DNA from: Clostridia bacterium
GTDB taxonomy: Bacteria > Bacillota > Clostridia > UMGS1883 > UMGS1540
Direction: 5' to 3'
NCBI GenBank assembly: GCA_017620205.1
Contig: JAFZQX010000034.1
Span: forward strand, 1-64,000
Length of the DNA: 64,000 nt
Part shown: positions 1-64,000 of the stretch, one piece after another
How the letters are laid out: each line of letters starts with the position of its first letter
Position numbering within the stretch: position 1 is the first letter of the stretch
Translations under genes and position numbers: made by a program
Notes under the pieces: generated by a model
What the model was told of the DNA's origin: nothing
The model's input: the letters and a program-made list of their open reading frames with translations, nothing else
Databases searched by the model: none

Positions 1-72
1 CCTTTCTGCGTGGTTTTTGGTGGTACTTAAACTTTAACACAAAAAGTTTCTGTTCGCTACTTTTTTAGCCGA

Positions 73-108
73 CATATTTTTATATGAGTTTACTCGTATG
101 AAAATATG
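73..108. repeat. Imperfect palindrome (long hairpin)
   Basis: CATATTTT at 73-80 pairs with AAAATATG at 101-108, and ATATGAG (82-88) pairs with CTCGTAT (93-99) through one G-T pair and one mismatch. This gives a stem of about 15 pairs with a four-base loop. No T-tract follows on either strand, so it is not a typical terminator. Apart from this hairpin I see nothing else in bases 1-170, and no gene. Confidence 0.5.
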
Positions 109-170
109 CCGGAATGTAACACATCTATTGTAAACCTACATTTTTGCCGTTTATCTTATGCCGCTTTGTA

Positions 171-199
171 TTGACATAAATCATAATATATGTTACAAT
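171..199 (+). promoter_or_regulatory. Sigma-A promoter of the peptide-export operon
   Basis: TTGACA (171-176), a 17-base spacer and TACAAT (194-199), with the extended -10 dinucleotide TG at 191-192. Predicted transcription start is near 206, leaving a leader of about 165 bases before the first gene. Confidence 0.75.
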
Positions 200-276
200 A
201 AAAATAGTATAAAATCATATATAAGCAGTATTCAAACACACTGACGGTTCAGGTCAGCGCATTGTTTAAAAAAACC

Positions 277-321
277 GCCGCAGCATGTAGGAATATTTCC
301 ACTTGTTGCGGCTTGTTTTTT
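277..321 (+). terminator. Terminator-like hairpin in the operon leader (possible attenuator)
   Basis: GCCGCAGCA (277-285) pairs with TGTTGCGGC (304-312), with one G-T wobble, and an inner GT/AC extension. TTGTTTTTT follows (313-321). It lies between the promoter at 171-199 and the first gene at 370, so transcripts must read through it. A small CTGAC/GTCAG hairpin at 241-257 precedes it. Either an attenuator or a weak terminator of something upstream; the promoter position favours the first. Confidence 0.55.
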
Positions 322-369
322 CCCTATTTCCGGGTGACCCGTGACCGTAATTTCAGGAGGATATATAAG

Positions 370-1530
370 GTGAAGAAAAAAGTATTTTCTTTATTTTTAG
401 TAATTATATTGGCGTTTTGCACTTCATGCGCAAAGCCCGAGAATAAAACCGTTAAAATAGCTGTTATGGGAGATAAGGACAACTTTTATCCCGACTATTT
501 AAAGGGTATCGAAAAGGCAATAGACGAGTTAAATCAAGAATACGCCGGTAGCGGGTTTACCTTTGAATACACCGTCTGCGATGACAAGGGCAGCTACGAG
601 CTCGGCACGGAGGATATTGCAGAGCTTGACGATGACAAAAGCGTAACCGCCGTTATAGGCGCGGTTGATATGGATATAAACCGTACAGCGGCACATGTTT
701 TCGGTGAAAGCAACCGCCTTTTTATCGTTCCTCACGCCCTTTACGACAGCGTATATGAAAACAATAATTATGAAACCGTTTTGTCGCTCACGGTAACGGC
801 AAAAAAGATGGGACAAACGCTCGGCGCCGCGGCGTCAAACGAAACCGGCGCGAAAAGATGGGCCGTATGCACCGATGACGATGAGTTTTCAATGTCGGAA
901 ATGAGAGGATTTCTGGAAATTGATAAGACAAACGGCATAAAAATTGTTGACTGCTGCGATATTGTAACGCTGATGAGCGATTTTGACAAAGAAATAAACC
1001 GTCTTCAAAACCTCGGCGTTGAAGGTCTTGTTATGTTTCCGGGCGAGACATATTCTTCCGCGGAGCTGCTCTCCCTTGTTCAGAAAATCAGATGGGCGGC
1101 GCCCGGGATGGTTCTCATGGGCGACAGCAGTTTTGACGACAGCGCAACGATGCTTGCCGACCCCTCTCTTATTGAGGCAATGACGGGCTTTATTATTGTA
1201 ATAGAATTTCAAAAACAAAGCGATAACGCGGCGGAGGTCCAAGATGTTAACGAAAGAAGAGAAGCTTTCGCGGCAGAGCATGGCAGTAAATTTGACTATT
1301 GGTATCTGCACGCTTATAACATGACAAAGATGATAGGCGATGCGGCGGCACAAAACAACACTGCGGACGGCGCAGAAATCGCGCGTATTCTGCACAAAAA
1401 CGGATATGACGGTCTTTGCCAGAATTATGTCTTTGACAAAAACGGCTCGCAGCAGGTTTCGGTGATGCAGTATTATATTCTGCAAAGCGACGGCTCGGCA
1501 AGGGAGATAACGATAGACCAAAGGAGATAA
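370..1530 (+). CDS. Type 1 periplasmic-binding-fold lipoprotein
   Basis: A 386-residue lipoprotein. The GTG at 370 is chosen because AGGAGG (355-360) sits nine bases upstream and the product then begins with a lipoprotein signal, VKKKVFSLFLVIILAFCTSC, with lipidation expected at the Cys of FCTSC. The rest (KIAVMGDKDNFYPDYLKGIEKAID onward, with IGAVDMD, IVPHA and GLVMFPGE segments) resembles branched-chain amino-acid/Leu-Ile-Val type binding proteins of ABC importers or receptor domains. No importer permease or ATPase is nearby. It heads an operon of export genes, six bases before the adaptor gene, so it may act as a surface sensor or ligand trap for that system rather than in import. The fold assignment is fairly secure; the ligand is unknown. 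Confidence 0.75.
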   Translation: MKKKVFSLFLVIILAFCTSCAKPENKTVKIAVMGDKDNFYPDYLKGIEKAIDELNQEYAGSGFTFEYTVCDDKGSYELGTEDIAELDDDKSVTAVIGAVDMDINRTAAHVFGESNRLFIVPHALYDSVYENNNYETVLSLTVTAKKMGQTLGAAASNETGAKRWAVCTDDDEFSMSEMRGFLEIDKTNGIKIVDCCDIVTLMSDFDKEINRLQNLGVEGLVMFPGETYSSAELLSLVQKIRWAAPGMVLMGDSSFDDSATMLADPSLIEAMTGFIIVIEFQKQSDNAAEVQDVNERREAFAAEHGSKFDYWYLHAYNMTKMIGDAAAQNNTADGAEIARILHKNGYDGLCQNYVFDKNGSQQVSVMQYYILQSDGSAREITIDQRR

Positions 1531-1536
1531 CGGCAG

Positions 1537-2394
1537 ATGAGTGATTTATTCAGAAAAGAAGCGGTTGAAAACTATACGACAAACAGGGAAGCCACGCTCT
1601 CTGTAAGGGCAATTCCCGTAAGGTGGGTATTATACATAATCATTCTTATTTTATGCGTTACGCTCTTTTGCGTATGGCTTTTCGGCGGAACGGTATATGA
1701 ATCGGAAACGGTCAGGGGTATTGCATGGCCCAATAAAAGCTACGGCGATGTTTACGCCGAAAAAAGCGGCATAGTAGCAAAAACCACCGTATCCGTAGGA
1801 GATACGGTAGAGGCGGGAGATATTCTCGCTTTTATGCCGGACGAAGATATGCTTGGTGTACCGGAAGAAGAAAAAAACTATGAGGCGTATGACAGGGCGT
1901 CCGTAATACGCGCTAAAACAAACGGAATAGTCACATACATAATTGACAGAAACTCATATGTAAACGAGGGCGATTTGATAGCCGCCGTTATATCTTATGA
2001 CAAAAACGGAAATAACGATATTTTAACGGCTTTTGTGCCCGTTGAAAAAAGCTCTCTTATAGGTCTCGGTATGGAGGTTCAGATAATGCCCGATTACGCG
2101 CCGCGCGACAAGTACGGATATATAAGCGGCTTCGTTTCGGCAATTTCTGATTATCCTGTAACAGGAGAGCAGGTATATAATTCAAACAAGCAGCTTTATA
2201 TGTCCGGAATGGATTCTTCGGAAAGCTATATTGAAATTGAGGTTACAATGATGCGCAGCGCCGGTGAGGGAAGCCATCTTAAATGGTCAACCAAAACGGG
2301 GCGCGACATAACGGTAAAGCCCGGAACGCGCTGTGATATGGATATTATTCTCGACAAATACAGACCGTTTGACTGGCTGTTCAGGAGGGCGTAA
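1537..2394 (+). CDS. HlyD-like secretion adaptor of the peptide exporter
   Basis: A 285-residue protein with a short cytoplasmic N-terminus, one membrane segment (about residues 29-50) and a lipoyl-like beta region: YAEKSGIVAKTTVSVGDTVE followed by a second half-motif, AKTNGIVTYIIDRNSYVNEG. This is the paired biotinyl/lipoyl arrangement of HlyD-type membrane-fusion proteins, but it lacks a long coiled coil and is shorter than most. AAAGGAG precedes the ATG. Its last base is the first of the C39 transporter gene. The family is known to link ABC exporters to the cell envelope; here it resembles the NHLM-type bacteriocin secretion protein. The specific NHLM assignment is my inference from gene order. 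Confidence 0.75.
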   Translation: MSDLFRKEAVENYTTNREATLSVRAIPVRWVLYIIILILCVTLFCVWLFGGTVYESETVRGIAWPNKSYGDVYAEKSGIVAKTTVSVGDTVEAGDILAFMPDEDMLGVPEEEKNYEAYDRASVIRAKTNGIVTYIIDRNSYVNEGDLIAAVISYDKNGNNDILTAFVPVEKSSLIGLGMEVQIMPDYAPRDKYGYISGFVSAISDYPVTGEQVYNSNKQLYMSGMDSSESYIEIEVTMMRSAGEGSHLKWSTKTGRDITVKPGTRCDMDIILDKYRPFDWLFRRA

Positions 2395-4541
2395 TGAGCA
2401 AAATTAAAAAAGTACGCCCCATACTTCAAATGGAAACAACCGAATGCGGAGCCGCTTCGCTTGCTATGGTACTCGATTACTACGGCAAAAGCGTAACTCT
2501 TGAAGAGATGCGGCAGGATTGTTCCGTTTCAAGAAACGGCGTAAACGCGAAAAACATAGTGCTTGCGGCGGGGCTCCACGGACTTGAGGCAAACCCCGTA
2601 AGGATTGAGGCCGACGAAGCACAAGAGCTTCAATTGCCCGCAATTATACACTGGAACATGAACCACTTTCTTGTCCTTTGCGGCTTTAGCAAAAAGGGCG
2701 TTGTAATTGCGGATCCCGCAGACGGAAAGCGGACTGTTTCGTATGCGGAATTTTCAAAATCGTTTACAGGGGTTGCGATTGAGTTTGAGCCCTCTGGGGA
2801 ATTTGAGAAAAACGGAAAGCGCCAAAAGAAGAATTACTTTGTTTTAAACACCACAAAACGCTATTTTTCCTCGGTTTTATACATACTCATCACCGAAATC
2901 ATAGTGATGATAAGTGCGGTTTCGGTTTTGTTTTTAAACTCGATATTTATTGACAAAATACTTATCTCGGGCAACACAAAAAACCTCTTAAATATACTGA
3001 GCGTGCTTTTGTTTGCCGGGATTATCTCGGTCATGACGATGATTTTAAATATCGCTATAAAAAAACGCGCCGGACGGCTTTTGAATATTGACATAAACAC
3101 AGGCTTTATAGAGCATATTCTCCGTCTGCCGATTGATTTTTTCAAAAACAGAAACGAGGGTGACCTTGCAAACAGGCAAAACGCGAATATGGATATGGGC
3201 CGGAATCTCGCGGAAACCGTTATGCCCATACCTGCAAGCATTATGCAGATAATAATATACATAGTCCTTGCGCTTTTCTATGATATAAACGTTGCGGTTT
3301 TTGCAGCCATATGTTCCGTTTTAAATATCCTCGTTATGATATTTACTTCAAAGGATTATAACGAGAAAATCATGCCGTATAACCGCGATATGGGTAAAAT
3401 GCAGGGCGAGATTTCAAGCGTTGTCGATAAGATTGAAACAATCAAATCCTGCGGCATAGAGGACGGCATTTTTATGCGCCTTATGTCTATGGGTACGAAA
3501 ATTGCAAACGGAAAAATTCAAATCGATAAAACCGGTTTGCTATACTCCAACCTGTTTTCTTACTTAAATGCGTTTAGCTCTGCGTTTATACTTATAAACG
3601 GTATTATCCGCATTTTCCAGGGATATATGACAACCGGTATGCTTATAGCCGCGCAAGCCGTTGTTGTCGCTTTGATGACGCCTGTCGGCACAACGGTAAA
3701 TTCCGCTATTGCCATTCAGACGCTCCGCGGCGAGGTTCAGAGAACGGACGATGTAATGAACTACCGCCGCGACAATAAGTTTCTTGCTGATAATGACAAA
3801 GCGGAGCAGCGCAGCTCCATAACGGGAGATATCGACCTTGATGGTGTGACATTTTCATATAATCCCCTTGATACGCCCGTAATAAACGATTTTAATCTGC
3901 ATATAAAAAAAGGTCAGCTTATTGCCGTAACGGGCGCGTCCGGCAGCGGCAAATCAACGGTCGCAAAGCTTATAGCGGGTATCTATTCGCCTCAAAACGG
4001 AAAAATCCTCTTTGACGGCATGGAGCTTTCGGAAATAAACCACCTCTATTTCTATTCCAAGGTCGCTATGGTCAGCCAGAACACGCGCCTTTTTGAAGGC
4101 AGTATTACGGATAACATAACAATGTGGGACGAAAGCATAGAATACGAGGATATAACAGCCGCGGCAAAGGCGGCTTGCATTCACGAAGAAATAATATGCA
4201 GGAAAAACGGTTACGCCGAAGCCGTAGCCGAAAACGGCACAAACTTCTCGGGCGGTCAGCGCCAGCGTATCGAGATAGCGCGCGCTCTCGCGAAAAAGCC
4301 CAGAATACTTATACTTGATGAGGCTACAAGCGCACTTGATACAATCACCGAAAGCAAAATTGCAAAAAACATAAAGGCGCTCGGTATAACCTGCGTAATA
4401 GTTGCGCACAGGCTTTCAACCATTGTTGACTGCGATGAGATATTAGTCCTTGAAAACGGCAAAATAAAAGAGCGCGGTACGCACAGCTCGCTTATGGAGC
4501 AAGAAGGTCTTTATTACCGTCTCAGAAGGAGTGACAGCTGA
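2394..4541 (+). CDS. C39 peptidase-containing ABC exporter (double-glycine peptide processing)
   Basis: A 715-residue ABC exporter in three parts. Residues 1-135 are a C39 peptidase with Gln12, catalytic Cys18 (in METTECGAASLAM), His91 and Asp107 all visible. Residues 160-440 form an ABC-type transmembrane domain. The C-terminal ATPase has Walker A GASGSGKST (514-522), signature FSGGQRQR (about 618-625), a Walker B/D-loop in LILDEATSALD and an H-loop in VAHRLST. C39 domains cut peptide leaders after Gly-Gly during export. The obvious substrate is the 51-residue double-glycine peptide at the end of this operon. It starts on the last base of the adaptor gene and its last base overlaps the next transporter, showing tight coupling. 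It resembles the NHLM ABC1 family. Confidence 0.9.
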   Translation: MSKIKKVRPILQMETTECGAASLAMVLDYYGKSVTLEEMRQDCSVSRNGVNAKNIVLAAGLHGLEANPVRIEADEAQELQLPAIIHWNMNHFLVLCGFSKKGVVIADPADGKRTVSYAEFSKSFTGVAIEFEPSGEFEKNGKRQKKNYFVLNTTKRYFSSVLYILITEIIVMISAVSVLFLNSIFIDKILISGNTKNLLNILSVLLFAGIISVMTMILNIAIKKRAGRLLNIDINTGFIEHILRLPIDFFKNRNEGDLANRQNANMDMGRNLAETVMPIPASIMQIIIYIVLALFYDINVAVFAAICSVLNILVMIFTSKDYNEKIMPYNRDMGKMQGEISSVVDKIETIKSCGIEDGIFMRLMSMGTKIANGKIQIDKTGLLYSNLFSYLNAFSSAFILINGIIRIFQGYMTTGMLIAAQAVVVALMTPVGTTVNSAIAIQTLRGEVQRTDDVMNYRRDNKFLADNDKAEQRSSITGDIDLDGVTFSYNPLDTPVINDFNLHIKKGQLIAVTGASGSGKSTVAKLIAGIYSPQNGKILFDGMELSEINHLYFYSKVAMVSQNTRLFEGSITDNITMWDESIEYEDITAAAKAACIHEEIICRKNGYAEAVAENGTNFSGGQRQRIEIARALAKKPRILILDEATSALDTITESKIAKNIKALGITCVIVAHRLSTIVDCDEILVLENGKIKERGTHSSLMEQEGLYYRLRRSDS

Positions 4542-6670
4542 TGGAAAACAAAGATTACCAAAAAGAAATTGAAAAAATCCGTCAGCAGGAAAGAGAGGAA
4601 ACGCTCCGCGCCATAGAAAATCTGGAGTCGGTTTTTTCAGACAAGCACAGCTACGACGGTATAAACGCCGTTTTACACTTTTTCCACGAGAAAATATTAG
4701 TGGATAAAAACCTGCCGCTTTCAAAACAGCTTGAGGAAATTGAAGAGCGCGCCAATATAAAAATGCGCTACATTGAGCTTGAGCACGGTTGGTACAAATC
4801 CGCTGTTATTCCGCTGCTTGTCAACACTCTTGACGGGCGCCATCTCGCGATTATCCCCGATATAAGCGGCCGCTGTTTTTACATAGAAAACGGCAAAAGA
4901 ATAAGAGTTACAAAAGAGAGAGCAAAGTATTTTTCCGACAATGCGCTTTGTTTTTATAAAAGCGCCGGCACCGAAAAAGTAGGCTTTAAAGAATTTGCTT
5001 CGTTTTTCTTAAAGAGCATAACGCTAAAGGACGCTTTAAACCTCATTTTAATATGCGCTCTTGCGACAATAGCGGGGCTTATGTTGCCCTGGGCAAACAG
5101 CTTTATATTTGCGCACGTTGTGCCGTCGGGAAACACAAAGGCGATAATCCCGACAGCATCGCTTTTGTTCTCGGCTATATCCGTAGCGGCTATTATGCGG
5201 CTTTTGCAGTCGTTTATAATAAGCAATACGATGCAGAGAGCCGATACATATATTCAAAGCGGCATTTTTTCAAAGCTGCTTATGCTGAAACCCGAATTTT
5301 TTAAGAAAGTTAAGGCGGGCGAACTGTCACGAATGGTAATAGAGTTTTCCGACCTTTCGAGAATAATATCGGTAGAGAGCATAAGCGCGCTTATCGGAAT
5401 AGTTTTATCGTTTGTTTATCTGTTTCAGATACATTTTTACGCGCCGCAGCTTACCGGATTTGTTATACTCATATCCGTAATTCTTTTGGCAATAATGATA
5501 GCGGCAGGCAGAATAAGCGCCAAATGGATGCGCGAATATTCACGGTCTATGTCGTCCATGGCAGGCTTTTGTTACGAGCTTTTTTCGGGTATTGAGCACA
5601 TAAAGCTCGGCGGTGCGGAAGCGCGCATGATAAAACGCTGGAGCGAGCATTATGCCGAAACGGCGGAGCATGAAGAAAAGCCCGCGATGCTTGAATTTCT
5701 GCCCGTTATATACAAGGTTTTAACCGTTGCGGGAACGTTTTTTATATTCCTTTTGGGTTCAAAACTGGAAGCGTCAAATTATATAGCATTTTCGGCTTCA
5801 TACGGCGCATATATAGCCGCGTTTTTGGGCGCGGGCACAGTTGTTCAGGCTGTATCGCAGTTTCGCTCGTCCTATGAGCTTGTAAAGCCGATACTTACAG
5901 CCGAATGCGAAGACTACGGAAGCGGAAAGAGAAAGATTAAAAAATCAAACGGCGATATTCAAATACTTGATTTAAATTTCCGTTACAGCGAGGATCTCCC
6001 CCTTGTCATAAAACAGCTGTCGCTTGATATAAAAAGCGGCGAGAGCGTAGGCATCATAGGTCCTTCGGGCAGCGGCAAGACAACTCTTATAAGGCTTATA
6101 TTGGGTTTTGAAAGCTATGACGCGGGCTCAATTACCGTAGACGGAATAGATTTACGAGAGCTTGACCTTAAAAGCTACCGCCGTACGGTAGGTATGGTGC
6201 TTCAAAACGACGGCCTTTTAAACGGCGATATATACACAAATATCACAATCGGCAAAATAGACGCGACGGCGGACGAGGTAAACGAAGCCGTAGACAAAGC
6301 GGGACTCCGCGAGGATATTGACGCTTTGCCGATGGGTCTTTACACCCGCATAGGCGCGGAAAACGGAACGCTCTCTGGCGGACAGGTACAAAGAATTTTA
6401 ATTGCCAGAGCGCTTTTAAAAGACCCGTCAATAATTATATTTGATGAAGCGACAAGCGCGCTTGACAATATAACGCAGGCGAAAATAACAAAAACCCTGG
6501 AAGATGCCAAATGCACTAAAATTATAGTAGCGCACAGACTTTCAACAATCAAAAACTGCGATAAAATAGTAGTGCTTGAAGGGGGCAGAATTGTGCAGCA
6601 GGGCACATTTGAAGAGCTTAAAAATGAGGAAGGATTATTTAAAGAACTCATTAAAAAACAAACAATATAA
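4541..6670 (+). CDS. Second ABC exporter subunit with N-terminal extension (NHLM ABC2-like)
   Basis: A 709-residue ABC transporter without a peptidase. Residues 1-160 are a soluble extension, starting with a charged helix and continuing into a mixed region (YKSAVIPLLVNTLDGRHLAI). A transmembrane domain covers about 165-440. The ATPase has GPSGSGKTT, LSGGQVQR, IIFDEATSALD and VAHRLST, all intact. This layout, directly downstream of a C39 transporter, is typical of the second transporter of NHLM-type bacteriocin systems. It probably forms a heterodimer or a parallel exporter with its neighbour. The extension is where a C39-like domain might be expected, but I see no Cys-His pair, so it is unlikely to cleave. 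Its function is inferred from context. Confidence 0.8.
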   Translation: MENKDYQKEIEKIRQQEREETLRAIENLESVFSDKHSYDGINAVLHFFHEKILVDKNLPLSKQLEEIEERANIKMRYIELEHGWYKSAVIPLLVNTLDGRHLAIIPDISGRCFYIENGKRIRVTKERAKYFSDNALCFYKSAGTEKVGFKEFASFFLKSITLKDALNLILICALATIAGLMLPWANSFIFAHVVPSGNTKAIIPTASLLFSAISVAAIMRLLQSFIISNTMQRADTYIQSGIFSKLLMLKPEFFKKVKAGELSRMVIEFSDLSRIISVESISALIGIVLSFVYLFQIHFYAPQLTGFVILISVILLAIMIAAGRISAKWMREYSRSMSSMAGFCYELFSGIEHIKLGGAEARMIKRWSEHYAETAEHEEKPAMLEFLPVIYKVLTVAGTFFIFLLGSKLEASNYIAFSASYGAYIAAFLGAGTVVQAVSQFRSSYELVKPILTAECEDYGSGKRKIKKSNGDIQILDLNFRYSEDLPLVIKQLSLDIKSGESVGIIGPSGSGKTTLIRLILGFESYDAGSITVDGIDLRELDLKSYRRTVGMVLQNDGLLNGDIYTNITIGKIDATADEVNEAVDKAGLREDIDALPMGLYTRIGAENGTLSGGQVQRILIARALLKDPSIIIFDEATSALDNITQAKITKTLEDAKCTKIIVAHRLSTIKNCDKIVVLEGGRIVQQGTFEELKNEEGLFKELIKKQTI

Positions 6671-6685
6671 TTGAGGAGGAAATTT

Positions 6686-9600
6686 ATGAAAAGGACACTG
6701 AAAAAACTGACATCATCATTGCTGATACTTACGTTATTTTTGACGTTTGTACAGCTGCCGGCAATCGCGGAAAAGGGCTTAACCAATCTGCCCGAGGTTG
6801 AAATTGATGAGACAATTCTCCAAAGCGATGTCTTTTATCTCGCGACAACTTCCGCAAAACTGCAGGAAGGCGCAAATGAGAGATACCTTTTGAGAGTTGC
6901 CAGGGGCGGTAACGCCGAGAGCGAGTCGGGTGTAAACATCAAGATTTCCGATGTGACCGCAAAATACGGACGCGACTACACCGTATCCGTATACGGCACG
7001 GATGAAACGGTGCAAAACGCAGAGGACAGACCTTCGCTTATGGAAATGATGGAAGGCGAGGAGTATTCCCAGAGCGAGCTTAAAACCGATGAGGAATTCT
7101 ACGGCATGATGGCGGAAGACCCCGATCTTCAAGCTCAGACCGAAGAAGCTATGCAGGGCGCAATTGATTATATCGAGGATGCGAGTGGTCTGAATGACAC
7201 GGCTCCTGCAGACACACCTAAGGAAGCATCCTCCGATTACGACGAGGTTTCAAGGCTTTATTCGGGTCAGGGCGGTTATCCGCAGAAGCTTTCTTCATCA
7301 ACCGACACCATGCAGCAGATACAGCAGATGGCAAACGTTGTAACGGACGCGGTTATAGGCGCTGACCTTACAATAAACTTTGAAGCGGGCGAAAAAGAGA
7401 AATATCTTGTTATCGACGTTATCGACAACAGCGAAAGCGACGGCGACAGATATTTTTATCTCATGCTCGGCGCGCCTTACGGCACAACGACAAACAGTGC
7501 GGCTTCAAGCTGTGCGGTAACTATCGCTGATGACGAAGAGCATATAAACGCAAAGATAGCCTTTTCGGAGGCTTCCTATACGGCGGACGGCGATAATCTG
7601 CAGATTACCGTAACGCGCGAGGGCGCTATGAATGCTATGGTAGTAGCACACCTTACGTCAGACGCGGGTACGGCAGTTGCGGGACGTGACTTCTCCCCCG
7701 TTGACAAAGAGCTTTCGTTCCCGTTCGGTATAACAAAGCAGACCGTTGATATTCCTATAAGACACGATTATCTTTCGGAGACCGCGACCTTTACGCTGAA
7801 GCTTGAAGGCGTAGAGGGCTGCGAAGCGGGCGAAGATGCAACCGTTACAATAACCCCGGCGGGCGTATCTCTCATGTCTGAAGACGGAGATGACACCGTA
7901 GAACTCATGGCTGAAAAAGCGTATTCCGTAACGGATATTGTGACCGGCAACGGACTTACCGTAAGTTCACCGTCCTTAAATGGAGAGTCGGAATACTTCG
8001 ACGGCGCAAACGGCTGGCGCGACGGAAGTCACTGGGGAATGATGTGGGACGAAAGCAGATGGTTTTATGACCCGACGGGCACGGTTGCCGCATGCTGGAA
8101 CCTCAATAACGGCAGCGGCTATGATACGGCCGGCGTTCAGGTTGACTGGTCAAGAACAGGCTCCTGCGCCAATATGGTACTCGGCTTTGCTACAAATCTC
8201 GACTGGGGTGTTTGGAGCACAACATCGGGAGACAATGCTTACAGCAGTAAAAACAACTTCGGCAGACATACGGAGAATTTCTTTACAAAGTATTCAACTT
8301 CAAAGCGCGTCTGCTTCTACAACCAGGCGGGCTGCGAAGACTGTAACTGGCTTGATATTTACAGCATAAAACCGATTTACAGACCGTTTGAGATAAATCT
8401 TCAGGCAGCCGATTCTCTCCAGTTCCTTAATGAAAACGGAACTAAGAGCACATGGGATGAAGCTACAAAAATGATTTTATCCGGCTCCAACAACCAAAAT
8501 AACAACTATATCGTAAAATATACAAAAGACGGATTGAATGTTGTTTCACTGGTACAGCCCGATACAACTTATACAACTGTTACAGGCGCAAAACTCGTTG
8601 ACGGCGGCTGGACGAAAAATATAAGTCTTTCGGGCAGCGATATAAGCAATACAAAATCATTTAAAATGGACAGAAGCTGGATCGAGAACAATATAGGCTA
8701 TATAAGCTTTAAAACCAATCAGGTAGCAGAATTTTGCAACAGTAATACGAACTACTACGGCCTTAAGGGCGTTATGTATATAAAGCCTACCTTTGCCTAT
8801 AAGGACGCCAAGGTAGTTGTTAAAGTGCCCTCGGGTACTAACTTCGGTTACTTCAAAATAAGCGGACAAGACAAGAATATAACAAGCGACACAGCTTATA
8901 ACTATCACAGAGGCGATATTTTAAAACTCGATACGGTAATGCGTAACGAGTATAAGGATATGTATGAGCCTGCAGGCTACAAGCTCAGTATTAAGCAAAA
9001 CGAGAGCGATACATACTGGATAAGACGTGATGTTATTATCCCTTACGATGATATAAGCGGAAACAGATACGTTGACGAAACCAAGAGATTAAAGTACGGC
9101 TATTATGAAATAACCCCTATCTTCCAGAGAAAAGGCAACGCCATAGCCGTAAGAGTTAAGGCTTCGGATGTTTCAAAGTTTGATCCGAATTACGGATTTA
9201 TGAAAGCGGCTGTTGTAACAGACGTAACAGTCGGCGATGTTTTATACAAGGAATATATCGTTAATGCCAATGTTAAAAACGGTAAAATCTACACGGTCGG
9301 AGCAAAACTCGCATCTTCGGCAGGCGACAAAGCGTACATAAACTGGAAAGAAGCGGGAAGCAGCAAGGTATATGCGGGCGACATGTTCTATCACAGAGCT
9401 ACCGGCAGCAAGGAGGATAATATTATCACGGTGTCGGTAGAAACGGGCGCAAAAGCGAATATGTATGAAACGCTTGAAGGCAATATCATAAGACCTGCAT
9501 ATAATATGCAAAGTCACGATACGAGCGCTCTCAAAAACGCACCCATAAAGGGAGCGATAGTTTCTGTCGGCAGTGATTATGCCGTAACAGACACAAACGG

Positions 9601-12600
9601 TCATTTCCGCACACCTCCCATAAGAGCAATGTACGGCGTGGACAGCAACAAGCGTTATCTCCGTTACGTAATAAGCGTAAACGGCTCGGAGGATCTGCGC
9701 GATATTGAAATAAAATCCGCAAAGACAGAGAAACAGGATATATTTATAACAGCCGGCTCGGGCGCTACGACAACGGTTGATGTTGCAAGACAGAGCGTAG
9801 GCTTCCAGAATATAAGCACGGATAACGGCAGTATAATGGATTATATATCCGTTTACAGAGATAACGAACATAAGGGCGAGGGCACAAGCCTTGTAGTTGA
9901 CTATTCAAAGGCCGAGGAAATCCTGGAGCTTTATGCAAAACTTGATACACCTCCGCAGTACACAAGGCAGTTTTTGAATTCTAAGACGGGCGAGATAACG
10001 GAAGCTGCCGCAACCGAAAATGTTACCGGCGTAACATTTGTTCAGTACGACCCCGATACAAACACTGTAAAGGGCACATTTAAGGCTAAAAAGCTCGATG
10101 ACGGAAGCTTTATGGCACAAATGAGCTCAATGTACCTCAAAGCAGGATATGAGATATACATAAGAGTTGAAACAGACCGCGCACACGGCGTAAGCACCAA
10201 GACGGTAGTTTATAGCGAAGACGGAACTATTACGGAAGTTGAAGGCAAAACAGACGGCACTACCTATGCCGATGTATTTACGGGCTTTGCGGTAGTTCAG
10301 CGCGGCTCTTACGATATTCCTGTCGATCAGACAGTTGCGCTGCCTATGGATATGAACTTCACAACGCTTCCGCTTATCGGCACAACGGGTATAAACTTTG
10401 ACTTCCCGTTTGTAACGGTAGGCGCTATGAAGACAGACGTAGGCTACCGTATGTATCTCGGCTTTAACCCGACCTCACTGTACGATAAAATATCCGAAAA
10501 GCACGCAACACAGTATATGTCGGACAGCGGTAACTACTTCGGCGATTTATTCTCGATAAAGAGCCCGATAAAGACATTTAAAGAAGGTTTGGCACAATCG
10601 TATAACACAGCATTCAAAGGCTGGGAGAATCTCGGCGACAGCGCTTCGGATACAATGGCGGCAATGGGCGCGCCGACATGGAAGATGAGCTTTGTGTTCG
10701 GTGTTTACTTCGACTTTGCTATGGTAACCCTTACCGATCCCCAAAGGGGCACAACAACATCAACGTTTGAATTTGTGGGCGTAGGCGGATTTATCGCTAT
10801 AAACGCAGGCTTTAAAGTAGCGTGGTACACGCTCTTGCCTGTAGTATTTATCCCTGCATATTTCGGCATTGAAATAAACGGCAGCATTATGGGCTTCTTC
10901 GGTGCGGCGGCAGATACATCAAAGCCAAAGATTACTTATAACGACGCAAAGGAAGCGACGGTTGACTTTAACAACAGCCTTGAAAAGTTCCACGCAAATG
11001 TTAAGCTGTCCGCAACCGTTCAGGTATATGTCGGCGTCGGATTGGCGGGAACTATTGGCCTTCGCGGCGGCGGAACATTTACGGCAATGGCAGACTGGGA
11101 TTCAGATCCCAAATATGTACAAAACGAATGGGGCTGCGCACTAATCTTTACCGCAGGTGTTTGGATCGACCTGTTCCTCTTCACCGTGCCGCTGCAGTAC
11201 ACCTTCCCGATGATTAAATTCGGCTCGTTTGAGGAATACGACCAGCTTGCCAAAAACGGCGTTAAGCTCCAGAGCGTTGAAGGCGCTACGGACGAAGGCT
11301 CATCATTTACGGTCCGCGAAGCGTTCTCCGATAAGACTTCCGAATGGCTGCCTGACGGCAATATGCCAACCCTTATGTCGGCGTTTACGCAGTCGTCACA
11401 GCAGACAATAGTTGAAGACGGCTATGAGCATCCCGATGCTAAACTTATAAAACTCTCGGACGGCAGCATATTTATGGCATTTTTGGATAACGACAACTCG
11501 CGCGGCGAAATTGACAGAACGGTTCTGAAATTCGCGGTATACAAAGACGGCATATGGAGCAGCAACTACGTTGTTCAAGACGACACTACGGGCGACTTCC
11601 AGCCGAGTATTTGCGAAATAGACGGCGGACGCGTAATGATATCCTGGATATCAACAGACCCTGCAGAGAGAGCTGAAACCGACGTATCGCAGACAAAAGA
11701 TTACCTCAATAAGCTTGAAGTTTATACGGCAGTTATCGATCCCGCAACCAAGGAAGTAACAGAACTTACACAGCTTACGGACGATAACCGATACGACTAT
11801 AAACCCGCCTGCGTATATGATGACGCTACGGGTGACAGAGTAGTATATTACGCAAAGAACTTTGACAATGACGCAACAACGGAGGAAATGGCAAATCCGT
11901 ACGGCTCAAGCTCGCTTATAACTTACATGCTGTACTCAAGCGAAGACGGCAGATGGCTCTTTGACAAATATTTTGACGAAGAAGTTGCAAGCGAAGAAGA
12001 CAGACAGACGCTTATAGAGAATTGGCACGGACAGCGCTTCATTCTCCCGAGAATGGCGGAGCTCGGTACCGATATGGTACCTAACATAGCAGACTTTACG
12101 GCAATTGCCTATAACGGAATTTCCGTATATGCTTATACTGTTGATGTAGACTCCAACGCGGACACGATAGACGACAGAGAGCTGTTCCTGCAGTTCTATA
12201 ACTTCGACTCGCATAAGACTTTCGTTCCCGTAAGACTTACAAACGACAATCCGCAGGTTGCAGACGCTATGCCGCAGTTCGCGAGATCCGGCAGCGGCGG
12301 GAGCGCATCAACCAAGCTGTTCTGGTACAGAAACAGTCAGAAAATCGCTTACGTTAATATAACCGATCTTGTAAGACACGGCGTTGACAAATACGGACAG
12401 ATAAAACCCGAATACCTTATGACTAAAGACGAAAACGAAGCTGAAAGAGTTCAAAGGAAGCTTTCGGATCTTTACTCATATGTATCGCCCAATTCCGAAC
12501 ATATAAACGATGCCACCGGCATGGCAGACTTTAAACCCGTTGTTGACGGCGATAACATCTATGTAGTATGGACACAGCCCCTGACAAAGGAAGACGGCGA

Positions 12601-14221
12601 GGACGCAAACGGCGAAACTAAGTTTAAGCAGTGCCGCGAGGTTTATGCAACCGCGCTTGTTCATACGGACGCAGGAGAAGAAGTTACGGCTCCGGAAGGC
12701 ACCGATACTCAGCAAACCGCTTCGGACAGCGGCGAAGAGCCGCAGACGGTAAATACCATAGGCACATCCTGGTCATCACCGTACAGACTTACATATAATG
12801 AATTGATTGCAGACGCTCCCACAGCTGTTATCGATTCTGAGGGTAAGCTTATGGTGGCATATAACACATATGAGCAGACTATGCATGAGCAAAACGCTTT
12901 CAGCTCTTCACAGAAAGAGCTTATAACCTTCTCGAATCTGAAGCTCATGGCTTCTTATCAGGAACCCTGCGGCGCGGTTGAGGTTACGGATATAAGTCTT
13001 TCGGACATGACGCCCGTAGACGGCGAAACAGTAACACTTACCATTGATGTAACAAACAAAGGTCTGACGTTTGCAGACGGCTATACCGTAGACGTTTATG
13101 AATATAAAGACGGCGTAAGAGGCAGCAAGATTACAACAATCACAAGCGAAAATAAGCTCCTTCCCGACAACACCGATACACACACGGCTTTGTGGGAAGC
13201 TCCCGCAGACGTAGACGGCATGAGCATATTGGCGGTAGCAAAAGAAGGCGGCTTTGAAAACGAGACGACCTTTGAAAGCGAAAAGCTTGAAAAACACGCG
13301 GTTTACGAGCTTACGGAAGCAAGCGTATATCAGGACGAAAAAGGGAAATTCAGATTTAAAGCGAATATTAAGAATATAGGCAATGCTCCCGCGGCAGAGG
13401 GCGATAAAGTAAAAGTTCATTTCGTAGGGCCTTACGCTATGAACCTTGATTACTCGGTAGAGGAATGTGACCTCGGCTCAATCGAAATCGGCGATCTCGA
13501 TATTTATTCCGAAACCGAAGAAAACGATGTGCTTACGGTTACGGGAGTAAAAGAAATAGGCGGCGAACTCAAAATGCCTATAGAAGCGTTTGAAAAATTC
13601 GGATATATAGACTGCTTCGCAGAGCCCGAAAACGCAGAAGGCACTGCTCTCGGCGAAGGCGCAGATATCAGAGCTGTTATTACAAAACCGGTTGAGGTTA
13701 AATTAAACGGCGAAAAACTGCCCGATGTAATAGAGCTTACCGTAGGCGAAACGTATGATCTTGATGTTTCGGTACTGCCCGGAAAAGTTTCGGAAGACAT
13801 AGATGCAACATTTGCAACGGACGATAGCAGCGTTGCCCTCGTAGATAGGGGCGAGCTTATCGCAAACGCGCCCGGCGAAACAGCGCTTCACGGCATAGTG
13901 AATCCGTACAGCTTAGAACTTATGGATATACTTATTATCGTAAACGCCGATGACGGTATAACCGTTACATACGATACGGACGCGGGCACAGCAAGCATTG
14001 TAAGCTCGAAAGATCTTACTGACGCTTATCTGATAATAGCGGAATACGATACAAACGGCAATTTAGCTTCACTCGAAATTAAAGAAATCACGCTCACGGC
14101 AAACGACACAGAAACCGTCGATTACGATATGAAATCGACCGATAACGACCTTAAAGTAATGATATGGCGCGGCATGGATAACACCGATCCGTATAAAATT
14201 AATTTAAAGAAAGGAGCATAA
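6686..14221 (+). CDS. Giant secreted Calx-beta/CARDB/Big2 multidomain protein
   Basis: A 2511-residue protein. The ATG at 6686 is chosen because GAGGAGG (6673-6679) precedes it and it opens with a Sec signal, MKRTLKKLTSSLLILTLFL, ending near PAIA. Visible parts: a Calx-beta-like region (about 50-290) interrupted by an acidic stretch; a clear Calx-beta domain (287-390, with AGRDFSPVDKELSFPFG); unassigned beta-rich regions; a carboxypeptidase-regulatory-like segment (about 950-1010, GAIVSVGSDYAVTDTNGHF); a glycine- and aromatic-rich segment (about 1230-1530); a propeller-like region with repeated Asp-Gly/Trp motifs (1575-2080); a CARDB-like domain (from about 2098); a Big2-like domain (from about 2345); and a C-terminal domain ending in VMIWRGMDNTDP. 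No LPXTG or SLH anchor is seen. Calx-beta domains usually bind calcium. It sits between the exporters and the peptide gene and may be the system's surface scaffold or receptor; that is inference. Confidence 0.7.
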   Translation: MKRTLKKLTSSLLILTLFLTFVQLPAIAEKGLTNLPEVEIDETILQSDVFYLATTSAKLQEGANERYLLRVARGGNAESESGVNIKISDVTAKYGRDYTVSVYGTDETVQNAEDRPSLMEMMEGEEYSQSELKTDEEFYGMMAEDPDLQAQTEEAMQGAIDYIEDASGLNDTAPADTPKEASSDYDEVSRLYSGQGGYPQKLSSSTDTMQQIQQMANVVTDAVIGADLTINFEAGEKEKYLVIDVIDNSESDGDRYFYLMLGAPYGTTTNSAASSCAVTIADDEEHINAKIAFSEASYTADGDNLQITVTREGAMNAMVVAHLTSDAGTAVAGRDFSPVDKELSFPFGITKQTVDIPIRHDYLSETATFTLKLEGVEGCEAGEDATVTITPAGVSLMSEDGDDTVELMAEKAYSVTDIVTGNGLTVSSPSLNGESEYFDGANGWRDGSHWGMMWDESRWFYDPTGTVAACWNLNNGSGYDTAGVQVDWSRTGSCANMVLGFATNLDWGVWSTTSGDNAYSSKNNFGRHTENFFTKYSTSKRVCFYNQAGCEDCNWLDIYSIKPIYRPFEINLQAADSLQFLNENGTKSTWDEATKMILSGSNNQNNNYIVKYTKDGLNVVSLVQPDTTYTTVTGAKLVDGGWTKNISLSGSDISNTKSFKMDRSWIENNIGYISFKTNQVAEFCNSNTNYYGLKGVMYIKPTFAYKDAKVVVKVPSGTNFGYFKISGQDKNITSDTAYNYHRGDILKLDTVMRNEYKDMYEPAGYKLSIKQNESDTYWIRRDVIIPYDDISGNRYVDETKRLKYGYYEITPIFQRKGNAIAVRVKASDVSKFDPNYGFMKAAVVTDVTVGDVLYKEYIVNANVKNGKIYTVGAKLASSAGDKAYINWKEAGSSKVYAGDMFYHRATGSKEDNIITVSVETGAKANMYETLEGNIIRPAYNMQSHDTSALKNAPIKGAIVSVGSDYAVTDTNGHFRTPPIRAMYGVDSNKRYLRYVISVNGSEDLRDIEIKSAKTEKQDIFITAGSGATTTVDVARQSVGFQNISTDNGSIMDYISVYRDNEHKGEGTSLVVDYSKAEEILELYAKLDTPPQYTRQFLNSKTGEITEAAATENVTGVTFVQYDPDTNTVKGTFKAKKLDDGSFMAQMSSMYLKAGYEIYIRVETDRAHGVSTKTVVYSEDGTITEVEGKTDGTTYADVFTGFAVVQRGSYDIPVDQTVALPMDMNFTTLPLIGTTGINFDFPFVTVGAMKTDVGYRMYLGFNPTSLYDKISEKHATQYMSDSGNYFGDLFSIKSPIKTFKEGLAQSYNTAFKGWENLGDSASDTMAAMGAPTWKMSFVFGVYFDFAMVTLTDPQRGTTTSTFEFVGVGGFIAINAGFKVAWYTLLPVVFIPAYFGIEINGSIMGFFGAAADTSKPKITYNDAKEATVDFNNSLEKFHANVKLSATVQVYVGVGLAGTIGLRGGGTFTAMADWDSDPKYVQNEWGCALIFTAGVWIDLFLFTVPLQYTFPMIKFGSFEEYDQLAKNGVKLQSVEGATDEGSSFTVREAFSDKTSEWLPDGNMPTLMSAFTQSSQQTIVEDGYEHPDAKLIKLSDGSIFMAFLDNDNSRGEIDRTVLKFAVYKDGIWSSNYVVQDDTTGDFQPSICEIDGGRVMISWISTDPAERAETDVSQTKDYLNKLEVYTAVIDPATKEVTELTQLTDDNRYDYKPACVYDDATGDRVVYYAKNFDNDATTEEMANPYGSSSLITYMLYSSEDGRWLFDKYFDEEVASEEDRQTLIENWHGQRFILPRMAELGTDMVPNIADFTAIAYNGISVYAYTVDVDSNADTIDDRELFLQFYNFDSHKTFVPVRLTNDNPQVADAMPQFARSGSGGSASTKLFWYRNSQKIAYVNITDLVRHGVDKYGQIKPEYLMTKDENEAERVQRKLSDLYSYVSPNSEHINDATGMADFKPVVDGDNIYVVWTQPLTKEDGEDANGETKFKQCREVYATALVHTDAGEEVTAPEGTDTQQTASDSGEEPQTVNTIGTSWSSPYRLTYNELIADAPTAVIDSEGKLMVAYNTYEQTMHEQNAFSSSQKELITFSNLKLMASYQEPCGAVEVTDISLSDMTPVDGETVTLTIDVTNKGLTFADGYTVDVYEYKDGVRGSKITTITSENKLLPDNTDTHTALWEAPADVDGMSILAVAKEGGFENETTFESEKLEKHAVYELTEASVYQDEKGKFRFKANIKNIGNAPAAEGDKVKVHFVGPYAMNLDYSVEECDLGSIEIGDLDIYSETEENDVLTVTGVKEIGGELKMPIEAFEKFGYIDCFAEPENAEGTALGEGADIRAVITKPVEVKLNGEKLPDVIELTVGETYDLDVSVLPGKVSEDIDATFATDDSSVALVDRGELIANAPGETALHGIVNPYSLELMDILIIVNADDGITVTYDTDAGTASIVSSKDLTDAYLIIAEYDTNGNLASLEIKEITLTANDTETVDYDMKSTDNDLKVMIWRGMDNTDPYKINLKKGA

Positions 14222-14225
14222 TAAA

Positions 14226-14381
14226 ATGCCAAAAAAAGAAAAGGAAAAAGATACTGAAAAGAAACGCAAATTAAGCCCAGAGGAGCTCGAAAAGGTTAAA
14301 GGCGGCGCTGCAAGTGCCTCCGATCTGCCCCCGACAGTTCCGGAAAATCCTCTCGACCCAAGTATTTACAATAACATTTAA
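14226..14381 (+). CDS. 51-residue double-glycine leader peptide (exported peptide precursor)
   Basis: ATG at 14226, TAA at 14379-14381. The ribosome site AAAGGAG lies inside the end of the giant gene, whose stop is four bases upstream, so translation is coupled. The leader (27 residues) begins MPKKEKEKDTEKKRK and ends LSPEELEKVKGG, the classic pattern of bacteriocin, Nif11/NHLP-type and ComC-type leaders cut by C39 peptidases. The predicted mature peptide is 24 residues, from AASASDLPPTVPENP to its end IYNNI. It has no Cys, Thr/Ser-rich patch, Trp or His, is acidic and proline-rich, and has no obvious thioether or disulfide chemistry. With no LanM, radical SAM or YcaO gene in view it may be an unmodified peptide. 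A bacteriocin, pheromone or structural peptide are all possible. Short, but the leader, ribosome site and C39 exporter agree. Confidence 0.85.
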   Translation: MPKKEKEKDTEKKRKLSPEELEKVKGGAASASDLPPTVPENPLDPSIYNNI

Positions 14382-14390
14382 TGCAAAAAA

Positions 14391-14423
14391 GCCGCGGCAG
14401 GTATTATACTTGCCGCGGCTTTT
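14391..14423 (+). terminator. Rho-independent terminator of the peptide-export operon
   Basis: GCCGCGGCA (14391-14399) pairs with TGCCGCGGC (14411-14419), with an inner GTAT/ATAC pair, followed by TTTT. It lies ten bases after the peptide stop, confirming the peptide as the last gene. Confidence 0.85.
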
Positions 14424-14618
14424 GCGTAAAGAGCAGAATAGTAATATAGCATAAAGAAACGTATCCAATATTATGCAGTATCACGTTTTTTTATCGCGGT
14501 GATTGTATTTCCTGTTATTTTAATATATACTTAAACCATATTTTATAAAGGGGGATTAATACGGGTAAAAGCTTCAGCGCAAAGGTTATGGCGGAAATCC
14601 GCCTGTTTATAAGGTATA

Positions 14619-14647
14619 TTGACAGAGTTGCATCGCTATGATACGAT
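14619..14647 (+). promoter_or_regulatory. Promoter of the lipoprotein pair
   Basis: TTGACA (14619-14624), 17 bases, TACGAT (14642-14647). The expected start is near 14654 with a short leader carrying AAAGGAG. A GGCGG/CCGCC mini-hairpin (about 14590-14603) lies upstream. The rest of 14424-14618 shows no supported gene. Confidence 0.6.
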
Positions 14648-14672
14648 ACAATTATCCTGGAGAAAGGAGAAT

Positions 14673-15233
14673 ATGAAAATGAAAAAAATGATTTCTTTGC
14701 TTTTGTGTGCTATGATGGCGGTAAGTTGCTCCGTTCTTGCTTCCTGCACCTACGGCGACCAAGAAGATGAGGAGTGGTGGCAAAGCGATGCCCGAAGGGA
14801 GGCAGATGAGGAATATGAACGGGACTGGGCTACAAAACCACCCAAGCCGACCGAAAAACCCACCGAGGAACCGTCCTTTATGGAAACGATCTGCGGTACA
14901 TATCTGGTTTCCGGCACCGGTCATTTGACGGGAAATGCGTGGTATGACGAAGACCTCACAACACAAGATAGAACATATACCAACCTTGCCCTGCACGTTT
15001 CACAAGTGGACGAGAATACGGTTGAAATTGATGTAGAGGGAGGTTTACAAGGAAGCGGCACGGTAAGCGCAGAGTCTCCCACCGTCAGCTACACGGGCGT
15101 AGAGGAGGATGGAGACAACTATCAGGTTACCGTAACATTTACCGTCAATGACGGCGGCGCACGTGTGGATTTTAGTTTTCATTCCAGTGATTCCGACAGC
15201 ACGGAAGATATGAAACTAAGCGGTGAAAAGTAA
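14673..15233 (+). CDS. Small lipoprotein, paralogue of the next gene
   Basis: 186 residues. The ATG at 14673 follows AAAGGAG and gives MKMKKMISLLLCAMMAV with a lipobox ending VLASC (Cys about residue 25). A charged linker (DARREADEEYERDWATKPPK, then a TEKPTEEP repeat) leads to a beta-rich C-terminal domain of about 120 residues starting FMETICGTYLVSGTG. This domain recurs in the next gene, sharing METICGTYLVSGTG, LALHVSQ and GSG-VSAESP segments, so the two are tandem duplicates. I do not recognise the family. The pair lies just downstream of the peptide-export operon but has its own promoter. An immunity or surface-binding role is conceivable but has no direct support. Confidence 0.8.
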   Translation: MKMKKMISLLLCAMMAVSCSVLASCTYGDQEDEEWWQSDARREADEEYERDWATKPPKPTEKPTEEPSFMETICGTYLVSGTGHLTGNAWYDEDLTTQDRTYTNLALHVSQVDENTVEIDVEGGLQGSGTVSAESPTVSYTGVEEDGDNYQVTVTFTVNDGGARVDFSFHSSDSDSTEDMKLSGEK

Positions 15234-15268
15234 ACGTTTATAAAAATCACTTTTCAAGGAGGAATATA

Positions 15269-15898
15269 ATGAAAAACAGAATTATAAAGACAGCGCTTAT
15301 CGTGCTTTTGTGTATTTGTACAATACTGTTTCTCACAGGCTGTCCAAGCCATCATGACGAAGTAATATCGGATGCAAGATACGGAAAATTCAAAGAGCTT
15401 ACCGAGGGCGGGATGAGTAAAGAGGACGCCAACAGGTGGCTTGACGAACACACGGAGGAGTGGCATCCCGATGATAAAAAATCTGATTCGGATAAGGCAG
15501 AGGAGACGGAAAAGCCCACCGAAGAACCGGTTGATTTTATGGAAACGATCTGCGGTACATATCTCGTATCGGGAACCGGTGTTTTGACCGGTGGGGCTGT
15601 TTATGATGACGAAGGCCCCGAAACGACTTTTACGAAGCTTGCCTTACATGTTTCGCAAGCGGGCGACAATGCCGTTCAAATCGATGTGGAAGGTGAACAC
15701 GCAGGCAGCGGTGAGGTGAGTGCGGAGTCGCCCTCTGTCACTTACAAGGATTCAATGGGCTATGAGGTTACGGTAACCTTTGCGGTTACGGATGGTGTTG
15801 CACACGCGGATATGAGAATTTTTGGTGATTTATCTATTGAGGACACAGGTGAGCGTTGTACCGAGACAATTACATTAATCGGCGAAAAGGTTGAATAA
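15269..15898 (+). CDS. Small lipoprotein, paralogue of the previous gene
   Basis: 209 residues from the ATG at 15269, preceded by AAGGAGG. Signal MKNRIIKTALIVLLCICTIL ends in lipobox FLTGC. Residues 35-70 (KFKELTEGGMSKEDANRWLD) form a short helical segment not found in the paralogue. A TEKPTEEP linker matches the neighbour, followed by the shared domain FMETICGTYLVSGTG to the C-terminus. There are 35 bases between the genes and no terminator, so they are probably co-transcribed. Function unknown. The differing N-terminal helical segments with a conserved C-terminal domain suggest divergence after a tandem duplication. Confidence 0.8.
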   Translation: MKNRIIKTALIVLLCICTILFLTGCPSHHDEVISDARYGKFKELTEGGMSKEDANRWLDEHTEEWHPDDKKSDSDKAEETEKPTEEPVDFMETICGTYLVSGTGVLTGGAVYDDEGPETTFTKLALHVSQAGDNAVQIDVEGEHAGSGEVSAESPSVTYKDSMGYEVTVTFAVTDGVAHADMRIFGDLSIEDTGERCTETITLIGEKVE

Positions 15899-16013
15899 AT
15901 ACATATACGCAAGGAGCAACGTGCCGGGGCGGTATGATGGGTGTTCTCCGAAACACAGAAATCTTTGATTTCGTTTTGTTTCGCGGGGTTTCATAAAGGC
16001 TATGCCGAAAACG

Positions 16014-16036
16014 GCTCTTACAGAGGAAATAAGAGC
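16014..16036 (+). promoter_or_regulatory. Hairpin presenting the esterase ribosome site
   Basis: GCTCTTA (16014-16020) pairs with TAAGAGC (16030-16036). The nine-base loop contains AGAGGAA, the only Shine-Dalgarno-like sequence near the esterase start at 16045. The spacing to the ATG is long unless the hairpin forms, which would bring the two closer. No convincing promoter was seen in 15899-16013. Confidence 0.35.
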
Positions 16037-16044
16037 TGTTTTCA

Positions 16045-16863
16045 ATGTATATGGATAAAAACGGCGAAAAGCTTATCGAAGACGCTCTGCGAAAAGGCGA
16101 AAAACCAAGTCCGCAGCCCAAAACTCCTAAGACGAGGTTTGAAGATAATAAAAACGGGCGCGTGTTTTATGCAAACGAAGAGAGCAAATCGGGCATAACG
16201 GTTTTCTATCTCCACGGCGGCGCGTATTTTATGGATTTTAACCGTGCTCACTGGAAGCTCATTAATATACTTATTGAGAAAGCCGACGCGCAGGTAATTG
16301 CTCCTTCTTACCGTCTCTTGCCTTTTGCAACATGGGAGGAAGCCTTTGATCTCATTCTCCCGCTTTACAAGGAATACTGCGCAGCCCACCCCGATGAAAA
16401 AATCATTCTTATGGGAGATTCCGCAGGCGGCGGGCTTTCGCTTGCCGTAACGGAAGAGTTGAAGGCAGAAGGCATCCGTATGCCCGACGAGCTTGTTTTA
16501 TTATCGCCATGGGTGGATATTTCCATGGAAAACGAAGAGATTAAAGTGTATGAGCCGAAGGATCCGTTTTTAACGCCCGGTTCACTTGTAACCTGCGGCG
16601 AAAGGTGGAAGGGTGCGCTTGATGTACACGATCCTCATGTAAGCCCTATATACGGTGACCTTAAAGGCATAAAAAACGTCACGGTATTTGCCGGCACGGA
16701 CGGGATATTATACCCCGATATCACAAAGTTTTTCAATATGCTCGACGAAGATCCTTCAAACGAGCTTATTGTCGCGGAGGGCATGAACCATGTTTATCCA
16801 CTCTTCCCCATTCCCGAGGCAAAACCCGCGGTAGATAAAATAATTACGGTAATAAAGCGCTGA
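16045..16863 (+). CDS. Alpha/beta hydrolase, HSL-type esterase/lipase
   Basis: 272 residues. The oxyanion motif HGGAYF (57-62) and nucleophile elbow GDSAGG (Ser126) are those of the hormone-sensitive-lipase family. The acid is probably Asp in FAGTDGILYPD (near 228), and the base His in GMNHVYPLF (near 249). It has no signal peptide, so it is cytoplasmic. Family members hydrolyse short-chain esters or acetylated sugars; the substrate is not visible here. ATG 16045 is used; ATG 16051 is equally possible. Flanked by the lipoprotein pair and a terminator, so it appears to be a single-gene unit. Confidence 0.85.
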   Translation: MYMDKNGEKLIEDALRKGEKPSPQPKTPKTRFEDNKNGRVFYANEESKSGITVFYLHGGAYFMDFNRAHWKLINILIEKADAQVIAPSYRLLPFATWEEAFDLILPLYKEYCAAHPDEKIILMGDSAGGGLSLAVTEELKAEGIRMPDELVLLSPWVDISMENEEIKVYEPKDPFLTPGSLVTCGERWKGALDVHDPHVSPIYGDLKGIKNVTVFAGTDGILYPDITKFFNMLDEDPSNELIVAEGMNHVYPLFPIPEAKPAVDKIITVIKR

Positions 16864-16878
16864 TAAACAAACCGCGAG

Positions 16879-16911
16879 CCGGCAAAACACAGTAGTTTTG
16901 CCGGTTTTTTT
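16879..16911 (+). terminator. Rho-independent terminator after the esterase
   Basis: CCGGCAAAAC (16879-16888) and GTTTTGCCGG (16895-16904) form a perfect 10-bp stem with a six-base loop, followed by seven T residues. Confidence 0.9.
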
Positions 16912-17035
16912 ATTATATAAAAGTTTCTTAAAACTTGCCGGATTTACACGAAATGTTAAAGAATATATATTTACATTCAGCCTGAAATGTGATAAAATAT
17001 AATCGTTTAAAATTATACATTTAAAAGGAAACGCA

Positions 17036-18151
17036 ATGATCGACAAATCTCTTTTATTTAAAAAAATTGAAAACAATTTATTTTATGGCGGACTTTGTGA
17101 TGCAGATTACTATCAGGTGCACGGTCAAATAGCAGCGGCAAATAATAAGGCGCTGAGAAACTGGTCCAAACTTGTCAGCATATTCTGGATATATTGTTTG
17201 CTTATGTCTTTAAAGTCGCCTGCCTATATGGCGTGCCGCCCCGCCTATGCAGTCTCGCTCGGATTGTGTATTTTTTCGTACCTGTGCTCACGTTTCGTTG
17301 TGACATGGTTTCCAAATACCGTTATTATTTTTAAATACATCTTCCGTCTGTCATTACTCGGCGGCGGTATAGGGATTGCACTCTGCCAGCCGGATTTGCG
17401 TTCGATTACGCTTTTTGCGGTAGCTATTATTTCGCCTTCTATTTTTATTGACAGCATGATGTCTTCCTTTATAGTTCATATATCGGCGCTTATTTTATAT
17501 ATCTTCATGGGCCGAAACGTCATTTCGCCCGAGGTATATTCATGGGGACTCGGAAATTATATTTTGTTTTCCATCTTCGGGCTTCTGATCGGTCTTTCGA
17601 TAAACAGAGCGCGTTTTGAACGTTACATTTATGCGGAATATGAAACAAAACTGGCAGAGGCGCAGATGCAGTTTGCATATTTTGACCGGTTGACGGGACT
17701 TCGGAACAGACGTGCTTATGAAGAAAAGCTGCTTCAGCTTCAAGATGAACCGCAGTCTGAGTTTTGCGTCATAATGGCGGATATTAACGGACTTAAAACG
17801 GTTAATGATACAATAGGTCACAATGCCGGCGACGAACTCATAACAGGCGCTTCAAAGTGTTTGTCGGAAGCTTTTGACGGCATAAATACCATCTACCGTA
17901 TCGGCGGCGATGAATTTTGTATAATAATGCCCGCCTCTGCCGAAAAGACATGTCTTTGTCTTTCGCGTCTTGAAGAACTGTTTTCAAACTGGCGCGGCCG
18001 CTATGTAAACAGTCTTTCCGTATCTGTCGGTGTTGCTTCGTCCAAGGATCACGAAGACGTAGAATCCGTCGTTGCCGAGGCAGATAAAAAAATGTATGAT
18101 TGTAAACGCAATTACCCCATAAACCGCAGCGGCAAAGAAAATACAATATAA
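17036..18151 (+). CDS. Membrane-bound diguanylate cyclase (GGDEF)
   Basis: 371 residues. About six hydrophobic segments lie between residues 40 and 200. The GGDEF domain runs from 220 to 365, with FDRLTGLRNRRAYEE at its start, a metal/substrate region MADINGLKTVND and the active motif RIGGDEF. These are the residues of an active cyclase making cyclic di-GMP from two GTP. The RxxD inhibitory site expected five residues before GGDEF is absent (sequence INTIYRI), so product feedback at that site is unlikely. AAAAGGA precedes the ATG, and TATAAT at 16998-17003 may be its -10. The CstA-type gene follows after 20 bases, probably in one operon. The sensory input of the membrane part is unknown. Confidence 0.9.
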   Translation: MIDKSLLFKKIENNLFYGGLCDADYYQVHGQIAAANNKALRNWSKLVSIFWIYCLLMSLKSPAYMACRPAYAVSLGLCIFSYLCSRFVVTWFPNTVIIFKYIFRLSLLGGGIGIALCQPDLRSITLFAVAIISPSIFIDSMMSSFIVHISALILYIFMGRNVISPEVYSWGLGNYILFSIFGLLIGLSINRARFERYIYAEYETKLAEAQMQFAYFDRLTGLRNRRAYEEKLLQLQDEPQSEFCVIMADINGLKTVNDTIGHNAGDELITGASKCLSEAFDGINTIYRIGGDEFCIIMPASAEKTCLCLSRLEELFSNWRGRYVNSLSVSVGVASSKDHEDVESVVAEADKKMYDCKRNYPINRSGKENTI

Positions 18152-18171
18152 TTAAAAAGAGGTGTTTCATA

Positions 18172-19617
18172 ATGATTTCCCTGTTTTTATCCTTTGTTGT
18201 TTTACTTATCGGCTTCTCCTTATACGGCAGACTTACGGAAAAAGTTTTTTCGCCCGATTCGAGGGAAACGCCCGCAATTTCAATAAACGACGGCGTTGAC
18301 TGCGTTCCGATGAAAACGGGCAAGGCGTATTTGATTCAGCTTTTAAATATTGCGGGCACGGGCCCTATTTTCGGCGCTTTAATGGGCGCTGTGTTCGGTC
18401 CCGTTGTCTTTTTATGGATTATATTCGGCTCTGTTTTGGGCGGCGCCGTACACGACTATATGTCCGGCATGATAAGCTCAAGACACGGCGGCGATTCCAT
18501 ATCCGAATTATCGGGCGTTTATCTTGGAAATTTGGCTAAATGGATTATGCGTATTTTTTCGGTTGTTCTTTTGGTGCTTTGCGGCACAGTTTTTGTTACA
18601 AGTCCCGCCGCGCTGCTTGCAAAGCTGACGCCCGACCATTTAAACGGCACATTCTGGGCAATTGTAGTGCTTATTTATTATCTTCTCGCAACCCTGCTCC
18701 CCATTGATAAGCTTATAGGGAAGCTTTATCCCGTTTTCGGCGTGCTTCTTATAGTTATGGCGCTCGCCGTGCTCGGAGGAATATTATTCTCGGGCGGAAA
18801 ATTTGTGATACCGGAGCTTTCGCTTCAAAATCTTCATCCCGCCGGGACGCCCATATGGCCCTATATGTTTATAACGGTTGCGTGCGGCGCCGTTTCGGGC
18901 TTTCACGCTACGCAGTCGCCTATGATAGCAAAATGCATCACGGGCGAAAAAGAGGGCCGCAAAGTATTTTACGGTGCTATGATAAGCGAATCCGTTATCG
19001 CTCTTATCTGGGCGGCGGCAGGCGTTGCATTTTACGGCACGACAAAAATGTTAAATGAAGCGCTTTCTCTCGGCGCGTCAAATGTTGTATATGAAATATC
19101 AACGGGAGTACTCGGCACTTACGGCAGTATTTTAGCCATTGCCGGTGTTATAATATGCCCCATAACTTCGGGCGACACGGCGTTTCGCAGCGCAAGACTC
19201 GTCTTGGCGGAAACGTTTAACCTCCCGCAAAAGAAGATCAAAAACCGTCTTGTAATTACTTTGCCGCTTCTTATCATAGGCGGATTACTTACGTGGTTTG
19301 CAATTGTAAACAACAACGGCTTTACAGTTGTATGGCGCTATTTCTCATGGAGCAATCAAACGCTTGCCATGATAGCTTTGTGGGTTGCTTCGGTATATCT
19401 TGTAAAAGAAGGAAAATACCGCTTCGGCTCTTTCCTTACGGCTATTCCCGCGACTTTTATGTCGGCTGTTAGCCTTACGTATATTTTGACCGCGGCCGAA
19501 GGCTTCCGTCTGTCTACAAGTATTGCATATCCTTCGGGAATATGCTTTGCCGGTATTCTTTTCGCCGCTTACCTGGTATTTTGGGCGCGGTATAAAAAAA
19601 CACAGAGCGAGAGGTGA
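18172..19617 (+). CDS. CstA-family carbon starvation/pyruvate-peptide transporter
   Basis: 481 residues with about 13 hydrophobic helices. Matches the CstA/BtsT family: [20 protein letters not shown] near the N-terminus, [18 protein letters not shown], and [15 protein letters not shown] in the middle. Members carry pyruvate or peptides into the cell during carbon limitation. Proteobacterial CstA is about 700 residues; this shorter form is the one common in Clostridia. AAAGAGGT precedes the ATG. It lies between a GGDEF gene (20-base gap) and the DUF2130 gene (6-base gap), in an apparent three-gene operon. The exact substrate cannot be read from sequence. Confidence 0.85.
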
Positions 19618-19622
19618 GCGCA

Positions 19623-20825
19623 ATGAATACTATAAAGTGTCCTAAATGCGGCGAGGTTTTCAGCGTTGATGAAACAAGCTATGATTCGATTCTTAAGCAA
19701 GTCCGCGACCAAGAGTTTTTAAGGGAAATTGAAGAGCGCGAAAAGAGCTATGCAAGGGATAAGGAAACGTCTATAAAGCTTGCAAAAGCGGAAACAACCG
19801 AGGCAATGAGCGCAGAACTTTCAAAAAAGGACGCCGAAATCGCAGAGCTTAAAGCAAAACTGAAAATCGAAGAGGACAGCAAAAAAGCAGCCGTAACAGA
19901 GGCCGTTTTGAAAAAGGAAGCGGAAATTTCCGAACAGAGAGAGCAAATTGCACTTTTAAACGGCCGGATTGAAACAAATGAAAAGGCATCGCAGCTTAAA
20001 GCGCAAACTCTTAAAGAAAGCTATGAAGAAAAGCTTAAAGGCAAGGACGAACAAATAGCATACTATAAAGATTTAAAAGCCAGACAGTCGACAAAAATGG
20101 TTGGCGAAACGCTTGAGCAGCACTGTGAAACAGAATTTAACAAGCTCCGCGCAACGGGTTTTCAAAACGCTTATTTTGAAAAAGACAACGACGCGAGAAG
20201 CGGCTCAAAAGGCGATTTTATTTTCAAAGATTTTTCCGATGACGGTACAGAGTATATCTCCATTATGTTTGAAATGAAAAATGAGATGGACGAAACGGCA
20301 ACAAAGCATAAAAACGAAGATTTCTTTAAAGAGCTTGATAAGGACAGAAACGAGAAGAAATGCGAATACGCCGTTTTGGTTTCACTGCTTGAAGCGGACA
20401 GCGAGCTTTATAACACGGGAATAGTTGACGTATCGCATAAGTATCCGAAAATGTATGTTATAAGACCGCAGTTCTTTATTCCGATGATAACGCTTCTGAG
20501 AAACGCTTCTTTAAATTCTCTGCAGTATAAGAGGGAGCTTGCCGTTATCCGTAACCAGAATATTGATATATCGCATTTTGAAGAGGACATGAATGACTTT
20601 AAAGAAAAGTTTGCAAGAAACTACAGATTGGCAAGTGAAAAATTTAAAAAAGCCATAGATGAAATAGATAAGACTATAGACCATCTGCAAAAAACAAAAG
20701 AGGCGCTTCTGTCTTCTGAGAATAATTTAAGACTTGCAAACAACAAAGCGGAAGAGCTTTCAATAAAGAAGCTTACGAGAAACAACCCCACAATGGCGGA
20801 AAAATTCGCGGAATTAAAAAACTGA
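19623..20825 (+). CDS. DUF2130 coiled-coil protein with nuclease-like core
   Basis: 400 residues. The ATG at 19623 is preferred over the GTG at 19614, which overlaps the previous stop, since GAGAGGTGA is at the right distance from the ATG. The N-terminus [17 protein letters not shown] holds a single CxxC knuckle. Residues 30-155 are a charged coiled coil. The core (about 155-330) has a GDF and FEMKNE pattern in [11 protein letters not shown] and [10 protein letters not shown], resembling PD-(D/E)xK nucleases. The C-terminus (330-400) is again helical. It matches the DUF2130 family, whose function is unestablished. The nuclease fold is my inference from the Asp...Glu-x-Lys spacing. Confidence 0.8.
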
Positions 20826-20830
20826 ATTTA

Positions 20831-20864
20831 AAGAGCAGATAGGCATAACCTACCTGCTCTTTTC
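20831..20864 (+). terminator. Terminator after the DUF2130 gene
   Basis: AGAGCAGATAGG pairs with CCTACCTGCTCT (one mismatch, loop CATAA), followed by TTTT. Confidence 0.85.
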
Positions 20865-20875
20865 TGTAAAAAAGC

Positions 20876-20904
20876 TTGTTAATCTTATAAAATTATTATA
20901 TAAT
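20876..20904 (+). promoter_or_regulatory. Promoter of the beta-helix surface protein gene
   Basis: TTGTTA (20876-20881), 17 bases, perfect TATAAT (20899-20904). The leader is about 83 bases before GAGGAGG and the ATG at 20994. Confidence 0.6.
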
Positions 20905-20993
20905 ATTATAGTTATATAAATTATCGCAAAAAACATATAATACATGCGGCTGTTCCACCCCCGGAATTTGGCTTTAAAGAGGAGGACAAATCA

Positions 20994-23900
20994 ATGATAA
21001 AACATTTAAAAAAGGCTTTCGTTATATTTTTGGCGCTTTCAATGTGCCTGGCGCTTTTACCCTCTGCAGCATTTGCCGACGAAGAGGTTTTCTATGTCGT
21101 CGGAAATTTTTCACATTGGTCAACCGATGAAGCTTATAAAATGACGAAAAAAACGGTTTCGGGTGTAACCGAATATACTTATACAATGGATCTTACAACA
21201 GAAGACCAGTTTAAGATAGTCGGCGTTTTAAACGGTGAGCAGTTTTGGTATCCGGAGGGCATGGGCAACAACTACGGCGAAAACGGCGAAATTAAAGAGG
21301 ACGGCACATACATCATTAGGTTTGATCCCAACGCCGGCACGGACGACTGGTTTTACAACTTTATTAACGCCGAAAAATATGAGCCGGCGGACGATACAGC
21401 CGCAATATGCCTATATGCAAACGGTAAATTATGCGATTCACGCGAGTTTAATGTCGATGATACCTTTACCGTGTATACATCACTAAACACCGCGGAAATT
21501 GACAGCGGCAGAGTCGCAAATATAATAGGCAAGCAGTGTTATTCCACAACCGTAAAATGCGTAAATGAATTATATGACAATGATTCTTTTTATGATGTTG
21601 CTGCCACTTTCCCCGTGATGGGAAATAAAGCTATGGGAGGCATCGAAAACGCCGGCGATATATGTTTCAGCGGCTCAACTCCCGGCGTAGTTAATCCTTT
21701 TATCTTCGATTCCGATGACGATTTGCTCATCGTTACACAATTTCAGGTAATGGAGGCGGGAAATGTCAGCATCAGCACCGATTTGCAGCTGCTGGCGCTC
21801 CCCGATGAGGAGTTTACAAAAGTTATTAACAATTATAATATAGCTGACGCTTATGACGGAAAGGTACATATCATATCGTCTTTTGAAAAACCCTCTCCCA
21901 AACAGCCGCTGTATGTAGACACATGGGACAAACTGGAGGCCGCTTTAGAGACCGGCGGCGACATAGTACTAACCGCCGATGTTACTCCCGATGACCCTTC
22001 AGATTATAATATGCTGAGCGTTCCCAAAAAAAAGACTGCTACACTTGATTTAAACGGCCATGTTATAAACAGAGGCTTGACGGAAGCGGCTGATTGGGGC
22101 AGTGTATTCAGTATAAGCGGCAGCCTTACTATAAAAGACAGTAACCCTACGGCAGAACATGAACCAGCTATAACTTATATAGACCCGGTTACAGGGGAGA
22201 CCGTCACGGTATTGGGCGGCATAATAACAGGAGGTTATCCGACAGTCGGCTATAGTGGCGGCGGCGCACTGGTCGCGGACGGCACACTTAATATGGAAGG
22301 CGGCACTATCTGCGGCTGCACGGCGGTATACGGCGGCGGTGTATGCACTTTAGGCGGCACATTTAATATGACGGGCGGCTCTATTTGCGGCTGCACGGCG
22401 GGATACGGCGGCGGCGTATGTACTTTAGGCGGCACATTCAATATGACCGGCGGCACTGTTTGCGGCTGTTACGGAGAAAAAGGCGGCGCAGTATACAGTA
22501 ACGAATCTCTTTATATTAAAGGCTCATCATTTATAAATAATGCTTCAAATGACAGCATTATTTATGCTGACGGACCGGACGTCAGCATTAACCACAATGT
22601 TATAATATCAGGATCCGGCGGAGCTTCCATCTATATTAAAAATCCCCCTGATGGGACCGTTAAAGATACTTCCTTACCAAGCCTTGAAAAGCAGGACTAT
22701 GTCGACTCAAACTGGTGCGGAAACTTCTCCAATGATTATGATTATAGACCGCCCATGGAATTCGAAGGTGACTCTTGTATCTTAGATTACTGGTACTATC
22801 TGAAACCCGCGCGCGTAATAGACGAAAACACGGGAGAATACTCCCTTACCGTAACGCCTTATTTGTATAGCTGTACAGTTCAAGAAAACGCTTCTTTGGA
22901 AATCACGCCGGAGACTTACCTGCTCCCCGAAATAAGGCTGAGCTGCACGGGAGAGGGCGCGGATTTTGGCGACGGCACCGCAATAACTCTAAACAAGGAA
23001 AGCTTTTCCACGGCCGCTTTTGAAGTAGAGTCCGAAAACGGCGGATATACATATACCGTAGGCGTATCATACCCTGCGGGCACAGATGAGTATCCCATAT
23101 CAGAAACGCTCACGTTTGAAAGAACCGTAGATATAAACGGCGGCGAGGATATTACTTACGGTTCTCCCGCGGAGATAAGTATCTCTGCGCTTGAAAACGG
23201 AGAAGAGATTCCCGCAAAAGTCATTGAAGGCAAGACTGTCTCGGTTACCGCAAGAGGAATAGACAATGACATGATTGCGTTCAGCACCGCAGATGTTTCG
23301 GAAAACGGCACGTTTGAGCTTGATTTGGGTGACATTTCCTTTGGAGAATATGAAGCGGAAATTACCATACCCGGTTTTAAACCCGCAACAGTATCTCTGA
23401 CTGTTCCTCATAAAACATATCCTCTTTATATAGCCGGTGTTCAGTTTACAAGCGACAATCTTACAATTGACAGCACCGACAACGCGGATATAGCCTCGGG
23501 CACGGCAAAATACGAGCCCGGAAACAACAAGCTTATCCTTGACGGCTTTAAATATTCCGGTGCCGGCAACACGACAGAAGGCAGGGACAGTGCTTTATAC
23601 TACAACGGAGAAAATGATCTTGCAATCTTTTTCAAAGGTGAAAACAGTCTTACTCTTCATAAAGACAGCGGCAAAAAAAATGTCGGCACCGGTATTTGCT
23701 GTGAGGAAAACGCCTCTTTTAATTTTACCGGTGAGGACAAAAACGCTTCGCTCTATGCGTCTGTTTGCGACGGTTACAATTCAAGCTACGGCATTATCTG
23801 CAACGATCTTTCCCTGACTATGGGCACACTTACGGGCGAGGCCGGCGATGCTGCAAGCGACAGCGCCGGGGTTTATTGTCATAGAGGCAACACTACAGTT

Positions 23901-26900
23901 TCAAACGGAACCCTTAAATGCATCGCACACGATGCAACCGCCACATTAATAGCCACCAGCACCGGTTTTTATTCCAAGGGCGAACTCACACTGGAAAACA
24001 GCACTCTTATATGTGAGGCAAACACTGCAACGTGCACGGATTCCGGTTCCTTAGCCGTAAGCCGGGGACTGTGCGCCGGCTATATCACCGTTACAAACAG
24101 CAATGTAAAATGCTCAAGCGGCAATGCTGTTGCAACGGACGGAGGCTCCCACAGCTATGGTATATATGCAGGCCGGGGGGTAACTTTTGAAAGCGGCAAT
24201 ATAACAGGTTTGGCAGGCACCGCAAAAGCAGCAACAGGAATAACACTTCCTGATTTAGAAAATTCCGTCATAAATCTTGATTTTTACTGCGGCAATAGCG
24301 AAAAAGACGCTAAAAAGACAGATCTTTCTGACTATTATGACAACGATCTTTCTTTCCCCTACGTAAACTTCCGCGAACAAGATCCAAACGAGCCGCAGTA
24401 TGTAGACACATGGGGTAAACTGGAGGATGCTTTATCAGACGGCGGCGACATAGTACTTACCGCCGATGTTACTCCCGATGACCCTTCAGATCTTAATATG
24501 CTGAGCGTTCCCAAAGAAAAGACTGCTACACTTGATTTAAACGGCCATGTTATAAACAGAGGCTTGACGGAAGCGGCTGATTGGGGCAGTGTATTCAGTA
24601 TAAGCGGCAGCCTTACTATAAAAGACAGTAACCCAAAGGCAACACACGACCCCGCTATAACCGTCAAAAACCCGAATACCGGCGATACCGTAACGGTATT
24701 GGGCGGCATTATAAAGGGCGGATATACAAATTTAGAAGGCGGCGCCATAAATATTAAAAACGGAATATGCAATATGGAGGGCGGCACGATATTTTCCTGC
24801 CGCGCAGGATACGGCGGCGGAGTATATGTTTCGCCCGGCAGCACCCTCAATATGACGGGCGGCGCAATATACGGCTGCGAATCAGACAGCGGCGCCGCTA
24901 TATACAGCGACGGCGCTATGCATGTAACCGGCGCAACATTTATGTATAATTCGGGCAACGATATATTCAATTCCCAAACGCCGGCAATCACAATGAATCA
25001 CAATGTTATATCAGAATATGCCGACAAAACGATATCCGTTTTACAGCCTCCCGACGAGTCGGGGATTGCAGCTTCCGAGCCAAGTCTGGATGTAATGAGA
25101 CATTTGGATTCAAACTGGTATAAATCCTATTTTTCAAATTATTTCACCTCCCCTTGTGACTGCGACGCTCCGTATTCATTCTGGTACTATCTTAAACCCG
25201 AACGCGTGATTGACGAAGAAACAGGAGCATACTCGCTTAAAGTAACTCCTTATTTATACAGCACCATCTCCAACAGTTCCTTGGAAATAACGCCCGATAC
25301 ATACCTGCTTCCGGAAATAAACCTTGCCTTTACGGCTGAGGGCGCGGCATTTGACGATGACGCCATATTATCCCTCAGCAAAGAGAGCTTTACTCCGGCA
25401 GGCTTTGAGGTTAAACCCGGAAAAGGCGAATATTCTTATTCGCTTAGCCTCGCTTACCCCGAAGGCATCGAAACAGACAATTATCCCGAAACGCTTTCTT
25501 TTGAAAGAACAATAAAAGTAAACGGCGGCGAGGATATTACTTACGGTTCTCCCATGGAGATAGATGTATCGGCTCTTGAAAACGGGGAGGAAATACCCTT
25601 AAAGGTTATTGAGGGCAAAACCGTTACCGTATCTCTTAAAGACGCTTTTGGCGAAGACGCAGGGGGATTTACTTCCACCGTCGCGGAAAACGGAAAGTTT
25701 ACGCTTGATTTAGACAATATCCCGAAAGGAACCTATTTAGCTACTTTTGAGATTGAAGGCTTTAAGCCCGTTGTCGAAGCGCTTTTGGATACAGAACCCG
25801 TAAAATATCCCCTTTTTATAGGCGGCGTACAGTTTACAGACGAAAAGCTGACCGTTGATGCGGCAGATAACGGGGATATCACAGCGGGCTCGGCAACATA
25901 CGATCCCAAAAACCGCAAGCTCGAACTAAACGGCTTTAAATACAAGGGCGCGGGCAGCTCAGCTGAAGATGCAGACGCCGCTTTGCTCTACACGGATGAT
26001 GATGACCTTACTATTTGTTTTAAGGGCGAAAACAGCCTTCAGCTTCATAAAGACAGTGACATAAAAGATATAGGCGCCGGTATTTGCGGCTGCGGCGAGG
26101 GCGCTTTAAATTTCATAGGAGAGGACGATACCGCCTCGATATATGCGTTTGCCGACGGACATAAAGAAAACTTCGGCGTAAAATGCGATACTTTAAATAT
26201 TAATACGGGCTCTCTTAAAGGAGAGGGCGGCTCAGCGAGCGAAATAAGCCTTGGCATATATTGTGGCCTCAATGACTTTTCTGTTTCAAACGCCAAGGTT
26301 ACGGGTATCGGAGGTAATGTTGACGGTACAATGTGTGCATACAGCAGCGGCATCGAAGTCGATGGGACAACAACTCTTGAAGACTGTACCATTTTAGCAG
26401 ACGGACACAAGGTAACAAACACAACGGACGGGATTACAAGAAGCTGCGGACTGCTCGCGTCAGAAGGTATAACAGCCAAAAACAGCACGGTTATATGTAC
26501 GGCAGATGAGGCAGAAATGCCGGAATCCATGTACGACCCCATTTCATGGGGTTTCATTTCAAACAGTACGGTAAGCTTCCAAAACAGCAATATCGTATGC
26601 TCCGGTAAACTGTCGGCAACAAATATAACTAAATGGGAAGAACACGCTATAGATCTTCCCGCATTTTGCGGCAGCAGCGAAGAAGACGCAGAAATAACGG
26701 ATTTTGCATCGTTTCTTTCTAACCAAGGTGCTTATAAATACGTAAACTTCAGAAACCTCTATATTTATAACGTAACCGTGACACCGGGCGATGGCATGTT
26801 GACGGCAGACGGCACAGGCGCTGAAAGCCAGCAGGTTGAAGAAGGCGGCGCTATGGATGACGTTATATATATGGCAGTCAAAGACTGTTATTTCCCTGAA

Positions 26901-27893
26901 GACTATGCCGTTTCAGGCGAAAACGGCATAACGGTAACGCGCGACAGCTTCTCGCAGATAACGGTATCGGGCACGCCCGAAGGAAACGCCGGTATTACGC
27001 TCCCCGCGGCAACAGCGAAGGAGAAAGCCGGAACGCCTGCGCTTTCCGTAACACAACCCACGGAAAAAGGCGGCGCGGGCACAATAAACGCCGGCGCAGA
27101 CTGTGAGATAAGCGCGGATAACGGCGCAAGCTGGCAAGACTGCGAAGAAAACATGTCTCTTCAGCCGGGCAATTATCTTGTCCGCGTGAAAGCTACGGAT
27201 ACGGTGCTCGCATCGGACGCGCAGGAAATTGAAATTGAAGCTTTTAAAGCAAGCGTTACCTTTAACGCAAACGGCGGCAGCGTTACGCCCGCGGATGCTG
27301 TAGCAGACGAGGACGGCAAACTTTCGGATTTACCCACTCCCGAACGCTCTAAATATAAATTTAAAGGCTGGTATACGGAAAGCGAAGGCGGCGAATCGGT
27401 TACCGAGGATACCGTATTTACCAAAGATACGGAAATCTTCGCGCAGTGGAGCAAAAAATCAGGCGGCGGAGGCCTCGGCGGCGCAAACCTTGCCGCAAAG
27501 ACAGAAGACAAAGAAGTTGATAAGCTTCAGTTTATTCTCACAATAGGCAAAAAAGAAGCTATTGTCTGGGGCGAAGAAAAAGTAAACGACGTTGCGCCCA
27601 TGATAAGAAATGACAGAACGATGCTCCCCGCGAGATTTATTGCCGAAAACCTCGGCGCAGAAGTTTCATGGGATAACGAAGCGAGAAAAGTTATTATTAC
27701 AAAAGACAAAACAAAAATAGAGATTATTATTGATTCCTCTGCGGCTTATTTAAACGGCGAAGAGGTAACTCTTGACAGTCCCGCGTTTATCGAAAACGAC
27801 AGAACGTATACGCCTCTGCGCTTTATAGCCGAAGCGCTCGGCGCGAAGGTAAACTGGAAAGACGATCTGAAACAGGTAATAATCACAAAATAA
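20994..27893 (+). CDS. Giant beta-helix surface protein with internal duplication, Listeria-Bacteroides repeat and stalk domain
   Basis: 2299 residues. Signal peptide MIKHLKKAFVIFLALSMCLA, cut near AFADEE. Residues 30-110 (YVVGNFSHWSTDEAYKM) resemble starch-binding or SusE-like beta domains. Two modules of about 800 residues, from 306 and from 1135, each hold a right-handed beta-helix region rich in GG-x-NMTGG-type rungs, a domain with NGGEDITYGSP, and a second repeat-rich region starting YPL[YF]I-GVQFT. The C-terminus has an InlB-type repeat (VTFNANGGSVTP ... FKGWYTESEGG, about 2085-2150) and a copper-amine-oxidase-like stalk domain (about 2180-2299, with NDRTMLPARFIAENLGA and ENDRTYTPLRFIAEALGA). 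Such proteins act as adhesins or carbohydrate-binding surface proteins. No enzymatic residues are evident. Confidence 0.85.
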   Translation: MIKHLKKAFVIFLALSMCLALLPSAAFADEEVFYVVGNFSHWSTDEAYKMTKKTVSGVTEYTYTMDLTTEDQFKIVGVLNGEQFWYPEGMGNNYGENGEIKEDGTYIIRFDPNAGTDDWFYNFINAEKYEPADDTAAICLYANGKLCDSREFNVDDTFTVYTSLNTAEIDSGRVANIIGKQCYSTTVKCVNELYDNDSFYDVAATFPVMGNKAMGGIENAGDICFSGSTPGVVNPFIFDSDDDLLIVTQFQVMEAGNVSISTDLQLLALPDEEFTKVINNYNIADAYDGKVHIISSFEKPSPKQPLYVDTWDKLEAALETGGDIVLTADVTPDDPSDYNMLSVPKKKTATLDLNGHVINRGLTEAADWGSVFSISGSLTIKDSNPTAEHEPAITYIDPVTGETVTVLGGIITGGYPTVGYSGGGALVADGTLNMEGGTICGCTAVYGGGVCTLGGTFNMTGGSICGCTAGYGGGVCTLGGTFNMTGGTVCGCYGEKGGAVYSNESLYIKGSSFINNASNDSIIYADGPDVSINHNVIISGSGGASIYIKNPPDGTVKDTSLPSLEKQDYVDSNWCGNFSNDYDYRPPMEFEGDSCILDYWYYLKPARVIDENTGEYSLTVTPYLYSCTVQENASLEITPETYLLPEIRLSCTGEGADFGDGTAITLNKESFSTAAFEVESENGGYTYTVGVSYPAGTDEYPISETLTFERTVDINGGEDITYGSPAEISISALENGEEIPAKVIEGKTVSVTARGIDNDMIAFSTADVSENGTFELDLGDISFGEYEAEITIPGFKPATVSLTVPHKTYPLYIAGVQFTSDNLTIDSTDNADIASGTAKYEPGNNKLILDGFKYSGAGNTTEGRDSALYYNGENDLAIFFKGENSLTLHKDSGKKNVGTGICCEENASFNFTGEDKNASLYASVCDGYNSSYGIICNDLSLTMGTLTGEAGDAASDSAGVYCHRGNTTVSNGTLKCIAHDATATLIATSTGFYSKGELTLENSTLICEANTATCTDSGSLAVSRGLCAGYITVTNSNVKCSSGNAVATDGGSHSYGIYAGRGVTFESGNITGLAGTAKAATGITLPDLENSVINLDFYCGNSEKDAKKTDLSDYYDNDLSFPYVNFREQDPNEPQYVDTWGKLEDALSDGGDIVLTADVTPDDPSDLNMLSVPKEKTATLDLNGHVINRGLTEAADWGSVFSISGSLTIKDSNPKATHDPAITVKNPNTGDTVTVLGGIIKGGYTNLEGGAINIKNGICNMEGGTIFSCRAGYGGGVYVSPGSTLNMTGGAIYGCESDSGAAIYSDGAMHVTGATFMYNSGNDIFNSQTPAITMNHNVISEYADKTISVLQPPDESGIAASEPSLDVMRHLDSNWYKSYFSNYFTSPCDCDAPYSFWYYLKPERVIDEETGAYSLKVTPYLYSTISNSSLEITPDTYLLPEINLAFTAEGAAFDDDAILSLSKESFTPAGFEVKPGKGEYSYSLSLAYPEGIETDNYPETLSFERTIKVNGGEDITYGSPMEIDVSALENGEEIPLKVIEGKTVTVSLKDAFGEDAGGFTSTVAENGKFTLDLDNIPKGTYLATFEIEGFKPVVEALLDTEPVKYPLFIGGVQFTDEKLTVDAADNGDITAGSATYDPKNRKLELNGFKYKGAGSSAEDADAALLYTDDDDLTICFKGENSLQLHKDSDIKDIGAGICGCGEGALNFIGEDDTASIYAFADGHKENFGVKCDTLNINTGSLKGEGGSASEISLGIYCGLNDFSVSNAKVTGIGGNVDGTMCAYSSGIEVDGTTTLEDCTILADGHKVTNTTDGITRSCGLLASEGITAKNSTVICTADEAEMPESMYDPISWGFISNSTVSFQNSNIVCSGKLSATNITKWEEHAIDLPAFCGSSEEDAEITDFASFLSNQGAYKYVNFRNLYIYNVTVTPGDGMLTADGTGAESQQVEEGGAMDDVIYMAVKDCYFPEDYAVSGENGITVTRDSFSQITVSGTPEGNAGITLPAATAKEKAGTPALSVTQPTEKGGAGTINAGADCEISADNGASWQDCEENMSLQPGNYLVRVKATDTVLASDAQEIEIEAFKASVTFNANGGSVTPADAVADEDGKLSDLPTPERSKYKFKGWYTESEGGESVTEDTVFTKDTEIFAQWSKKSGGGGLGGANLAAKTEDKEVDKLQFILTIGKKEAIVWGEEKVNDVAPMIRNDRTMLPARFIAENLGAEVSWDNEARKVIITKDKTKIEIIIDSSAAYLNGEEVTLDSPAFIENDRTYTPLRFIAEALGAKVNWKDDLKQVIITK
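21911..22147 (+). repeat. Long direct repeat, copy 1 (within the beta-helix gene)
   Basis: 237 bases matched by 24398-24634 without indels at an offset of 2487 bases (829 codons). Over the last 195 bases I count only four differences. The surrounding duplicated protein modules are much more divergent. Confidence 0.9.
22305..22454 (+). repeat. 75-base tandem repeat, two units (25-residue beta-helix rungs)
   Basis: Units 22305-22379 and 22380-22454, encoding [TS]ICGCTA-YGGGVCTLGGTF followed by NMTGG, with a partial third unit starting at 22455 (TVCGC). Cys residues recur at fixed positions, so stacked cysteine ladders in the helix are possible. Confidence 0.85.
24398..24634 (+). repeat. Long direct repeat, copy 2 (within the beta-helix gene)
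   Basis: Partner of 21911-22147. Most differences are confined to its first 40 bases. Encodes the second start of the duplicated module (YVDTWGKLEDAL onward). Confidence 0.9.
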
Positions 27894-27900
27894 ACAAATA

Positions 27901-27930
27901 AAAATACCACCCGCACGGGTGGTATTTTTA
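27901..27930 (+). terminator. Terminator after the beta-helix protein gene
   Basis: AAATACCACCC and GGGTGGTATTT flank a GCAC loop, followed by TTTA; eight bases after the stop codon. Confidence 0.85.
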
Positions 27931-28008
27931 CGCATTCTTTCCGGCAAGCCCAAGAGCAAAGAAGGATCGGTGAAATGTTTTCTAAAATTCATGTAATTTC
28001 AATATATA

Positions 28009-28061
28009 CACCTCATCCGTCCCTCCGGGACACCTTCTCCTTTTTAGGGGAAGGCTTTGGG
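28009..28061. repeat. Short interspersed two-hairpin repeat
   Basis: CACCTCATCC opens the element, followed by hairpin GTCCC-TCC-GGGAC (28019-28031) and hairpin CCTTCTCC/GGGGAAGG (28033-28040 with 28047-28054), ending CTTTGGGG. The arrangement matches from memory a family of CTCATCC...AAGGCTTTGG palindromic repeats scattered through gut Clostridia genomes. Only one copy is seen in this window. Confidence 0.55.
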
Positions 28062-28063
28062 GC

Positions 28064-28098
28064 AAAAAAAGAGTTACGCATAATTGCGTAACTCTTTA
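28064..28098 (-). terminator. Terminator of the HdeD-like gene
   Basis: AAAGAGTTACGCA and TGCGTAACTCTTT form a perfect stem with a short loop. Read on the minus strand it is followed by a T-run (A-run at 28064-28070). Confidence 0.85.
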
Positions 28099-28118
28099 AT
28101 ATTGCATTAAGCGGCTAA

Positions 28119-28694
28119 TTATTTTGCCGGATCTATTTTCTCCATTATAATTTTATTTAACGCTTTTGCGTCTTTCTTTGCCGTAATCATATTAACAATG
28201 CTGATTATTGCATGAACAATAATGAAAATTCCGATCCACATTGTAACCGTTACGGAGGCTTCGCCCGGGAAGAACAGAGCTATAACACCTATGATAATAT
28301 CAATAATACTAAGTATTATTATAAGCACCCAAGGTGCGTCTGTGCCTTTTAGCGAAGCAGCAAGTTTAATATAGTTAAAGGAGGATATGATAATCCAAAG
28401 GCCTATAACCGTTCCGATGTAAATAGCGATACCTGCGGGATACATTACGAGCAGTATGCCGAGGAGCACGCATAAAATACCGAGAAGCATTCCTTCAAAC
28501 GGTATATATAAGCGCCATGCCTTGATATCCATTATTATAAGCGTTATGCCGTGAATAATAAGATACACGCCGGCAACAATGCCGAGAGATACAAGCGATA
28601 TACCGGGGTAAAAAAGCATAATCAGGCCGAGTATAATCGCAAGAATCGACAGCCAAATAACAGAGTTTGTAAAGTTTTTAAAAGCAGTTTTCAT
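28119..28694 (-). CDS. HdeD/DUF308-family six-helix membrane protein
   Basis: 191 residues made almost entirely of six hydrophobic helices in three repeated pairs, each pair with a YPG/FPG-type turn (MLFYPGISL, LVMYPAGIA, ALFFPGEAS). This is the pattern of HdeD/DUF308 proteins, associated with acid or envelope stress in some bacteria; the molecular role in Firmicutes is not established. AGGAGG lies just upstream of the ATG. It stands alone with its own promoter and terminator, divergent from the cardiolipin synthase operon. Confidence 0.85.
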   Translation of the reverse strand: MKTAFKNFTNSVIWLSILAIILGLIMLFYPGISLVSLGIVAGVYLIIHGITLIIMDIKAWRLYIPFEGMLLGILCVLLGILLVMYPAGIAIYIGTVIGLWIIISSFNYIKLAASLKGTDAPWVLIIILSIIDIIIGVIALFFPGEASVTVTMWIGIFIIVHAIISIVNMITAKKDAKALNKIIMEKIDPAK

Positions 28695-28722
28695 TTTTTC
28701 CTCCTTTATTTTAGATAGAATT

Positions 28723-28751
28723 ATTTTATCACAAAACCGTCTGCTTTACAA
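28723..28751 (-). promoter_or_regulatory. Promoter of the HdeD-like gene
   Basis: On the minus strand: TTGTAA (28751-28746), 17 bases, TAAAAT (28728-28723), with TG one base before the -10. Confidence 0.65.
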
Positions 28752-28836
28752 TACTATATGACAAATTCCGTAAATATTTATAGCAAGGCGGAGAGATTTT
28801 TGTTGTTATTGCATAAAAACGGTGCAAAAAAACCGA

Positions 28837-28865
28837 TTGAAATAACCGGTATGATATGTTATAGT
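28837..28865 (+). promoter_or_regulatory. Promoter of the cardiolipin synthase operon
   Basis: TTGAAA (28837-28842), 17 bases, TATAGT (28860-28865) with extended TG at 28857-28858. It lies inside the longer open frame and so supports the downstream GTG start at 28905. Confidence 0.65.
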
Positions 28866-28904
28866 AATACTGTAAATAATAAACCATTATGGGAGTTGAG
28901 GTCT

Positions 28905-30467
28905 GTGAGCGAAATACTGAGATTGGCAGAGCCGCGGAAAAAGGGACTTTTGCATCTGCTTTTCAGCCGTTTTTTCGTAATAGTGCTTTTGATTTTACTG
29001 CAGGTCGCTTTGTATGTTTTCTTATACGGCTGGCTTAATACATGGATCCCCTTTTTCTCCGTGCTTAAAGTTATTTTCACCGTCATAGTTGTTATTTATC
29101 TTTTTAACAGCAGTATGGACTTCAGCGGTAAGCTTACATGGATGTTTATAATCGCAATACTGCCGGTGACAGGCGCTATGTTTTATTTTTTTACGAGAAT
29201 GAATCTCGGGCACCGCAAGATAACACGTCTTGTTGATAATACGATAAACAGAACGAGAAATGCCATTTTGCAGCCCGTAGGAGTTTTGGAGTCGCTTAGC
29301 GGTGACAGCTCCGGCACGGCTGATTTGGTTAAATATTTAAACCGCAGCAACTGTTTTCCTATATATAACAACACCGACGTAACCTTTTTCCCATCCGGCG
29401 AAGCGAAATTCGCCGCCCTGCTTGAAGAACTGAAAAAGGCCGAGAAGTTTATTTTTTTAGAGTATTTCATTATAGCGGAAGGATATATGTGGGGGAAAAT
29501 TTTGGAGGTGCTTATAGAAAAAGCGGCTGCAGGCGTTGATGTGCGCGTACTTTATGACGGCATGTGCGAAATATCAACTCTGCCCCCGAGCTATTTTAAG
29601 CTTCTTAGGGAAAAGGGTATAAAGGCAAAGGCATTTTCGCCGATAAAACCGATTGTGTCAACGCACTATAACTACCGCGACCACAGAAAGATTTTAGTTA
29701 TAGACGGCAAAGTTGCCATAAACGGCGGCGTAAACCTTGCCGATGAATATATAAATCAAATTGAGAGATTCGGTCACTGGAAGGACGCCGCGGTTATGCT
29801 TAAAGGCGACGCGGTTAAAAGCTTTACGCTTATGTTTCTGCAGATGTGGAACATAGACGAAAAGATACCTCTCTATACTCCGTGGCTTAAAGACGGCGGG
29901 TCCGTTCACAAAGGCACGGAAGGATACGTTATCCCCTACGGCGACAGCCCTCTTGACGATATGCTTGTAGGCGAAACCGTATATATGGATATAATAAACC
30001 GGGCGACGGAATATGTGCATATCATGACGCCGTATCTTATACTTGACGGCGAGCTTGAAAACACTTTAAAATTTGCCGCCGAGCGCGGCGTTGACGTAAA
30101 GCTCATACTTCCCGGCATACCGGATAAAAAAGCGGCGTTCGCTCTTGCTAAATCACACTATAAACGCCTTATAGCGTCCGGCATCAAAATATACGAATAC
30201 ACTCCCGGTTTTGTGCACGCAAAGGTCTTTGTAAGCGATGACAAAAAAGCTGTTGTGGGCACAATTAATCTTGACTACCGCAGTCTATACCATCACTTTG
30301 AATGCGCAACATACATGTACCGCACGAAATGTATTCCGGATATTGAAAACGATTTCAAAGAGACGCTTTCAAAGTGCCGCGAGGTTACATACGACACCAT
30401 AAAAAACGAAAAGCTCTTATACAAGCTTACGGGCACTTTGATGAAGTTTATAGCGCCTCTTATGTAA
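28905..30467 (+). CDS. cls: Cardiolipin synthase (phospholipase D superfamily)
   Basis: 520 residues from GTG 28905, which has a promoter and a GAG-rich ribosome site directly before it; the frame is open further upstream but without signals. Two or three N-terminal membrane segments (residues 25-100) are followed by two PLD domains. The catalytic HxKxxxxD motifs are in YRDHRKILVIDGKVAINGG and FVHAKVFVSDDKKAVVGT. The enzyme condenses two phosphatidylglycerols (or a related pair) to cardiolipin and glycerol at the membrane. Length is close to the Firmicutes Cls norm of about 480-510. The PAP2 phosphatase follows after 21 bases, so the pair may act together in phospholipid metabolism. Confidence 0.92.
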   Translation: MSEILRLAEPRKKGLLHLLFSRFFVIVLLILLQVALYVFLYGWLNTWIPFFSVLKVIFTVIVVIYLFNSSMDFSGKLTWMFIIAILPVTGAMFYFFTRMNLGHRKITRLVDNTINRTRNAILQPVGVLESLSGDSSGTADLVKYLNRSNCFPIYNNTDVTFFPSGEAKFAALLEELKKAEKFIFLEYFIIAEGYMWGKILEVLIEKAAAGVDVRVLYDGMCEISTLPPSYFKLLREKGIKAKAFSPIKPIVSTHYNYRDHRKILVIDGKVAINGGVNLADEYINQIERFGHWKDAAVMLKGDAVKSFTLMFLQMWNIDEKIPLYTPWLKDGGSVHKGTEGYVIPYGDSPLDDMLVGETVYMDIINRATEYVHIMTPYLILDGELENTLKFAAERGVDVKLILPGIPDKKAAFALAKSHYKRLIASGIKIYEYTPGFVHAKVFVSDDKKAVVGTINLDYRSLYHHFECATYMYRTKCIPDIENDFKETLSKCREVTYDTIKNEKLLYKLTGTLMKFIAPLM

Positions 30468-30488
30468 AAATAAGCCGGAGGGCATTTT

Positions 30489-31430
30489 ATGGATATAGAA
30501 TTTCTTCTTTTGCTTCAGCATTTCAGAGAAGCCACAAACAATGTGTTTACTCCGTTTATGGAGCATGTTTCCCATTTTTCGGTGCATTACCTTATAATAA
30601 TCCCCGTTTTGATATATTGGCTTTTAAACAAGGAAAAAGGTCTTTATATCCTTGCGTCTTACAGTCTCAGCTGCGGCATAAACGATATAATAAAGCTTTC
30701 AGCCTGCGTTTACCGCCCCTGGATCAAAGATCCGCGTATAGTGCCTGCGGGCGGCGCAGTTAAATCGGCAACGGGATATTCATTTCCAAGCGGGCACACA
30801 GCCATAGCAGGCTCTTTATACGGCGGACTTGCCGTATCTTTTAATAAGCGGCGCGCCGTCACGGCGCTCTGTATTTTTGCCGCTTTGCTCACGGGTTTTT
30901 CGCGATGCTATCTCGGCGTTCACACGCCGCAGGACGTTTTGGCGGCATTTGCGGAAACGGCTTTGGCGCTTTATATAGTTTCAAAGCTTTTTGCGTATAT
31001 AAAAGCCCACCCCGAAAAGGAAAACATTTTTCTTTTAGTAAGCTTTATAATAGGCTGGCTCGGCATTATTTATATAACATTTAAACCGTATCCCACGGAT
31101 TTTTCGGACGGCAAACTGCTTGTCGACCCGCAAAAAATGATGAATGACGGCTACGCCGACATTTGTCTTTTTATTGCGTTTCCCGTCTCGCGGTTTATCG
31201 AAAAAACATTTATAAAGTTTGAGCCCGCGGGCTTAAACGCCAAAGGCATTTTAATATGTATGGCGGGCATTGTGCCTTTGTATTTTATGATGAAATATAT
31301 GGGCGACGCTCTGGACTTACTTTTAGGCAGTCACTTCGGGCATTTTTGCAGTATGTTTATTCTCGTATTTTACTGTGCCGCGCTGTATCCCATAGTTATT
31401 AAAATTCTGTGCAATAAAAAAAGCGTATGA
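30489..31430 (+). CDS. PAP2-family membrane phosphatase
   Basis: 313 residues with the three PAP2 motifs: KLSACVYRP (K-x6-RP), PSGH in SFPSGHTAIAG, and SRCYLGVHTPQDV (SR-x5-H-x3-D). Membrane helices lie before, between and after the motifs; the C-terminal 130 residues add about four more. Such enzymes dephosphorylate lipid phosphates such as phosphatidic acid, phosphatidylglycerophosphate or undecaprenyl pyrophosphate. Being next to cardiolipin synthase suggests phospholipid work, but undecaprenyl recycling is equally compatible. GGAGGG precedes the ATG, and the stop codon lies inside the terminator stem. Confidence 0.9.
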   Translation: MDIEFLLLLQHFREATNNVFTPFMEHVSHFSVHYLIIIPVLIYWLLNKEKGLYILASYSLSCGINDIIKLSACVYRPWIKDPRIVPAGGAVKSATGYSFPSGHTAIAGSLYGGLAVSFNKRRAVTALCIFAALLTGFSRCYLGVHTPQDVLAAFAETALALYIVSKLFAYIKAHPEKENIFLLVSFIIGWLGIIYITFKPYPTDFSDGKLLVDPQKMMNDGYADICLFIAFPVSRFIEKTFIKFEPAGLNAKGILICMAGIVPLYFMMKYMGDALDLLLGSHFGHFCSMFILVFYCAALYPIVIKILCNKKSV

Positions 31431-31454
31431 AGATTTTTTCTTCATACGCTTTTT
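31418..31454. terminator. Bidirectional terminator between convergent genes
   Basis: AAAAAGCGTATGAAGA (31418-31433) and TCTTCATACGCTTTTT (31439-31454) form a 16-bp stem with T-runs on both strands. The stop codons of both converging genes fall in or at the edge of the stem. Confidence 0.9.
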
Positions 31455-32325
31455 AATCGTTTGTTTTGCTTAAAAGCAATACGGCGCCGAGTATAAGAAT
31501 TATCCCGCAGACAGACGATAAGGATAATTTCTCTCCAAGCAGCATAACGCTGAAAAGAGTTGCCGCCATGGGCTCCAAAACAGCAAGCGAAGCCGCCGTG
31601 CCGGCAGGTATGTGTTTAAGCGACAGCGTGTAAAAAAGATACGGCAATATTGATGTGCAAATACCTACGCCTATCATAAGCGGAAACGCTTTTAAAGGCT
31701 CTTTTAATGCCGTTTCAAATATAGGCGCGGGCGGCGCCGCGATAAGCGCCAGTATTGTCATAAACAAAAAGCAGTAAAACACCGCCGTCACGGCGTTTAT
31801 TTTTTTCTGCATTTCTATTCTCGTTATGATAATATACGTGCTGTAGGATACGCCCGACAAAAGCCCTACTAAAATACCCGCGGGGTTAAACTTCAGTCCG
31901 CCTATAACGCCCGTTATAAATCCGCAGCCGAATATCATGGCGATTAGGGATATAAGCTTTATTTTTGTAAGCTTTTCGCCCAGAAATATAACAGAAAACG
32001 TCATAACAATAACGGGCGCCGTATACATAAGCATAACGGCGGTCGAAACAGACGTCATCTGCATAGAAGCGTAATAACACGTTCCGCATCCGTACATGGC
32101 AATACCGCTTAAAGCTATTACGGCAAGATCCTTAAACGAAACGGAAAACAGTTTTCTGTCTTTTATTAATATGTAAATTGCAAAGCAAACTGCGGCAACC
32201 GTGCCGCGCACCGACGACATCTGAAGCGATGAAAAACCCAGCGGCGCGAGATAATGCACGAAAATGCCGGACGTACCCCATAAAACGCTTGCCAGAATTA
32301 TAAACACAAATGATCTTTTTCTCAT
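31453..32325 (-). CDS. EamA/DMT-superfamily permease
   Basis: 290 residues with ten hydrophobic helices in two EamA halves. The N-terminal half starts with VLWGTSGIFVHYLAPLGFSS and the C-terminal half contains PAGTAASLAVLEPMAATLFS, the typical second EamA signature. The ATG at 32325 (MRKRSFVFII) is used because GGAG lies eight bases upstream; the frame stays open to 32400 but without a ribosome site. Family members export amino acids or other metabolites; the substrate is not predictable. Single gene, convergent with the PAP2 gene. Confidence 0.85.
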   Translation of the reverse strand: MRKRSFVFIILASVLWGTSGIFVHYLAPLGFSSLQMSSVRGTVAAVCFAIYILIKDRKLFSVSFKDLAVIALSGIAMYGCGTCYYASMQMTSVSTAVMLMYTAPVIVMTFSVIFLGEKLTKIKLISLIAMIFGCGFITGVIGGLKFNPAGILVGLLSGVSYSTYIIITRIEMQKKINAVTAVFYCFLFMTILALIAAPPAPIFETALKEPLKAFPLMIGVGICTSILPYLFYTLSLKHIPAGTAASLAVLEPMAATLFSVMLLGEKLSLSSVCGIILILGAVLLLSKTND

Positions 32326-32379
32326 AAATTCATCTCCGTTTGCAATTGTAACATATGGGGTTTTGTTTGTCAAGCACAC

Positions 32380-32508
32380 ATGGCGCGGGCGGCGGAGCAT
32401 CTGGCTGCAAAAATATATGTAAACGGAGCGCAGGTTTTCCCTGACGCCGCACCCGTTATCAAAAGCGGCTGCTTTTTTGCTTATTTTACAAAACCACTTG
32501 TAAAATAA
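32380..32508 (+). pseudogene. Remnant of a copper-amine-oxidase-like stalk domain
   Basis: A 42-codon frame whose middle reads KIYVNGAQVFPDAAPVIKSG, a good match to the start of the stalk domain (compare VVDGQTVSFDQPPIIENGR in the protein at 45841). It breaks off where the conserved NGRTLVP should follow, and the last 12 codons run into the palindrome at 32479-32510. No ribosome site precedes its ATG. Best read as the leftover of a lost surface-protein gene. A chance frame is the alternative. Confidence 0.4.
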
Positions 32509-32510
32509 GC
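32479..32510. promoter_or_regulatory. 13-bp perfect inverted repeat overlapping a -35 box (candidate operator)
   Basis: GCTTATTTTACAA (32479-32491) and TTGTAAAATAAGC (32498-32510) with a six-base centre. The right arm begins with the -35 hexamer of the promoter below. No T-run follows, so it is not a terminator for the plus strand. A regulator bound here would compete with polymerase. Confidence 0.5.
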
Positions 32511-32526
32511 CGTTATGTTGTATAAT
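32498..32526 (+). promoter_or_regulatory. Promoter of the metallophosphoesterase gene
   Basis: TTGTAA (32498-32503), 17 bases, TATAAT (32521-32526). Leader about 65 bases. Overlaps the palindrome at 32479-32510. Confidence 0.65.
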
Positions 32527-32597
32527 ATATCATGTAAAAAAGTAAAGTAACGTTTTATTCCGGAAACCGTTATATTAAAATAAGGAGAGTATGAAAA

Positions 32598-35500
32598 ATG
32601 AAAAACAAGTTCAGCAAACTAATTGCAGCGTTTATGGCTCTTGCCTTTGTGTTGACGATGATTCCCGCCACGGTATCTGCCGCATGGTCGGTTCCTTCGC
32701 AGGCGGTAAGCACACCCGATCTGCGTATGGGCCTTTTGTCGGACTGTCACATCAGAGGCACGGACAACTCTGTGTTTACAAGAGCGCTGAGACCTTTTAA
32801 AGAAATGGGCGGCGTTGAAGCCATAGGCATCGTGGGCGACCTTGTATACACAGCCGCGGGCGTTGAATCGCTCGAACAGAGAGAGGCTCTTTATACAAAC
32901 GCTTTAAACGGCTGGAACAGCGTGTTTACGTCAAACGCGCCCGAGATGATTTATACCATGGGCAACCATGAATTTACTTTAAACTCATCGGACGCAACGC
33001 AGGCGGCAACCGCGAAACAGGCGTTTAAAAACAAGATAGGCGATTATGATTCTGTACGCAAAGTAAACGGCTTTACGTTTATTACAGCGGCTCCGAAAAA
33101 CTATCTCGGCGCGCTTTCATCGGATACCGAAAGCTTTATCATGACAAACGCACAGGCGGCTATAGCGGAAGACCCGAATAAACCTGTTTTCCTTCTTATT
33201 CACCATCCGCCGAAGGATATTTTCTACGGAACAATGTATACTAACGTTCCCGCTTTCTATTCATCAACATTCTATAACTTCTTACATACAACTCCGCAGA
33301 TAGTTTTCATTTGCGGTCACAGCCATCCGCCTATTCAGGACCCGAAATGTATTCATCAGTATCAGGGCGGTTATACATGTCTTGACATGCCCATGTCCGG
33401 CCTTACCGTGTTCCGCTACACGGGCTACGAACAGGATGAGCTATGGAGCGACAGAGTCGTTTGGGACTATGTTTCCGGCACTTACCTTATGGAAGTTAAA
33501 GACAACGTCGTTTATATCCACAAGCTTGATGTTTTGAATAACCGCTATGTCGGCGAGCCGTATGTTATTGATGTTCCCAAAATGGTTGCGGGCACGGGCG
33601 GCTATAACTATACTGACGCGAGATACGATATAGCTACCGCGCCAACATATCCCGAAGACGCCGCAATAACGCTCTCCGAGCCCGAAGCGGGCAAACTCAA
33701 AGTGGTATTTGCAAACACGGCGACAAAGACGGAAGAATCCGCGCCGGGAATGGCTGATAATTTTGTTATGGGTTATCAGATAACGCTCCGCAACGCTTCA
33801 ACCAATGCCGTGATCAGCACGAAAAAGATTTACGGTGACTTCTTCAAAGACCAGCCCTCGGTAAAACAGACATCGTTTTCAGATCTTACCGCCGGCACAC
33901 GGTACCGCGTTTCGGTAGCGCCCGTATCGGCATTTAACAAAGTAGGAAACGAGGTTTCAAAAGAAATACTTATAGGCAGCGACACCATAACGGGATACAC
34001 ATTCAGAGGCAGCTCCGTGACGTATGACGGCCAGAGCCATATGATAAATGTAACTGCGGGCACGGGCGCGACAGACGGCGTAACCGTAACCTATACAGTA
34101 GGCGGCGCACCGTTTTCGGGCGCAACGGAAATCGGCACATACCCCGTAACGGCAACTATTACAAAAGCGGGATATAACGATCTTGTTTTATCGGCAACGC
34201 TCAGAATAAAAGATCCCGCAGAGGCAGGCAAAGAAGTGCTCCTTGACCTTGATTTTTCAAACTTCTCGGCAGTAGGTTACACGCCTACCGAAGCCTCCGT
34301 AGTTCCGGGCGGCGGCCCTTCGGGCGTTACAGCAAGCGGTATGTGGGCAAGCGGCACGACCTTGGGCTTTTCAAAAAGGCCTTCAGAAAACGCAATAACA
34401 AAAGAAACAATCCATAATGCAAATGACGGCATTACATACTATGTTGATTATGTTGACGAAAAGACGTATCCTAACGTTACCGCACCAAATTCTTACAACC
34501 AGCACTTAATAAATATGAAACTGCGCAATGAAGAATTTGAAGATACCGCCAATACAATTTCATTCTGGGCAGACGTCACGGCAAGTAATGTATGGAAAGA
34601 AATCTTTGCTTACAGAGTAGACTTCGGCGGCAGTTCCGTTGAATCGTTCGACCTCGGTATAAACGCCGACGGCACATGGAATGCCTTAAGCGTTCCGACC
34701 TCGGCAAAAACTATTTCTTCAACGCAGGCTTTCTGCCTCCCCGCGGACGCAAGCGGCGAATTTACTGTTCCGAAAGGCTGGAAGCATATAGTTATTACAA
34801 ACCCCGTCTGCTCCGGCAACAAAAAGACGATGGACGTTTATATAAACGGCGCGTATGTAAAGAGCGTAACGCTTGATATTCCCGACAACGCCGCAATAAA
34901 CACGGTATCGTGCTCGTTCTTCTCAAAAGCCAATTCCTCGGACGGTTGGTGGAGAACGCGTGACGCGGTAGCTCCGCACGGTACGCTCGGCGGCTTCAAG
35001 GTTTATCAGGGCGTTTTAAGCGCCGCGGATATTATTGACCTTTATAACGAACAGCTGCCCGAGTTTTCAGAAGGCACTCCGCTTTCAGACATAACAGGCT
35101 ATACGTTTGAGGACGCAACGGCGGAATATGACGGCGAAAGCCACAGTATAGCCGTAACGGCGGCATCAGACGCTACGGAAGGCGTAAACATCTCATATAC
35201 AGTAAACGGCGCACCGTTTACGGGAGCAACGGAAGTCGGCACATACAATATAAAAGCAACCTTGACAAAAGAAGGCTACAATAACCTTGAACTCACCGCA
35301 ACGCTTACCATTGACCCCGCACAGGCACCGCCCGTTGACGACGGCGAAGTTTTAGTTGACCTTGACTTTACGGATTTAGCTCCTACAGAAGAAGCAGGCG
35401 CTTCGGGCATAGTAAATAGAGGAACGCTTACCTCTGCACAGCTTGACTTCTATTCTTCAAACGGCATAAGCGTTACAACGGACTTTCTCTATGATAAAGA

Positions 35501-36407
35501 CGATTTGTCAAAGATAAAGAAGGTTATGAGAATAAGCCATAATTATTATGACGGCGTAACTACGGAAAACGCAAAACAGTTTAAGATTTCCGATCCTGCT
35601 TTGGAAAATCAGGATATAACGCTTTCGTTCTGGACAAATATTGACCCGATTTCAAAACAGACAGCAGGTAAGTCTTTCCTCGCAATTGCGCAGTATAACG
35701 CAAAGCGCGACAACGGAACGTTTAAGGACGATAATACAGACTCCAGAGCTACACTCTGGCAGTACAGCATGGACACAAACGATTATGTATATTGGGGCAC
35801 TGCCTGGAAATATGAAATCACCATGGACAAATCGAAGCAGTGGCATCACGTTGTAATGACAATTCCGAAATTCTCGGGCGGCGCGAAAGCTGTTAAGGTT
35901 TATATAGACGGCGAAGAAAAGCTGACGGAGAACGTAAACCTCGGCGGCCACGCTTTGGCTGAATCATGGATAGGCCTCGGCTGCAGCGAAGCAGGCAGAT
36001 ATATACCGGGCGACATAAGCTATGCGGACGTTAAGATTTTCGCCGGGGCTATGTCACCTGACGGCGTTTCAAATCTTTATGACAGCGAAAAGGATTTTTA
36101 TAACAACATGGCTTTAAACAGCATCACCGTTAAAAACGCCTCGGGTGCTGAAATAAATAAACTTACAGATCTTTCGGCAGGCAGCATGGTAACTGTTTCA
36201 TACAGCGAAAATATAGCTGACAGCACATTGGTATTTGCAGTTTGCCGCGATGAAAGCGGAAAAATCCTTTCTACAAGCGCGTCTTTGGCAGACGGCAGCG
36301 GCACGCTTTCGCTGACCGTACCCGAAGATGGTAGCTCCGTAAACGTTTATACATGGAGCCTTGCAGGTCTCTCACCGCTGCAAAAGATTACGACGCTTTA
36401 CAAATAA
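32598..36407 (+). CDS. Secreted metallophosphoesterase with MBG and laminin-G-like domains
   Basis: 1269 residues. Signal MKNKFSKLIAAFMALAFVLT, cut near VSAA. Residues 40-330 are a calcineurin-like phosphoesterase with all metal motifs: Asp49/His51 (SDCHI), Asp81 (GDLVY), Asn123-His124 (GNHE), His202 (HHPP) and His241/His243 (GHSH). A fibronectin-III-like region follows (about 350-460). Two MBG-like domains (ITGYTF-x-YDG-SH pattern, about 463-545 and 830-912) alternate with two laminin-G/concanavalin-like domains (about 545-830 and 915-1170). The C-terminal 95 residues resemble the ends of the subtilase and the Calx-beta giant. The enzyme would hydrolyse phosphate esters outside the cell, with the lectin-like parts giving glycan targeting; substrates unknown. 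GGAGAG precedes the ATG. Confidence 0.85.
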   Translation: MKNKFSKLIAAFMALAFVLTMIPATVSAAWSVPSQAVSTPDLRMGLLSDCHIRGTDNSVFTRALRPFKEMGGVEAIGIVGDLVYTAAGVESLEQREALYTNALNGWNSVFTSNAPEMIYTMGNHEFTLNSSDATQAATAKQAFKNKIGDYDSVRKVNGFTFITAAPKNYLGALSSDTESFIMTNAQAAIAEDPNKPVFLLIHHPPKDIFYGTMYTNVPAFYSSTFYNFLHTTPQIVFICGHSHPPIQDPKCIHQYQGGYTCLDMPMSGLTVFRYTGYEQDELWSDRVVWDYVSGTYLMEVKDNVVYIHKLDVLNNRYVGEPYVIDVPKMVAGTGGYNYTDARYDIATAPTYPEDAAITLSEPEAGKLKVVFANTATKTEESAPGMADNFVMGYQITLRNASTNAVISTKKIYGDFFKDQPSVKQTSFSDLTAGTRYRVSVAPVSAFNKVGNEVSKEILIGSDTITGYTFRGSSVTYDGQSHMINVTAGTGATDGVTVTYTVGGAPFSGATEIGTYPVTATITKAGYNDLVLSATLRIKDPAEAGKEVLLDLDFSNFSAVGYTPTEASVVPGGGPSGVTASGMWASGTTLGFSKRPSENAITKETIHNANDGITYYVDYVDEKTYPNVTAPNSYNQHLINMKLRNEEFEDTANTISFWADVTASNVWKEIFAYRVDFGGSSVESFDLGINADGTWNALSVPTSAKTISSTQAFCLPADASGEFTVPKGWKHIVITNPVCSGNKKTMDVYINGAYVKSVTLDIPDNAAINTVSCSFFSKANSSDGWWRTRDAVAPHGTLGGFKVYQGVLSAADIIDLYNEQLPEFSEGTPLSDITGYTFEDATAEYDGESHSIAVTAASDATEGVNISYTVNGAPFTGATEVGTYNIKATLTKEGYNNLELTATLTIDPAQAPPVDDGEVLVDLDFTDLAPTEEAGASGIVNRGTLTSAQLDFYSSNGISVTTDFLYDKDDLSKIKKVMRISHNYYDGVTTENAKQFKISDPALENQDITLSFWTNIDPISKQTAGKSFLAIAQYNAKRDNGTFKDDNTDSRATLWQYSMDTNDYVYWGTAWKYEITMDKSKQWHHVVMTIPKFSGGAKAVKVYIDGEEKLTENVNLGGHALAESWIGLGCSEAGRYIPGDISYADVKIFAGAMSPDGVSNLYDSEKDFYNNMALNSITVKNASGAEINKLTDLSAGSMVTVSYSENIADSTLVFAVCRDESGKILSTSASLADGSGTLSLTVPEDGSSVNVYTWSLAGLSPLQKITTLYK

Positions 36408-36420
36408 TATTAAAAACACA

Positions 36421-36457
36421 AAAAAAGCAGACGGATTAAAAATCCGTCTGCTTTTTT
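36421..36457. terminator. Bidirectional terminator between the phosphoesterase and subtilase genes
   Basis: AAAAAAGCAGACGGATT and AATCCGTCTGCTTTTTT form a 17-bp stem with a short AAA-type loop and T-runs on both strands, between convergent genes. Confidence 0.9.
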
Positions 36458-36464
36458 ATCATCT

Positions 36465-39400
36465 TTAGTTAAAAACAAAGCTTTTGTATAAAGGTTTCAT
36501 GCCGTCCATGGCGTCCCAGGTAAATATTTTTACAGTGTCATATACACCGGATTGTAAATTGAATGTATAATACGATTCACCTTCGGGAATCACATCGTTT
36601 TTGCTGCTGATTCCCACAAGCTTATCGCCCGAATAAAGCGCCAGAATAACGGTGGGTTTTATATCCCCGCCCGTTTTGTTATCGACAGCGAACAAAAAGG
36701 TTGGTTGATCGGCTGAATTCAGTTCAAAGCTTATGCCGCGCACGCTTCTGTATTCGATGTTGTGCGCGTAATCTAAAGCTTCAACTGTTATTGTTTCTTC
36801 ATCCGGAAAATCACTTATGTCAACCGTACACTCCGTTTCGGAAATACCTTTTACGCGAACGACTTGCATGTATTCATGCCCATTCTCCTTTATGCCGTGC
36901 AGTATAAAGCCCATCATATACCTGTTATCCTTTGCCGCAACGGTTAAGGTTTTTTCTTCTTTATTTATTTCAAACTTTGTGATTTCGGGCGGCTCTGTAT
37001 CAATATAAAACTTAAATGTTTCGCACACGTTTTGCTCATACGGGTCATTCCCGGCAAAGCCCGTATGCAGCTCTAAAGTGTAATCGCCGTCCGGTAAATT
37101 TTCAAAATCATCCCCCTTGAAAGAATGCACTGTTTGCGCAAATTTTCTACCTTCCAGCTCTTCATCAAGGGTCTGTCTGGCAACCTCTTCACCGTTTGCG
37201 TCAAATACCACGCAATCCGTTTTTCCCATAGTCCTCATCGGAAAAAAAGTTATACCCAGATAATCCGCCTCATTATCTCCGTTTGGCGAATAGCCGGCGT
37301 AATCCTCACTGCAGTATTCGTTATAATTATCGTACCTTTCATAAATAAACGAATTTGCGCCCATTCTGAAAGCGGCCTCGTAAGCGCCGAATGTGCCGTC
37401 GAAATCAAACCTTGTTTCTGTACATAAATACGTTTTGCCGGATAAATTTCCGCCGCTGAAATACGGCTTATCAATCATGGGTTGCTTTCCCCATCCGCCG
37501 TAAAAGCCCATAAACGGTATGCTTATTTCCGGAATTTCCGCATCATCGGAGCTTCCCAGAAATACAAATCCGTCAACGTAAAATCCGTTTGTAAACGTTT
37601 CCATATTGGCGTCAAGCTCATCTTTGCAGAGCGCTACGGGTATTTCTATTTCCGCTTCGCCTCCCGCAGGCACAGTTACGCTTTCGGGCAGTTCCGCTTC
37701 AAAGGAGAGCTTTCTCATATCGCTTATTAATCCGTTTTCATCAACATTGTCCGTCATAAGCGTTATGCTTATTTTGTCATAAACCACGGGCTCAGTTGAA
37801 AAGCTGCGCGCTTTAAATCTGAGAGTAAAGCTATCGCCTATTTCCTTAAGGCTTATCTTTGACTTTTCAAATTCAAAGCCTTCTATATCATATTTGTCGC
37901 CTATAAGCGTTACGGGCGTTTTCACCGCTTTTTCAAGATTTATAAGACCTGCTCCCTGAAGACGCGGCGAATACGGAATTTCATTTTCTGTGTCCTGCAT
38001 CAAAACATCCGCAGATGTCATTATAATGTTTTCTATAAGCGGTACGGGGTTTTGCACATCTTTGAATTTTCTTGGGTTTCCGGTTATATACTGCTTAACC
38101 ATAGCAGCCGCGCCCGTCATATGCGGCGCCGCCATGGATGTGCCGGTCATAAATTCATATTCACCGTCACAAACGGACGAATAAATATCTCCGCCGGGCG
38201 CCGTGATTTCGGGCTTTAATACAAGCGAGCTGTCTGTGCACCATGAACTGCTCTTGCTCATTATCGCGCCGCCTCTGTCATTAAGTCCTATTTTCGCATT
38301 TGTTTTAAGCACACAATTATTTGCGTTTTTAAAAATATACCCGTCGTCCATGGATACGGTTGCGATACTGTAGCTGCCCATCATAGTTCCGGATATCGGT
38401 ATTTTGTAATTCGAAGTAGGACTGATAAATACCATGCTCTCGGCACCTGCGGCAGCAGCGTTTGAAATTCTTGTTTGATATGAAAGCTTTCCCGAGCCGC
38501 CCATAACTGCTATTTTGCCCCGAACATCAACATCTGCAAAATCTTTCCCGCTGCCGTATCCGACAAAAACAAACTCATATTCCCTGTCACTGTATTTTTC
38601 TTTAAAGGACGCTTTTTCATTTGCGTCATAAAACTTTACCTTTTTGCCGTCTGCCGTCATTGTATCAGTTTTTTCCCAAACCATTTGATTATCCACATTT
38701 GCAACCGCCGTTGCCGCATTATGTACCTTTGGAGCGCCGCTCGCGGAATAATCTATAAGCTGCGGAGGCGGGGTATTCCGTTCAAAGCCTCTCGCTGCGT
38801 TTCCTGCGGAGGCAGAAAAAAGCACACCGGCTTTTACGGCAGCATTTACGGCTTTTTCCTCCGCCTTGCAGATTTCAAAATAGTCATAACCAAAGCTTGC
38901 GTTTATAACGTCCGCGCCGAGCTTTACCGCATCGTCAATAGCCGCAAGCACCGCGTCGTCGGAAATACCGTCGCCCCTGCCGGTGCCCATTAAAAGCAGC
39001 TGCGCGTCCGACGCCATCGAGAGGTATTTTTCGCCCGCGGGGTTTGTACCGAAGTTGCCCGCGGCAATGCCCGCAACATGCTGACCGTGATTCGTCCCAC
39101 TGTCATACATATTGGTGCTGTTTTCGTAATAGTTAAAAGCATAGGGAATTTTCTCGCTGCGGTAAACACTGTCCGCTGTTACGTTCCCGTTTGCCGCAAT
39201 CGTTGAAAGGCCGACATTTTCTATGATATCCGCAATATCGTCCTTTGAAAGCTTCGGGTTTTCTGTTTTGCCTTTGAAAATCTCATGATTTACGTCAAAG
39301 CCGCAGTCAACTATGGCAATAACCATACCCTTGCCCGTATAGCCCATGCTGTGCATATAATCCGCATGTATCATCTCACAGCAGGTGTCTACCCCCGGGC

Positions 39401-39827
39401 TTTCGCTTGTTCCGCCCGTGTTTTCGCCTTCTGTTATCTCATGCGTGCCCGAAATATAAACGTTTAAAACTTCGGGCAGCGCCTTTATGCGCTCTATTTC
39501 GCTTTCATAAACGTCCATGGAAAAACCGTTTAAAACGTGCGTATATGTAAAGGCCGGTGCTGCGTCTTTATCAATGCCGCTGTTTATCGCTTCGCAAACG
39601 TCTTTCTGCTCCTGCCTTATTTCGCTTTCTATATCCGCCGCTTCTTCCGTTGCGGAAAACAGCTTAAATCCCATTTCCTGCGCTTTTTGAGCATCCAGCA
39701 CGGCGCCGCCGCAAAGCTCTACTATAACTGTTATCTTTTCGCCCTTATCTTCCTCAGCCACAGCGCCTGCAGGCAGGATAAAAGCCATTGCAAGAGCCAA
39801 AAATAATGATAGTACTTTCTTCTTCAT
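36465..39827 (-). CDS. Secreted subtilisin-like (S8) serine protease, lactocepin/C5a-peptidase type
   Basis: 1120 residues. Signal MKKKVLSLFLALAMAFILPA, then an I9-like prodomain (about 30-130, TVIVELCGG ... VLNGFSMDV). The S8 catalytic triad is Asp174 (IVDCGFD), His247 (TNHGQHVAG) and Ser564 (GTSMAAPHM), with the oxyanion Asn in SASAGNAARG. A protease-associated (PA) insert lies between His and Ser (about 395-500). Fn3-like domains follow, then a C-terminal domain ending KIFTWDAMDGMKPLYKS, similar to that of the phosphoesterase. AAGGAGG precedes the ATG. No LPXTG is seen. It should cleave proteins outside the cell, for nutrition or maturation of surface proteins. Confidence 0.9.
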   Translation of the reverse strand: MKKKVLSLFLALAMAFILPAGAVAEEDKGEKITVIVELCGGAVLDAQKAQEMGFKLFSATEEAADIESEIRQEQKDVCEAINSGIDKDAAPAFTYTHVLNGFSMDVYESEIERIKALPEVLNVYISGTHEITEGENTGGTSESPGVDTCCEMIHADYMHSMGYTGKGMVIAIVDCGFDVNHEIFKGKTENPKLSKDDIADIIENVGLSTIAANGNVTADSVYRSEKIPYAFNYYENSTNMYDSGTNHGQHVAGIAAGNFGTNPAGEKYLSMASDAQLLLMGTGRGDGISDDAVLAAIDDAVKLGADVINASFGYDYFEICKAEEKAVNAAVKAGVLFSASAGNAARGFERNTPPPQLIDYSASGAPKVHNAATAVANVDNQMVWEKTDTMTADGKKVKFYDANEKASFKEKYSDREYEFVFVGYGSGKDFADVDVRGKIAVMGGSGKLSYQTRISNAAAAGAESMVFISPTSNYKIPISGTMMGSYSIATVSMDDGYIFKNANNCVLKTNAKIGLNDRGGAIMSKSSSWCTDSSLVLKPEITAPGGDIYSSVCDGEYEFMTGTSMAAPHMTGAAAMVKQYITGNPRKFKDVQNPVPLIENIIMTSADVLMQDTENEIPYSPRLQGAGLINLEKAVKTPVTLIGDKYDIEGFEFEKSKISLKEIGDSFTLRFKARSFSTEPVVYDKISITLMTDNVDENGLISDMRKLSFEAELPESVTVPAGGEAEIEIPVALCKDELDANMETFTNGFYVDGFVFLGSSDDAEIPEISIPFMGFYGGWGKQPMIDKPYFSGGNLSGKTYLCTETRFDFDGTFGAYEAAFRMGANSFIYERYDNYNEYCSEDYAGYSPNGDNEADYLGITFFPMRTMGKTDCVVFDANGEEVARQTLDEELEGRKFAQTVHSFKGDDFENLPDGDYTLELHTGFAGNDPYEQNVCETFKFYIDTEPPEITKFEINKEEKTLTVAAKDNRYMMGFILHGIKENGHEYMQVVRVKGISETECTVDISDFPDEETITVEALDYAHNIEYRSVRGISFELNSADQPTFLFAVDNKTGGDIKPTVILALYSGDKLVGISSKNDVIPEGESYYTFNLQSGVYDTVKIFTWDAMDGMKPLYKSFVFN

Positions 39828-39860
39828 ATTTCCTCCTTAAAGTTGTTTTGCAACTTCATA

Positions 39861-39889
39861 ATAATAACATATTTTAACATTTTTGTAAA
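39861..39889 (-). promoter_or_regulatory. Promoter of the subtilase gene
   Basis: On the minus strand: TTTACA (39889-39884), 17 bases, TATTAT (39866-39861) with TG one base before the -10. Confidence 0.55.
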
Positions 39890-39912
39890 TAGCAAGGCGA
39901 AAAAACAATTTC

Positions 39913-39941
39913 CTTGAACTTATACGGCTTTTGTGATAAAA
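39913..39941 (+). promoter_or_regulatory. Promoter of the SLH protein gene
   Basis: TTGAAC (39913-39918), 17 bases, TAAAAT (39936-39941) with extended TG at 39933-39934. Divergent from the subtilase promoter. Confidence 0.6.
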
Positions 39942-39978
39942 TTATATTAACCTATTTTTTATAAGGAAGGTGCGTTTT

Positions 39979-42099
39979 ATGAAAAAGAGAATTCTTACGG
40001 TTATGCTTTCGGCATTACTTATACTTACGCTTGTTCCGCTTTCTGCAGGCGCGTATAAATTTGCGGGCTGGACGGCTTACGCAGAGACAACCATATACGC
40101 AAGCGAATTCAAGGAAGGCATGTGCCTGGCACTTGAGCACGACACAACGATTATTCTCGACACGGACGCTTCTTTGTGCGCCATTGCAAGCGATTCACAT
40201 TCTCTTACGGTAAAGGATCAGGGCGGACACAAGCTTTCCGTTATAAACGATGACGGCAACGCAATTGCAGTCGACAGTTTAACGCTTGAAGGCGGTACAT
40301 ACGATCTTCAGGGCAACGCCGGTTACTGCTTCGGCATACATGCGCAGAACGAAATCGTTATAGATGGTGCTGACGTTACCGTTTTGGGCTCATACGAAGG
40401 CATCTTCTCACTAAATGCAAACATTACGATAAAAAACAGTACCGTTTCGTCAGCGGGCGGCTATGACACCCACGCAAGCGCAATATCAACAAATAAGGGC
40501 AGTATTTACATAGAAAACAGCACCGTTTCCGCAAAATCGGGCGGCGACGGTATTTATGCTTTGGGCGGCGACGGCAAAGGAAGCTTGCTCAGCGTTAAAA
40601 ACTCAAACATAAACACACTCGGCGGCAGGAGCGGCATGACGGCTTCAAACGGCTGCGTTCAGATAGAGAGCGGAAAAATAGAATCGCAGGGCAGCTCCTA
40701 CGGCATTGCCGCGTATGACGGCAAAGAAAGCATAGGCGATATACGCATATCGGGCGGCGATATTATGGCCATCGGCGGCATACACGGCGTTTATACCGCG
40801 TCAAACGGCTCTGCAATCATAACAGGCGGCACGGTTTCAATTGAGGGCGGTATAGGCGGCGAAATTGATATATCGGAATATCCCGACCCGTTTGTAAAAG
40901 TTTCAACAACTTCATCATCGGCGCTCAGCGCCGTAGCATGGAGCGGAGCAGACGCTTTAAATGACGAGAATTACATATATGTCGGAATATCGCCCCGCAA
41001 AAACACGCACACGGTAAACGTAGGCGCGCTTTCCGTCCGCGATGAACCGAGCGCCGACGGCGCGCGCATAGGCGGTCTTAAGGAAGGCGATGAGGTAAAG
41101 GTTGTAGCGGAAGACGGAGAATGGTCAAAAATAGAATACGGCACCGGCTACGGCTGGGTTATGAGCAAATATTTAACACCAATTAAAGGCGAAAAAACAG
41201 CAAATACCGTCAGCGAACTCTATATGACGGTTTCTGTGCCTGTAGTCGGAAATACGCCGGGCTATCTTACAACTTGCTCCGACGGTGTGGTTGTAAACAT
41301 AACATGGTACCGCAAGGTATTAAATGAAAAGAATATTGAAGACTGGGAAGAAATGCCCAAAACCGCTAAATTTCAGGCGGGCAAAGAATATGGAGTAGTT
41401 ATTGACATTGAAACGGAAGACGACAGCTATGTATATGATTCAAAGGACAACTTGACGATTCACTTAGACGGTTCTCTGCTGCCCAAAGATAAAATTCTCT
41501 CCGCATCGGGCGACGCTCTTAAAATATACAAAGAGTATAAACTCCCCGAAGAAGAAAAGCAAGATACTGAAGCCAAAACGCCGAAATATGACAACCCGTT
41601 TGTCGATGTAGATGAAGGCGACTACTATTATGACGCGGTTATGTGGGCATACTATTCGGACCCGCAGGTTACAAAAGGCGTTGATGAAACGCGCTTCGGA
41701 CCCGATTCCACGGTTACGCGCGGCCAGTGCGTTACTTTCTTATGGCGCGCAGAGGGCTGCCCCGAACCTAAATCAAAGGATAACCCCTTTACGGACGTCA
41801 AAAAGAGCGACTATTACTATGACGCTATATTATGGGCAGTTGAAAACGGCATTACATACGGCACAACGGACACCACCTTCTCACCTAATGCCACCTTGAC
41901 AACACAGCATATTATTACGTTTATGTACCGCTGCCAAAACCCCGGACTTGACGGCTGGGACGGCGAAGCGGCAGAGTGGGCAGGCAAAAACTACGGCGGC
42001 AAGCCGTTCGGCGTACAGATAGCGGTAAACAACAAAACCGACTGTCCGCGCTGGTGCGTTGTTCAGTTCCTTTTCGAGCTGTATGTGCCGAGACTCTGA
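39979..42099 (+). CDS. S-layer-homology surface protein with beta-helix and SH3b domains
   Basis: 706 residues. The ATG at 39979 is preferred over the GTG at 39970 because AGGAAGG then sits at a normal distance. Signal MKKRILTVMLSALLILTLVP. Residues 40-320 are beta-helix repeats (IENSTVSAKSGGDGIYALGG and similar). Residues 340-400 are a bacterial SH3 domain (LSVRDEPSADGARIGGLKEG ... YGWVMSKYL). After a beta-rich spacer come SLH repeats: NPFVDVDEGDYYYDAVMWA, NPFTDVKKSDYYYDAILWA and a decayed third. SLH domains bind pyruvylated secondary cell-wall polymer, so it should sit on the wall. Its role is probably structural or adhesive; no catalytic residues seen. Confidence 0.88.
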   Translation: MKKRILTVMLSALLILTLVPLSAGAYKFAGWTAYAETTIYASEFKEGMCLALEHDTTIILDTDASLCAIASDSHSLTVKDQGGHKLSVINDDGNAIAVDSLTLEGGTYDLQGNAGYCFGIHAQNEIVIDGADVTVLGSYEGIFSLNANITIKNSTVSSAGGYDTHASAISTNKGSIYIENSTVSAKSGGDGIYALGGDGKGSLLSVKNSNINTLGGRSGMTASNGCVQIESGKIESQGSSYGIAAYDGKESIGDIRISGGDIMAIGGIHGVYTASNGSAIITGGTVSIEGGIGGEIDISEYPDPFVKVSTTSSSALSAVAWSGADALNDENYIYVGISPRKNTHTVNVGALSVRDEPSADGARIGGLKEGDEVKVVAEDGEWSKIEYGTGYGWVMSKYLTPIKGEKTANTVSELYMTVSVPVVGNTPGYLTTCSDGVVVNITWYRKVLNEKNIEDWEEMPKTAKFQAGKEYGVVIDIETEDDSYVYDSKDNLTIHLDGSLLPKDKILSASGDALKIYKEYKLPEEEKQDTEAKTPKYDNPFVDVDEGDYYYDAVMWAYYSDPQVTKGVDETRFGPDSTVTRGQCVTFLWRAEGCPEPKSKDNPFTDVKKSDYYYDAILWAVENGITYGTTDTTFSPNATLTTQHIITFMYRCQNPGLDGWDGEAAEWAGKNYGGKPFGVQIAVNNKTDCPRWCVVQFLFELYVPRL

Positions 42100-42114
42100 T
42101 TTTTTATAAACAAA

Positions 42115-42138
42115 GCCGCCCTGCGGGGCGGTTTTTTT
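42115..42138 (+). terminator. Terminator after the SLH protein gene
   Basis: GCCGCCC pairs with GGGCGGT (one G-T pair), followed by seven T residues. Confidence 0.85.
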
Positions 42139-42212
42139 GTGTTTCTAATTTTATTTTAATTTTAGACTGTTATAATAAAACCAATTCAAACATCAGGAAG
42201 GGGGGCGACAGT

Positions 42213-42379
42213 ATGCATGGGGAAAAACACTTCCGCCACGAGCTTAAATACGCCATACCCTACGGAGACTATCTCGCTATGCGCGCGCGTCTTAAAATGA
42301 TTATGACGCCCGATCCGCATACGGTTACGGACGGCAAATACAAAATACGCAGTATTTATTTTGACAACAGCGACGATAA
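42213..42379 (+). pseudogene. Truncated VTC-domain (polyphosphate polymerase-like) gene, 5' fragment
   Basis: AGGAAGGGGGG precedes the ATG at 42213. The first 57 codons read as the start of a VTC/CYTH-type domain: HFRHELKYAIPYGDYLAMRA with the HELKY motif, then YKIRSIYFDNSDDKA. In intact genes this continues with the R-K-x-R-x-R substrate-binding strand. Here the family match stops at about 42383, and the frame runs into low-complexity sequence and ends at 42449. An extended -10 (TGTTATAAT, 42168-42176) remains upstream. The gene has lost roughly its last three quarters. VTC-domain genes in Clostridia commonly lie beside cotH genes, which fits the adjoining fragment. Confidence 0.7.
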
Positions 42380-42631
42380 GGCTTCGGCGGCAAAAAAGAG
42401 GACGGCGCGGAAGCCTCTGACGGCGAAGACACGGAAGACGGCGTTATAGCGGAAACAAATGTAAAAAGCAACAAACGCGACCGCGCCTTCGGCAATCCCC
42501 CTCCGTTTATGGGCGAGTCCGCGGAAGATACAGCCGCAAAAAGAAGCAAAAACCTTAAAACATACGGCATTTACTTTGCTTTAATGCTTGCAGCTATGAT
42601 TTTAGTTAAAGTTTTAAAGCGCAGGAGATAA
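42380..42631 (+). pseudogene. 3' fragment of a CotH-like protein gene
   Basis: Shifted frame relative to the VTC fragment, open from 42380 to the TAA at 42629-42631 (83 codons). It encodes a glycine- and acid-rich linker (GFGGKKEDGAEASDGEDTED), then NPPPFMGESAED and a single C-terminal membrane helix (GIYFALMLAAMILVKVLKRR). This resembles the tail of membrane-anchored CotH-kinase proteins that neighbour VTC genes. It has no start or kinase core of its own. The two fragments abut without spacer, as expected from one deletion joining the start of one gene to the end of the other. Confidence 0.6.
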
Positions 42632-42705
42632 ACAGCTTAAACCATGCCAAAAGCGCCCCTTATGAGCGTTTTTGGCATGATGTTTCAAAAAAAGAAAAAA
42701 AACTA

Positions 42706-42734
42706 TTGACAATAACATTAAACCGTGCTATAAT
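42706..42734 (+). promoter_or_regulatory. Consensus promoter of the tRNA pair
   Basis: TTGACA (42706-42711), 17 bases, TATAAT (42729-42734) with extended TG at 42726-42727. Perfect match, as expected for stable RNA genes. A CATGCCAAAA/TTTTGGCATG hairpin lies upstream at about 42642-42680. Confidence 0.9.
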
Positions 42735-42757
42735 ACATTTTGCATGTCAAGTAAAAT

Positions 42758-42833
42758 GCTGGTGTAGCTCAATTGGTAGAGCAGCTGATTTGTAATCAGC
42801 AGGTCGCGGGTTCGAGTCCCATCACCAGCTCCA
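42758..42833 (+). tRNA. tRNA-Thr (anticodon TGT)
   Basis: 76 bases including encoded CCA. Acceptor stem GCTGGTG/CACCAGC, anticodon stem-loop GCTGA-TTTGTAA-TCAGC with anticodon TGT, and T-arm with GGTTCGAGTCC. Reads ACA threonine codons. Confidence 0.97.
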
Positions 42834-42839
42834 TTAAGC

Positions 42840-42924
42840 GGAGGGGTTCCCGAGTGGCCAAAGGGGGCAGACTGTAAATCTGTTGTCAGTGACTTCGGTG
42901 GTTCGAATCCACCCCCCTCCACCA
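42840..42924 (+). tRNA. tRNA-Tyr (anticodon GTA)
   Basis: 85 bases including CCA. Acceptor GGAGGGG/CCCCTCC, anticodon loop CTGTAAA with GTA, a long variable arm as in class II tRNAs, and T-arm GGTTCGAATCC. Six bases after tRNA-Thr, same transcript. Confidence 0.97.
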
Positions 42925-42927
42925 TCC

Positions 42928-42956
42928 AAAACCCGAAATATTTTATTTCGGGTTTT
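42928..42956 (+). terminator. Terminator of the tRNA operon
   Basis: AAAACCCGAAAT pairs with ATTTCGGGTTTT over a short ATTTT-type loop; four bases after the tRNA-Tyr CCA. Confidence 0.88.
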
Positions 42957-43005
42957 GCTATTCTATAATGGTTTTTACAAAAGCAAATTAAGAAAGGACA
43001 AGCTT

Positions 43006-43908
43006 ATGAACGTTCGAACATATTTAAAAGTTCTGCTTATCACCTTACTTATTGTATCTGTTATGGCTCTTGGCTTTATTGCATACTATATCTGGACAAC
43101 CAACGTTTGGGGCGCCTATGCTTTTAAATCAGGTCAGCACGGCGACGCTCTCGATGAAATAGAAGGCAGCAGGATAAATACACTTGTTGTCGGCAAAGAC
43201 AGAGTTGCCGATAATACCGACACTATTTTGGTTATGTCTGCCGATACAAGCGATTCCAATATTTATATCGTTTCCATACCGCGTGATACAAAGGTTTCCG
43301 TAAACGGAAGAACGATGAAGATAAACGCTGTTTACAGCTACGCAAAATACTCAGGTGAAGCGCCCGAAGAGCTTCTTATTGATACGGTAAAAGAAGTTAC
43401 GGGTATTAAAATAAATAATTACGCAATAATCGATACAAAAGCGTTCCGCGAAATTGTTGACGCTTTGGACGGCGTTGAGTATGACGTTCCGCGTGACTAT
43501 AACTATGACGATCCGTATCAGGATCTTCATATTCATATCAAGAAAGGTTTTCAGACGCTCTATGGCGAAGACGCGGAGGGTCTTGTCAGATACAGACATG
43601 ACTATGCCAGAGCCGACCTCGAACGTGTTGAAGTTCAGCAGTCGTTTATAAAAGAGCTTATCAAGCAGAAATTAAAAGCAAAATATATAACAAAAGCTCC
43701 CAAGGTATATCGTTCGGCACAGGAAAATATAACAAGTAATTTCACCGTTAATGAGCTTATGGAATACGCAAGAAAACTGAAGGATATTTCCGACGATACA
43801 ATTCATACGTTTACGATCCCCGGAGAGGCGCGTATGATAAACGGCGCTTCCTACTTTATTATATATGAAGAGGAAACAAAAGAGATGGTTCGTAAATATT
43901 TTGAATAA
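43006..43908 (+). CDS. LytR-CpsA-Psr (LCP) family protein
   Basis: 300 residues from the ATG at 43006, preceded by AAAGGA. One N-terminal membrane anchor (VLLITLLIVSVMALGFIAYY) and an extracytoplasmic LCP domain. The domain shows RINTLVVGKDRVADNTDTIL, IYIVSIPRDTKVSV and the conserved Arg/Asp pair in LVRYRHDYARADLERVEVQQ. LCP proteins transfer wall teichoic acid or capsule-type polymers from undecaprenyl carriers to peptidoglycan. No glycopolymer synthesis genes lie nearby. TATAAT at 42964-42969 may be its -10. Confidence 0.92.
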   Translation: MNVRTYLKVLLITLLIVSVMALGFIAYYIWTTNVWGAYAFKSGQHGDALDEIEGSRINTLVVGKDRVADNTDTILVMSADTSDSNIYIVSIPRDTKVSVNGRTMKINAVYSYAKYSGEAPEELLIDTVKEVTGIKINNYAIIDTKAFREIVDALDGVEYDVPRDYNYDDPYQDLHIHIKKGFQTLYGEDAEGLVRYRHDYARADLERVEVQQSFIKELIKQKLKAKYITKAPKVYRSAQENITSNFTVNELMEYARKLKDISDDTIHTFTIPGEARMINGASYFIIYEEETKEMVRKYFE

Positions 43909-43942
43909 TTTTGCCAAAATTTTTTAAACCCTTAAAAAAAGC

Positions 43943-43971
43943 TTGACAATAAAATATCAATGGCATATAAT
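43943..43971 (+). promoter_or_regulatory. Consensus promoter of the cyclophilin gene
   Basis: TTGACA (43943-43948), 17 bases, TATAAT (43966-43971). Perfect hexamers. Confidence 0.9.
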
Positions 43972-44020
43972 ATTATTTGGTTCGATGTATTTTCGTACCG
44001 TTTAAGGAGAATGTTTAATT

Positions 44021-44668
44021 ATGAAAAAAAGTATTATTTTCCTTCTTTGTGCATCGCTTCTTTTTATGATTGCAGCCTGCGGCAACACTACGGAAACTCC
44101 CGAAGCTACAGCTGTTCCCGAAGCAACAGAGGCACCGGCCGAAACAGCCGCGCCCGAAGAAACCACAGATAAGGAGACTGAAAAAGTAATGGTTGAAATA
44201 ACAATGGAAAACGGCGGCGTAATGGAACTGGAACTTTATCCGGACATTGCACCCATAACAGTTGAAAACTTTGTTAAACTCGCAAACGAAGGCTTTTATG
44301 ACGGCCTTACGTTCCACAGAATTATAAAAGGCTTTATGATCCAGGGCGGCGACCCGGAAGGTACGGGTATGGGCGGCTCTGATACTAACATCAAAGGCGA
44401 ATTCACATCAAACGGCGTTAAAAACGACTTAAAGCACGAGAGAGGCGTTATCTCAATGGCGCGCGCGCAAGACCCCAACAGCGCAAGCTCACAGTTTTTC
44501 ATCGTTCATGAAGATTCCCTCTTCCTTGACGGTCAGTATGCCGCTTTCGGTAAGATGACATCGGGCTTTGAAGTTTTGGACTCTCTTGCGGAAACTCCCG
44601 TTTTAGATTCAAACGGAACTGTTGCTCCGGAAAATCAGCCCAAAATAAAATCAATAAAAATAAAGTAA
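44021..44668 (+). CDS. Cyclophilin-type peptidyl-prolyl isomerase lipoprotein
   Basis: 215 residues. Signal MKKSIIFLLCASLLFM with lipobox IAAC, then an Ala/Pro/Glu/Thr-rich linker (residues 22-55) and a cyclophilin domain. The catalytic and ligand residues are in GLTFHRIIKGFMIQGGDP, MARAQDPNSASSQFFI and FGKMTSGFEVLD. It catalyses cis-trans isomerisation of prolyl bonds outside the membrane, assisting folding of secreted proteins, which fits the many large exported proteins in this window. AAGGAG precedes the ATG. No terminator is seen before GAPDH, so it could run on into that gene. Confidence 0.93.
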   Translation: MKKSIIFLLCASLLFMIAACGNTTETPEATAVPEATEAPAETAAPEETTDKETEKVMVEITMENGGVMELELYPDIAPITVENFVKLANEGFYDGLTFHRIIKGFMIQGGDPEGTGMGGSDTNIKGEFTSNGVKNDLKHERGVISMARAQDPNSASSQFFIVHEDSLFLDGQYAAFGKMTSGFEVLDSLAETPVLDSNGTVAPENQPKIKSIKIK

Positions 44669-44681
44669 TTTATGGCTATCG

Positions 44682-44719
44682 CGAGACACTTATATTACTT
44701 AATTAATTTGCCTGTCTCG
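44682..44719 (+). promoter_or_regulatory. Inverted repeat ahead of the GAPDH gene
   Basis: CGAGACA (44682-44688) and TGTCTCG (44713-44719) separated by 24 A/T-rich bases, directly before GGAGG (44733-44737). Could be an operator or a leader stem-loop. No clear promoter is visible between the two genes. Confidence 0.35.
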
Positions 44720-44745
44720 TAATAAATATATTGGAGGTTTTACAC

Positions 44746-45762
44746 ATGTCAGTAAAAGTTGCTATTAATGGTTTTGGCCGTATCGGCCGTTTGGCTTTCC
44801 GCCAGATGTTCGGTGCAGAAGGTTATGAGGTTGTTGCTATAAACGATCTTACAAGCCCGAAGATGCTTGCTCATCTTTTAAAGTATGACTCTTCTCAGGG
44901 CAGATACGCTCTCTGCGACAAAGTAACAGCAGGCGAAGATTCCATCACGGTTGACGGCAAAGAAATCAAAATTTATGCCGAAGCGGATGCTAAAAATCTT
45001 CCCTGGGGCAAAATCGGTGTAGACGTTGTTTTAGAATGCACAGGTTTCTACACATCAAAGGACAAAGCACAGGCTCATATCGATGCAGGTGCTAAAAAGG
45101 TTATCATCTCTGCTCCCGCAGGCAATGACCTTCCCACAATAGTTTACAATGTAAACCATGACACACTCAAAGCAACGGATACAGTTATTTCCGCTGCTTC
45201 CTGCACAACAAACTGTCTCGCTCCCATGACAAAGGCTTTAAATGAACTTGCTCCCATCCAGAGTGGTATCATGAGCACAATTCATGCTTACACAGGCGAC
45301 CAGATGACTCTTGACGGTCCCCAGAGAAAAGGCGACCTCAGACGTTCACGTGCAGCTGCCGTAAACATCGTTCCCAACAGCACAGGTGCAGCTAAAGCTA
45401 TCGGTCTTGTTATTCCTGAACTCAACGGCAAACTTATCGGTTCTGCTCAGCGTGTTCCCACACCGACAGGTTCTACAACAATCCTCGTTGCAGTAGTTCG
45501 CGGCAACGTTACAAAAGAAGATATCAACGCTAAAATGAAAGCTTCAGCAAACGAATCCTTCGGCTACACAGAAGAAGAACTCGTTTCAAGCGACATCATC
45601 GGCATGAGATTCGGTTCTCTCTTCGATGCTACACAGACAATGGTAACATACATGCCCGAACTCGACTGCACACAGGTTCAGGTTGTTTCCTGGTATGACA
45701 ATGAGAACTCTTACACAAGCCAGATGGTAAGAACTATCAAATACTTCGCAGAACTTAAGTAA
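44746..45762 (+). CDS. gapA: Glyceraldehyde-3-phosphate dehydrogenase
   Basis: 338 residues from ATG 44746, with GGAGG nine bases upstream. The NAD-binding start [15 protein letters not shown] is followed by Asp34 (NDLT), which favours NAD over NADP. Catalytic Cys153 is in [10 protein letters not shown] and His180 in [10 protein letters not shown]. It oxidises glyceraldehyde 3-phosphate to 1,3-bisphosphoglycerate in glycolysis in the cytoplasm. Codon choice is visibly more restricted than in neighbours, as for highly expressed genes. No other glycolytic gene is adjacent and a terminator follows at once. Confidence 0.97.
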
Positions 45763-45780
45763 TTTCAGTTTTGTATTCAA

Positions 45781-45822
45781 AGTGGCTGTGCCAAAACCTT
45801 GGTCACAGCCGCTTTTCTTTTT
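45781..45822 (+). terminator. Terminator after the GAPDH gene
   Basis: AGTGGCTGTG (45781-45790) and CACAGCCGCT (45804-45813) form a 10-base stem with one mismatch, followed by TTTCTTTTT. Confidence 0.8.
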
Positions 45823-45840
45823 GAAAGGAGAAAAAAGACA

Positions 45841-47205
45841 ATGAAAAAAGTTTTAAGCATTTTAACAGCAGCTCTTCTGATTATGTCATGCATATCCGTT
45901 TTCGCGGAAAACGACGTAACGGTTGTAGTTGACGGTCAAACGGTTTCATTTGACCAGCCGCCTATAATAGAAAACGGCAGAACACTCGTTCCCATGAGAG
46001 CGATCTTTGAAGCGCTCGGCTGCGATGTTGACTATTATGAAGGCGAAGACGGCAGTCAGAATGTTTTTGCAAATAAAGGCGGCAAAAACATATCCCTGCA
46101 GATAGGCTCTGCCGATATGTATACAAACGGCGACACGGTAACGCTCGACGTTCCCGCAAAGATTGTGGGCGACAGAACGCTCGTTCCCGTTCGCGCGATA
46201 TCAGAGGCTCTTGAAGCTGCTGTTGACTGGAACGGAAACACAAAAACCGTTACCGTTGAAAGCAAACGCGGCGCTCACAGATTTGTTACTCAAAAAATAA
46301 CAGAAAACCAGACCGGTGCTTATACTCTTGAAGCTTCCGCAAAATATCCTATCTTATACGCCGATACGGAATGCCCGATTCTTGCCGCTATTAATGCGGA
46401 AATCAAAAAAGACGCCGAAGACTTTATAGAGGAAGCAACAAGTCTCTATGCAGAAATAGACGCTGCAGATGCCGATATTATTCCCGAAGATGCAAGACAA
46501 ATAACATACGAGATGGATTATGACATAACTCTTGACAGAAACAACCTCCTCTCCATTGTAGAATACTACTACATGTATACAGGCGGCGCTCATCCGAATT
46601 CCCATATGGTAGGCAAGGTATATAACCTTAACGACGGCAGCAAAATAGCTTTAACTGACATATTAAATACAGAAGCTGTAGACCTTGACGCGATAATAGC
46701 GGAAGGTATTACAAAATATTTTGACGGCGACACGACATATGCGTCACTCGCTGTTGAAGAAAAAGAAAACGCGGGCTACTATTTAACGGACGATTCTCTC
46801 GTTATATTCTACGTTCCTTATCAGATAGCTTCCTACGCGGCAGGCTATCCCACGTTTGAAGTTCCGTTCTCACCCGCCGCTTTCAAATTTGACTTATCCG
46901 GCTATAACCTTCCTGAGCTTAACTTAAACCTCGATGGCAATATCACAACGGCTTATGAATGGATTCAGGCAAGCGAAAACGACAAATTGACCGTTATAAG
47001 AGAATACGAAGAGCAGAATACGGATCTTTTAGGCGCACCCGGCGTGTTCAAGTTTAACATCAAAGGCAAAAAGCCCGGCTTTACGGAGCTTAAACTCCGC
47101 TACAGAAGACCGTATGAAACAGACGCTTTAAAGACGCTTATCTATAAGCTCCGCGTTGAAAACAATTTAAATGTTACAATCTGCGCTTCGGAAATAATAC
47201 AATAA
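45841..47205 (+). CDS. Secreted stalk-domain protein with DUF4163/DUF3298 and chagasin-like domain
   Basis: 454 residues from ATG 45841, preceded by AAAGGAG. Signal MKKVLSILTAALLIMSCISV, cut near VFAEN. Residues 25-140 are a copper-amine-oxidase-like stalk domain (IIENGRTLVPMRAIFEALGC and IVGDRTLVPVRAISEALEA). Residues 145-355 match DUF4163 plus DUF3298 (YYYMYTGGAHPNSH, then FYVPYQIASYAAGYPTFEVP), as in lipoprotein RsiV-like and PdaC-type proteins. The C-terminal ~85 residues look like an I42/chagasin cysteine-protease inhibitor: ITTAYEW (compare NPTTGYxW), FKFNIKGKKPGFTELKLRYR and RPYE. No catalytic deacetylase domain is present. A wall-bound sensor or protease inhibitor is possible; the combination is unfamiliar to me. 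Confidence 0.75.
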   Translation: MKKVLSILTAALLIMSCISVFAENDVTVVVDGQTVSFDQPPIIENGRTLVPMRAIFEALGCDVDYYEGEDGSQNVFANKGGKNISLQIGSADMYTNGDTVTLDVPAKIVGDRTLVPVRAISEALEAAVDWNGNTKTVTVESKRGAHRFVTQKITENQTGAYTLEASAKYPILYADTECPILAAINAEIKKDAEDFIEEATSLYAEIDAADADIIPEDARQITYEMDYDITLDRNNLLSIVEYYYMYTGGAHPNSHMVGKVYNLNDGSKIALTDILNTEAVDLDAIIAEGITKYFDGDTTYASLAVEEKENAGYYLTDDSLVIFYVPYQIASYAAGYPTFEVPFSPAAFKFDLSGYNLPELNLNLDGNITTAYEWIQASENDKLTVIREYEEQNTDLLGAPGVFKFNIKGKKPGFTELKLRYRRPYETDALKTLIYKLRVENNLNVTICASEIIQ

Positions 47206-47216
47206 TTTAGAAATAC

Positions 47217-47249
47217 AAAAAGGATTGCGGCAAAGCCGCAATCCTTTTT
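47217..47249 (+). terminator. Terminator after the stalk/chagasin gene
   Basis: AAAAAGGATTGCGGC and GCCGCAATCCTTTTT with an AAA loop; a 15-bp perfect stem ending in five T residues. Confidence 0.9.
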
Positions 47250-47306
47250 ATGTTTTATAACTTGCCGAAGACAAATACAACTGCGGAGTAATAAAACTCA
47301 ACGCAG

Positions 47307-47388
47307 GCGAATAACACTGCCAAGGCAATATAACTAACAGTGTTATTCCGCGTGCAGTGATATTTAACCCTCCGGTTTAAGTGATATT
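47307..47388. repeat. Interspersed palindromic repeat region
   Basis: GCGAATAACACTG (47307-47319) is inversely repeated as CAGTGTTATTCCGC (47338-47351). Two direct copies of AGTGATATT follow (47356-47364 and 47380-47388) around a small TTTAACC/GGTTTAA hairpin. Tandem AGTGATATT-plus-hairpin arrays are, from memory, a recurrent intergenic repeat in Clostridia. No coding frame in 47250-47435. Confidence 0.5.
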
Positions 47389-47435
47389 CAGAGAGTTATA
47401 TTTTGTTTGCGGTGCAAACAAAATTTTGACACTCC

Positions 47436-48065
47436 CTATTTCGCAAAAGCAGTTTTTATCGTTTTGTAAGACGATTCTATCATATCAACAACTTTAAATC
47501 TGACATCAATTCCGTCCGCAGCGGTAATAAGAGCTATCTCATCATCCGTCAGCATACCCGAAAACGTCTCTGCGGCGCTTTTATTGCCCACAGAAGCATC
47601 CACAAAGCACAGAGGGGGAAACATGACGCACCACCAGTTTTGTCCCTCTCCTGCGCCGATTTTGACTCTTACGGCGTCATATTCGCCGGAGGGAAACGCA
47701 ATATCGCCGTAATTTTTCATAGGAAAGTCGTATTTGCCCGTCCGCAGCGATACGGAATAATCATATCCGCGCTTTTCTATTTCGTCCTTTGCCGCCGCTT
47801 CCAGAAATTCTTTGTTCTCGTTTAAGACCTTCATGGTTTCTTCTTTTGTTTTGCAGTTTTCAAAAAGCTTATGCCCTTCTTTTAAAAGTCTGTCGCGCAC
47901 GCAGAGCTTTAAGTTCTGGTCTTCATCGCTGTCGCTGTTTGCGAGAATATGAAGCCTTAAAACTTTTGACGACAAATCCTCCTGCACGCCGAGCGAATAG
48001 GAAATAACGGAAAGCGAAATAATAAATGCCGAAAGCGCCGATATGGCTATTATTTTCTTTTTCAT
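47436..48065 (-). CDS. spoIIR: Stage II sporulation protein R
   Basis: 209 residues from ATG 48065, with AAGGTGAG upstream. N-terminal membrane/signal segment (IIAISALSAFIISLSVISYS), then the SpoIIR domain: VLRLHILANSDSDEDQNLKL near the start, FPSGEYDAVRVKIGAGEGQN and WWCVMFPPLCFVD. In Bacillus SpoIIR is made in the forespore and crosses to the intermembrane space, where it triggers SpoIIGA to process pro-sigma-E. Its presence marks an endospore-forming lineage. A sigma-F-like promoter lies just upstream. Confidence 0.93.
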   Translation of the reverse strand: MKKKIIAISALSAFIISLSVISYSLGVQEDLSSKVLRLHILANSDSDEDQNLKLCVRDRLLKEGHKLFENCKTKEETMKVLNENKEFLEAAAKDEIEKRGYDYSVSLRTGKYDFPMKNYGDIAFPSGEYDAVRVKIGAGEGQNWWCVMFPPLCFVDASVGNKSAAETFSGMLTDDEIALITAADGIDVRFKVVDMIESSYKTIKTAFAK

Positions 48066-48095
48066 GGTCTCACCTTCATTTTTTAGTTCTAAATG

Positions 48096-48125
48096 AAGTT
48101 TTGACAAAATTAAATAGTTTTATAC
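48096..48125 (-). promoter_or_regulatory. Candidate sigma-F/sigma-G promoter of spoIIR
   Basis: On the minus strand: GTATA (48125-48121), 15 bases, GTCAAAACTT (48105-48096). The Bacillus sigma-F consensus is GYWTA, about 15 bases, GgNRANANTW; only the weakly conserved second -10 position differs. No sigma-A-type hexamer pair was found here. Confidence 0.5.
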
Positions 48126-48156
48126 AAAAAAGCCGCAGCCCTTTGGCCGCGGCTTT
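48126..48156 (-). terminator. Terminator of clpX
   Basis: AAAGCCGCAGCC and GGCCGCGGCTTT pair with one mismatch over a CTTT loop. Read on the minus strand it is followed by a T-run. It separates clpX from the spoIIR promoter. Confidence 0.85.
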
Positions 48157-48159
48157 AAA

Positions 48160-49419
48160 TTATGCTGTTTCGCTATCTTCTTTTTTCTTATAAATGATTT
48201 TGGGCTTTTCTTTTTTCTCTATCGCCTTTTTCGTCAGAATTACTTTTTCTACGGAATCGTCCGACGGGATCTCAAACATGATATCCGTCAGTGTTTCTTC
48301 CATTATGGCGCGAAGCCCTCTTGCGCCTGTCTTTCTGTCATAAGCTTTTTGAGCTATGGCTTCAAGTGCGTCATCTTCCGCCTCAAACTCTACGTTATCA
48401 TAAGAGAGAAGCTCCGTATACTGCTTAACAAGCGCGTTTTTCGGCTGTGTTAAAATAACCTTCAGCGCTTCGATATCGAGCGCGTCAAGCGTAACTGTCA
48501 CGGGAAGTCTGCCGACAAATTCGGGGATAAGACCGTATTTTAAAAGATCCTCGGGCTCAATCTCACGGAGTATCTCGCCCGTTTCTTTATTCCTTGTGCC
48601 TATAACGTCAGCTCCGAAGCCCATCTGCTTCTTGCCGATTCTGTTTAAAATAACTTTATCAAGTCCGTCAAAAGCACCGCCCGCGATAAAGAGGATGTTT
48701 GACGTGTCTATCTGAATAAACTCCTGATGCGGGTGCTTTCTGCCGCCCTGGGGAGGCACGGAAGCTACGGTACCCTCAAGTATTTTTAAAAGCGCCTGCT
48801 GAACGCCCTCGCCGCTTACGTCTCTTGTTATAGACGGGTTTTCGCTTTTCTTTGATATCTTATCTATCTCGTCTATATAAATAATACCTCTTGATGCGCG
48901 GTCGATATCAAAATCAGCCGCCTGGATAAGACGGAGCAGTATGTTTTCAACGTCCTCGCCCACATATCCCGCTTCCGTAAGCGTTGTAGCGTCCGCTATC
49001 GCAAACGGAACGTCAAGAATTTTTGCAAGCGTCTGCGCCAAAAGCGTTTTGCCCGAGCCCGTGGGGCCCAGCAGCAGAATATTGCTCTTTTGAAGCTCAA
49101 CGTCCGTTTTTTTCAGTGACGCTATTCTTTTATAGTGGTTATAAACCGCAACGGCAAGGCTCTTTTTCGCTCTGTCCTGACCGATTACGTAATCGTCAAG
49201 CGCGGCTTTGATATCCGCAGGCTTCGGCACATCACCCGTTACGGGTTCTTTGCCGCCGCTTACAACGTCCGCGCCTTCGTCTATGATGTCATAGCAAAGC
49301 TCTATACACTCGTCGCAGATATAAACGCCGGGGCCTGCGACAAGTCTTTTTACCTGGTCCTGACTTCTGCCGCAAAAAGAACATTTTACCGTCTTTTCGT
49401 TATCATTTTTATTACTCAA
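48160..49419 (-). CDS. clpX: ATP-dependent protease ATP-binding subunit ClpX
   Basis: 419 residues from a TTG at 49419. AAAGGCAAAGG lies at a suitable distance upstream, and the product begins [19 protein letters not shown] like other ClpX proteins. The ATG at 49452 has no ribosome site and sits against the preceding terminator's T-run. Zinc-binding Cys13, Cys16, Cys35 and Cys38; Walker A GPTGSGKT, Walker [10 protein letters not shown], substrate pore loop GYVGEDV, and the IGF-type loop region ([13 protein letters not shown]). ClpX unfolds tagged proteins and feeds them to ClpP, whose gene is directly upstream. A terminator lies between the two. Confidence 0.95.
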
Positions 49420-49453
49420 ATTAGAAAACCTTTGCCTTTCTTTCAAATACATT

Positions 49454-49494
49454 GAAAAAATTATACGCTTAACACGAGGGAAAAGCGTATAATT
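49454..49494 (-). terminator. Terminator between clpP and clpX
   Basis: AATTATACGCTT (49459-49470) and AAGCGTATAATT (49483-49494) form a 12-bp perfect stem. On the minus strand it is followed by TTTTTT. Some read-through is expected, since clpX has no evident promoter of its own. Confidence 0.75.
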
Positions 49495-49502
49495 CTAATT
49501 GT

Positions 49503-50084
49503 TTATCTGGATGTTATCACTTTGTCTATCAAACCATACTTCATCGCTTCTTCAGCCGACATAAAGTTATCTCTTTCGGTGTCGCGCTCTATTGTCTCAA
49601 GCGGCTGACCCGTGTTTTTGCTGAGTATTTCATTTAAGTTTTGGCGGATCCTTATAATTCTGTCGGCATGGATTTTAATATCCGTTGCCTGGCCCTGCGT
49701 GCCGCCAAGCGGCTGGTGAATCATAATCTCGCTGTTGGGAAGGGCAAATCTCTTTCCCTTTGCGCCGCATGATAAGAGAAACGCACCCATGCTTGCCGCC
49801 ATGCCTATACAAATTGTCGAAACATCGCATTTTATATAGTTCATCGTGTCGTATATAGCCATACCTGCGGTGATTGAACCGCCGGGGCTGTTTATATAAA
49901 GGCTTATGTCTCTGTCGGGATCTTCGCTTTCCAAAAACAGCATCTGCGCTACAACAAGACTTGCCGTAACGTCATTTACCTCATCGCCGAGGAAAATGAT
50001 TCTGTCTTTTAAAAGACGGGAAAAAATATCATAAGAGCGTTCGCCTCTATTTGTCTGCTCTACTACTACCGGTACCAGACTCAT
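49503..50084 (-). CDS. clpP: ATP-dependent Clp protease proteolytic subunit
   Basis: 193 residues, the usual ClpP length. Catalytic triad Ser98 (GMAASMGA), His123 (MIHQPLGG) and Asp172 (ERDNFM). N-terminal [20 protein letters not shown] is canonical. The start overlaps the end of tig by 38 bases and its ribosome site GAGGTGG is inside tig, so translation is coupled. ClpP forms a 14-subunit chamber that degrades proteins delivered by ClpX or ClpC. Confidence 0.97.
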
Positions 50085-51396
50085 CTTTTTCCACCTCTTT
50101 CTTTTTAGCAGCTCTCTTAACTGCCGAGTTTTCGGCTAAGAATTCAAGAGTTTTGTTGGTAACTATATCTTTCTTCATGCCGTCCATTGCGCTCTTCATA
50201 AGTGAGCGCACTTTTTCAATGTCCATATTGTACATTTCAGCCGTCTTCTGAAGTTCTTTTTCAACGTCTTCATCCGTAGCTTCAATTTTTTCTGCTTCGG
50301 CAATTTTTTCAAGAATCAAGTTATCTTTAACCGCTTTTGCCGCGTTTTCTTTAAACTGTGCTCTGATACTGTCTGCTGTAGCGCCTGTATATTTAAGATA
50401 TGCGTCAACGGATAATCCCTGTGACTGGAGGTTATACGCGAAGTCCTGAAGCATTCTGTCCGTCTGCTGTTCAATCATGCACTCGGGTATATCTATTTCT
50501 GTTTTTTCCGCAATTGCGGCTAAAACCTTATCTTCTTTTTCGCGGAGCGTTCTTATTTTTGCGCTCTCTTCAAGTTTCTTGCGAACGTCTGCTTTAAGCT
50601 CGTCAAACGTGTCAAATTCGCTTACGTCTTTTGCAAATTCATCGTCTTTCGCGGGGAGCTCTTTTTTCTTTATTGCTTTAATCTTTACTTTGAATTCGGC
50701 GTCCTTGCCTTTAAGGTCTTCAGCGTGATACTCTTCGGGGAACTTAAGCGCTACGGTTACGTCGTCGCCCGTTTTAGCGCCGATAAGCTGATCTTCAAAG
50801 CCGGGGATAAACTGACCGCTGCCGATCTCAAGCTCATGGTCTTCGCCTTTGCCGCCTGCAAATGCCACGCCGTCCGTAAAGCCTTCGTAGTCGATAACGG
50901 CGATATCGCCTTTCTTAATTGCTCTTTTTTCAACGGTTACAAGACGTGCATTCTGCTCGCGCATACGCTCTATTTCAGCGTCAACGTCTTTAACAAGAAC
51001 ATTATGTTCAACTTTTTCTATTTTTATTCCTTTGTATTCGGGCAGCTCAAATTCGGGTTTTAAAGGAACTTCCGCAGTGAAAACAGAATCCTCATCGCCG
51101 CCTATTTTTTGGATGTCTACCTTCGGGCTGTCAACAGGCTCAAGTTTATGTTCTTCAATAGCTTTTTCATACGCATCGGGGAACGCGATGTTTATAGCGT
51201 CCTCATAGAAAACGCCTTCGCCGTAATATTTCTCAATAAACTTACGGGGAGCTTTTCCCTTTCTGAAACCCGGAATCGCGATGCTTTTAACGCGTTTTTT
51301 GTATGCCTTTTCAACGGCTTTTTCAAAATCTGCTTTGTCTATCGTGATTTCAAGCGTTGCTATATTCTTTTCCTTACTCTTAATTTCTGACTTCAT
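50047..51396 (-). CDS. tig: Trigger factor (ribosome-associated chaperone)
   Basis: 449 residues. The N-terminal ribosome-binding domain has the signature in [21 protein letters not shown] central FKBP-type isomerase domain spans about 160-245 ([15 protein letters not shown]). The C-terminal helical domain runs to an acidic/lysine-rich tail ending GTGSSRADK, which is longer than in many homologues and overlaps clpP. Binds nascent chains at the ribosome exit. The order tig-clpP-clpX is conserved in many bacteria. Confidence 0.96.
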
Positions 51397-51449
51397 AAAC
51401 CTTTTCCTCCAAACATAGTGTAACTACAGTATTTTTGACAGTACATAAT

Positions 51450-51478
51450 ATTATATCAGCAAAATGCAAATATTTCAA
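51450..51478 (-). promoter_or_regulatory. Promoter of the tig-clpP-clpX operon
   Basis: On the minus strand: TTGAAA (51478-51473), 17 bases, TATAAT (51455-51450) with TG one base before the -10. No CtsR- or CIRCE-type heat-shock operator was recognised. Confidence 0.75.
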
Positions 51479-51496
51479 GCATTTTCTTTGAAAAAA

Positions 51497-52627
51497 TCAA
51501 ACAAAAATTCTCGGCACTCTTTTGCCTATTCCGCAGACAACTTCATAGTTTATTGTATCGCAAAGCTTTGCTATTTCGTCAGCCGTAATTTCGTTTTCAT
51601 TATCGCGTCCGATAAGCGTAACCTCGTCCATCTCGGAAACGCCCGGGATATCCGTAACGTCAACCATAAACTGGTCCATGCAAACTCTGCCGGTTATAGG
51701 CGCCGCCTTCCCTCTTATCAGCACTCTGCCCTTATTTGACAAATGCCTCGGATATCCGTCCGCATAGCCTACGGGGATTGTTGCTATCTTTCTTTCGCCA
51801 TCCGTCACATACGTCTGACCGTAGCTTATGCCCGTGCCTGCGGGAACGGACTTAAGATTTACAACGTGAGACTTAAGCTCTAAGGCAGGTTTTAAAGATA
51901 TAAGGCTTTTATCCACCTCGTCCGACGGATAAAGTCCGTAAAGGATAATGCCGGCTCTTACCATTTCATAGTAGCAGTGCGGAAATTCCATTATGCCCGC
52001 GCTGTTGCAGATATGGCGAAGAGGGATATAAACGCCCGCGTCTTTAAGCTTTTCGCACATCGTGTCAAAGCGTTTAAGCTGCAGTGCGGAAAAGTCCTTA
52101 TTTTTCTCGTCCGCCGTCGCAAAGTGTGAAAAAATGCCGACTATTTCAGTATTTGGCAGTCCGCTTATATATTTGATCTTTGAAACGCTTTCGTCGTTTA
52201 TTTGGAAGCCTATGCGCGACATGCCCGTATCAAGCGCTATATGTATTTTGCCCGTTTTGCCGCTGTCTTTTGCTTCCTCAGACAGCTTTTCGGCAGCGTC
52301 TTGGCTATAAACCGTCAGCGCTATGTCGTATTTTAAAGCGTCCTTATAAAACAAGGGCGAGGTATGCCCCAAAATCATAATAGGCTTCACTATTGCGTTT
52401 TCGCGCAGCGATATTGCTTCTTCCATAACCGCAACGGCATAGTAATCCGCTATGGGGTCTATAACGCGCGCAGTTTCCGCCGCGCCGTGACCGTATCCGT
52501 CCGCTTTTATAACGGCGGTGATTTTCGTATCTCCTACCTTTTTGCGTATCTCCGAAATATTATGAAAAAGCGCGTCTTTATTTATTTTTGCATAAACACG
52601 TCTGTATGTTTCCAAGCCTATCATCAT
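51497..52627 (-). CDS. alr: Alanine racemase
   Basis: 376 residues. The PLP lysine is Lys41 in AVIKADGYGHG. The second-domain catalytic Tyr is in GISYGQTYVT, with GRVCMDQFMVDVT downstream. It interconverts L- and D-alanine, giving D-Ala for peptidoglycan (and for germination control in spore formers). ATG 52627 or the next ATG at 52624 may be used; AGAAGGG is closer to the ideal distance from the second. It has its own consensus promoter and a very short leader, and sits upstream of tig on the same strand. Confidence 0.96.
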   Translation of the reverse strand: MMIGLETYRRVYAKINKDALFHNISEIRKKVGDTKITAVIKADGYGHGAAETARVIDPIADYYAVAVMEEAISLRENAIVKPIMILGHTSPLFYKDALKYDIALTVYSQDAAEKLSEEAKDSGKTGKIHIALDTGMSRIGFQINDESVSKIKYISGLPNTEIVGIFSHFATADEKNKDFSALQLKRFDTMCEKLKDAGVYIPLRHICNSAGIMEFPHCYYEMVRAGIILYGLYPSDEVDKSLISLKPALELKSHVVNLKSVPAGTGISYGQTYVTDGERKIATIPVGYADGYPRHLSNKGRVLIRGKAAPITGRVCMDQFMVDVTDIPGVSEMDEVTLIGRDNENEITADEIAKLCDTINYEVVCGIGKRVPRIFV

Positions 52628-52641
52628 TCCCTTCTCACTGT

Positions 52642-52670
52642 ATTATAAGGATATTTGCGCCTGTTGTCAA
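52642..52670 (-). promoter_or_regulatory. Consensus promoter of alr
   Basis: On the minus strand: TTGACA (52670-52665), 17 bases, TATAAT (52647-52642). Both hexamers perfect. The start would be about 9 bases before the gene, leaving room for little more than the ribosome site. Confidence 0.85.
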
Positions 52671-52721
52671 GCGCTAACAGAAAAAAGTCGCCATGGCCGG
52701 GGTGGCTCAATATAGTGCAGA

Positions 52722-52800
52722 ATGGACAAACGGAACCAAAGCGGAGCTTTGGGTTACCCGAAGGCGTACAAAGGTACGTCGAGAGGTGACGTTTGTTCAT
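52722..52800. repeat. Predicted three-way-junction structure inside the MITE-like element
   Basis: Closing stem ATGGACAAACG (52722-52732) with CGTTTGTTCAT (52790-52800), ten of eleven paired. Hairpin AACCAAAGC (52734-52742) with GCTTTGGGTT (52746-52755, one bulge). Hairpin GGCGTAC (52763-52769) with GTACGTC (52774-52780). Could act as RNA or as cruciform DNA. Confidence 0.45.
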
Positions 52801-52819
52801 AGCAAAAAAGCTTAAATTC

Positions 52820-52855
52820 AAAAGGGATACACAAAAAGTAATTTTTGTGTATCCC
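52820..52855 (-). terminator. Probable terminator of the hydrogenase operon (inside the MITE-like element)
   Basis: GGGATACACAAAAA (52824-52837) and TTTTTGTGTATCCC (52842-52855) form a 14-bp perfect stem over GTAA. On the minus strand TTTTGAATTT follows. It is about 90 bases past the hydA stop, and no other terminator is seen closer. Confidence 0.6.
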
Positions 52856-52946
52856 AACTTTGATTTTTCTCTTAAAGTCTTTCGACTAATCTCTCACAAC
52901 ACATATTTGCTTTTTTGCGCTCTGTGCATAGTGAGACAGCCCTTAA

Positions 52947-54683
52947 TTAATATTTAGGTCTTTCGATATAGTGCGTATGCAGGAGTTCGTGAGCCTTGTG
53001 TGAACCCGGCTTTTCAAGGAATTCCTTGTAGAGCATATCAATATCGGGATTAAGGTGACTCTGACGGACTGTTGAAGTTTTGTCTTCTTCATAAAGAGCT
53101 TTAGCACGTTCTGCTCTGAGGTCAATGTCCATACGGCATTTTGAAGGAACAATGGGCTGACCGCCGCCTGTTACACAGCCGCCGGGGCATGCCATGATTT
53201 CAATAAACGTATAGTTTGCTTTGCCTTCGCGGATATTGTTTAAGAGCTTTCTTGCGTTGCCGAGGCCGTGAGCTATTGCAACTTTAACTTCTTTGCCGCC
53301 AACCGTAAGCGCTGCTTCTTTGATGCCTTCCGTACCGCGGACAGCTTCAAAGTCGAGCTTTTCGAGGGGCTTGCCGTCAAGGATTTCAACTACCGTACGA
53401 AGAGCAGCTTCCATAACGCCGCCCGTTGCGCCGAAGATAACGCCGGCACCTGTGTCAACACCGAAGGGATTGTCAAACTTCTCATCGGGAAGAGCCGTGA
53501 AGTTTATGCCGTGCTGTTTAATCATTCTTGCGAGCTCGCGTGTTGAGATAACAATATCAACATCGGGGTACTTGCCGCCGAGTTCTTCTCTCTGAGCTTC
53601 GAATTTCTTAGCTACGCAGGGCATAACGGATACAACAACCATCTTTGAGGGGTCTATGCCGTTTTTCTCAGCGTAGTAGGATTTAAGGATTGCACCGAAC
53701 ATTTCGTGAGGTGATTTGCAGCTTGAAAGGTTCGGAATGAAATCCGGGAAGTTGTGTTCGCAGAATTTGATCCAGCCGGGGCTGCATGATGTGATCATCG
53801 GGAGCACGCCGCCTGATTGAATTCTTTCGAGTAATTCTGTGCCTTCTTCCATAATTGTAAGGTCGGCACTTGTATCTGTATCAAATACCTTGTCAAATCC
53901 CATGCGGTGCAGAGCAGCTGCCATTTTGCCTGTAACGGGAGTGCCTATCGGGTAACCGAATTCTTCGCCGAGACCTGCACGAACAGCGGGAGCTGTCTGA
54001 ACGATAACATATTTATCGGGATCGTTTATAGCGTTCCAAACGTCCTCTGTATTATCTTTTTCATGAAGAGCGCCAACAGGACAAGCTGTGATACACTGAC
54101 CGCAGTTTACGCAGTCAACTTCGGAAAGTGATTTACCGAAAGCAGTACCAACTTCTGTTTTGATACCTCTGTTCATTGTGTCGATAACTGCAACCGTCTG
54201 AACGTTTTTACATACGTTTACGCAGCGGCGGCAGAGAACGCACTTGTTGTTGTCACGAACGATTGAAGGCGAAAGGTCGTCAATCTCGTGTTCAACTCTT
54301 GTGCCCTCAAAGGGGATATCGCGGATACCGAATTCTTCAGCGAGTTTCTGAAGTTCGCAGTTCTGGTTTCTGATACATGTAAGACACTTGCGGTCATGTT
54401 CGGACAGGATAAGTTCGAGTGTAACTTTTCTTGCGTCGCGAACTCTTTTGCTGTTTGTTGTAATTTCAAGGCCTTCAGATACGGGATATACGCAGGCTGC
54501 CTGAAGAGCTCTTGCGTTTGAAACTTCTACAACGCACATTCTGCACGCGCCGGTCTGGCTTGCATCTTTGAGATAGCAAAGAGTCGGGATATCAATGTTT
54601 ACCGAATGAGCAGCTTCCAAAACAGTGTAGTTTGCGGGAACGCTGTAGCTTTGGCCGTTTATTTTAATATTAACATTTTCCAT
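52947..54683 (-). CDS. hydA: [FeFe] hydrogenase catalytic subunit (HydA/HndD type)
   Basis: 578 residues. N-terminal [2Fe-2S] domain (Cys in PTLCYLKDASQTGACRMC), the His-Cys3 cluster region (SEHDRKCLTCIRNQNCELQK), two [4Fe-4S] motifs (CVLCRRCVNVC and CVNCGQCITACP), then the H-cluster domain. Its three signatures are TSCSPGW, MPCVAKKFEAQ and EIMACPGGCVTGGGQP, followed by the small-subunit-like tail. AAAGGAG precedes the ATG. With the NuoF-, NuoE- and 2Fe-2S-type partners it forms a cytoplasmic NAD(P)-linked, probably electron-bifurcating hydrogenase that oxidises or makes H2 together with NADH and ferredoxin. Length and domain order match HndD of Desulfovibrio and group A3 enzymes. Confidence 0.95.
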   Translation of the reverse strand: MENVNIKINGQSYSVPANYTVLEAAHSVNIDIPTLCYLKDASQTGACRMCVVEVSNARALQAACVYPVSEGLEITTNSKRVRDARKVTLELILSEHDRKCLTCIRNQNCELQKLAEEFGIRDIPFEGTRVEHEIDDLSPSIVRDNNKCVLCRRCVNVCKNVQTVAVIDTMNRGIKTEVGTAFGKSLSEVDCVNCGQCITACPVGALHEKDNTEDVWNAINDPDKYVIVQTAPAVRAGLGEEFGYPIGTPVTGKMAAALHRMGFDKVFDTDTSADLTIMEEGTELLERIQSGGVLPMITSCSPGWIKFCEHNFPDFIPNLSSCKSPHEMFGAILKSYYAEKNGIDPSKMVVVSVMPCVAKKFEAQREELGGKYPDVDIVISTRELARMIKQHGINFTALPDEKFDNPFGVDTGAGVIFGATGGVMEAALRTVVEILDGKPLEKLDFEAVRGTEGIKEAALTVGGKEVKVAIAHGLGNARKLLNNIREGKANYTFIEIMACPGGCVTGGGQPIVPSKCRMDIDLRAERAKALYEEDKTSTVRQSHLNPDIDMLYKEFLEKPGSHKAHELLHTHYIERPKY

Positions 54684-54701
54684 TTTATTTCTCTCCTTTC
54701 C

Positions 54702-56495
54702 TTATCTTTTAATGATCGCGCCGAACTTACATGTTTCCATACAAGCACCGCACTTAATACATTTGCTGCTGTCAATTGTAAACGGTGATTTGATTTCACC
54801 GGAGATAGCGCCGACGGGACACTGTCTTGAGCAGAGCGAGCATCCTTTACACTTATCGGGCTGGATATAGTATTCAAGGAGCTTCTTACATACGCCTGCG
54901 GGACATTTCTTGTCGCGAACGTGCGCTTCATATTCGTCTCTGAAATAACGGAGAGTACTTAAAACAGGGTTCGGAGCTGTCTGACCGAGACCGCAGAGAG
55001 CTGAAGACTTAATAGCCATGCAGAGCTCTTCGAGCTTGTCAAGGTCTTCCATTGTTCCGTTGCCTTCCGTAATCTTTGTGAGGATATCAAGAAGTCTTCT
55101 TGTACCTACACGGCAGGGTGCGCACTTACCGCAGGACTCGTCAACCGTAAATTCGAGGAAGAATTTAGCGATATCAACCATACATGTGTCTTCGTCCATA
55201 ACGATAAGACCGCCGCTGCCCATCATGGAGCCTATAGCCATGAGTGAGTCATAATCGATAGGCGTATCGATAAGAGAAGCAGGAATACATCCGCCGGACG
55301 GTCCGCCTGTCTGAGCAGCTTTGAACTTTTTGCCGTTCGGGATGCCGCCGCCGATTTCTTCGATGATCTCGCGGAGCGTTGTTCCCATCGGAACTTCAAC
55401 AAGACCGGTGTTGTTGATCTTGCCGCCGAGTGCAAATACTTTTGTACCTCTTGATTTTTCAGTACCGATTGTGTTGAACCAATCAGCGCCGTTATTTATA
55501 ATAGCTGTGATGTTAGCGTATGTTTCAACGTTATTTAAGATTGTGGGCTTGCCGAAAAGACCTTTGATAGCCGGGAACGGCGGACGCGGTCTGGGCTCGC
55601 CGCGCTTGCCTTCGATAGAAGTCATGAGCGCTGTTTCTTCACCGCAAACGAACGCACCTGCGCCGAGGCGGAGGTGAAGGTCAAAGCTAAAGTCCGTACC
55701 GAAAATGTTTTTGCCGAGTAAACCGTAATCTCTTGCCTGGTCAATAGCTATCTGCAAACGCTGAACGGCAATAGGATACTCAGCTCTGATGTAGATAAAG
55801 CCTTCGTCCGAACCGATAGCGTAAGCTGCGATTGCCATAGCTTCTATTACGGAGTGCGGATCGCCTTCAAGAACGGAACGGTCCATGAATGCACCCGGGT
55901 CACCTTCGTCGGCGTTACAGCAAACATACTTTTTGTCGCCTACGGAAGCACGCGCGAAGCTCCATTTTCTGCCTGTCGGGAAGCCTGCGCCGCCACGGCC
56001 GCGGAGACCTGATTTTAAGATTTCATCAATAACGCCTTCAGGTGTCATTTCCGTTAAAACCTTGTGGAGAGCCTTATAACCGTCAACAGCTATGTACTCG
56101 TCAATGTTTTCGGGGTTGATAACACCGCAGTTGCGAAGCGCTATACGCATCTGCTTTTTGTAGAAGTTAACTTCGTCAAGAGGTTTAACTTCCTTATCTG
56201 CTACAGTCTCATCATAGAGAAGACGTGTAACGATACGTCCCTTTAAGAGATGTTCGGAAACGATTTCCGCTACATCTTCGGGTTTAACTCTGCTGTAGAA
56301 TGCACCCTCGGGGTACACAACTACTACCGGACCCAAAGCGCAGAGACCAAAACAGCCTGTCTGAACAAGCTTTACTTCGTTTTCAAGTCCGTTTGCTTTG
56401 AGCTGTTCTTCAAATTCTTTTTGAATCTGCTTGGAACCGGATGATGTACAGCCTGTACCGCCGCAGACCAAAACGTGCGATCTGTATATGTTCAT
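54702..56495 (-). CDS. hydB: NuoF-like NAD(P)H/flavin subunit of the hydrogenase (HydB/HndC)
   Basis: 597 residues. N-terminal thioredoxin-like 2Fe-2S domain (CGGTGCTSSGS ... CFGLCALGP). The NuoF core has the FMN/NAD region LRGRGGAGFPTGRKW and CNADEGDPGAFMDR, and the [4Fe-4S] motif ESCGKCAPCRVGTRR. Two C-terminal [4Fe-4S] clusters are CKGCSLCSRQCP and CIKCGACMETC. It binds NAD(P) and FMN and is the bifurcation or diaphorase subunit. GGGAGGAG precedes the ATG. hydA follows after 18 bases. Confidence 0.95.
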   Translation of the reverse strand: MNIYRSHVLVCGGTGCTSSGSKQIQKEFEEQLKANGLENEVKLVQTGCFGLCALGPVVVVYPEGAFYSRVKPEDVAEIVSEHLLKGRIVTRLLYDETVADKEVKPLDEVNFYKKQMRIALRNCGVINPENIDEYIAVDGYKALHKVLTEMTPEGVIDEILKSGLRGRGGAGFPTGRKWSFARASVGDKKYVCCNADEGDPGAFMDRSVLEGDPHSVIEAMAIAAYAIGSDEGFIYIRAEYPIAVQRLQIAIDQARDYGLLGKNIFGTDFSFDLHLRLGAGAFVCGEETALMTSIEGKRGEPRPRPPFPAIKGLFGKPTILNNVETYANITAIINNGADWFNTIGTEKSRGTKVFALGGKINNTGLVEVPMGTTLREIIEEIGGGIPNGKKFKAAQTGGPSGGCIPASLIDTPIDYDSLMAIGSMMGSGGLIVMDEDTCMVDIAKFFLEFTVDESCGKCAPCRVGTRRLLDILTKITEGNGTMEDLDKLEELCMAIKSSALCGLGQTAPNPVLSTLRYFRDEYEAHVRDKKCPAGVCKKLLEYYIQPDKCKGCSLCSRQCPVGAISGEIKSPFTIDSSKCIKCGACMETCKFGAIIKR

Positions 56496-56542
56496 AACTA
56501 ACTCCTCCCATTCCGTGCCTTACGGCACCGAAATTTATTTAA

Positions 56543-56914
56543 TCATTCTGCGGCGCCTACTGTATATTCGACAACCGGATTATTGTTTACAATGTGTTCT
56601 GCAACAACGCGTGCTGCTTTTTCCGGAGACATATGAACATATGTAACCTTGTCCTGTCCCGGTACCGTAACTTCAACGATGGGCTCGAGGCGGCACATGC
56701 CGATACAGCCTGTCTGTGTAACAGTTACGTTTGAAAGACCTCTCTTAGCGATCTCTTCCGTGAAAGCGTTTAAAACGGGTCTTGCGCCTGCGGCAATACC
56801 GCATGTTGCCATGCCGACAACAACTCTGATACCTTCTTCGCGGTCTTTGCGAAGATTAACCTGGTTTAATGTTTTGTTGCGAATTTCAAGCAATTCTTCA
56901 AAGCTCTTTTTCAT
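56543..56914 (-). CDS. [2Fe-2S] thioredoxin-like ferredoxin subunit (HndB-like)
   Basis: 123 residues from ATG 56914; the frame is open further but the in-frame sequence upstream lacks a ribosome site. Cluster cysteines are in GMATCGIAAGA and TQTGCIGMCRLEP, the C-x(n)-C-x3-C layout of NuoE/HndB ferredoxin folds. The family is found as a fourth subunit (HndB) of NADP-reducing hydrogenases in Desulfovibrio. It is followed by hydB after 47 bases and probably carries electrons between the flavin subunit and the catalytic subunit. Confidence 0.88.
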   Translation of the reverse strand: MKKSFEELLEIRNKTLNQVNLRKDREEGIRVVVGMATCGIAAGARPVLNAFTEEIAKRGLSNVTVTQTGCIGMCRLEPIVEVTVPGQDKVTYVHMSPEKAARVVAEHIVNNNPVVEYTVGAAE

Positions 56915-57004
56915 AAAACAACCATTCCTTTCCAAAATATAAATAAAATTTATTTTTTTATAACATAGGTAATTGCGCGCATACGTCCGCAATTAGCTTG
57001 TTTC

Positions 57005-57040
57005 AAAAAAGCGTTCCGCTTTGCCCCCCAAGATTGGGGG
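57005..57040 (-). terminator. Terminator-like hairpins inside the hydrogenase operon
   Basis: On the minus strand CCCCCA/TGGGGG (57040-57025) is followed by AAAGCG-GAA-CGCTTT (57022-57008) and then TTT (57007-57005). It separates the upstream cassette from the 2Fe-2S, hydB and hydA genes in a 156-base gap, so downstream expression may be reduced or driven separately. No good second promoter was identified. Confidence 0.5.
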
Positions 57041-57070
57041 TAAGTGGGTTTATGTGTTCCTGACACTTTT

Positions 57071-57607
57071 TTAAATTTCAGACAAACCGTCTTTTATATA
57101 TTCACTTATCCACTGCAGAACTTCGGGAATATCAAGCGGCACGCCGCCTAAAGTCTCCCTTATTTCTTTCGTGTCTAAGACTAATTCTCCTTTATCCGTC
57201 GTATGGCGGTATAAAAAGTCTATCCGGGGCGCTCCGCCTATGGCAGTTGTCATGGTGGACGCCATGTCTCCGAGTGGCGCGCGGTCTATGCTGTCAAGTA
57301 CGAAATTCACTTTAAGCGTTGTACCTACGCCCTTTTCGGATTCTATCGAAAGCCCTCCGCCCGTCTGAACTGCGGCGGCTTCAAAAAGCGAAATGCCCAT
57401 GCCCGTTTTCCTTGTTGTCCTTGTAGTTGTAAACGGGTCGCGCACACGTGCTAAAAACTCGGGGTCCATTCCGCACCCGTCGTCTTTTATAACGATCCTG
57501 AGCGCGTTTTCTTTTTCGCTTTCATTTATTAAAACCTCAATATTTTTGGCTTCCGCCTTTATTGAGTTTTGTACTATATCAAGAATATGCAGAGATAATT
57601 CTTTCAT
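57071..57607 (-). CDS. HATPase_c (histidine-kinase-type ATP-binding) protein, hydrogenase-associated
   Basis: 178 residues. GHKL ATPase motifs: N-box in LDIVQNSIKAEAKNI, G1 in IKDDGCGMD, and a glycine loop KTGMGISLFEA with GVGTTLKVNF. It has no His-phosphorylation (HisKA) domain or membrane segment. The C-terminal 75 residues add a small extra domain. Such proteins accompany [FeFe] hydrogenases in many Clostridia, always near DRTGG, PHP and HydS-type genes, and are presumed signalling components. Substrate and partner are unknown. Confidence 0.85.
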   Translation of the reverse strand: MKELSLHILDIVQNSIKAEAKNIEVLINESEKENALRIVIKDDGCGMDPEFLARVRDPFTTTRTTRKTGMGISLFEAAAVQTGGGLSIESEKGVGTTLKVNFVLDSIDRAPLGDMASTMTTAIGGAPRIDFLYRHTTDKGELVLDTKEIRETLGGVPLDIPEVLQWISEYIKDGLSEI

Positions 57608-57612
57608 GTTTT

Positions 57613-58308
57613 TTACCCTTTAAACAGATCTCTAATATCGTCAAAATCAAGGCATGCTTCTTTGGGTGAAATATCGGGAAGATAGTGTGCGTCGCTGTCA
57701 CGGAGGATTTTATACTTTTTCAGCTCCGGACGGCTTTCCATATACGCGCCGGTATCCTCAACAAGCTTTGATATTTCAATATATCTTATATCAATATTAT
57801 CGGGCATAAAGCCGAGGTTTGTTAAAATGCTGTAGCTGTGCCTGTCAACATGCGCGGGAGCAAACAGCCCGCCCGCAGTTTTTACAAGGTCAAAAAGCGA
57901 TTCTATTGAAAGTGACGTTGCCGAAAGCAGCAGCTTATCCTCATATCCTATTATGTTATCTTCCTCGTCCATTATACGCTGCTCGCCGAAAATTTCGGGT
58001 TTGTTTTTTATATCGGGAAGCTTTTTATAAACCTCCGCCGCGGCATATTCGGCAGCTTCTATTGTAGGATAAAGAGTTAAGATATGAACTTCTTCTTCCG
58101 TTTCAACTTCCATGCCCGGGATAACGGTTACGTCATACTCTTCGCCTACCTTCATTGCCGCGCGCACGTTTCCTACCGTATTGTGGTCGGTAACCGCTAC
58201 GGCGTCAAGACCCGTAACCTTCGCCATGCCTACTATATTATTGGGCGTCATATCATTGTCGCCGCAGGGTGACAACGCCGAATGAATGTGAAAATCGTAA
58301 TAAATCAT
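57613..58308 (-). CDS. PHP-domain metal-dependent phosphoesterase
   Basis: 231 residues with the PHP motifs DFHIHSALSPCGDNDMTP (HxH), AVTDHNTVGN, a glutamate in IPGMEVET, HVDRHSYS and RDSDAHYL, giving a tri-metal site. Related to YciV/RNase AM and histidinol-phosphatase-type enzymes; the substrate may be a phosphoester or small nucleotide. Overlaps the preceding DRTGG gene by four bases and lies five bases before the HATPase gene, so it is part of the hydrogenase cassette. Confidence 0.88.
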   Translation of the reverse strand: MIYYDFHIHSALSPCGDNDMTPNNIVGMAKVTGLDAVAVTDHNTVGNVRAAMKVGEEYDVTVIPGMEVETEEEVHILTLYPTIEAAEYAAAEVYKKLPDIKNKPEIFGEQRIMDEEDNIIGYEDKLLLSATSLSIESLFDLVKTAGGLFAPAHVDRHSYSILTNLGFMPDNIDIRYIEISKLVEDTGAYMESRPELKKYKILRDSDAHYLPDISPKEACLDFDDIRDLFKG

Positions 58309-58634
58309 AGCGCCTTTGAAATCAGGGAAGCGAGTTCATAGCTTGTTTTGCCGCTTGAGAAAATTATAATGCCCTGGCTGTCGGCCTTCTCCGCAACGCC
58401 CGCGTCGGGCTTTACGCCTTCCGCAAGGATTACGCATGCGACATCCGCAAGAGACGCAACTGCGGCAATGTTTACATTGCTCATAATTGTAATCCACGCG
58501 TCGCCCGCCTTTGCTCTGCCCATGACCCAGCTTAGCAAATCACCTATATAACAGCCGGTAATTTCTCTGTCCTCATAGTCTTTAGATGTCAAAACTTCAA
58601 GTCCGAGATCTTTCTGTAAATCGGAAACTTTCAT
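58305..58634 (-). CDS. DRTGG-domain protein (second copy)
   Basis: 109 residues. Similar to the DRTGG domain found in CBS-pyrophosphatases and Pta: DREITGCYIGDLLSWVMGRA near the start, then VACVILAEGVKPD and GIIIFSSGKTSYELASL. It has no catalytic residues and is presumed a small-ligand-binding signal module. One base separates it from the HydS-like gene upstream, and its stop overlaps the PHP start by four bases (ATGA type). Confidence 0.85.
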   Translation of the reverse strand: MKVSDLQKDLGLEVLTSKDYEDREITGCYIGDLLSWVMGRAKAGDAWITIMSNVNIAAVASLADVACVILAEGVKPDAGVAEKADSQGIIIFSSGKTSYELASLISKAL

Positions 58635-58635
58635 A

Positions 58636-59907
58636 TTAATCTCCTATATAATCTTTTTTCGCTTTTTCTTTCAAAAGCTCCAAAAGGCGCTCACGCATTT
58701 TAACGATACAGTCTTCTTCTCTGCCGTAGCCTCTTACTATATCCTCCGCCTTCGCTCTGCAGGAGGGGGCGCCGCAAGCGCCGCAGTCAAGGCGCGGCAT
58801 GTGTTCGTAAATCTTTTCTATTTCTTCCATCTTGCCCATGGCAACGGTGAAATCATCGTCAAGCCTCATGATGTAAACGGGCTCTAAATCCTTTTTCCAC
58901 ATCATGTCGTCTATATCAAACTCGCCCAAGGGGTCAACGTCTTCATGCGCCACAATCATGTTTTCCATACGCGCAGCCGCAACAAACGGATTTTCAACGT
59001 TTAACGGCCCGCCAACGCATCCGCCGGGGCAGGAGCTGAGCTCAATAAAATCAGCGTCAATATCCTTGCTCTCAAGCTGTTCCAAAACCTTAACGGCATT
59101 GTTTACGCCGTCCGCGTGGATAACACGCGGCGAAGGAACGCCTGCGCACTCGCCGCCTTCGCGGCCCCATGAAATACCGTGAATACTTGCTCTTGCAAGC
59201 TTTTCGGGCTTATCAATCTTTTTTATCGCGGCTCTTATTTCCGCGTAAAGCTCGTTTACCGAGAACGCGCCGTTTATAACGGGCTCTGTCAGAAACATAT
59301 ATGTTCTGATGCTCGTCATCTTGGCCGGGCACGGCGTTACAAAGAACACGCCTATATCCCTGTCGGGAAGGCCTGTTTTTTCCGCAGCCTCGCGCCTTGC
59401 CATCTTTGCCGCTATCTCCATCGGCGATATAAGATTTACTATATTATCTATAAGGTCAGGGAACCTGACGCTTATAAGCCTGTTCATAACGGGGCAGGCA
59501 GAACTTATCGCGGGGTGGGGCAGTTTACCCTCCTCCATAAGCCGTGCTGTTGCCGCGGTTATATATTCCGCGCCTCTCGCGACCTCGTAAACATCGTCAA
59601 AGCCTATTTTTTTAAGAGCCGTCAGAATAACGTTTACATCCGAAACGCCTTCAAACTGTCCGTAAAAAGAGGGCGGAACCAATATTACGTTGTGTTTGCA
59701 AACCTGTGTAAGCGTTCTGGGATCCGTAACGCTTATCTTTGCATGGTAAGGGCATACTCTGATGCACTCGCCGCAGTCAATACAGCGTTCTTTAATAATT
59801 CTCGCCTTCCCGTCACGCACACGGATTGCCTCTGTGGGACAGCCCTTAACACAGTTTGTACAGCCGTGACATTTATCTGAATCGAGCGCTACTGAATGAA
59901 AATACAT
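58636..59907 (-). CDS. HydS-like sensory [FeFe] hydrogenase homologue
   Basis: 423 residues from ATG 59907, which has GAGGAG upstream. Two N-terminal [4Fe-4S] motifs (CHGCTNCVKGCP and CIDCGECIRVCP), then a hydrogenase large-subunit-like domain whose three cluster regions read SSACPVMNR, TPCPAKM and SSCPGGCVGGP. The C-terminus carries a further [4Fe-4S] motif, DCGACGAPSCRAKAEDI. The L1 region differs from TSC[CS]PGW in hydA, with Ala at the first Cys position, as in sensory (HydS) enzymes. It lacks PAS or kinase domains; the two HATPase genes beside it may supply output. Likely senses H2 or redox state rather than carrying bulk turnover. Confidence 0.82.
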   Translation of the reverse strand: MYFHSVALDSDKCHGCTNCVKGCPTEAIRVRDGKARIIKERCIDCGECIRVCPYHAKISVTDPRTLTQVCKHNVILVPPSFYGQFEGVSDVNVILTALKKIGFDDVYEVARGAEYITAATARLMEEGKLPHPAISSACPVMNRLISVRFPDLIDNIVNLISPMEIAAKMARREAAEKTGLPDRDIGVFFVTPCPAKMTSIRTYMFLTEPVINGAFSVNELYAEIRAAIKKIDKPEKLARASIHGISWGREGGECAGVPSPRVIHADGVNNAVKVLEQLESKDIDADFIELSSCPGGCVGGPLNVENPFVAAARMENMIVAHEDVDPLGEFDIDDMMWKKDLEPVYIMRLDDDFTVAMGKMEEIEKIYEHMPRLDCGACGAPSCRAKAEDIVRGYGREEDCIVKMRERLLELLKEKAKKDYIGD

Positions 59908-59953
59908 AACCTGCTCTCCTCTGCCGCGCAAAATATGGCGGTGCTGATGATTC

Positions 59954-60364
59954 TTATAACTTAATTGTAAGAATTACAGTTGTGCCTTTCCCCTCTGATG
60001 TTTCTATCTGCATATCGTCTGTGTACTTCTTTATATTCGGAAGCCCCATGCCTGCACCAAAGCCAAGCTCCCTTATCTGATCCGTTGCAGTTGAATAACC
60101 TTCCTGCATAGCAAGATCGATATCTTTGATTCCCGGTCCGCTGTCTTTAAAAGTGATTACTACCCTGTCGGGCATAATCTCCGCATCGCACGTTCCGCCA
60201 TGGCCGTGAATAATTGTGTTTATTTCGGCTTCATACATGGCAATTGAAACCTTGCGGATAACGTCCATCGGCACGCCGAGCTTTTTTAAAACAGTTTTAA
60301 AATCACTTGACGCTTCGCCGCCGTTTGCAAAATCCGTACCGGAAATTTCATAATGCTTAATCAC
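59954..60364 (-). CDS. Anti-sigma-type HATPase (RsbW-like), hydrogenase-associated
   Basis: 136 residues. GHKL ATPase of the RsbW/SpoIIAB kind: N-box SIAMYEAEINTIIHGHGG, G1 FKDSGPGIKDI, G2 GAGMGLPNIKKY and GKGTTVILTI. No other domain. Such proteins bind ATP and either phosphorylate a partner or hold a regulator. No sigma factor or anti-anti-sigma gene is adjacent. It overlaps the first DRTGG gene by four bases, so it is in the same operon. Confidence 0.87.
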   Translation of the reverse strand: MIKHYEISGTDFANGGEASSDFKTVLKKLGVPMDVIRKVSIAMYEAEINTIIHGHGGTCDAEIMPDRVVITFKDSGPGIKDIDLAMQEGYSTATDQIRELGFGAGMGLPNIKKYTDDMQIETSEGKGTTVILTIKL

Positions 60365-60717
60365 TTGTCTTTACCTCTGAGTCCCTTGTCATAGAGAATA
60401 CCGCAAGCATTATACAGCGGCATTTCGGTTGCGATAAGCGCAATGCCGCGGTCTTTTGCAAGCTCTATAACATCGTCTGCGGGCACTTTGCCGCGCACAA
60501 AGCACACGGCCCTGATGTCCATCATTTCGGCGGTGCGAATTACCTGTTGATTTATAAGGCCCGATAAAAGGAGCGCCTGGTCTTTAACAAAAGCCAAAAC
60601 ATCGCTCATAAGATCACAGCCGCAAGCCATATGTATATCAATGGCAGAGAGCGCAGCTTCATCTTCACCTGTGAGGACCTTTGCATCTAAGATATTCCGA
60701 ATATCTGATAAAAGCAT
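60361..60717 (-). CDS. DRTGG-domain protein (first copy)
   Basis: 118 residues with the same fold as the copy at 58305: HMACGCDLMSDVLAFVK near the start, VRTAEMMDIRAVCFVRGKVP, DRGIALIATEMPLYNACGIL. It has two cysteines close together in MACGC, absent in the second copy. AAAGAGG precedes the ATG. Probably a ligand-binding regulatory module of the hydrogenase cassette; 19 bases separate it from the NuoE-like gene upstream. Confidence 0.85.
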   Translation of the reverse strand: MLLSDIRNILDAKVLTGEDEAALSAIDIHMACGCDLMSDVLAFVKDQALLLSGLINQQVIRTAEMMDIRAVCFVRGKVPADDVIELAKDRGIALIATEMPLYNACGILYDKGLRGKDK

Positions 60718-60736
60718 ATTAATACCTCTTTAATTC

Positions 60737-61228
60737 TTAGGCGTATTTCTTGAGAATGCCTTCAACATCGTCAACAACGAGACGGCCGTAAACATCATCG
60801 TTTACTGTCATAACCGGTGCGAGACCGCATGCGCCGATGCAGCGTGTTGCGTCGATTGAGAATTTGCCGTCGGGTGTGCATTCTCCAACATCAATACCGA
60901 GAATTTCTTTTACTTTTTCCAAAACCTTGTTGGATCCTTTAACATAGCAAGCAGTACCGAGACAAACGGCAATCTGATATTCGCCCTTCGGATTCAACGT
61001 AAATCTTGCGTAGAAAGTTGCAATTCCGTAGATTTCCGAAAGCGGAATATCAAGACCTTCTGCAATCATCTTCTGAACTTCAATCGGAAGATAACCGTAA
61101 ATTTCCTGAGCTTCATGAAGCACGGGAATAGCGGCACCGTCCTGTCCTTTGTGCTCTTCAATTACTTTTGCAAGCTTTTCCGCCTGTTCGGGTGTACCTT
61201 TAAACGGTAAAGTCGATTTGTGTTCCAT
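60737..61228 (-). CDS. hydC: NuoE-like [2Fe-2S] subunit of the hydrogenase (HydC/HndA)
   Basis: 163 residues. N-terminal helical region (VLHEAQEIYGYLPIEVQKMI) and thioredoxin-like [2Fe-2S] domain with four cysteines: CLGTACYVKGS and DATRCIGACGLAP. First gene of the operon, with AGGAGG before the ATG and a promoter and Rex-like site upstream. It passes electrons between the NuoF-like subunit and the rest of the complex. Confidence 0.95.
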   Translation of the reverse strand: MEHKSTLPFKGTPEQAEKLAKVIEEHKGQDGAAIPVLHEAQEIYGYLPIEVQKMIAEGLDIPLSEIYGIATFYARFTLNPKGEYQIAVCLGTACYVKGSNKVLEKVKEILGIDVGECTPDGKFSIDATRCIGACGLAPVMTVNDDVYGRLVVDDVEGILKKYA

Positions 61229-61254
61229 AGCTTTAACCTCCTATTTATAATGGA

Positions 61255-61272
61255 TTGATAATATTTTAACAA
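61255..61272 (-). promoter_or_regulatory. Candidate Rex (NADH-sensing repressor) operator
   Basis: Minus strand: TTGTTAA-AATA-TTATCAA, against the Rex consensus TTGTTAA-N4-TTAACAA with one mismatch. It lies between the predicted transcription start and the ribosome site of hydC, where bound Rex would block elongation. Confidence 0.55.
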
Positions 61273-61297
61273 TCAATCGCCAATTTCACCATTCAAT

Positions 61298-61326
61298 ATT
61301 ATATCAAGTATATCATAAAAAATCAA
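61298..61326 (-). promoter_or_regulatory. Promoter of the hydrogenase operon
   Basis: Minus strand: TTGATT (61326-61321), 17 bases, TATAAT (61303-61298), with TG one base before the -10. Leader about 64 bases. Confidence 0.75.
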
Positions 61327-61410
61327 GTGTTTTGTCGAAATAAATCTAATAATATTCGATATTTTTTCGCTTAATTTATCAGTCGTTTCCTCTCCTTCCA
61401 AAACTTTACA

Positions 61411-61447
61411 AAAAACGGCAGGGATCTTGTGAAGCCCTGCCGTTTTT
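61411..61447 (-). terminator. Terminator after argJ
   Basis: AAAAACGGCAGGG and CCCTGCCGTTTTT form a 13-bp stem with an 11-base loop, 23 bases past the argJ stop. T-runs on both strands. Confidence 0.85.
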
Positions 61448-61469
61448 GCAAAAAATTAATCTGCACTTT

Positions 61470-62696
61470 TTAAGATCTATAGTCAGCGTTTATAGTAACA
61501 TAATCAAATGTCAAATCACAACCCCATGCTGTAGCGGAAAAATCTCCGTCGTGAACGTCTATAACTGCAGTAACAGCGTCCGCGCCGAGTATTTCGGAAG
61601 CCACGTCCTCGCTGTACGAAGCTGCCATGCCGCCCGCAACCAGCTGAATTTCGCCTTTATCGCTTTTTATCGTAACGTCCGTTTTATCGGGCACAAAGTC
61701 ACCGCCCGAGTAACCCAAAGCGCAAAGTATTCTGCCCCAGTTTGCGTCCTTGCCGAAAATTGCCGCTTTTGTAAGATTTGAGGATATTACGCTTCTTGCC
61801 AGAATCCTTGCGTCCTCTTTCGTTTTTGCATTTAAAACGGTTGTTTCAAAAAGCCTTGTCGCGCCTTCGCCGTCCTCGGCTATACGCTTTGCGAGGTATT
61901 CGTTTATAAAGTGAAGCGCTTTTTTAAACGTTTCAAAGTCTTCACCCTCCGCGGTTACGGGAGCGTTTTTTGCGCATCCGTTTGCAAGCACCATCAAAGT
62001 ATCGTTTGTAGAGGTATCGCCGTCAACGGAAACCATGTTAAACGTATCCTTGACATCTTCTTTTAAAGCTTTTTTAAGAAGGTCTGCGGATATCGCCGCG
62101 TCCGTTGTGACAAACGCGAGCATCGTGCCCATGTTGGGATGAATCATTCCGCTGCCCTTGCACATGCCGCCCATGGTAACGCGCTTGCCGCCGAGCTCAA
62201 ATTCAACCGCAATTTCTTTTTTCTTTGTGTCCGTTGTCATTATAGCCTCAGCCGCCAGCGTGCCGCTTTCTATGTCGCTTTGAAGCTTTCCCGAAAGCTC
62301 TTTAATTCCCTTTTCTATAACGTCCATCGGAAGCGGCGCGCCAATAACGCCGGTTGAAGCTACAAGCACTTCTTCTTTTGAAACGGAAAGAGCATCAGCC
62401 GCCAAAAGCGCGGTTGTCTCCGTGTCTTTTTTGCCTTGCTCGCCCGTGCAGGCGTTTGCTATTCCGCTGTTTATAACTATAGCGCGGACGGTGTTTCCTT
62501 TATCCGCAATTTCCTTGTCCCAAAGTACCGGCGCGGCTTTAACTTTATTTGTGGTAAACACAGCCGCGTAAGCAGCGGGAGTATCGCTCCATACCATCGC
62601 CATATCTTTATTTGTTTTGCCGGGCTTAATCCCCGCGCGAAGCCCGAAGGCTTTAAAACCCTGCGCCGCCGTAACGCCGCCGTCTGTCTGTTTCAT
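61470..62696 (-). CDS. argJ: Bifunctional ornithine acetyltransferase / N-acetylglutamate synthase
   Basis: 408 residues. The self-cleavage site is Ala-Ser-Thr115-Gly-Val-Ile-Gly (ASTGVIG); Thr115 becomes the nucleophile of the beta subunit. The start MKQTDGGVTAAQGFKAFGLR and the MGGMCKGSGMIHPNM, FNMVSVDGDTSTNDT and ANWGRI segments are typical. It moves the acetyl group from acetylornithine to glutamate in arginine synthesis and may also use acetyl-CoA. The start follows directly after the rarA stop, with AAAGGA inside rarA. No other arginine genes are in the window. Confidence 0.96.
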   Translation of the reverse strand: MKQTDGGVTAAQGFKAFGLRAGIKPGKTNKDMAMVWSDTPAAYAAVFTTNKVKAAPVLWDKEIADKGNTVRAIVINSGIANACTGEQGKKDTETTALLAADALSVSKEEVLVASTGVIGAPLPMDVIEKGIKELSGKLQSDIESGTLAAEAIMTTDTKKKEIAVEFELGGKRVTMGGMCKGSGMIHPNMGTMLAFVTTDAAISADLLKKALKEDVKDTFNMVSVDGDTSTNDTLMVLANGCAKNAPVTAEGEDFETFKKALHFINEYLAKRIAEDGEGATRLFETTVLNAKTKEDARILARSVISSNLTKAAIFGKDANWGRILCALGYSGGDFVPDKTDVTIKSDKGEIQLVAGGMAASYSEDVASEILGADAVTAVIDVHDGDFSATAWGCDLTFDYVTINADYRS

Positions 62697-63968
62697 TTAA
62701 TCCACGTCCTTTTTAATCTTTTTCCAATAATCTTCCGTCGCCTTTTCGAATTTGTTATCGCCGGATTCGTAGTATATTTTATCTTTAATAGCATCGGGCA
62801 GATACTGCTGTTTTACATAATGATTTTTATAGCTGTGCGCGTATTTATAGCCTTCGCCGTGACCGAGCTTTTCAGCGCCGCTATAGTGCGAATCTTTAAG
62901 GTGCTCGGGAACGTCGCCCGTGTTGCCGCTTTGAACATCCGAGAGTGCCGACCATATTGCCATTGCCGCGGAGTTTGACTTGGGCGCTGTGGCAAGCAAA
63001 ATAACAGCTTCCGAAAGCGGCAGAGCAGCTTCCGGCAAACCCACCTGAAACGCGCTGTCAACGCAAGCTTTAACTATTGCTATCGCCTGCGGATACGCAA
63101 GGCCTATATCCTCCGCCGCCATAACGACAAGTCTGCGGCAAACAGACTGCAAGTCTCCGCCCTCGCAAAGCCTTGCAAGGTAATGAACTGCCGCCTGCGG
63201 ATCGCTCCCTCTTATTGACTTTTGAAAAGCGCTCAAAACGTCATAATGGCTGTCGCCGTCGCGGTCATAGCGCATAGCGCGCTTGCCGCTGCAGGAGAGC
63301 ACCGTCTCTTCCGTAACTTTTATAACGCCCTTTTTATCGGCGGGCGTGCTTAGTACCGAAACTTCAAGCGTGTTTATTGCTTTTCTTACATCGCCGCCCG
63401 ATGAAAGCGCGATATGCTTTATGGCGTCGTCCGCGATTTTAACTTTTATGCCGTCCTCTTTATAAAAATCCAGCGCGCGTAAAAGCGCCTTTTCTATTCC
63501 TGCGGGCTCAACTTCGCGAAACTCAAACACCGTACAACGCGAAAGTATTGCGTTGTAAATATAAAAATACGGATTCTCCGTCGTACTCGCTATAAGCGTT
63601 ATGTTCCCGTTTTCTATAAACTCCAAAAGCGACTGCTGCTGTTTTTTATTGAAATTCTGTATCTCGTCAAGATACAGTAAAATGCCGTTTTGCGTATCAA
63701 AGCCGCCTAAATCGCCGGTTATGGCTTTTATATCCGAAACGGACGCGTTTGTTGCGTTCAGCTTATAAAGCTTTCTGCCGCACGATAGCGCCGCTATGTT
63801 TGCGACAGTTGTTTTTCCCGTTCCCGAAGGGCCGTAAAAAATCATATTTGGGATATTGCCGCCCTCTATTATTCTTTTTAAAACGCCGTTTTCGCCCAAA
63901 AGATGCTCCTGACCGAAAACGGAGGAAAGCTCAGAAGGTCTGAGCCTGTCAGCTAAAGGTTTGTCCAT
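62697..63968 (-). CDS. rarA: Replication-associated recombination protein A (MgsA/RarA AAA+ ATPase)
   Basis: 423 residues from ATG 63968, chosen for GGGAG seven bases upstream; the frame is open to 63992. N-terminal MDKPLADRLRPSELSSVFGQ is canonical. Walker A GPSGTGKTT, Walker B LLYLDEIQNF, sensor IASTTENP and arginine-finger region SRCTVFEF. The C-terminal tetramerisation domain has DSHYDVLSAFQKSIRGSDPQ and AAEDIGLAYP. It acts at stalled replication forks with SSB. Probably co-transcribed with argJ. Its upstream region is outside the window. Confidence 0.95.
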   Translation of the reverse strand: MDKPLADRLRPSELSSVFGQEHLLGENGVLKRIIEGGNIPNMIFYGPSGTGKTTVANIAALSCGRKLYKLNATNASVSDIKAITGDLGGFDTQNGILLYLDEIQNFNKKQQQSLLEFIENGNITLIASTTENPYFYIYNAILSRCTVFEFREVEPAGIEKALLRALDFYKEDGIKVKIADDAIKHIALSSGGDVRKAINTLEVSVLSTPADKKGVIKVTEETVLSCSGKRAMRYDRDGDSHYDVLSAFQKSIRGSDPQAAVHYLARLCEGGDLQSVCRRLVVMAAEDIGLAYPQAIAIVKACVDSAFQVGLPEAALPLSEAVILLATAPKSNSAAMAIWSALSDVQSGNTGDVPEHLKDSHYSGAEKLGHGEGYKYAHSYKNHYVKQQYLPDAIKDKIYYESGDNKFEKATEDYWKKIKKDVD

Positions 63969-64000
63969 GATTATTCTCCCAACAAAAGACACAAAGGGCT

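Follow-up and report, generated by a model that had tools for sequence, protein, structure and literature searches.

A double-glycine leader peptide as the probable partner of a giant Sec-secreted protein in Clostridia

Peptides with a double-glycine (GG) leader are usually classed as bacteriocins, pheromones or RiPPs. What such a peptide does when its gene directly follows that of a giant secreted protein is the question raised by the locus described here. The window, the whole stretch of 64,000 nucleotides that was analysed, opens contig C36 in a Clostridia genome of 2.34 Mb. Six closely spaced genes at 370-14381 form one operon and encode, in this order, a lipoprotein, an HlyD-like adaptor, a C39-ABC transporter, a second ABC transporter, a giant protein and the peptide. 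All six were listed, with the same positions and spacing, by a first-pass annotation of this DNA, which had also taken the operon to be bounded by one promoter and one terminator. Strong candidates for both are present. A TG-extended promoter-like site, TTGACA-17-TACAAT (171-199, + strand), agrees by consensus match only, at 11 of 12 bases, and is the best of such sites in 1-15300; an intrinsic terminator hairpin with a T-run (z -6.8) lies at about 14383-14426. The count of one terminator did not hold, however, as a second terminator-like hairpin (z -5.7) occupies about 269-322, between the promoter and the first gene, where it may act as an attenuator or in another form of leader regulation. 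A strong equivalent was not seen upstream in most relatives. Against Rfam nothing reached threshold, and the single chance-level match overlaps the terminator.

The first four genes, all on the + strand, make up the transport part of the operon. The lipoprotein (370-1530, 386 aa) has a GTG start and the lipobox LAFCTSC and is of periplasmic-binding type (Peripla_BP_6, Pfam E 4e-28). It is followed by the HlyD-like adaptor (1537-2394, 285 aa), whose best NCBIfam match is TIGR03794 (NHLM HlyD; 98.6 bits, cut-off 156), by the C39-peptidase ABC transporter (PCAT, or ABC1; 2394-4541, 715 aa; PF03412 E 2e-36; TIGR03796 774 bits, cut-off 853), and by ABC2, which has no peptidase (4541-6670, 709 aa; TIGR03797 558 bits, cut-off 709). 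With all three scores under these cut-offs, ABC1, ABC2 and HlyD are homologous to the NHLM/NHLP exporters and lie outside the curated families. The C39 domain is fused to the ABC transporter, with catalytic motifs Q..ECGA, HFLV and DP..G intact in 22 homologues, and close relatives of the PCAT are found in three MAGs (L034, L035 and L036), one of them from water-buffalo reticulum.

The order lipoprotein-HlyD-ABC1-ABC2 is kept as a cassette in about 20 genomes. The locus had been called self-contained, which is true of the window, where everything lies in one operon, but not of all its relatives: in at least five genomes (G062, G130, G424, G047 and G202) the exporter is found away from the giant and the peptide, on another contig or at a distant site. 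The system thus consists of two modules, the exporter on the one hand and the giant with its peptide on the other. In G062 (L036 14456-19297) the cassette is followed by an unrelated secreted protein of 1613 residues, and the giant and the peptide are on another contig. Exporter and peptide nevertheless occur together, since within family f12 a PCAT is present in all 18 peptide-bearing genomes and in 2 of the 23 peptide-less genomes examined (Fisher 9e-10), the PCATs of these two having N-termini visibly of other classes. The peptide is present without a PCAT in G461 and G141, whose genomes are 81% and 84% complete, respectively.

The giant (6686-14221, + strand) has 2511 residues from its ATG; a TTG at 6671 would give 2516. 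It comprises a signal peptide, Calx-beta repeats, a long-strand beta region, a sialidase-like propeller and a weak CARDB match. Its C-terminal end is an unnamed domain at the place where relatives have three SLH repeats. These repeats, present in a relative of 76% identity, are missing from the window's giant (13900-14221), and the terminal domain of about 85 residues recurs at the ends of other secreted proteins in these bacteria. With the SLH repeats missing and another domain at the end, wall attachment of the window's giant is uncertain. Ahead of the propeller, residues of about 1335-1530 (window 10600-11300) have no Pfam match and are predicted to form several very long beta strands of some 20 residues. 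The propeller itself (11423-12715, + strand; residues 1585-2015 in TTG numbering), which is the candidate peptide-binding domain, was predicted with AlphaFold2 as an isolated unit at pLDDT 85 and pTM 0.85; a larger stretch of the giant, 1145-2040, gave a middling pLDDT of 67. Foldseek matched the model to propellers of sialidase-like type at 10-12% identity, with a best E of 1.6e-11 and a TM of at most about 0.5, and a sequence search of the same region against solved structures returned nothing significant.

The peptide gene (14226-14381, + strand) has 51 codons and is preceded by an AAAGGAG ribosome-binding site located within the last codons of the giant. Its product, MPKKEKEKDTEKKRKLSPEELEKVKGG (leader) followed by AASASDLPPTVPENPLDPSIYNNI (core), consists of a 27-residue leader and a 24-residue core. 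The leader LSPEELEKVKGG carries V-4, L-7 and L-12, and in LahT the leader residues at these positions dock in the C39 groove (PMC6363468). Hydrophobic residues at -4, -7 and -12 and a GG(A/S) motif are common to 29 of 29 peptides. Leaders of the NHase or Nif11 type were not detected, the peptide having no NCBIfam or Pfam match of either type.

The small gene is not a chance open reading frame: more than 20 genomes have it next to a homologous giant, with a Shine-Dalgarno sequence, a canonical leader and a constrained core. The Shine-Dalgarno-like sequence is found upstream of 28 of the 28 peptide genes inspected, and the GG gene stands immediately 3′ of the giant in G060, G357, G219 and G384. 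Homologous operons lacking such a gene, or a leader that varies while the rest is kept, had been named as points against the system; what was found is the GG-leader gene at the same place in homologous operons, in more than 20 genomes with homologous giants, and a conserved leader. A peptide profile blind to gene neighbours was also run over 391 Clostridia, 70 genomes of family f12 and 38 of family f18. Among the 391 Clostridia, every strong match (E < 1e-5) falls in a giant-bearing genome, and in the two families 24 of 25 matches adjoin a giant homologue, within one gene. One of the peptides, known through the profile alone (G130, contig C63), lies 3′ of a 2688-residue giant, and the exporter is on another contig. 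The odd match, in G424 (contig C27; L304 about 4756-4842), is a type A remnant without an intact start, and the stretch fetched around it holds no giant.

Between related pairs, pN/pS is 0.15 for the core and 0.37 for the leader, from which the core is under strong purifying selection. It is the more constrained half of the precursor, unlike the core of a peptide engaged in an arms race. Of the two main types, type A cores follow the pattern [AG]FDxVPRVPExxIDxxLxxKI, of which the window's AASASDLPPTVPENPLDPSIYNNI is a divergent member, and type B cores follow SIxxVxYTxTxxISxDTxxKI; a third type, GDPFAxIPRVPExxIDxELRKDG, comes from a paralogous type of cluster. The 29 cores measure 20-25 residues, have a net charge near zero and end with Ile in 23 cases. 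The absence of Cys from the window's core, remarked upon in the first-pass annotation, extends to all 29, and none of them contains Trp.

The main new evidence for a partnership comes from co-variation, assessed by Mantel tests on distances among cores, leaders, giants and transporters (n=26 peptides). The core correlates with the giant when ABC1 is controlled for (r 0.72, p 0.001) and little with ABC1 when the giant is controlled for (r 0.18, p 0.07). For the leader the result is opposite, with r 0.57 (p 0.001) for ABC1 given the giant and r 0.12 (p 0.13) for the giant given ABC1. Both the core-giant and the leader-ABC1 correlations persist when the lipoprotein is added and also with one peptide per genome, in which case leader-giant rises to 0.25 (p 0.045). 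Core types change once on the giant tree; on the ABC1 tree they change seven times, against a mean of 7.1 for shuffled labels. Individual pairs illustrate the same behaviour: G357 and G437 have ABC1s that are 72% identical, giants that are 23% identical and different core types, whereas G357 and G202 have ABC1s only 41% identical, related giants and type A cores in both. At the level of sequence distances, this is a double dissociation inside one small gene, the leader co-varying with the transporter and the core with the giant. Physical linkage alone could in principle co-inherit core and giant, but linkage between neighbours cannot by itself make the leader and core halves of a single 50-codon gene behave in opposite ways. 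The residual signals of the core with the lipoprotein (r 0.26, p 0.04, given the giant) and with ABC1 (p 0.05-0.07, given the giant) leave room for a weaker third partner. Taken with the co-occurrence of the PCAT, the behaviour of the leader supports the earlier assignment of GG peptide export to an NHLM-like ABC1/ABC2/HlyD set, and the conserved pairing and the behaviour of the core do the same for the idea of the peptide as partner of the giant.

Where on the giant a partner peptide might be accommodated can be approached through residue conservation. The columns invariant in peptide-linked giants fall mostly within residues 1590-2010, and it is residues 1590-1830 of the giant that correlate best with the core. 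In the propeller, the five residues D1709, Y1726, N1815, R1872 and T1881 (TTG numbering) reach 96-100% conservation among 24 giants linked to a peptide and 25-33% among 12 that lack one, the latter being spread over several separate clades. The comparison lends modest support to the view that giants without the peptide have repeatedly lost propeller residues that are invariant in the peptide-linked ones. Six strict columns were matched by 4 of 300 label permutations, which ignore ancestry, and the enrichment of strict columns in the propeller over the rest of the giant is not significant (Fisher 0.30). We hypothesize that the propeller is the peptide-binding site, and it may be speculated that R1872 pairs with the conserved C-terminal carboxylate of the core. 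Two other ideas were rejected. A domain unique to peptide-linked giants was not found, the architecture being common to both groups and only single residues differing. The second idea, that part of the giant imitates the core, was prompted by similar N-terminal segments; for 10 of 11 pairs the core aligned no better than its shuffled versions, and G062 gave the one weak case (6 of 100 shuffles).

GG peptides beside surface proteins are not confined to this type of operon. On contig C32 of the same genome (L003 1858-19864), a paralogous cluster encodes ABC1, ABC2, a sigma factor, a subtilase and a GG peptide (core GDPFAGHARVSTKKIDSSVREKG), the last just upstream of a 3424-residue giant with an SLH-like C-terminus. 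Similar clusters occur in L305 and L076, and L056 also has GG peptides adjoining a giant. In G202 (L259 2159-12999), another PCAT pair stands by an SLH protein, a GG peptide (core TNSFDADQQLASLKPRPPKPSPDMKFE) and an RCC1-repeat protein, so that the peptide-surface protein theme may extend to other surface proteins. In G376 (L164 8066-9177), a GG-leader gene containing Cys separates a PCAT pair from a giant that belongs to the same family.

The reading that we favour, at a probability of roughly 0.6, is that the product of the small gene is a peptide that stays unmodified and acts as the giant's partner; the PCAT would export it, and it would bind the giant outside the cell, likely on the propeller. 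Export and partnership are well supported, and by analogy with known exporters we infer the export of this particular peptide. The leader would dock on the C39 domain of the PCAT through V-4, L-7 and L-12, cleavage by C39 would occur behind Gly-Gly, and the ABC1/ABC2/HlyD/lipoprotein cassette would release the 24-residue core. The giant would leave through Sec; in relatives, SLH repeats or an LPXTG-like tail would fix it to the cell wall. Once exported, the core would bind the giant, most probably at the sialidase-like propeller, and the bound core could be a ligand or a subunit required for the fold, the assembly or the activity of the giant; direct binding, its site and what it achieves are the steps that we infer. 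Peptides of 20-25 residues make poor Sec substrates and receive exact ends from a PCAT, which may explain why this one is not encoded inside the giant. The whole suggests a peptide made to bind and serve the giant, and not to kill or to signal.

Four other explanations have to be weighed, each of them less likely than a peptide partner. An unmodified class II-type bacteriocin, the giant being a cotranscribed adhesin with no relation to it, would have the layout usual for that class, a PCAT and a GG leader without a maturase, and the NHLM-like exporter families carry names drawn from bacteriocin export. Such a product is nevertheless improbable given a core of 20-25 residues that is roughly neutral and devoid of Cys and Trp, strongly conserved (pN/pS 0.15) and tied to the giant, and given neighbourhoods in which no conserved immunity gene or other small neighbour was seen. 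About equally improbable is a RiPP whose core is modified before export by an unlinked enzyme. The resemblance of the transporter set to NHLM exporters used for RiPPs speaks for it, and Asp, Glu, Ser, Thr and Lys in the cores are possible targets of some enzymes. The first-pass annotation had seen no maturase, and the wider comparison agrees, for none is conserved in the neighbourhoods, all cores lack Cys, and the LanC-like and YcaO families, the two classes searched, are absent from 21 peptide-bearing genomes.

A pheromone, received by the binding-protein-like lipoprotein or by a sensor elsewhere, is somewhat less remote but still unlikely. In streptococci, GG peptides often serve as pheromones (PMC7018657); the lipoprotein is a conserved member of the exporter cassette, and the weak residual correlation between core and lipoprotein (r 0.26, p 0.04) points the same way. 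Yet neither a histidine kinase nor a regulator recurs next to the gene in about 20 neighbourhoods, the lipoprotein follows the transporter (r 0.95) while the core follows the giant, and the core is common to different genera instead of being split into strain types. The signalling to the giant evoked by the first-pass annotation, if read as pheromone action, is not supported by these observations. In the least probable alternative, a secreted subtilase processes the giant and the peptide serves this enzyme as substrate, inhibitor or activator. A subtilase gene (L156 15960-17375) does overlap the orthologous operon of G060 at its start, the enzyme is present in the related paralogous type (contig C32 of the same genome, G418 and L076), and an SLH-subtilase precedes the PCAT in G376; however, a scan of other lipoprotein-type loci yielded no homologue, and none lies between the promoter and the first gene of the window's operon.

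To return to the peptide as partner of the giant, a bolder version is advanced tentatively, as a possibility that we hold at somewhat less than even odds. It would be a two-route assembly, in which a Sec-exported giant and an obligate, unmodified, PCAT-exported peptide cofactor meet outside the cell, the peptide being seated in the propeller and completing or switching the giant. If true, it would give GG peptides a role other than killing, signalling or natural-product export. Should the giant have the core as its dedicated ligand, many small PCAT cargoes of gut Clostridia would have been misread as antimicrobials, and bacteria would be able to complete a Sec-exported protein with a short peptide whose ends are exact. 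The pairing, the few candidate residues in the propeller and the two core types make the idea directly testable.

In the openly accessible literature, no counterpart was found for a GG peptide as conserved partner of a giant Sec-exported surface protein, nor for GG peptides with SLH/Calx-beta proteins. Among fibrillar adhesins, we know of none with a dedicated exported peptide partner. The giants recall these adhesins, long surface proteins in which many domains, stalk-like beta domains among them, are combined with wall anchors (PMC8286594), although attachment is uncertain for the window's giant. The NHLM/NHLP cassette (Haft 2010, PMC2887384) shares with the present operon the three transport families as best matches, the gene types and GG cleavage; here, the scores fall under the curated cut-offs, a lipoprotein is added, the NHase/Nif11 leader and the maturase are missing, and the partner is a giant surface protein. 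PCATs acting on GG peptides, such as LahT (PMC6363468) and ComAB/BlpAB/RtgAB (PMC7018657), have in common with it the hydrophobic leader positions -4/-7/-12 and the C39-ABC fusion. Their known cargoes are RiPPs, bacteriocins and pheromones, whereas here a conserved core is tied to a giant that leaves by Sec. MAM of Faecalibacterium prausnitzii, in the parts of its description available to us (PMC8836110), is likewise a proposed PCAT-exported GG product of a gut Clostridium and not a bacteriocin, and its PCAT gene is sometimes unlinked, as here; it is a protein and not a 24-residue peptide, and those parts describe no giant partner. The mode of export is already known, and there is a real chance that the role of the peptide is categorically new.
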